This document shows positions 1 through 20,928 of a stretch of DNA of 20,928 bases, piece by piece. Source of the DNA: a virus. Numbering within the stretch: the stretch's first letter is position 1; each line of letters opens with the position of its first letter. A model generated the notes under the pieces. That model saw nothing but the letters and a program-made list of their open reading frames with translations, did no database searches and had not been told where the DNA came from. The DNA lies in IMG/VR virus record IMGVR_UViG_3300042294_001868, positions 1-20,928 of that record; one strand, written 5' to 3'. Both the position numbers and the translations under genes were made by a program.

Positions 1-461
1 TTAGCCTCAAGGGCTTTTACCAACCCGGCCAATGCCAAGGACTGGGCGTTAGCCGCGGTGTTCGTGGACTGGACAGCCGCGTTGCCGTCGTCGTCTTCAT
101 CCGCCACAACACCAATCGCAGCGGCCAGTGAATAGCGCTTGGCGTATGTCATCGCGGAGCCGTAACCGTGCGCGTCGTGCTTGCCAACGGGAATCGAGAA
201 TTCCGCACGCATCCACTGGCCACCGTGAGCAAGGCGGGTGACAAGGTGTAACCGCCCATCGTCGGAGTGAACAGGCCACTGAGTGACGGCGATTTTGTGC
301 TTCGCCAGTGCCTGTCGGCAGGCCGTCCAGACGGAAGCCAAGTCGGCGTACTTGGAACGAAACGCCGGGTTAACCTTGTCCTTCATGGCCGGTTCAATGT
401 CGCCCTGCGCGGCAGCTAAAGCCGCGTCCAGCTTGTCCGTCTCTGTGCTTGTCTCAAACAT
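1..461 (-). CDS. erf: ERF-family single-strand annealing recombinase (3' end cut by window)
   Basis: ERF proteins bind single-stranded DNA and anneal complementary strands during phage recombination and genome circularisation. The frame is open from an ATG at 461 to the window edge, giving 153 residues. It carries family hallmarks: NPAFRSKYADLASVW near residue 32, a central LHLVTRLAHGGQW segment, then HGYGSAMTYAKRYSL and an acidic ADEDDDGNAA stretch near residue 130. Family members are usually about 180 to 250 residues, so a variable C-terminal part lies outside the window. The start overlaps the end of the small acidic gene before it by 8 bases, which suggests translational coupling. It is the last visible gene of the leftward operon driven from the PL-like promoter near 1340. 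The family assignment is strong; the symbol follows the P22 family founder. Confidence 0.9.
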   Translation of the reverse strand, partial: MFETSTETDKLDAALAAAQGDIEPAMKDKVNPAFRSKYADLASVWTACRQALAKHKIAVTQWPVHSDDGRLHLVTRLAHGGQWMRAEFSIPVGKHDAHGYGSAMTYAKRYSLAAAIGVVADEDDDGNAAVQSTNTAANAQSLALAGLVKALEA

Positions 462-600
462 CGTCGTCCTCGCTCAAAATCAGTTCCCAATCCTCATCAC
501 TGAGAATCAGCATGTCGTCGGATTCCTCAGAGGGCTCAACGAACCACAAGTCATCCCAGAATTCCGGCTCGTCGCCGCGCGGCAAATGCGGGTCAACCAT
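454..600 (-). CDS. small highly acidic protein, 48 aa
   Basis: This short ORF begins with ATG at 600 and ends with TGA at 454-456. It encodes 48 residues, of which 19 are Asp or Glu and only one is Arg or Lys, with three Trp. It overlaps the preceding gene by 8 bases and the erf start by 8 bases, and otherwise a gap of about 130 bases would be left in a tightly packed operon. No family is recognised. Small, very acidic early phage proteins are sometimes DNA mimics or inhibitors of host nucleases; that is only an analogy here. A GAG about ten bases before the ATG is the only Shine-Dalgarno-like element, so coupling to upstream translation is likely. Confidence 0.6.
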   Translation of the reverse strand: MVDPHLPRGDEPEFWDDLWFVEPSEESDDMLILSDEDWELILSEDDDV

Positions 601-778
601 GGCGGTATGCTCGGTAGTTGAATTCGCGCTCAAATTCCTCGCGCTCGTCGTCCTCGAGGTCGTCCCAAGAGCAGCCGGGGAACATTTCGTCCATCAGGTT
701 GCGGCTGATGCGCGCCATCGAATCGCGCTCGATGCGCTCGTCAGTCAGGCCGCGCGGGTACAGTTCGGATTCATCCAT
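593..778 (-). CDS. hypothetical charged protein, 61 aa
   Basis: ATG at 778 lies one base after the TGA of the small membrane protein, and the stop overlaps the next start by 8 bases. The 61-residue product is hydrophilic and charged, with a dense acidic run WDDLEDDEREEFEREF near the C-terminus and a basic end. It shows no membrane segment or Cys pair and resembles no family I can name. Its place between an uncharacterised first gene and a recombinase suggests an early accessory role during phage takeover, but this is context only. Confidence 0.6.
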   Translation of the reverse strand: MDESELYPRGLTDERIERDSMARISRNLMDEMFPGCSWDDLEDDEREEFEREFNYRAYRHG

Positions 779-779
779 G

Positions 780-893
780 TCACCACCTCACACAAATCAA
801 AATCACCACAAACGCCACGCACAGCAGTTCCAAAACCCACCCAACCCAATCGGCCTTGATGATTGGGCGGGGCTTGTAGTCGTGGCGAATCAT
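780..893 (-). CDS. small single-pass membrane protein, 37 aa
   Basis: The start chosen is the ATG at 893, which shares ATGA with the stop of the preceding gene. The frame is open further upstream, but there it runs antiparallel through the previous gene. The product has a polar N-terminus (MIRHDYKPRPIIKADW) and then one hydrophobic helix, VGWVLELLCVAFVVILICV, ending in Arg-Trp. This is the layout of a tiny inner-membrane protein. The next gene begins one base after its stop. Function is unknown; small early membrane proteins of temperate phages often act in superinfection exclusion or physiology, but nothing here proves that. Confidence 0.55.
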   Translation of the reverse strand: MIRHDYKPRPIIKADWVGWVLELLCVAFVVILICVRW

Positions 894-1288
894 CGGGGCA
901 CCGCCATGAAGTCGCGGTGACGGGCCTGATTCTCGGCGTTCACGTCGTAGTTGATTTCGGGGTGTTCGTCGTGCCATTCATCCAGCGCCGTCTCCCATTC
1001 CTGCTCGGCCTGCGTTTCCAGTTCGTGCATGAGCAAAGCGCAGGCGGAAGCGGCGAACGCGCGGCCAGAAGCCGCGAACCAGGCGGGCTCGTCAAAGCGG
1101 CTTTCAATCAAATCGGCCAGCTTGTGCGTGAACACAGCGGCAAACTGGGATTCAGAGGACGCCGCAACGCATGCATCAAAGCCGTCGCCCCTGAGAATCT
1201 GGGCGCAGATTTCCATCTGCACCATCGGGGCGAGGGTGTGCCATTCCTGGCCTTCGCAGTGCTCGCGGATTAAGTCGCGGTAGCTCAT
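890..1288 (-). CDS. hypothetical protein, first gene of leftward operon, 132 aa
   Basis: ATG at 1288 is chosen because GGGAGG sits five bases before it; the frame runs on to 1381 but would cross the operator and promoter. The 132-residue protein begins MSYRDLIREHCEGQEW and is mostly helical, with many Ala and Glu and two Cys, and no signal or membrane segment. I do not recognise a family. It is the first gene after the PL-like promoter, so it should be among the earliest proteins made. Its ribosome binding site can be buried in a leader hairpin (1294-1327), which hints at translational control. The stop overlaps the following membrane-protein start as ATGA. Confidence 0.75.
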   Translation of the reverse strand: MSYRDLIREHCEGQEWHTLAPMVQMEICAQILRGDGFDACVAASSESQFAAVFTHKLADLIESRFDEPAWFAASGRAFAASACALLMHELETQAEQEWETALDEWHDEHPEINYDVNAENQARHRDFMAVPR

Positions 1289-1293
1289 TTGTG

Positions 1294-1327
1294 CCTCCCA
1301 TGCCGCTGTTTGTGCGGCTGTGGGAGG
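1294..1327 (-). promoter_or_regulatory. leader hairpin sequestering the first-gene Shine-Dalgarno
   Basis: Read on the minus strand, CCUCCCA (1327-1321) pairs perfectly with UGGGAGG (1300-1294). Inside that, GCCGC pairs with GCGGC around a seven-base loop, with a 2/1 internal loop between the stems. The right arm contains the GGGAGG ribosome binding site of the gene starting at 1288. No U tract follows, so it is not a terminator. The predicted PL start near 1322 falls within the left arm, so PL transcripts would lack most of it while read-through transcripts from the repressor gene would fold fully. Confidence 0.6.
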
Positions 1328-1328
1328 A

Positions 1329-1357
1329 AGTAAAGCATACGCTTTGCGGGCAGTCAA
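1329..1357 (-). promoter_or_regulatory. PL-like leftward early promoter
   Basis: On the minus strand there is TTGACT at 1357-1352, a 17-bp spacer, then TTTACT at 1334-1329 with TG one base before it (extended -10). The predicted start is near 1322, about 34 bases before the ATG at 1288. The layout matches the rightward promoter at 1831-1859 base for base in spacing. Palindromic sites overlap both elements, consistent with repression by the neighbouring helix-turn-helix repressor. Confidence 0.6.
1331..1346. promoter_or_regulatory. operator site 1 (left pair, on -10)
   Basis: TAAAGCATACGCTTTG contains the inverted arms AAAGC and GCTTT around four bases. It overlaps the -10 element of the leftward promoter. 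Its centre is 23 bp from site 2, the same spacing as sites 3 and 4. Confidence 0.55.
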
Positions 1358-1369
1358 GCGAACGCTTGA
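1354..1369. promoter_or_regulatory. operator site 2 (left pair, on -35)
   Basis: TCAAGCGAACGCTTGA has perfect seven-base inverted arms around two central bases. It covers the upstream part of the leftward -35 element and shares the core AAGCnnnCGCTT with site 1. Confidence 0.6.
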
Positions 1370-1387
1370 GCAGAAGGGCAAATTTTT

Positions 1388-1789
1388 TTAGGTTTCGGCT
1401 TTGCGGGTTTCGCGCTTCGTAGCGTCCGCGAGTTTCTGCTCGAGGTTGGTGTAGCGGGGGTGGGCCGGCATGGCCAGGGACTCAACGATGCCCAGCACGT
1501 GGGCCTGCACGGGCGGGGCAAGCAAGTGGAATGCGTCAACCAAGCGCTGCGTTTTCTTTGGGAGCGTCGCTGGCTCGTCGTGCTCTGAGCCCGTCATTAG
1601 CCATTGAACGGACACCCTAAGCCTGTGACTTAAAAGCGGAAAGTGTTTGCGTGAAACGCGCCCAGTTTGCAGCCAGCCCGTTACCGCTTGAAGTGACACG
1701 CCGCAAAGCTCGGCCAGCTCTGTATTGCTCACGCGCTCGCGCTGCATGGCGAATTTGAGGCGTTCAGCGATGTCGGCTTTTTCGAGCAT
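1388..1789 (-). CDS. CI-like phage repressor, short helix-turn-helix type
   Basis: The 133-residue protein has an N-terminal XRE-type helix-turn-helix at about residues 18 to 48, with NTELAELCGVSLQAVTGW as the two DNA-binding helices. After it come about 70 residues with no recognised domain and a charged tail. A full lambda-type repressor is about 200 to 240 residues and carries an S24 (LexA-like) self-cleavage domain, which is absent here. Its position between PL-like and PR-like promoters, transcribed left, matches lambda cI. No Shine-Dalgarno precedes the ATG. A TAAAAT box six bases upstream of the ATG predicts transcription starting at or next to the A of the start codon. It probably represses both outward promoters by binding the four palindromes and maintains lysogeny. 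An alternative is a Cro-like second regulator. Confidence 0.8.
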   Translation of the reverse strand: MLEKADIAERLKFAMQRERVSNTELAELCGVSLQAVTGWLQTGRVSRKHFPLLSHRLRVSVQWLMTGSEHDEPATLPKKTQRLVDAFHLLAPPVQAHVLGIVESLAMPAHPRYTNLEQKLADATKRETRKAET

Positions 1790-1795
1790 GAAGTC

Positions 1796-1824
1796 ATTTT
1801 AGCGGGAACATTTCCCACTAAAGC
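1796..1824 (-). promoter_or_regulatory. PRM-like promoter of the repressor gene
   Basis: TAAAAT at 1801-1796 (minus strand) matches the -10 consensus at five of six positions and ends six bases before the repressor ATG at 1789. The -35 region 17 to 19 bases upstream (GCTTTA or TTGCTT) is poor. Site 3 is centred about 38 bases upstream of the predicted start, where a bound activator can contact RNA polymerase, as lambda CI does at PRM. Promoter strength and autoactivation are inferred. Confidence 0.4.
1804..1816. repeat. short perfect inverted repeat in repressor promoter
   Basis: GGGAACATTTCCC has five-base inverted arms around CAT. It lies in the spacer between the TAAAAT box and the weak -35 region of the repressor promoter. 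Its sequence differs from the four operators, so it could bind a second regulator such as the Cro-like protein. Confidence 0.35.
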
Positions 1825-1834
1825 AAACACTTGA
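1819..1834. promoter_or_regulatory. operator site 3 (right pair, on -35)
   Basis: TAAAGCAAACACTTGA matches the AAGCnnnCGCTT core of the left sites with one mismatch. It overlaps the -35 element of the rightward promoter with the same 4.5-base offset from centre to first -35 base as site 2. Confidence 0.5.
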
Positions 1835-1859
1835 CCGCAAAGGCAGCATATGCTTTAGT
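1831..1859 (+). promoter_or_regulatory. PR-like rightward early promoter
   Basis: TTGACC at 1831-1836, a 17-bp spacer and TTTAGT at 1854-1859 with an extended TG form the promoter. The predicted start is at 1866 or so, which is the A of the cro-like ATG. It is overlapped by operator sites 3 and 4. Confidence 0.65.
1842..1857. promoter_or_regulatory. operator site 4 (right pair, on -10)
   Basis: GGCAGCATATGCTTTA contains the perfect palindrome AGCATATGCT and overlaps the -10 element of the rightward promoter. It differs from the AAGCnnnnGCTT core at one arm position. Its centre is 23 bp from site 3. Confidence 0.5.
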
Positions 1860-1865
1860 TCGCAC

Positions 1866-2063
1866 ATGAACGCACTAAAGTATGCAGTTGACCTCGCAGG
1901 CGGGCAGGCGTCGCTTGCCAGAGCGCTATCCGTATCCGACCAGGCCCTTAGCCAATGGGTGCACGGAAAGCGGCCAATCCCAATTCGGCGCGCAATTGAT
2001 ATTGAGCGGCTCACCGCAGGAAAGGTGACCCGTGCTGAATTGAGGCCGGACATCTTCAAGTGA
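1866..2063 (+). CDS. Cro/YdaS-like transcriptional regulator
   Basis: The 65-residue protein is almost entirely one helix-turn-helix. ASLARALSVSDQALSQW at about residues 15 to 31 is followed by VHGKRPIPIRRAIDIERL, the pattern of YdaS/Cro-type regulators that recognise an operator and then list the replacement start of a chromosomal or phage repressor circuit. It is the first gene of the rightward operon, opposite the repressor, where lambda has cro. The ATG lies about where the PR transcript should start and has no Shine-Dalgarno, so its mRNA is probably leaderless. The stop overlaps a GTG (GTGA) that opens the next small ORF. It likely turns down early transcription and helps commit to lysis. 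Confidence 0.85.
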   Translation: MNALKYAVDLAGGQASLARALSVSDQALSQWVHGKRPIPIRRAIDIERLTAGKVTRAELRPDIFK

Positions 2064-2203
2064 ACGAACCTCCCCGTTCTCACCCCGAGAACCCTGCCGA
2101 CGACGACTTCGTCGGCTTTTTTATTGCCCTTGCCTACGCGATTCCGTGTGGGCTGCTTCTTTGGGCCGCAGGAATAGCGGCCTTCATTTGGTTTGTGGAA
2201 TAG
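2060..2203 (+). CDS. small membrane protein ORF containing a terminator, 47 aa
   Basis: A GTG at 2060 shares GTGA with the cro-like stop, and the frame runs to TAG at 2201-2203. The product has a polar, Pro-rich and acidic start (about 17 residues) followed by roughly 28 hydrophobic residues (FVGFFIALAYAIPCGLLLW onward), the look of a membrane protein. An intrinsic terminator hairpin with six T lies inside its codons. Translation depends on coupling, as no Shine-Dalgarno is visible. It could be a real early membrane protein or an accident of a terminator region. The clean hydrophobic segment and the overlap favour a real gene. Confidence 0.5.
   Translation: MNEPPRSHPENPADDDFVGFFIALAYAIPCGLLLWAAGIAAFIWFVE
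2076..2092 (+). other. hairpin with five-base loop before the terminator
   Basis: GTTCTC and GAGAAC pair around the loop ACCCC, four bases before the terminator hairpin. The size resembles a nut boxB hairpin, but the loop is not purine-rich and no boxA is recognised, so an antitermination role is speculative. Confidence 0.35.
2096..2122 (+). terminator. intrinsic terminator after cro-like gene (tR1-like)
   Basis: GCCGACGA and TCGTCGGC form a perfect eight-base stem with a five-base loop, followed directly by six T. The place, just downstream of cro, corresponds to lambda tR1. It should limit expression of the replication genes unless antitermination or coupled translation prevents hairpin formation. 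Confidence 0.75.
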
Positions 2204-2218
2204 GAAATGGAGTACCTC

Positions 2219-2428
2219 ATGCGCCCACAACATGCCAACGCGGCGAAGCTCGATGCAGAGCTGCGCGTCGCGATTGATGACGAACTGAAAAGCGAACTGG
2301 CGGCGCTGGCCGTCATGTCCGGCAGGCCGCTTGCTGAATATGTGCGAGACGTTCTGAGCATTCATGTCAGGGGCAGTCTCACATACATGCGAAGCCGAAT
2401 GGCAGGGCCGGAACAACGGAGGGAATGA
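2219..2428 (+). CDS. ribbon-helix-helix-like small protein, 69 aa
   Basis: The ATG at 2219 is chosen because GGAG lies six bases before it; an in-frame ATG at 2207 has poorer spacing. The 69-residue protein has a stretch LRVAIDDELKSELAALAVMS followed by GRPLAEYVRDVLSIHV. The strand, two helices and conserved glycine turn resemble the MetJ/Arc ribbon-helix-helix fold that binds DNA as a dimer. It lies between the post-cro terminator and the helicase remnant, where lambdoid phages carry small regulators. Binding specificity is unknown, and the fold is inferred from pattern only. Confidence 0.65.
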   Translation: MRPQHANAAKLDAELRVAIDDELKSELAALAVMSGRPLAEYVRDVLSIHVRGSLTYMRSRMAGPEQRRE

Positions 2429-2443
2429 AGGATGGGGGGCGAA

Positions 2444-2917
2444 ATGAATGGTTATAAGGAATTTTTAGATCGCAAGCGCATCAGCGCACCGGCCTGCGGG
2501 CTGGCCAGCGTGCCGCCGATGAATGCTGCGCTGTTCGAGTTCCAGCGTGACATCGTAGCGTGGGCGCTTCGGCGTGGCAGGGCTGCCATTTTCGCGGACT
2601 GCGGACTGGGCAAAACCCTGATGCAGCTCGAATGGGCGCGGCACATTCCTGGCCGCGTGCTGATTCTGGCGCCGCTGGCCGTCGCCGCGCAAACCGTGAG
2701 AGAGGGCCAAAAATTCGGCATTAGCGTTACGCATTGCCGCGATCAATCACATGTGCGTGACGGTATCAACATCACGAACTACGAGATGTTGCAGCATTTC
2801 GACCCGTCCGAGTTCACCGGCATCGTGCTGGATGAATCCTCGATTCTGAAAAGCTACGACGGGAAAACGACGATGGTCCGCAAGGGCCGTTCTCGGGTTG
2901 CCGAGTACGCACTGTAA
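2444..2917 (+). pseudogene. truncated superfamily 2 (DEAD/SNF2-like) helicase, N-terminal part only
   Basis: The product begins like phage DEAD-box helicases. FEFQRDIVAWAL (Q-like motif) is followed by FADCGLGKTLMQLEWA (Walker A, about residues 50 to 65), VLILAPLAVAAQ (motif Ia) and IVLDESSILKSYDGKT (motif II, about residues 127 to 142). Full members run about 450 residues and continue with the TATP motif and a second RecA-like domain. Here the frame stops about 14 residues after motif II, so ATP-driven translocation is unlikely. The start at 2444 follows GGGGGG; 2432 is an alternative start. A deletion that joined the helicase to new sequence just before the YdaU gene would explain the loss. 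A short stand-alone ATPase remains possible. Confidence 0.65.
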
Positions 2918-2931
2918 GCGACGCTTCGGCA

Positions 2932-3741
2932 ATGAACTATTACGAACACCACCTCGGCGATTATCTGCGCGATACGGCGCACCTCAGCATGCTTGAGGAC
3001 TGCGCCTACCGCCGACTGCTGGACGCCTACTACGCGCGAGAACGCGCTCTGCCGGCCGACGTGCGCGAATGCTGCAAGTTGGCCCGCGCCTCGACAAAGC
3101 AGGAGCGGGACGCCGTGGCTTATGTGCTGCGCGAGTTTTTCGTGTTGCAGGACGACGCCTACCACCAGGCGCGCGCCGACAAGGAAATCGCACGATTTCA
3201 GGACAAGCAGCGCAAGGCAAAGGCATCTGCGGATGCACGGTGGTCGCAATACGAACGCAATGCGGGCGCTATGCGAACGCATAGCGAAGGAAATGCACCG
3301 CGCGCCCGTCCCCAGTCACCAGACACCAATACACCTTCACTACGTTCAGGTGTAGCGCGTGGGACGCGCCTGCCAACTGACTGGGTGCCGGAGGTTGAGC
3401 AGGGGCAATGGACGGCGTTGCAAGCCCGGGAACTGCCGAAGTTCAGGGACTACTGGACGGCGCAGCCCGGGCAAAAGGGCGTCAAGGCGGACTGGCAGGC
3501 GACGTGGCGAAACTGGATTAGGAAGGCAGGGGAATATGCAGAAAGCGGGCGACATAGCGGGGCGAGCTCTGCAAAACCACTCTCAGCGGTCGAGCGAGTC
3601 CGCCAAGCCTGCGGGCTCGACGATGATGGATTTCCTCTGGGGCCGGATGACGGAAATTTACGGCCACAAGTGGACGAGCAGCTACGGGACGAAGCCGACG
3701 GACGTGTGGTCGAAGCGCCTTTCCGCGTTGTCGCGGGATGA
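2932..3741 (+). CDS. YdaU/DUF1376 family phage replication protein
   Basis: The N-terminus MNYYEHHLGDYLRDTAHLSM, with ACAYRRLLDAYY-like helices and a VLREFF segment, is the DUF1376 (YdaU) signature, about residues 1 to 95. After a low-complexity linker, a second block (RLPTDWVPEVEQG, KFRDYWTAQPG, KADWQATWRNWIR, about residues 143 to 200) is a common C-terminal DNA-binding module of phage replication initiators. The protein sits where lambda has O, just before a P-like gene, so it probably recognises the origin or recruits the replisome. No good Shine-Dalgarno precedes the ATG, possibly because the upstream helicase was cut. Its last 68 codons overlap the P-like gene in another frame. Confidence 0.8.
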   Translation: MNYYEHHLGDYLRDTAHLSMLEDCAYRRLLDAYYARERALPADVRECCKLARASTKQERDAVAYVLREFFVLQDDAYHQARADKEIARFQDKQRKAKASADARWSQYERNAGAMRTHSEGNAPRARPQSPDTNTPSLRSGVARGTRLPTDWVPEVEQGQWTALQARELPKFRDYWTAQPGQKGVKADWQATWRNWIRKAGEYAESGRHSGASSAKPLSAVERVRQACGLDDDGFPLGPDDGNLRPQVDEQLRDEADGRVVEAPFRVVAG

Positions 3742-3940
3742 GCTCAAGCGCGGCGTCATGGCGTGCGTTGAAGGCGGTGAGCCGTGGCCGCCGTCACTGC
3801 CGGAATTTATCGCCATGTGCCGCCCACCGAAGCGGGAAAACGCCAAGGCGTACTCCACGGCGCCTATGCTGCCGACGCCTGTGTCGTCGCGGGAAACGGC
3901 TGTGAGTTGGCTCACGAAGGCACGGGCGGCGATTCGGTGA
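3536..3940 (+). CDS. lambda P-like replication protein (helicase recruitment)
   Basis: The ATG at 3536 follows AGGGGAAT and gives 134 residues. The segment WGRMTEIYGHKWTSSYG, then VWSKRLSALSRDELKRGV and GEPWPPSLPEFIAMCR (about residues 35 to 100), matches the phage replication protein P family. That family loads the host DnaB helicase at the phage origin. Family conservation begins at about codon 30, so 3624 is a possible internal start. The first 206 bases overlap the YdaU-like gene in a different frame, much more than the few bases usual in this genome. The pair forms the replication module of the rightward operon. Confidence 0.8.
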   Translation: MQKAGDIAGRALQNHSQRSSESAKPAGSTMMDFLWGRMTEIYGHKWTSSYGTKPTDVWSKRLSALSRDELKRGVMACVEGGEPWPPSLPEFIAMCRPPKRENAKAYSTAPMLPTPVSSRETAVSWLTKARAAIR

Positions 3941-3969
3941 GCTGGGCGAGAACCCCGGAAGGGCACGCA

Positions 3970-4140
3970 ATGGGGCCGTACCGAATCACCCGAAAAGGGC
4001 CTCGGTGGTGGGCCAGATTCCAGCCGCAAACGCCGAACGCACACACCCGGCACCCGGTGTACTTGGGCATGCACACGAGCGTGCAGGCGGCGAAATCGGC
4101 CTGCGAGAAGCACCGTGATTCCCAGCTCGCGGAAGCCTGA
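3970..4140 (+). CDS. small AP2-like domain protein A, 56 aa
   Basis: ATG at 3970 follows GGAAGG at good distance. The 56-residue basic protein reads YRITRKGPRWWARF, then YLGMHTSVQAAKSACEKHR. This three-strand and helix pattern resembles the AP2 DNA-binding domain (WxARF, strand ending LG, helix with AAK). It is paralogous to the product of 5447-5662, sharing W-ARF, LG, AK-ACE-HR. AP2 domains are common in phage HNH endonucleases, and two HNH-type genes lie between the two copies. A free-standing DNA-binding protein is a reasonable guess; the fold is inferred from pattern. Confidence 0.6.
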   Translation: MGPYRITRKGPRWWARFQPQTPNAHTRHPVYLGMHTSVQAAKSACEKHRDSQLAEA

Positions 4141-4339
4141 ATGCAGGGACTGCGAGCGCGCGGGCTCGAGCTACGACATGGGCTGTCGTGGCTGTGTTGG
4201 CCGATGGTTGAGATTCCTCCGGGGTTTGAATGTCGGGGAGAAAACATTTCAGGCGTGGTGCAAGGCGGCGGCGAAGAAATGCGGGCGGGAAGCGGTGACG
4301 GGATTTTTGAGGGAAATGCAGGTGCGTGGATATGACTGA
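4115..4339 (+). CDS. small zinc-binding protein, 74 aa
   Basis: The frame opens with GTG at 4115 inside the end of the previous gene, after GAGAAG. The N-terminal third carries CRDC and CRGC pairs separated by about 13 residues, a likely four-Cys zinc knuckle. A helical segment follows (WCKAAAKKCGREAVTGFLREM). Similar short Cys-pair proteins are frequent in the nin-like regions of lambdoid phages, but no function is established. The stop overlaps the next start, which indicates one co-translated unit. Confidence 0.6.
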   Translation: MIPSSRKPECRDCERAGSSYDMGCRGCVGRWLRFLRGLNVGEKTFQAWCKAAAKKCGREAVTGFLREMQVRGYD

Positions 4340-4670
4340 CGACATCCCCCAGGGGTTGCCCAACGAAGAATCCGTGTCCCGCGCTTTGCACTACCTCGCG
4401 AGAACGGATGAGCCGTATGCCAGGGCCGTGGCCCAGAAGGAAGCCTCAGAGGCTCGGTGGAAGATTTCCCGCGAGCTGGCGTTTCTGGCAAGCGAGGGAA
4501 CTGTTGCGGAACGACAGGCGTCTGCGGCCACCAGCGCAAGCGCAGTTCAAGCAATGGAACGCTACGAGGAAGCGGTGGTGCAGTTGGAACTGCTGAAGGC
4601 GAAACGGAAGCGGGCTGAGCTGGTGATTGACGTTTGGCGCAGTCTTGAGGCGAGCCGCAGGAGGGCGTGA
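4332..4670 (+). CDS. hypothetical coiled-coil protein, 112 aa
   Basis: ATG at 4332 is preceded by AGGTG at about seven bases; a GTG two codons upstream is possible. The 112 residues are almost wholly helical. The C-terminal half (AMERYEEAVVQLELLKAKRK and on to VIDVWRSLEASRRRA) looks like a coiled coil. I recall similar short proteins in the middle region of Pseudomonas-type temperate phages without assigned function. The stop overlaps the next gene by four bases (GTGA). Confidence 0.6.
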   Translation: MTDDIPQGLPNEESVSRALHYLARTDEPYARAVAQKEASEARWKISRELAFLASEGTVAERQASAATSASAVQAMERYEEAVVQLELLKAKRKRAELVIDVWRSLEASRRRA

Positions 4671-4915
4671 AGGTGCCGTTTTTTTACCTCGCATACAACA
4701 AAAAAGAGCGGGAGGCGCTCAAAAAAAAGGCAATGGCAAGCGCGAAGCAATGCACAAAATGCCTTAAGAAGAAACCAATAGACGCGTTTTTTAGGCGAAA
4801 GAGAAGCGCGGACGGCCATTTTAGTTGCTGCAAGGAATGCCACCGCAAGTTCCCCTCGGAACTGGAAAACGCAAAAGTGAATCTCGAAAAACGATACAGG
4901 GGGTTTGAAACTTGA
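4667..4915 (+). CDS. Cys-rich zinc-finger protein, endonuclease-associated module
   Basis: The frame starts with GTG at 4667 (a second GTG at 4673 is better spaced from GGAGG) or at ATG 4733. The core CTKCLKKKPIDAFFRRKRS and GHFSCCKECHRKF forms a four-Cys zinc module. It is often found fused to HNH or endonuclease VII domains in phage and bacterial proteins. Here it stands alone and overlaps the next gene, an HNH nuclease, by four bases, so the two may act together. This gene is richer in A+T than its neighbours, with runs of six and eight A, which suggests recent arrival. Start uncertainty is real; if 4733 is used the protein is 60 residues. Confidence 0.6.
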   Translation: MKVPFFYLAYNKKEREALKKKAMASAKQCTKCLKKKPIDAFFRRKRSADGHFSCCKECHRKFPSELENAKVNLEKRYRGFET

Positions 4916-5385
4916 GCCTGCTCATTACCCCGGCGGATTCCGCGTTTTCCAAGTGCGTCCGGGAGCGGGCCGAATGGTACTGCGAGCGATGTGGAACGCA
5001 TTACGAGCACAAGCCGCAGGGGCTTCACTGTTCCCACTACATGGGCCGGGGGAACTGGGCGACAAGGTTCCATCCGAGGAACGCGCTGGCACTGTGCTAC
5101 GGCTGCCACCAGTACGTCAGCAGTCGGCCAAACGAACACAGCGACTTGATATGGGGAATACAGGGCGTCGTGGCAGTGGATGCGTTACGCGCTTTGGCGA
5201 ACAAGCCAGCAACGGGTTTGCGGAAAAAAGTTTCGTTGATAGCGAAACATTATCGGGATGAGTTAAAGCGCATGCAGGGCTTGAGGCAGGGCGGAATAGT
5301 TGGGCGGCTGGAATTTTTGTTGGCCCCGCAGTGCCCGGACATTGACACGCCGACGTGGCGAATGGCTATGGGAGACGACGCATGA
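4912..5385 (+). CDS. NinG/Rap-like HNH recombination nuclease
   Basis: The gene starts with TTG at 4912 after AGGGGG, overlapping the previous stop. The 157-residue protein has a CERCG knuckle at about residues 24 to 28, then LHCSHYMGRGNWATRFH and NALALCYGCHQYV, about residues 38 to 68. This Cys pair, His-rich strand, Asn and second Cys pair is the HNH arrangement of the NinG (Rap) family, which cuts branched recombination intermediates. The C-terminal helices (about 95 to 130) are also typical. Placement in the middle region after the replication genes, as ninG is in lambda, supports this. It would complement the ERF annealing protein. Confidence 0.75.
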   Translation: MSLLITPADSAFSKCVRERAEWYCERCGTHYEHKPQGLHCSHYMGRGNWATRFHPRNALALCYGCHQYVSSRPNEHSDLIWGIQGVVAVDALRALANKPATGLRKKVSLIAKHYRDELKRMQGLRQGGIVGRLEFLLAPQCPDIDTPTWRMAMGDDA

Positions 5386-5450
5386 CGCTTTACACCGGCT
5401 CGGGCTCACTGCCGCGTCCGGATGTCTGGACTGTGGAGCACTTCGCATGA
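5382..5450 (+). CDS. 22-codon mini-ORF bridging two genes
   Basis: ATG at 5382 shares ATGA with the NinG-like stop, and its TGA shares ATGA with the next start at 5447. The peptide MTLYTGSGSLPRPDVWTVEH ends with Phe-Ala. The double four-base overlap fills an otherwise odd 61-base gap and may carry ribosomes between the two genes. It could be a real micropeptide or only a coupling device. Confidence 0.4.
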   Translation: MTLYTGSGSLPRPDVWTVEHFA

Positions 5451-5662
5451 CATGGCACGCAATCCAAGGCGGTTACAACCAGCACCCGTATCAGGTGCGC
5501 TGGGTGTCCGGAGGGAAATGGCTTGCGCGGTTCAACCATGGCCGGGGCATGCCGGAGCACCTGGGTACATTTGCCACCGCGAACGAGGCCAAGGCGGCGT
5601 GCGAGGGGCATCGCATGGGCAAGGCGGAAGAGTGGCAGGAATGCGGGTGGGGTGACAAATGA
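5447..5662 (+). CDS. small AP2-like domain protein B, 71 aa
   Basis: ATG at 5447 begins MTWHAIQGGYNQHPYQVRW. The core GGKWLARFNHG, then HLGTFATANEAKAACEGHRM, is a clear match to the pattern of AP2 domains: two strands, a turn, a third strand ending LG, and a helix starting TxxEA. It is a diverged paralogue of the 56-residue protein at 3970-4140. A short acidic tail follows. The stop overlaps the next gene as ATGA. It is likely a DNA-binding accessory protein; its target is unknown. Confidence 0.65.
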   Translation: MTWHAIQGGYNQHPYQVRWVSGGKWLARFNHGRGMPEHLGTFATANEAKAACEGHRMGKAEEWQECGWGDK

Positions 5663-5949
5663 AGCCCGGCGACAAAATGTACAAACCAGACGAGCGCATC
5701 AGCATCCTCGCCAACTGGCCGCAAAACATGTCCGCCTACAAGTACGCCGAAGTCTGCGGCGTCCACCACACCACGTTGAGCCGCTGGGCCAATGGCTCGC
5801 AGAAGACGCAGCGCGAGCGGTGGAATGAGCGAATGGCCAATCGGATGGCCGAGTACAGGAGCCTGCGGGCCGAAGGGCTGACGCGGCACAAAGCCTGTCT
5901 GGCGATGGGCCTGAATCACATCACGGCCAGGCGCTGGGACGGCGAATGA
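5659..5949 (+). CDS. tandem helix-turn-helix protein, 96 aa
   Basis: The 96-residue product contains two similar helix-turn-helix-like segments: YAEVCGVHHTTLSRWANG at about residues 29 to 46 and ACLAMGLNHITARRWDGE at the C-terminus. They align at G, H, T and RW. A charged helical linker with several Arg and Glu joins them. The gene lies directly before the Q-like antiterminator, with overlaps on both sides, so it may act in middle or late control. A relation to small terminase subunits, which also carry helix-turn-helix domains, is possible but the gene order argues against it. Confidence 0.6.
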   Translation: MKPGDKMYKPDERISILANWPQNMSAYKYAEVCGVHHTTLSRWANGSQKTQRERWNERMANRMAEYRSLRAEGLTRHKACLAMGLNHITARRWDGE

Positions 5950-6284
5950 GCTACGAGCTGGGACGAGAGCGGGCCGAGAACTGGCAACGGTGGGCGCTGA
6001 ACGACGACGCCAAACTGGGCTACCCCAAAGTCTGCGCCTGGGCGAAGCAGTACCAGCCTGAAGCCGGGGACATCTGGGACGGCGAGCGACTGGTGCTGAT
6101 TGACGAACGGCAGGCACTGGAGACGGACGAGCGCATCAGGGCATTACCGATTGAGCTTAACCGGGTTGTGCGTGGCCGCTACCTGCACCGGCTCACCGTT
6201 GAGCGCATGGCGAAAGCCGAAGCCGTCACGCGGGCGACAATCGAGGGCAGGCTCGAGCAGGCGTTGATTAGGCTTGGCGGGTAG
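5946..6284 (+). CDS. Q-like late antiterminator
   Basis: The 112-residue protein ends with ALPIELNRVVRGRYLHRL, then VERMAKAEAVTRATIEGRL, a sigma-region-4-like helix-turn-helix at about residues 77 to 108. This is the pattern of the phage antitermination protein Q family found in many temperate phages. Such proteins bind near the late promoter and let RNA polymerase pass the terminator just downstream, switching on the late genes. The location fits well: it is the last gene of the early-middle operon, followed by a 120-bp gap with a terminator and then the terminase genes. Confidence 0.75.
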   Translation: MSYELGRERAENWQRWALNDDAKLGYPKVCAWAKQYQPEAGDIWDGERLVLIDERQALETDERIRALPIELNRVVRGRYLHRLTVERMAKAEAVTRATIEGRLEQALIRLGG

Positions 6285-6300
6285 GTGAAGTAGCAAATCG

Positions 6301-6329
6301 TTGTCCGCGCCCCTTGCCTGAACTAGCCT
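6301..6329 (+). promoter_or_regulatory. possible late promoter (PR'-like)
   Basis: TTGTCC at 6301-6306, a 17-bp spacer and TAGCCT at 6324-6329 form a weak match to a sigma-70 promoter. The predicted start is near 6336. It lies between the Q-like gene and the terminator at 6360, where a Q-controlled promoter is expected. The -10 match is poor. Confidence 0.3.
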
Positions 6330-6359
6330 AACCGCGGGCGAAGTTGCGCCCAAAATCAG

Positions 6360-6380
6360 CCCGCCGAGTGCGGGTTTTTT
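6360..6380 (+). terminator. intrinsic terminator upstream of terminase genes
   Basis: CCCGC and GCGGG form a five-base stem around CGAGT, followed by six T. An upstream hairpin (GGGCG/CGCCC, 6336-6351) precedes it. The Q-like protein would have to carry polymerase past this site to reach the late genes. Confidence 0.65.
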
Positions 6381-6404
6381 CGTTTCTGGACGGGCTACCC
6401 CGCA

Positions 6405-6785
6405 ATGAAACTGCAAGAAAGAGAAAACGCCAATTTCCGCGACTTTGCCGACCTTGAGCAGACCGCTGCACTGAGTCACAGCCTGACCAGCAAGCACGAA
6501 TCTGATCGAGGCGGACGAAAGAGCAAGCGGCGTTTGATCAACCTTCAGACCGTCGCCGAAGTTCTACAAGCTGAAGGGCTGGACCCGACCCGCGAGATTA
6601 TCGGGGTGCTGCCCTTTCTTGAGCCGGAACTGAAGGCGCGCGTTTTGCTTGAGTTGCTGCAATACACTCAGCCCAAGTTGAAAGCCGTGGAAATGAACAT
6701 CACGGCGGATGTGACGCAGTACGTTGCCGAGATTCCCGCCGTCGTCAGTAACGCGGAATGGCAGCGCCTGCACGCCGTCAATTAG
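6405..6785 (+). CDS. probable small terminase subunit
   Basis: The 126-residue protein directly precedes and overlaps the large terminase gene by 28 bases. Its central part (LINLQTVAEVLQAEGLDPTR, then PFLEPELKARVLLELLQYTQ and PKLKAVE) resembles small phage packaging proteins that end in an L-QY-PKLKA-type helix. Small terminase subunits recognise the packaging site and regulate the motor. A basic stretch RGGRKSKRR near residue 42 could contact DNA. The name rests on position and on this partial pattern. The start at 6405 lacks a strong Shine-Dalgarno. Confidence 0.6.
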   Translation: MKLQERENANFRDFADLEQTAALSHSLTSKHESDRGGRKSKRRLINLQTVAEVLQAEGLDPTREIIGVLPFLEPELKARVLLELLQYTQPKLKAVEMNITADVTQYVAEIPAVVSNAEWQRLHAVN

Positions 6786-8155
6786 TCGTCTGGTCGCCGC
6801 AACCTAGACAAGCGGCGTTCATAAGCTGCCCCATATTTGAGGTCTTTTTCGGCGGGGCACGTGGCGGCGGGAAATCGGACGCGCTCTTAGGCGAATGGCT
6901 GGCCCACGCGGCGAGATACGGCAAAAACGCTATTGGTCTGGTCGTCCGGCGTGAGCGGACGCAGTTGCTGGAGCTGATCGAGCGCAGCAAGGCCATTTAC
7001 TCCCGGTTAGGGGCTAAATGGCACGAGCAGGACAAGGTCTGGCGATTCCCTGACGGGGCGCGTTTGCGTTTTGCGTACTTGGAAAACGACCGAGACGCGG
7101 ACAATTACCAAGGCCACAACTACACCCGCGTTTACGTCGAGGAAGCGGGGACGTTTCCAAGCCCTGCGCCTATTTTCAAGCTGATGGCGACGCTGCGGAG
7201 CGGCGCAGGCGTGCCGTGCGGGATGCGGTTGACGGGGAATCCCGGCGGCCCAGGTCACCATTGGCTGAAAGCGCGGTTCATCGACCCGGCCCCGCAGGGC
7301 TGGAAAGTGCTGTCGGAGGATTACGGCGGCATTAGGCGGGAGCGAATCTATATCCCGTCCCGAGTCGCAGATAACGCGTTTCTTGGCGACGAATACGTTG
7401 CCAATTTGCAAATGTCCGGCAGTCCTGAGCTGGTGAGGGCGTGGCTTGAGGGCGACTGGTCTGTAATTGCGGGCGCGTTCTTTCCTGAATTCAGCCTTGA
7501 GCGGCATGTGGTCAAGCCGTTTGAGATACCGGCTCACTGGCTGCGATTCAGGGCAATGGACTGGGGTTCTGCGGCGCCGTTTTCCGTGGGTTGGTATGCC
7601 GTTTCGGACGGGCAGGAAATTGACGGGCGTTATTACCCGGCAAATGCGCTGATCAAATACCGCGAATGGTACGGCTCAAGTGAGCCAAACGTCGGCTTGA
7701 AGATGACCGCCGAAGAGGTAGCCGACGGCATTCTGGCCCGCGAAAAAGAGCCCGTTCGTTATTCGGTTGGTGACCCCGCCATGTGGCAAGTCGACGGCGG
7801 GCCAAGCATCGCGGAACGCATGCACAAGCGAAAAGTTACGCTGCTGAAGGCGGACAACAGCCGTCAAAACGGGTGGGACCAAGTGCGGCAGCGGCTTAAA
7901 GCCGGGATGCTGGTGTTTCTCAACACTTGCACGGACACCATTCGCACGCTGCCGGCTTTGCAGCACGATCCGAGAAAACCCGAAGACGTGGACACTGACG
8001 GCGAAGACCACGCGCCAGACGAAACGCGCTATGCGTGCATGTCGCGCCCGTGGACAGTGCCGAAACCGGACGGTAAGCCACCCCGCTGGCCGCAACAGCA
8101 GACGATTAACGAATTGATCCGCCGACAAACACGCAAGCGGATGGAGGAAGCCTGA
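6758..8155 (+). CDS. terL: terminase large subunit (ATPase and nuclease)
   Basis: The 465-residue protein pumps DNA into the prohead and cuts it. FGGARGGGKS at residues 31 to 40 is Walker A. TRVYVEEAG at 123 to 131 holds Walker B and the catalytic Glu. MRLTGNPGGPG at 156 to 166 is the coupling motif. The C-terminal RNase H-like nuclease shows the expected acidic residues in RAMDWG (D268), YREW (E303) and VGDPAMW (D339). Length and order are normal for the family. The ATG lies within the end of the small-subunit gene, and the stop shares its last base with the next start. Confidence 0.95.
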   Translation: MAAPARRQLVVWSPQPRQAAFISCPIFEVFFGGARGGGKSDALLGEWLAHAARYGKNAIGLVVRRERTQLLELIERSKAIYSRLGAKWHEQDKVWRFPDGARLRFAYLENDRDADNYQGHNYTRVYVEEAGTFPSPAPIFKLMATLRSGAGVPCGMRLTGNPGGPGHHWLKARFIDPAPQGWKVLSEDYGGIRRERIYIPSRVADNAFLGDEYVANLQMSGSPELVRAWLEGDWSVIAGAFFPEFSLERHVVKPFEIPAHWLRFRAMDWGSAAPFSVGWYAVSDGQEIDGRYYPANALIKYREWYGSSEPNVGLKMTAEEVADGILAREKEPVRYSVGDPAMWQVDGGPSIAERMHKRKVTLLKADNSRQNGWDQVRQRLKAGMLVFLNTCTDTIRTLPALQHDPRKPEDVDTDGEDHAPDETRYACMSRPWTVPKPDGKPPRWPQQQTINELIRRQTRKRMEEA

Positions 8156-8634
8156 TGGGCGACGTAGCGATTTCTGGCCGACTGGCTGGCACTACCCTGA
8201 ATAACGGCATCGAGACGCTACAGCGGGCTGTGGTTGGCTCTGACGGCAGCCAGTGGACGATTGAGCAGGGCGTCATCGCTGGGGAACGCCAGCAGCAATC
8301 GACAACTGGGGCCGACCATCTGGCCGTGGCGTCTGAGTGGGCGACCAAGTTGATGGCCTGGAATGGATCGCTCGCGGCTCGCACGATTTACGACGGCCCC
8401 TGCCTTGTCGCTGGGTTCGAAGTGTTCGCGGCGATGAGCGCGCATGCGTCGGATTTTGAGGACAACGGTGTAAGCCGCTATCCGATTCCTGCCTCACGCG
8501 GTGTCGGCACATACACATTCCCCGGCCCAATCATCTTTGAGTTCAATGCAATCTGGGACCCCGGCTCCCTGACAGGTGGTCAGATTCTGGTTTTTTATCG
8601 TCCGCTCGCCCCTAACGTCAAATGGGCCTACTGA
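8155..8634 (+). CDS. hypothetical protein between terminase and tailspike, 159 aa
   Basis: The 159 residues begin MGDVAISGRLAGTTLNNGIE and end in a beta-rich, aromatic part (FPGPIIFEFNAIWDPGS, then ILVFYRPLAP). There is no signal or membrane segment. No family is recognised. It shares one base with the terminase stop and one with the tailspike start at 8634, so the three are probably co-translated. A role as a virion adaptor or partner of the tailspike is suggested by the neighbourhood only. Confidence 0.65.
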   Translation: MGDVAISGRLAGTTLNNGIETLQRAVVGSDGSQWTIEQGVIAGERQQQSTTGADHLAVASEWATKLMAWNGSLAARTIYDGPCLVAGFEVFAAMSAHASDFEDNGVSRYPIPASRGVGTYTFPGPIIFEFNAIWDPGSLTGGQILVFYRPLAPNVKWAY

Positions 8635-11126
8635 TGAAGCGCGCCGTCCCGTTTGACTGGTGTGGGTTTCGCGGCCAAAGCGCTGATAGCCAGAACGTCT
8701 ATGGGCTGTCCATTACGCAAGCGGCGGCGGTGCGTGCGCCGTGGTCAAACCTGGACGACCAGACGGTAATTTTTCAGCAGGCTGGAACGCTGGTCGAGCG
8801 AGTTTGGGCGCTTGGGGAAGCGGGGTGGATCTGGTGCTTGGTTGAAACAACCGCCACCAGTGTCTACACGCTGTATCTTTCAAAGGATTACGGCGCGACG
8901 TGGGAGCTTGCGTATCAGTTCGACACAGCAGATAAATATCTGCTGGTGGACGGGCTGACAATTGGCTATCCAAACGGCGTCCGGACGTTCGCATTAGCCG
9001 AATATTACACGGGTGCATCCGCTCCCTTATTCGTCGCAACGTCCACAAACGGCACGACTTGGACAACCGCTGCGACAATCACGGGCGGCACTTCAAGCAA
9101 CATTCGGCATTTCCATTGCGTGACGTGGAATCAATACAACAACCAATGGATACTCGGCGCGGGTGATACCGACGCCCAGTCCATGATCTTGTCGACTGCT
9201 GACCTGTCTTTGATCACAAACAGCACGCCCGCAACGTTGGCTACAATCCCCGGCCTAAAAGTGGCAACGGGACAACAGCGGTTCCGGCCAATCTCGGTTT
9301 TGATTACGCCGACGCATCTGTTTACGTGCGCTGATGTGATTACAGGAGACGAAAAGGGAATCTGGCGCATGCCCCACGATTTGTCGTGGAGCGAGCGCGT
9401 CGATTACGCGGATGGGCGCTACGAGACAGGCTCTAGTCGCTCGGATGGCTGGTCTGGCCTTATTCATGACGGCCAAATTTTTTTTACAAATTTCCTGCAA
9501 AACGCGCAGTCGGGGCGACAACACCTAGAAATTTACAGCGCCAGCGTTGGCGATGATGGCCCCGGCGCGTGGCGAGAGATTGCCCGATATTACTGTCGAG
9601 CGGGCACTTCTGCGGCTAATACCGGGTTCTTCGCGCATGGCGGACGGTTTGGGCTGTCATCTAACGGCGGATGCGGAAAAATGCAGGGCGATACCGCATT
9701 TTTCACGCTGGGCACGGAATTTTGCGATGACCAAACAGGCGTGCTTGCGCCTGGCACAAACACAGTCCAATACATCCCGGACACGATTCACCCGGTTTTT
9801 TGGGTTGGAGGCGGCTCAAACAGCAATACAGGATTCAGCCCGCGTGCCGCTTACGGCACGCTGCAATACGCATTGACTGGCAGCGCTGGCTCCGGGAACA
9901 GAACTATCTCTTCAATCACCGAAGCCGCAGGCATAGCGACGGTGACGACCGCGACGGCGCACGGTTACGCAGTGGCCGACCGCGTGACGCTGGCCGGTAA
10001 CACGCCTGCGGCCTACAACAATACCTATCATGTAGCCAGCACACCATCGGGCACGCAATTCACGATTCGCGTGCCCTCTGGCACTGGCAATGGGACTGTG
10101 CTCGGAACCGTCAATAGTTCCTTTTCGGCTGTTCCGTTTGGCGCGTGCGTATGGCTTAATCCCGGCGCGCATGTCATTTCAGATTCGATTGTCGCAAGGC
10201 TCAACCAGTACGCGACAACGCCAAGCGGGGCGCTATCCCAGTTTGGATTTGAAGGAGAATCTGTGCACTTCGTCCAGATTCGTGCGGCTGAAAAATCTCA
10301 GGTTCAGATTTCTAATACGTCTGCAAGCCAGAATTATCTAATCCAGCTCAACACGACAACCGATTGGCTGGTAATGGACAGCGTGTCCATCTCGTACGAC
10401 CGCAACGTTACGTCGGCTCGTGTCCTTGAGCCTGCCGCCGTCGCTGCGAGGGTGTGGAGCAGGGATTGCGTGCTGGGAGATGCAGCGTTGTCGAGCGGGT
10501 TTTTCCGAAATGGCGCGTCCAACAACGCCACGCACCGAAGCTGGCGCTGCCTGTATCGGGGCGATGGAACTGCGCTGACGACTGGTGCGGTCGATGTGTC
10601 TGGAAACTCAACATACATCGCGGAATCGTGCTATTTCGCAAACACGCATTCTCCAGTGTTTCTGCGGACAGTGGGCGCGGGAATCATTGCGATGGGTTGC
10701 ACGTTCTATGGCTGGTTGAACAGAGCCGTGCAGGCGAGTGCAGTCAACGGAAGCTCGTTCAAACTGATTGGCAACGTTTTCGCAAACATATCGGGCACGA
10801 ACGCTGCGGTGGATAGCAGTAGCGGCACTTTCTCGACGCAATTCTCGGTTGAATACAACCTGATGCAGCGCACTGGTTTGCAGACGCGGGACAGAAGCTC
10901 AACGAATATCGACATGCAGGTGCTTGGCACCGCGCTCTCGGACTATTTTGAAGGAGACAGTCCTGCAAATCCGCCCAAAGCGGGATCTGCGCTTGTTGAC
11001 GCAGCGGGCGCATTTATAGGCTCAATTGATTTTAATTCGACGCCGCGCAACAACCCGTCCTCAATCGGTTGCATCGAGCGTCCGGCAATTGATCGTCGTT
11101 CCGGGGCCAATCGGCGCCTTGGCTAG
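8634..11126 (+). CDS. tailspike-like protein with Asp-box and beta-helix regions
   Basis: The 830-residue protein (ATG 8622 is an alternative start) looks like a virion surface protein. The N-terminal half has sialidase-type Asp boxes: SKDYGATW at about residues 83 to 90 and the degenerate STNGTTW near 137. This implies a beta-propeller-like part. A module around 430 to 490 (GIATVTTATAHGY, then YNNTYHVAS) is a beta-sandwich common in phage fibres. From about 540 to 800, short repeating strands with many N, S, G (VFLRTVGAGIIAMGCTFYG) suggest a right-handed beta-helix, ending in PRNNPSSIGCIE as pectate-lyase-like spikes do. It probably binds or degrades host polysaccharide. Catalytic residues cannot be assigned. 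Base composition is more AT-rich than the portal gene that follows. Confidence 0.7.
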   Translation: MKRAVPFDWCGFRGQSADSQNVYGLSITQAAAVRAPWSNLDDQTVIFQQAGTLVERVWALGEAGWIWCLVETTATSVYTLYLSKDYGATWELAYQFDTADKYLLVDGLTIGYPNGVRTFALAEYYTGASAPLFVATSTNGTTWTTAATITGGTSSNIRHFHCVTWNQYNNQWILGAGDTDAQSMILSTADLSLITNSTPATLATIPGLKVATGQQRFRPISVLITPTHLFTCADVITGDEKGIWRMPHDLSWSERVDYADGRYETGSSRSDGWSGLIHDGQIFFTNFLQNAQSGRQHLEIYSASVGDDGPGAWREIARYYCRAGTSAANTGFFAHGGRFGLSSNGGCGKMQGDTAFFTLGTEFCDDQTGVLAPGTNTVQYIPDTIHPVFWVGGGSNSNTGFSPRAAYGTLQYALTGSAGSGNRTISSITEAAGIATVTTATAHGYAVADRVTLAGNTPAAYNNTYHVASTPSGTQFTIRVPSGTGNGTVLGTVNSSFSAVPFGACVWLNPGAHVISDSIVARLNQYATTPSGALSQFGFEGESVHFVQIRAAEKSQVQISNTSASQNYLIQLNTTTDWLVMDSVSISYDRNVTSARVLEPAAVAARVWSRDCVLGDAALSSGFFRNGASNNATHRSWRCLYRGDGTALTTGAVDVSGNSTYIAESCYFANTHSPVFLRTVGAGIIAMGCTFYGWLNRAVQASAVNGSSFKLIGNVFANISGTNAAVDSSSGTFSTQFSVEYNLMQRTGLQTRDRSSTNIDMQVLGTALSDYFEGDSPANPPKAGSALVDAAGAFIGSIDFNSTPRNNPSSIGCIERPAIDRRSGANRRLG

Positions 11127-11132
11127 TTGAAA

Positions 11133-13448
11133 ATGGAAAACACCCTCGAACGCCCCGCTGACTTAGGCGAGGGCTCAGAGGCGCTCGCCCGTCGCTGGAA
11201 ACTTGAACTCAAGCTGTCCGGTAAACGCGAGGCGAATTGGCGCAGAAAAGCCGCCGACGTTCTGAAGCAGTACACGCCGGAGAACCCCGCCGCCAACAGC
11301 TTTAACGTTTTGTGGACGAACACCGAAACCCTCAGGCAAGCTTGCTACAACAGCCTGCCGCAGCCGCTTGTCCGTCGCCGGTATCACGACGACGACCCCG
11401 TAGGCAAAGGCGTTTCACAAGCCCTCCAGCGCTCGCTTGAATACTGCCAGGACGCCTACGACTTCCACGCGGCCATGCAGGGCGACGTGCTGTCCATGCT
11501 CTTACCGGGCCGCGCCCTGTCCCGTGTCCGTTACGTCCCCAGCCTCACGCAGGTTGGCACGCCTGTCCCCAATGAGCAGGCCGAAGAGCCCACGCACGAA
11601 GCCCAAGAGGGCGCTTACGAGGAACTGGCGTGGGAACAGGTGGTTGTCGAGCGCGTCCAGTGGGACAAGTTTCGTATCGGCCCCGGCAAGTCGTGGGACG
11701 ACGTGACGTGGATTGCCTTCTGCCATGACTTGAGCCGCGAGGACTTGGTAGACAAGTTTGGCGAGGACATTGGCAACGCCATTCCGCTGGACGAGGTGGC
11801 CGACGAGGACGTGAAGCGCGACTCCGAGATTGAGCCGCTGTTTCGTACCGGCGAAGTCTGGGAAGTGTGGGACAAGGACGAGCGCAAGGTTATCTGGATT
11901 TCCCTTGGCTACCCGAAGCCGCTGAAGGTGCAGGACGACCCGTTGGGGCTGCTTCAGTTCTGGCCCTGCCCGCGTCCCCTTTACGCCATTGAACGCCCGG
12001 ACAGCCTCGTCCCTGTTTGCCTGTACGCGCAGTACGAGCAGCAGGCCAAGGAACTCAACCGCATATCGACGCGCATCAACAAGCTGGTGGAGGCGTTGCG
12101 CGTTCGCGGCGTGTATGACGCGACGCTGACGGAGCTGTCGCAGTTGATGAAGCTGCCGGACAACGAGCTCGTCCCGGCTGAGAACGCCACGGTGCTCCTC
12201 GAGCGCGGCGGGCTTGAGAAGGCCATCTGGATGATGCCCATCGACCAAGCCGCACTGGTGCTGGCGGGCTTGTATCAGCAGCGCGAGCAGACGAAGGCCG
12301 TCATCTACGAAATCACCGGCATTGCCGACATCATGCGGGCGGCATCGGACCCCGCTGAAACCTTCGGCGCGCAGAAGATCAAGACCACCTGGGGCACGCA
12401 GCGGCTCCAGCGCATGCAGGCCGAGGTGCAGCGCTACATCCGCGACCTGATTCGCCTGAAAGCCGAAATCATCGCCGAGAAATTCCAGCCTGAGACCATT
12501 CAGGCGATGACGATGCTGAACCTGCCGACTGAGCAGGATGTCATGCAGGCCCAGATGGCGGGCCAGCAGATTGACGGGCCGACGTGGGAGCAGGTAATCG
12601 AGGGGATGCGGAATGAGTCGTCGCGCTCGTACCGCATCGACATCGAAACCGATAGCACGCTGTCCGCAACGCAAGACAACGACATGGACGCCCTCGCAAC
12701 CCTGCTGGGCGGCGTCACCCAGTTGGTGCAGGGCTTGGGGCCTGCCGTACAGGCCGGGGCGATGCCGGTGGAAGCACTCAAGGAAATCATCCTCGTCGCC
12801 TGTCGCCGCGCCAAGCTCGGCTCAGCCGTCGAGGATGCCTTGGACAAGGTGCAGGCACCGGCACCCCAAGCAGACCCCGCAGAAGCCGCGAGAATGGCCG
12901 AGGAAGCCAAGGCGCAGGCCGAGCAGATGAAGCTCGAAATGCAGACGGCCATGAAGGAGCGCGAGCTACAGGCGCAGGCCCAGCTCGAGCAGTGGAAGGC
13001 CCAGTTGTCGGCTGAGACGGAACGCGCCAAGCAGGAAGCGCAGGCGCGGGAGCAGGCGCACACGGCGGAATTGGACGCCCAGCGCGAAGCCCTGCGGATA
13101 CGGCTTGAGTCCGAAGCTGAACAGCGGCGGGAAGCGTTTGAGCGCTGGAAGGCGGAACTGGACGCCAGCACGAAGATTGTCATCGCGGAACTGTCCGCTG
13201 GCGCCCGTGAACCTGGGGAAGGCCAGACGCCGAAAACCGGCGCGCTGTCGGGGATGCTGTCCGAAACCGTGCGGATTGCGAACGGCGACGTCATGGAAAA
13301 GCTCGGCCAGACGCTGGCTGAATCCGCCTCACAGCAGGCGCAGACGACGCAGGCCATGCTTGCCACGATAAACGCGCTCATCCAGCAGATGGGCCGTCCG
13401 AAACGAATCGTGCGCGGCGCGGATGGCCGCGCGGTGGGGGTTGAATAG
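11133..13448 (+). CDS. portal protein with long coiled-coil C-terminus
   Basis: The 771-residue protein forms the dodecameric DNA gate of the head. It begins like podovirus portals (WRRKAADVLKQYTPENP, NVLWTNTETLRQACYN) and contains IYEITGIADIMRAASDP and TWGTQRLQRMQAEVQRYIRD at about residues 395 to 440, typical of the portal wing and stem. The last 200 residues (about 570 to 700) are a long Glu, Gln, Ala and Arg-rich coiled coil, likely the barrel helices. ATG at 11133 is preferred to TTG at 11127. No strong Shine-Dalgarno is present. The gene follows the tailspike by six bases. Confidence 0.85.
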   Translation: MENTLERPADLGEGSEALARRWKLELKLSGKREANWRRKAADVLKQYTPENPAANSFNVLWTNTETLRQACYNSLPQPLVRRRYHDDDPVGKGVSQALQRSLEYCQDAYDFHAAMQGDVLSMLLPGRALSRVRYVPSLTQVGTPVPNEQAEEPTHEAQEGAYEELAWEQVVVERVQWDKFRIGPGKSWDDVTWIAFCHDLSREDLVDKFGEDIGNAIPLDEVADEDVKRDSEIEPLFRTGEVWEVWDKDERKVIWISLGYPKPLKVQDDPLGLLQFWPCPRPLYAIERPDSLVPVCLYAQYEQQAKELNRISTRINKLVEALRVRGVYDATLTELSQLMKLPDNELVPAENATVLLERGGLEKAIWMMPIDQAALVLAGLYQQREQTKAVIYEITGIADIMRAASDPAETFGAQKIKTTWGTQRLQRMQAEVQRYIRDLIRLKAEIIAEKFQPETIQAMTMLNLPTEQDVMQAQMAGQQIDGPTWEQVIEGMRNESSRSYRIDIETDSTLSATQDNDMDALATLLGGVTQLVQGLGPAVQAGAMPVEALKEIILVACRRAKLGSAVEDALDKVQAPAPQADPAEAARMAEEAKAQAEQMKLEMQTAMKERELQAQAQLEQWKAQLSAETERAKQEAQAREQAHTAELDAQREALRIRLESEAEQRREAFERWKAELDASTKIVIAELSAGAREPGEGQTPKTGALSGMLSETVRIANGDVMEKLGQTLAESASQQAQTTQAMLATINALIQQMGRPKRIVRGADGRAVGVE

Positions 13449-13990
13449 TGGCCGATAACGTAGGCTATACACCGGGGTCTGGCGCGACCGTAGCGGCCGA
13501 CGACGTTAGCGGCGCGCTGCACCAGCGCATCAAGCTGACGCTCGGCGCGGACGGCGTCAGCGACGGGGACGTTTCTGCGTCGAACCCGATGCCGGTCGAC
13601 GTGTCTGCGCCGGTGGCGATTGCCGGGTCTGTCGACGTGGTGGCCGCGACACCGCTGCCGGTGGACCTGTCGAACGTCACGCCTAGCGCGCCGCTGCCGG
13701 TCGAACTGGTCGTCAACGGCGCGGCCTTCGAGGTGCATGACGCGGAGGCTGTCGAGTTATTGTCGCGCCTGCTGCTCTACCTCGACTCGCCGCGTGGATA
13801 CGACAAAAGCCTCCAGCGCGAGCGCGTCACAGCGATTCTTGAGTCGGGCACCGTGACAACCGTCACGACGGTCACGACGTGCGCGACCGTCACCAACCTT
13901 TCGACGATTGACACGCTGCAGGGCGGACTGCTGGTGCGCGGCCAGAACATGGCGGCGTGGGCGCAAACCGTGCGCGCGAGGATTACGTAA
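13448..13990 (+). CDS. phage structural or accessory protein, 180 aa
   Basis: GTG at 13448 overlaps the portal stop by one base. The product starts GYTPGSGATVAADDVSGALH and has repeated LPV-type strands (PMPVDVSAP, PLPVDLSNV, PLPVELVVN), then a helical middle and a Thr/Val repeat (VTTVTTVTT). Similar proteins, recognised by the YTPGSGATVAADDVSG start, are encoded near portal genes of many phages and are presumed virion parts. A C-terminal NMAAWAQTVRARIT end is also typical. The exact position in the particle is unknown. Confidence 0.65.
   Translation: MADNVGYTPGSGATVAADDVSGALHQRIKLTLGADGVSDGDVSASNPMPVDVSAPVAIAGSVDVVAATPLPVDLSNVTPSAPLPVELVVNGAAFEVHDAEAVELLSRLLLYLDSPRGYDKSLQRERVTAILESGTVTTVTTVTTCATVTNLSTIDTLQGGLLVRGQNMAAWAQTVRARIT
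13853..13897 (+). repeat. five nine-base units encoding VTT repeats
   Basis: The units read GTGACAACC, GTCACGACG, GTCACGACG, TGCGCGACC and GTCACCAAC. They encode VTT, VTT, VTT, CAT, VTN. Two units are identical. Gain or loss of one unit would keep the frame. Confidence 0.6.
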
Positions 13991-15609
13991 TGGCGAACCA
14001 GTTCAAGAAAGTCATCGACCGCCTGATGTGGGCGCAGGTCGCCCCGGCGCCTAACGCCCACGCTGCCGGGACTTCAATGTGTGTCGACATGCGCTCGGAC
14101 GTGTCGCGCAATCCGTTTGTATACAACCTCATCAGCGCGGCGATCCTTAACCGCTACAACATCGTCACGAAGTCTTGGGCGTTCGCGATTAACCCCGGCT
14201 TGAGTCCTGCGCTGAACCCGGGTTCAACGAGCGCATTTGTACCCTCATTCGCTGCCGTGGGCACCATCGCCGCAGGCGCGACGACGACCCGCTTCACGCT
14301 TTCTACGGCTTTACCGTCTCCGGGTGTTGGTGTGAACATGCTCGCCAATCGCGGCGGCAGCGGTGAGTACGGGTTCAAGATTCGCATCATCGACACCGTT
14401 GCGGGCAAGACCGAAGAGCGGTTCATTGTAGGTAACACGGGTGGCACGACGCCGCAAATTACGGTTGATAACGCTTTTACTTTCACGCCGGCTACTGGTG
14501 CGCGGTATGAACTACTTTCAGGGCGCGTTTGGATGCTTACAACGGGATTGCTCGTTGCAACGAGCCATCGCACGTTCGAGGTCGCGACCAACACGCTGGC
14601 TAACCGAAGTATTGCAAACCTACCGGCTACCATCACCACGGATTCCGCTGCGGTTGTTCTGGACGAGCAATACACGCCCTACAACTGCGAGCCGGGTGAG
14701 GGGATGATCAAGGGCGGGTTTACCTACGACACGAACATTGTCGCCCGCATGGCACTAACGGCGACCGCTTCTGGCGCTTCCACGTTGACCGGGCAGGCAA
14801 CCGGCGGTGACGCGGTTGTCGCCGCGAACGAATACCGCAATTTCCAGATTCGCATCGTACAGGATTTGACGACCCCGGCTGCGGTCGGCCAGCGCCGCAT
14901 CATCGCCTCGCACACCGCAGGCCCGAGCCCGGTCTACACGCTCGGCGCGGCGTGGACGACGCAGCCTTCTGCGTCTGCGAAATACGTCATCGAGCTGCCC
15001 AACCTGCTACTGCTTCGCACGACCGCGACAAACGTGGTCTACACGTACAACTACAGCGACGCGACGATTAACAACGGCACGAACAGCATCGCTGCCGACG
15101 CATGGTCGGTTACCTATTTCGGCAACGCGCCTGCGGTGCATGCAGCCTCGGGATTCTGGATGGCCTCGTTCGGTATGCAGCCCGACCCGGCTCGCAATGC
15201 ACGGCACTCGTTCTGCTACTACTGGCGCGGCGGCGTGGCTACGCTCGATGTACTGGATATCGCGGGCAGCATCACCGGCACGTGGACCGGCGCAATTACT
15301 TACGACGGCTCCCCGGGCGCATTCCCGGCAACTGGCTCTACCGGGTGCTACTCGCCCTACGGGCAGGAAGGCCGGTTCCACTACATCAACATGTACGTCG
15401 CATCGGCGGTTAACCAGATTTTCAGATTCGACGTGAAGAACAGAGTGCTGAGTCCCTACACGCCGACCGACTGGTTGCAGGCCGGCACCGCCGCACTCGG
15501 CGGGCGCATGGCGGCGTATGCGGCAATCGACGGCACGGACGAGTATGACTGCATCCTGCTGCAGGCCCACCTGTCGACCATCAGTCAAGAATTGATTGCG
15601 CTGGTATGA
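13990..15609 (+). CDS. probable virion protein, 539 aa
   Basis: ATG at 13990 overlaps the preceding stop (TAATG) and gives 539 residues starting MANQFKKVIDRLMWAQVAPA. The body is beta-rich, with many Thr, Ala, Gly and aromatic strands such as GRVWMLTTGLLVATSHRTFEV and FHYINMYVASAVNQIFRFDV (each a likely strand pair). No transmembrane or enzyme motif is seen. Genes of this size that follow the YTPGSGATVAADD protein are usually listed as structural in podoviruses. A head fibre or decoration role is possible. It ends sharing four bases with the next small ORF. Confidence 0.6.
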   Translation: MANQFKKVIDRLMWAQVAPAPNAHAAGTSMCVDMRSDVSRNPFVYNLISAAILNRYNIVTKSWAFAINPGLSPALNPGSTSAFVPSFAAVGTIAAGATTTRFTLSTALPSPGVGVNMLANRGGSGEYGFKIRIIDTVAGKTEERFIVGNTGGTTPQITVDNAFTFTPATGARYELLSGRVWMLTTGLLVATSHRTFEVATNTLANRSIANLPATITTDSAAVVLDEQYTPYNCEPGEGMIKGGFTYDTNIVARMALTATASGASTLTGQATGGDAVVAANEYRNFQIRIVQDLTTPAAVGQRRIIASHTAGPSPVYTLGAAWTTQPSASAKYVIELPNLLLLRTTATNVVYTYNYSDATINNGTNSIAADAWSVTYFGNAPAVHAASGFWMASFGMQPDPARNARHSFCYYWRGGVATLDVLDIAGSITGTWTGAITYDGSPGAFPATGSTGCYSPYGQEGRFHYINMYVASAVNQIFRFDVKNRVLSPYTPTDWLQAGTAALGGRMAAYAAIDGTDEYDCILLQAHLSTISQELIALV

Positions 15610-15767
15610 CGATAGCTGACCTCATCCGCGTGCTGGCGAATCGGCTGGCGACGTTGAACGTGGACAAGGCGACGGCGGACGCGCGGGGCGACCTTGAGCG
15701 CTCCGCCACGCTTGACGCGGAAATCGCGGAAACCGAAAGCACGCTGGCCACGCTCAGGGCGCTGTAA
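15606..15767 (+). CDS. small helical protein, 53 aa
   Basis: ATG at 15606 overlaps the preceding stop (ATGA) and TAATG joins it to the next gene. The product MTIADLIRVLANRLATLNVD continues as a heptad-like helix with DAEIAETESTLATLRAL at the end. It is probably a short coiled coil. Similar tiny proteins accompany head or tail-fibre genes in other phages, but no function is established. Confidence 0.65.
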   Translation: MTIADLIRVLANRLATLNVDKATADARGDLERSATLDAEIAETESTLATLRAL

Positions 15768-16075
15768 TGCTGCTGACGCTGCTGCAAAGCGTCACCGTCA
15801 AGGTTGACGTCAAACTCGGCGGCGACGACGCGCCCCGCACCGAAATCTGGTCTTACCGCAAGGCCAAGCGGGCGAAGGCCCGCGTCGAAAAGCTGCTGGC
15901 TGAGGTCCGGGAGGAAGCCCCGGCACTTGTTGAAGCCGTCGAAATCCCGAAAACGCCGAAAGCGGAGCCGGATTGGCAGGCCTATGCGATGGCCCTGCAC
16001 GCCATCGAAATCAGGCTGCGGGAATACCAGGAACTGCTGGAACAGGACGACGAGGACGTTCTACTGCTGCTATGA
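15767..16075 (+). CDS. hypothetical protein, 102 aa
   Basis: The product starts MLLTLLQSVTVKVDVKLGGD, has a basic helix (YRKAKRAKARVEKLLAEV), a Pro-rich linker and an acidic tail ending DDEDVLLLL. There is no recognised domain. It overlaps both neighbours by one to four bases in the run of small genes between the virion genes and the double terminator. Confidence 0.55.
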   Translation: MLLTLLQSVTVKVDVKLGGDDAPRTEIWSYRKAKRAKARVEKLLAEVREEAPALVEAVEIPKTPKAEPDWQAYAMALHAIEIRLREYQELLEQDDEDVLLLL

Positions 16076-16401
16076 GACAGCGATACATTCAGGACAGGGA
16101 AACCGGCGAACTCATCCCGGCGAACGAATACACGCGCACGAAAACGCACTTCGTGATGGGCGACCTTCCAGACTACGAAAGCCCGGTGGACGGGCGAATC
16201 GTGCATGGACGGAAGGGCCGACGCGAGGACTTGAAGCGCACCGGCAGCCGCCCGTGGGAAGGCATGGACACCGAAAAGAAGGAAGCCGCTCGAGCGCGGG
16301 CCTATGACGAGGCGAAGGCCGATGCCCGCTTGGACGCCGCTGCACGGCGGGCCTACCACCAACTGCCGCCTGACATGAGGCGACGCTTAGAACGCATGTA
16401 A
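16072..16401 (+). CDS. small conserved phage protein upstream of scaffold, 109 aa
   Basis: ATG at 16072 overlaps the previous stop. The 109 residues begin MRQRYIQDRETGELIPANEY and contain DLPDYESPVDGRIVHGRKGR, then a basic and Ala-rich helical tail. Proteins with this SPVDG-x-I-x2-R-K/S pattern are often encoded just before scaffold genes in podoviruses, with unknown function. The stop is followed at once by two terminators, so it closes its transcription unit. Confidence 0.6.
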   Translation: MRQRYIQDRETGELIPANEYTRTKTHFVMGDLPDYESPVDGRIVHGRKGRREDLKRTGSRPWEGMDTEKKEAARARAYDEAKADARLDAAARRAYHQLPPDMRRRLERM

Positions 16402-16403
16402 CC

Positions 16404-16427
16404 AGCCCGCCTAGTGCGGGCTTTTTT
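16404..16427 (+). terminator. intrinsic terminator, first of a tandem pair
   Basis: AGCCCGC and GCGGGCT form a seven-base stem around CTAGT, and the T run continues to 16427. The sequence is nearly the same as the terminator at 6360-6380. Confidence 0.8.
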
Positions 16428-16429
16428 GT

Positions 16430-16451
16430 AACCCGCTTCGGCGGGTTTTTT
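16430..16451 (+). terminator. intrinsic terminator, second of a tandem pair
   Basis: AACCCGC and GCGGGTT form a stem closed by a TTCG tetraloop, followed by T to 16451. It lies 17 bases before the scaffold start, so scaffold and capsid genes need read-through or a promoter not seen here. Confidence 0.8.
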
Positions 16452-16467
16452 CATTTCTGGAGGCCGA

Positions 16468-17478
16468 ATGCTCGAAAACGAAGGGGCAACCCCCGACGGT
16501 ATCGAGGTGGAAGAAGTCGACGAAAAGTCGATGGACGACACCATCAGGGAAACGCTGGCGAAACTGACTGCGGGTGAAACGGCAGAGCCCGTTGAAGCCG
16601 ACAAGCCCGCCATTACGCGGGACGAGAGCGGGCGATTCGCACCACGGCAAGCTGAAGCGGCGGAAGCCGCGGAGCCGGAAGTCCCGGAAGTCCCAAGCAT
16701 TCCGCCGCCGAATACCTGGCGCAAAGAAGTGGCCGAAAAGTGGGCCGCTGTACCTCCGGAAGTCCAGCAGGAAGTGCTGAGACGCGAGCAGGATTTCCAC
16801 AAGGGCATTGAGCAGTACCGGCAGGAGGCGCAGTTCGGCGGCTCCATGCGGCAGGCCCTCGAGCCGTTCATGCCGACGATGCAGGCCCTCGGCGTGGCCC
16901 CGGAAATGGCCGTCGCCAACCTCTTGCAGGCCGACGCCAAACTTCGCTTTGGCTCGCCTGAGGACAAGGTGCAGTTTTTCAGCTACCTCGCGCAGCAGTA
17001 CGGGGTAGATATCGGACAGGTGCAGGAATACAAGCCTGCGCCGGTAGACCCGACGCTTACAGCCTTGCAGCAGCAGATGCGGCAGTTGCAGGGCTACATC
17101 GAACAGCAACAGAACCTTGGAAGGCAGCAGGCGGAAGAAACGCTACACAGCGAGATATCCCGCTTCGCTGCCGACCCCGCGCACCAGCACTTCGAGGCGG
17201 TTCGCGAGCACATGGCTGCACTACTGCAAGCCGGGCTCGCCCAGTCCCTTGACGATGCCTACGCGCAAGCCATCTACGCGAATCCTCAGACCCGGCAGGC
17301 CCTGACTCAACAGCAGGCGCAGGCGCAGAGAGGAGAGGCCGCGAAGAAGGCGGAAGCCGCGAAGCGGATGGCGAGCGTCAACGTGCGCTCCCGCCCGACG
17401 CTCCCGGCTGACATTGCCGCAGGGCAAACAATGGACGACACCATCAGAGAGACGCTGCGTCGTTTGACGAGCGCATAG
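16468..17478 (+). CDS. scaffold protein
   Basis: The 336-residue, Glu/Gln/Ala-rich helical protein precedes the major capsid gene by 10 bases, the standard place for a scaffold. TGGAGG gives a good start at 16468. An N-terminal acidic tail leads to a conserved region around PNTWRKEVAEKWAAVPPEVQ (about residues 80 to 105) and a long helical body with QQQ runs. Scaffolds guide capsid assembly and leave or are cut before DNA entry. The motif MDDTIRETL occurs at residues 22 to 30 and again at 322 to 330, near the very end. No protease motif is visible. Confidence 0.8.
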   Translation: MLENEGATPDGIEVEEVDEKSMDDTIRETLAKLTAGETAEPVEADKPAITRDESGRFAPRQAEAAEAAEPEVPEVPSIPPPNTWRKEVAEKWAAVPPEVQQEVLRREQDFHKGIEQYRQEAQFGGSMRQALEPFMPTMQALGVAPEMAVANLLQADAKLRFGSPEDKVQFFSYLAQQYGVDIGQVQEYKPAPVDPTLTALQQQMRQLQGYIEQQQNLGRQQAEETLHSEISRFAADPAHQHFEAVREHMAALLQAGLAQSLDDAYAQAIYANPQTRQALTQQQAQAQRGEAAKKAEAAKRMASVNVRSRPTLPADIAAGQTMDDTIRETLRRLTSA

Positions 17479-17488
17479 GAGATAAATC

Positions 17489-18484
17489 ATGGCTTCACCC
17501 GGACAGGGTTATAGCGCTGGCGCGTTCAACGTGTTTTCGGAACTCGTTTCCACCACGTACCGCGCTCATCGCAAGGACATTGCGGACAACGTGACGAAGC
17601 ACAACGCACTCTTCCGCAAGCTCAAGGAAGCGGGCAAAACCCGCGTCGAGGATGGCGGGCTTTCCATCGCGGAGCCGCTCGAGTACGCCTCGAACAGCAC
17701 CTACCAGCGCTACAGCGGGTTTGACGTGCTGGCCATCAACGCCGTGGACGTCATCAGCGCGGCGGAATACCCGTGGCGCCAGGTGGCGGTTTCCATCGCC
17801 ATTTCCGGCTACGAAATGCGCGTGAACAGCGGTGAAAACCGCATCATCAACTTCGTCAAGGCGAAGGTGAAGAACGCGCAGAACAGCATGGCGAACGGCC
17901 TGTCGAACGACTTGTACTCGGACGGCACCGCTGCGAACCAGATTGGCGGCCTCCAGTCGCTGGTGGCTGACGCGGGCACGGGCACCGTCGGCGGTATTAA
18001 CAGTTCGACCTACGCCTTCTGGCAGAACGTCGTGCAGAGCGCCGCGGCCCCGCTTCAGGGTGGCTCTGCGATTACCCCGTCGGCCAACACCATCGAGTCG
18101 CTGATGCTGCCGCTGTGGATTCGCCTCACTCGTGGCGCGGATACCCCGGACCTCATCGTGATGTCGGACGATTACTTCTCGTTCTTCGAGCAGTCGCAGA
18201 CATCTCTGAAGCGCTACACCGCTGACGAGAATGGCCGCGCCGGCATGATTTCGATGAAGTACAAGACCGCCGACGTGTTCTTCGATTCGTCGGGCGGCAT
18301 TCCGGCGGCTCACGCTTACTTCCTCAACACCAACTACATGGACCTCGTCGTGCACCGCGACGCGAACATGACGATGCTGGAAGAGGTGGAGAGCATCAAC
18401 CAGGACGCGATGGTTCGCACCATCGTTTGGATGGGCAATGCCACGGTGAGCAACCGCTCGCTTCAGGGCGTTCTCAAGGCTTAA
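17489..18484 (+). CDS. major capsid protein
   Basis: AGGAG lies 9 bases before the ATG, and the 331-residue product has the composition of a coat protein. It starts MASPGQGYSAGAFNVFSELV, with an internal TYRAHRKDIADNVTKHNALF helix and a C-terminal part (VMSDDYFSFFEQSQTSLKRY, then WMGNATVSNRSLQGVL) typical of a podovirus HK97-fold capsid family. It follows the scaffold and precedes a small beta-rich protein, as in other head modules. Its strong ribosome binding site agrees with high expression. Confidence 0.85.
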   Translation: MASPGQGYSAGAFNVFSELVSTTYRAHRKDIADNVTKHNALFRKLKEAGKTRVEDGGLSIAEPLEYASNSTYQRYSGFDVLAINAVDVISAAEYPWRQVAVSIAISGYEMRVNSGENRIINFVKAKVKNAQNSMANGLSNDLYSDGTAANQIGGLQSLVADAGTGTVGGINSSTYAFWQNVVQSAAAPLQGGSAITPSANTIESLMLPLWIRLTRGADTPDLIVMSDDYFSFFEQSQTSLKRYTADENGRAGMISMKYKTADVFFDSSGGIPAAHAYFLNTNYMDLVVHRDANMTMLEEVESINQDAMVRTIVWMGNATVSNRSLQGVLKA

Positions 18485-18494
18485 GGAGAGAAAC

Positions 18495-19223
18495 ATGTTT
18501 GCTGCTATTGGGCCTTACGCCGGGCATCAGCCGTTCAACGACTGGTTCGAGCCGGACACCGTCCAGCGCATGCCGCTGGGCACCACCATCGACGCCGTCG
18601 ACCCCTACTGGGGCGCTGGCCAGTTCATTTACGTCAAGTCGGACGACACCATCATCAAGGGCTCCGTCTGCACGTTCGACATCGGCGCCGCCGGGGAGCT
18701 GGAAGCCATCCTGCATCCCAACACCGCGAACCTCGGCCTGCCCGTGGGCGTCGCGATGGCGCCGATGACGGCTGGCAAGTACGGCTGGCTTCAGATGAGC
18801 GGCCTCGCCGTGTACAAGACGAACGCCACTGTCGCCGCCGGAACTGCCGTTGGCATTACCGCCGCCGGTATTCTCGGCGCCAACAGCGCGGGCAAGCAGA
18901 TTCTCGGCGTGCGTAACCTGCGCGCCGCGACTGCGACCGCTTCCCTGGCCGGCACGCAGACACAGAGCGGCTCTGGCAAGTTGTTCCGCCCTGCGGGCTA
19001 CGACGGCGCCTTCCTCGGCGCCGCGCTGTCCGGCACTGGCGTCCCCGCCTCGACCGTCGTCGCTGGCCTCGACCCGGATGGCAAGACCATCCTCATGGGC
19101 TCGGCTGTCGGCACGTTCGACCGCACCGCCACGGCGACCGGCATCATCACCCTGACCGTGACTTACACGGGCTTCGGCGCGGGCTTCATTGCCAAGCCGA
19201 ATTCGCAGGGCGCCATCACCTAG
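18495..19223 (+). CDS. probable head decoration or capsid-stabilising protein, 242 aa
   Basis: AAGGAG precedes the ATG by seven bases. The 242-residue protein is rich in Gly, Ala, Thr and Val, with a beta-strand layout (GAGQFIYVKSDDTIIKGSVC, then GWLQMSGLAVYKTNATVAAG) seen in capsid cement proteins. Its position right after the coat gene, before a terminator, supports this role. It is longer than lambda gpD (110 residues). No direct homologue is named. Confidence 0.65.
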   Translation: MFAAIGPYAGHQPFNDWFEPDTVQRMPLGTTIDAVDPYWGAGQFIYVKSDDTIIKGSVCTFDIGAAGELEAILHPNTANLGLPVGVAMAPMTAGKYGWLQMSGLAVYKTNATVAAGTAVGITAAGILGANSAGKQILGVRNLRAATATASLAGTQTQSGSGKLFRPAGYDGAFLGAALSGTGVPASTVVAGLDPDGKTILMGSAVGTFDRTATATGIITLTVTYTGFGAGFIAKPNSQGAIT

Positions 19224-19238
19224 TCCCTTCGCCACCCT

Positions 19239-19267
19239 CGCCCCGGTTCGCCGGGGCGCTTTCTTTT
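19239..19267 (+). terminator. intrinsic terminator after the capsid genes
   Basis: CGCCCCGG and CCGGGGCG make an eight-base stem with a TTCG loop, followed by CTTTCTTTT. It probably lowers read-through after the abundant capsid transcript. Confidence 0.75.
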
Positions 19268-19289
19268 GCCCGCAATACAGCGGGCAAAA
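19264..19289. repeat. ten-base perfect inverted repeat after terminator
   Basis: TTTTGCCCGC and GCGGGCAAAA pair around AATACA. T runs flank the stem on each strand, so it may act as a weak two-way terminator or RNA end stabiliser. It overlaps the T tract of the preceding terminator. Confidence 0.6.
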
Positions 19290-19314
19290 CAAAGCGCAAC
19301 CGCTTGGAGACAGC

Positions 19315-19908
19315 ATGAATCGAGTTCCTTACTTCCGCTTCATCGACCGTGAGCACGGTGTCGATGCCGAGAAAACCGCCGAAATGGGCTACGAAGTGCC
19401 GAAAATCGTCACGTTTATTCAGGTGACGCCACACGGGCACAAGGGCGACCCGATGGAGTTTTTCGCCGAGGAGTGGATTGAGCGGAAAGGCCGCGAGGCC
19501 CGCGAAGGGCGCTATGAGCATTCATGGGTTTCGGAATTCAAGGAAGGCTTGGCGGCATTCAAGGCAGGCCGGGAAATCCCGCGAGAAGGTACGCCGCTGA
19601 TGCACTGGGAGCGAATCCTGAAGTCCCGCCGCGAGCAATTGACTGCGCGATATCCGACGCTTGAGGACTTGGCCGCTGTCCCGGATTCCGCCCTTGGCGA
19701 AATCGGCATGGACGGGCGCGTGCTGCGTGACATGGCCGTTGCTGAACTTCAGGCCAAGCGCGACCTGTCGCCCCTCGTGAAGGAAGTCGCCGACCTTCGC
19801 GAGGACAAGCGCCGCCTTGAAGAGGTGGTGGAGCGCCTCGAAAGCCGTCTGGAAGCACTCGAAAAGCGCCGGGGGCGTCCGCCCAATCCGGTTGAGGAAG
19901 CCGCGTAA
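19315..19908 (+). CDS. hypothetical coiled-coil phage protein, 197 aa
   Basis: TTGGAGA lies before ATG 19315, which is preferred over the open frame reaching 19189. The 197 residues have an N-terminal PKIVTFIQVTPHGHKGDPMEF block, a FAEEWIERKGREAREGRYEH stretch, a middle helical part (YPTLEDLAAVPDSALGEIG) and a terminal coiled coil (EDKRRLEEVVERLESRLEAL) ending in RRGRPPNP, an AT-hook-like basic tail. Related proteins occur after capsid genes in podoviruses; their role is unknown. It overlaps the adaptor gene start by one base. Confidence 0.65.
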   Translation: MNRVPYFRFIDREHGVDAEKTAEMGYEVPKIVTFIQVTPHGHKGDPMEFFAEEWIERKGREAREGRYEHSWVSEFKEGLAAFKAGREIPREGTPLMHWERILKSRREQLTARYPTLEDLAAVPDSALGEIGMDGRVLRDMAVAELQAKRDLSPLVKEVADLREDKRRLEEVVERLESRLEALEKRRGRPPNPVEEAA

Positions 19909-20600
19909 TGCTGAACTGCCTGCAACTGATACAGCGCGTCTGCAAGCGCATCGGCATCACGGTGCCGAATGCCGCCTATACCTCATCCGACCTTCAGGTT
20001 CAGCAGCTCGTCGAACTGGCGAACGAGGAAGGGCAGGAGCAGGCGTCGCGGTATCAGTGGCAGGCGTTGCAGCGGGAAGCGACGTTCACCACGGTGGCGA
20101 CGGAACTGCAAACATCGCTTGCTGCCATCACCACCGGATTCGGCTGGATAGTGAATGACACCATCTGGAACCGCGACCTGCGCCTTCCCGTTTACGGCCC
20201 GGACAGTTTGCAGGACTGGCAGCAGCAGAAGGCCATCCAGATTGCGGGGCCTTTCAACCGCTACCGCATCATTGCCAACAACATCCGCTTCTACCCCGTC
20301 CCGGCGGCGGGACAGGACTGCTATTTCGAGTACATCACCAACCAGTGGACGGCCTCGGGTGGGACGGAATACCAGTCCGACACGGACACGGCCCTGCTGG
20401 ATGACACGACGATGCTCCTCGGCACCATCTGGCGCTGGAAGCAAGCCAAGGGCATGACGTACGCGGAGGATTTCGCCAAGTACGAGCGCCGCATTGCTGA
20501 ATTGCTCCAGCGCGATGCCGTGAAGCCGACCCTGAGCATGACGGGCGCCAAGTACGACGTGATTCCCCTTGTCATCGTGCCCTCCGGAAGCTGGAACTAA
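19908..20600 (+). CDS. probable head-to-tail adaptor, 230 aa
   Basis: The 230-residue protein starts MLNCLQLIQRVCKRIGITVP and then has ELANEEGQEQASRYQWQALQ, typical of adaptor proteins that dock on the portal of podoviruses (gp4-like group). A middle beta-rich region (RYRIIANNIRFYPVPAAGQD) and a C-terminal helix with KGMTYAEDFAKYERRIAELL complete the pattern. Its position before the next tail gene supports it. Function is inferred from family resemblance and position. Confidence 0.7.
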   Translation: MLNCLQLIQRVCKRIGITVPNAAYTSSDLQVQQLVELANEEGQEQASRYQWQALQREATFTTVATELQTSLAAITTGFGWIVNDTIWNRDLRLPVYGPDSLQDWQQQKAIQIAGPFNRYRIIANNIRFYPVPAAGQDCYFEYITNQWTASGGTEYQSDTDTALLDDTTMLLGTIWRWKQAKGMTYAEDFAKYERRIAELLQRDAVKPTLSMTGAKYDVIPLVIVPSGSWN

Positions 20601-20602
20601 CC

Positions 20603-20928
20603 GTGAGACTGCCAGCCCAGCGACTGACGCGCGGACAGGTGGCGCGGACGGTATCCGTCCCTGCGCCTGTTGGCGGCTGGAACGCCCGAGACTCCTTGGC
20701 CGACATGGACAAGCGCGACGCGGTGATTCTGGACAACATGTTTCCGACCGTCACCGACGTGCGCGTGCGCTTAGGCTATTCAGACCACGTGACGGGCATT
20801 ACGGGCACCGTCGAAACCCTGATGGACTACAGCCCGCCGTCTGGAAACCAGAAGCTCTTCGCGGCGGCAGGCACGGCCATCTACGACGTGACGACGGCTG
20901 GGACGGTTGGCGCTGCCGTCGTCTCGAG
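20603..20928 (+). CDS. tail protein, N-terminal part (cut by window)
   Basis: GTG at 20603 lies two bases after the adaptor stop and the frame is open to the end (108 full codons). The start VRLPAQRLTRGQVART is followed by PAPVGGWNARDSLADMDKRD, AVILDNMFPTVTDVRVRLGY and KLFAAAGTAIYDVTTAG. This is the beginning of a large, repeat-rich tail-tube or propeller-like structural protein seen after adaptors in podoviruses. The downstream part is missing, so the end cannot be given. Confidence 0.7.
   Translation, partial: MRLPAQRLTRGQVARTVSVPAPVGGWNARDSLADMDKRDAVILDNMFPTVTDVRVRLGYSDHVTGITGTVETLMDYSPPSGNQKLFAAAGTAIYDVTTAGTVGAAVVS

Follow-up and report, generated by a model that had tools for sequence, protein, structure and literature searches.

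How might the left operon of a temperate phage be kept silent in a lysogen, if transcription of the repressor gene can run on into it? The question is raised by a temperate-phage fragment, a 20.9-kb virus record analysed here over its whole 20,928 nucleotides (the window), which carries cI- and cro-type genes, a primosomal-type gene, a terminase and a portal, and whose left operon lies on the minus strand behind cI. A likely answer is that the start site of the RNA gates a translational lock at PL, the early leftward promoter, although the start site, the read-through, the effect on translation and the coupling of downstream genes are all inferred. Computation shows a hairpin, a dependence of its folding on the RNA 5' end, the lack of a detected terminator, and a complementarity that recurs in other leaders and is leader-specific.

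The coordinates of the features are collected in Table 1. The product of the first left-operon gene has no Pfam or PHROG match. Relatives of this gene, of the repressor and of cro were searched for, and only a sister record (L007), identical here, was found, together with a single homologue of the first gene that is not identical to it (44%), carried by the L009 phage; the homologue searches gave no cultured relatives of the first gene. Four open reading frames follow it, each with a start codon that overlaps the stop of the one before or lies almost next to it. The sister record is identical over the left end of the window and carries the left operon further, with genes that, read from their translations, we take to be SSB-like, C5-methyltransferase and tyrosine integrase genes. 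Left-operon genes reading as a C5 cytosine methyltransferase and a tyrosine integrase are at positions 1038-2399 and 4543-5607 of that record.

Table 1. Positions in the window of the genes, promoters and leader elements discussed
Feature	Position	Strand	Remarks
ERF-type single-strand annealing protein	1..461	-	start overlaps preceding stop; family by similarity to proteins annotated as ERF
Three small ORFs	780-893, 593-778, 454-600 (span 454..893)	-	chained stop/start codons behind first gene
First left-operon gene	890..1288	-	132 aa; ORF start at 1288
3' arm TGGGAGG	1294..1300	-	includes Shine-Dalgarno (SD) GGGAGG (1294-1299) of first left-operon gene
Inner stem-loop GCCGC-ACAAACA-GCGGC	1302..1318	-	retained in PL RNA, about 3 nt from predicted 5' end
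5' arm CCTCCCA	1321..1327	-	PL discriminator (-10 to +1), complementary to SD
PL -10 TTTACT	1329..1334	-	17-nt spacer; overlapped by operator-like palindrome AAAGCGTATGCTTT; same layout at PR
PL -35 TTGACT	1352..1357	-	overlapped by operator-like palindrome CAAGCGTTCGCTTG (1355-1368 region)
cI-type repressor	1388..1789	-	133 aa; presumed origin of read-through RNA
PR (TTGACC, 17 nt, TTTAGT)	1831..1859	+	+1 predicted at the A of the ATG of cro (1866)
cro-type regulator (YdaS / P22 Cro family)	1866..2063	+

The initial annotation had claimed that a 12-bp hairpin buries the GGGAGG of the first left-operon gene, and this part held. On the minus strand, CCUCCCA (1321-1327) is perfectly complementary to the SD region UGGGAGG (1294-1300), and GCCGC (1314-1318) pairs with GCGGC (1302-1306) to form an inner stem; the two stems are split by a 2x1 internal loop and total 12 bp. 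The 64-nt segment has a minus-strand folding energy of -25.1 kcal/mol (z -3.27; 1 of 200 shuffles equally good), but the plus strand of the same segment is more stable (-33.3), and fold stability alone therefore cannot tell which strand matters. Opening the SD of the first gene costs 11.9 kcal/mol, the highest value among the 29 SD-bearing start candidates in the window (median 2.4). Of 20,000 shuffles of the 29-nt leader, 38 placed an equally good arm within its first 8 nt.

Two other identities for the leader were rejected. A known regulatory RNA was dismissed because no Rfam family model matched within 1100-2200, up to E=1. A lambda-type nut or antitermination leader was dismissed because boxA was not seen on inspection of the short leader; the first left gene, checked in this connection, lacks an arginine-rich start like that of N and matches no family.

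Where does PL RNA begin? PL is weak by generic consensus and went unreported in the automatic promoter scan. Its layout (TTGACT, 17 nt, TTTACT) matches that of the phage's own PR (TTGACC, 17 nt, TTTAGT, 1831-1859), and paired operator-like palindromes, 23 bp apart, are found at both promoters. Transcription from PL is predicted to start at A1321 or C1322, a position that has not been mapped, and PL RNA would then carry little or none of the arm. The SD opening cost, computed by folding, depends on the RNA 5' end: it is 12-14 kcal/mol with a 5' end far upstream, 11.8 with one at 1327, 6.1 at 1324 and 2.2 at 1321/1322. The annotation's proposal that the PL start (about 1322) lies within the left arm, such that PL mRNA is mostly free of it, agrees with the predicted start at 1321/1322, which is unmapped and competes with a second -10 candidate. 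Its further proposal that read-through RNA would fold and be silent while PL RNA is translated is supported by folding only (12-14 versus about 2 kcal/mol).

The operator-like palindromes span 1333-1370 at PL and 1816-1855 at PR, and a third related copy lies at 1873-1893, inside the start of cro.

The identity of the -10 box is the main uncertainty, and the lock prediction hangs on the 1321/1322 start. TATGCT (1334-1339) is as close to the -10 consensus as TTTACT (4 of 6 each). Were it the real -10, the start would be near 1327, the arm would be kept and PL RNA itself would be silent; the first gene would then have to be opened by an unknown factor or be poorly translated. This alternative appears unlikely. 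A mere 12 nt would separate TATGCT from TTGACT, a 17-nt spacer with the arm directly after the -10 box is seen again in other leaders, and the same reading of the boxes at PR puts the start exactly on the cro ATG.

With the start at 1321/1322, the lock would work as follows. The six to seven bases from the -10 box to +1 would double as an anti-SD arm. RNA arriving from upstream, by cI read-through from PRM or from other upstream promoters, would carry the arm, the SD would be occluded and the first left gene would go untranslated. RNA initiated at PL would begin at or just past the last bases of the arm, leaving the SD free for translation. In a lysogen, CI would repress PL and the left operon would be translationally silent, despite active transcription of the repressor gene and the lack of a terminator. 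The overlapping downstream genes would be silenced via translational coupling or Rho polarity. Thus, the original suggestion that lytic proteins are kept off in a lysogen has to be amended, as only the first gene is directly buried and the rest need coupling or Rho polarity. The lock would reach beyond the first gene if the downstream open reading frames are coupled or Rho ends the untranslated RNA; this too is inferred.

Does RNA from the repressor gene reach the leader? No RNA was measured, but read-through from cI is plausible, since no terminator-like site was detected between cI and PL in the window; on this point, too, the annotation held. The cultured phages Haddon, KS9 and Rb1 likewise have the arm and no detected terminator, whereas in most armless cultured phages a terminator separates cI from PL. 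The latter is the arrangement of lambda, phage 21, D3, F10, PAJU2, YA3 and BcepC6B, where a terminator lies between the cI operon and PL and the arm is absent. Such a terminator resembles the lock in that it would shield the left operon from cI transcription, and differs from it in stopping transcription, not translation. Among metagenomic leaders the split is less clean, and several that bear the arm also have a terminator predicted by a mechanical terminator rule. The idea of a strict mutual exclusion of arm and terminator was dropped for this reason. What remains is a trend only, not significant over all leaders by our own count; an earlier hand tally (P=0.005) is superseded and should not be relied on.

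Is the arrangement confined to this phage? Apparently not: judged from sequence alone, complementarity between discriminator and SD is present in a dozen or so otherwise unrelated phages besides that of the window. With neither promoter nor arm taken into account, a search for the pattern GCCGCACAA...GCGGC...GGAGG gave 41 contigs. Five independent leaders (the window, L009, L108/L110, L125 and L134) are at a TTGAC/TTGCT-type promoter downstream of a repressor gene or a fragment of one, and in 5/5 of these the SD is paired with bases between -10 and +1. A later screen took promoters downstream of repressor genes, irrespective of any arm, together with cultured phages; the repressor-anchored part added L074, L157 and L153 as new arm cases, and the checks of cultured phages added Haddon, KS9 and Rb1. 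A PL discriminator complementary to its own SD, with differing sequence and spacing, is found in L134, L125, L043, L039, L083, L074, L157, Haddon, KS9 and Rb1. These arm-bearing leaders belong to cI-type temperate phages of GC-rich hosts, and the last three phages, of Pseudomonas, Burkholderia and Xanthomonas respectively, are cultured and are thus candidates for direct testing. For several leaders (Haddon, KS9, Rb1, L125, L134 and L009) the -10 boxes and SDs were picked by eye.

The sharp fall in SD opening cost with the position of the 5' end was also computed for L125, L134 and Haddon; Rb1 has a good arm, yet its computed change is small (1.9 kcal/mol). BPP-1 shows a 5-bp match. The arm is absent from BcepC6B and F10, and by inspection no such arm was seen in D3, YA3, MPK9, PAJU2, SC_9, phage 21, lambda or P22, whose leaders are mostly long.

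The immunity region of L009, the closest homologue, differs from that of the window. The L009 leader retains the inner stem and the SD, and its PL start is predicted at the equivalent A; the outer arm is weak, and there is a possible, predicted terminator upstream. The inner stem and the start of the loop are the same as those of the window in L009, L108, L125 and L134. This raises a rival explanation, that conservation concerns the inner GCCGC/GCGGC stem-loop, which would sit at the very 5' end of PL RNA and guard it against 5'-end-dependent decay, and that the outer arm is incidental. In its favour, L009 keeps the inner stem and loop start of the window but has a weakened outer arm, and GCCGCACAA...GCGGC is common to five leaders. 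Against it, L083, L157 and L039 have the arm without the inner stem, and the match of arm to SD is leader-specific. As a replacement for the lock this explanation seems improbable, but protection by the inner stem and a lock on the SD are mutually compatible roles.

A nearly identical inner hairpin (GCCGCACAA..GCGGC) is present in otherwise unrelated PL leaders: the window (1302-1318), L009/L119, L108/L110, L125 and L134. It is commoner than we expect by chance and might represent a mobile leader module or a conserved RNA motif.

Is the complementarity more than a by-product of base composition? Pyrimidine-rich discriminators (CTCC-A) could be favoured in the promoters of GC-rich hosts, and their complementarity to GGAGG would then be accidental. 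Most arms are indeed rich in C and T. In 44 promoter-SD-gene units from the loci fetched by then, complementarity to the SD peaks just after the -10 box (15% high scores versus 0-2% elsewhere); this comparison, over offsets from -40 to +55, was exploratory. An ERF-anchored test set (L144-L223), mostly with GC below 0.5, showed no positional enrichment (1/23). When a wider range of offsets was taken in the pooled set, offset -50 scored about as high as the discriminator (13% versus 14%). The positional peak is therefore weak evidence, and the case was rested on a swap test instead.

In the swap test each arm was judged by its own SD and by swapped ones. Over 21 leaders the own match exceeds the swapped (13.9 versus 11.1; P=0.00002), with the same P=0.00002 when the window is excluded; the 12 leaders found after the idea give P=0.0004. 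In GC-rich loci the discriminator hides the SD better than every substituted one in 28% of 18 units (7% expected). The arm-SD pairing is thus leader-specific on average, with the reservation that some boxes were chosen by eye and start sites are predicted. Swapped pairs already score fairly high, at 11.1, which speaks for accidental complementarity. Own pairs nevertheless exceed swapped ones, also in the later-found set; the arms track the flanks of the SD (GGCTCC/GGAGCC, TCTCTCCA/TGGAGAGA, TTACCTCG/CGAGGTAA), and no such character is seen in the discriminators predicted for PR in these phages. An accidental origin is accordingly regarded as unlikely.

One could also regard the inverted repeat as a DNA operator for another regulator, for example a ribbon-helix-helix-like protein encoded at 2207-2428. 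The repeat adjoins the PL operators, and the putative ribbon-helix-helix gene, a weak match, is nearby. However, the spacing and sequence of the arm vary freely among phages, following the SD, and the variable arm-SD spacing favours RNA pairing over one DNA site. This is the least likely of the explanations considered.

In the pooled promoter-SD units of the fetched loci, a second, unexplained rise in SD complementarity is seen about 50 nt upstream of the end of the -10 box.

The logic of such a lock is already known from T4. In T4 genes e (lysozyme), soc, 49 and I-TevI, the long RNA folds, buries the SD and is silent, while RNA from the late promoter is without the 5' strand and is translated (PMC3014915). 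As proposed for PL, the DNA that codes for the helix's 5' strand contains the gene e promoter, whose own RNA is translated (PMC3014915). The annotation's comparison with the start-dependent design of e and soc is supported by computation, as the SD is occluded in folds of the longer RNA and the pairing recurs in other leaders, with the place of the promoter at the arm predicted only. There are differences. T4 is strictly lytic and its late promoters separate early from late expression, whereas the phage of the window has a repressed early promoter behind a temperate-phage repressor gene, and its arm is confined to the discriminator. In IS10 and IS50, transcripts entering from outside hide the transposase SD and RNA from the element's own promoter does not; there, unlike in the window, the arm is near the end of the element, and what it protects is the gene of a transposase instead of the lytic operon of a phage. 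A limited search of open-licence literature found no report of this logic at repressor-flanked early promoters of temperate phages.

Could translation of cro be tied to the RNA 5' end as well? In the window (1831-1866), L108, L043, L039, L083, L074 and L157, but not in L040 or Haddon, transcription from the best predicted PR would begin at the ATG of cro. By promoter position, cro is predicted to be leaderless in the window and in those six phages, and its translation would thus also be tied to the start of its own promoter. Leaderless cI and cro mRNAs are documented in phage PY54 (PMC4488713); the predicted PR RNA of the window likewise begins at ATG, tying translation to the RNA 5' end. This is a route of gating other than the PL lock, and in PY54 it concerns PR/PRM, not PL.

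A bolder reading, held tentatively and judged rather more apt to fail than to hold, is that many temperate phages of GC-rich proteobacterial hosts gate both lytic operons by promoter identity. The PL discriminator, as an anti-SD, would silence RNA started upstream, and leaderless cro at PR would be read only from RNA started at the AUG. If true, gating at PL and PR together would insulate the lysogen from read-through without a terminator. For PL alone, the lock would mean that a temperate phage can guard lysogeny against read-through without a terminator, and that the stretch from -10 to +1, usually seen as a mere promoter feature, can encode a translational lock. The arm-SD match would also offer a simple signature by which PL promoters and start sites could be located in the sequences of uncultured phages.

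Three minor observations concern the regions around cI and cro. The cI gene of the window begins 7 nt after a TAAAAT box (1796-1801), found by eye. A separate palindrome-like element, GGGAACATTTCCC, is at 1804-1816, between the cI start and the right operators. Beyond cro, a 161-amino-acid open reading frame (2432-2917) has only a partial match to a phage DNA helicase family and looks truncated.
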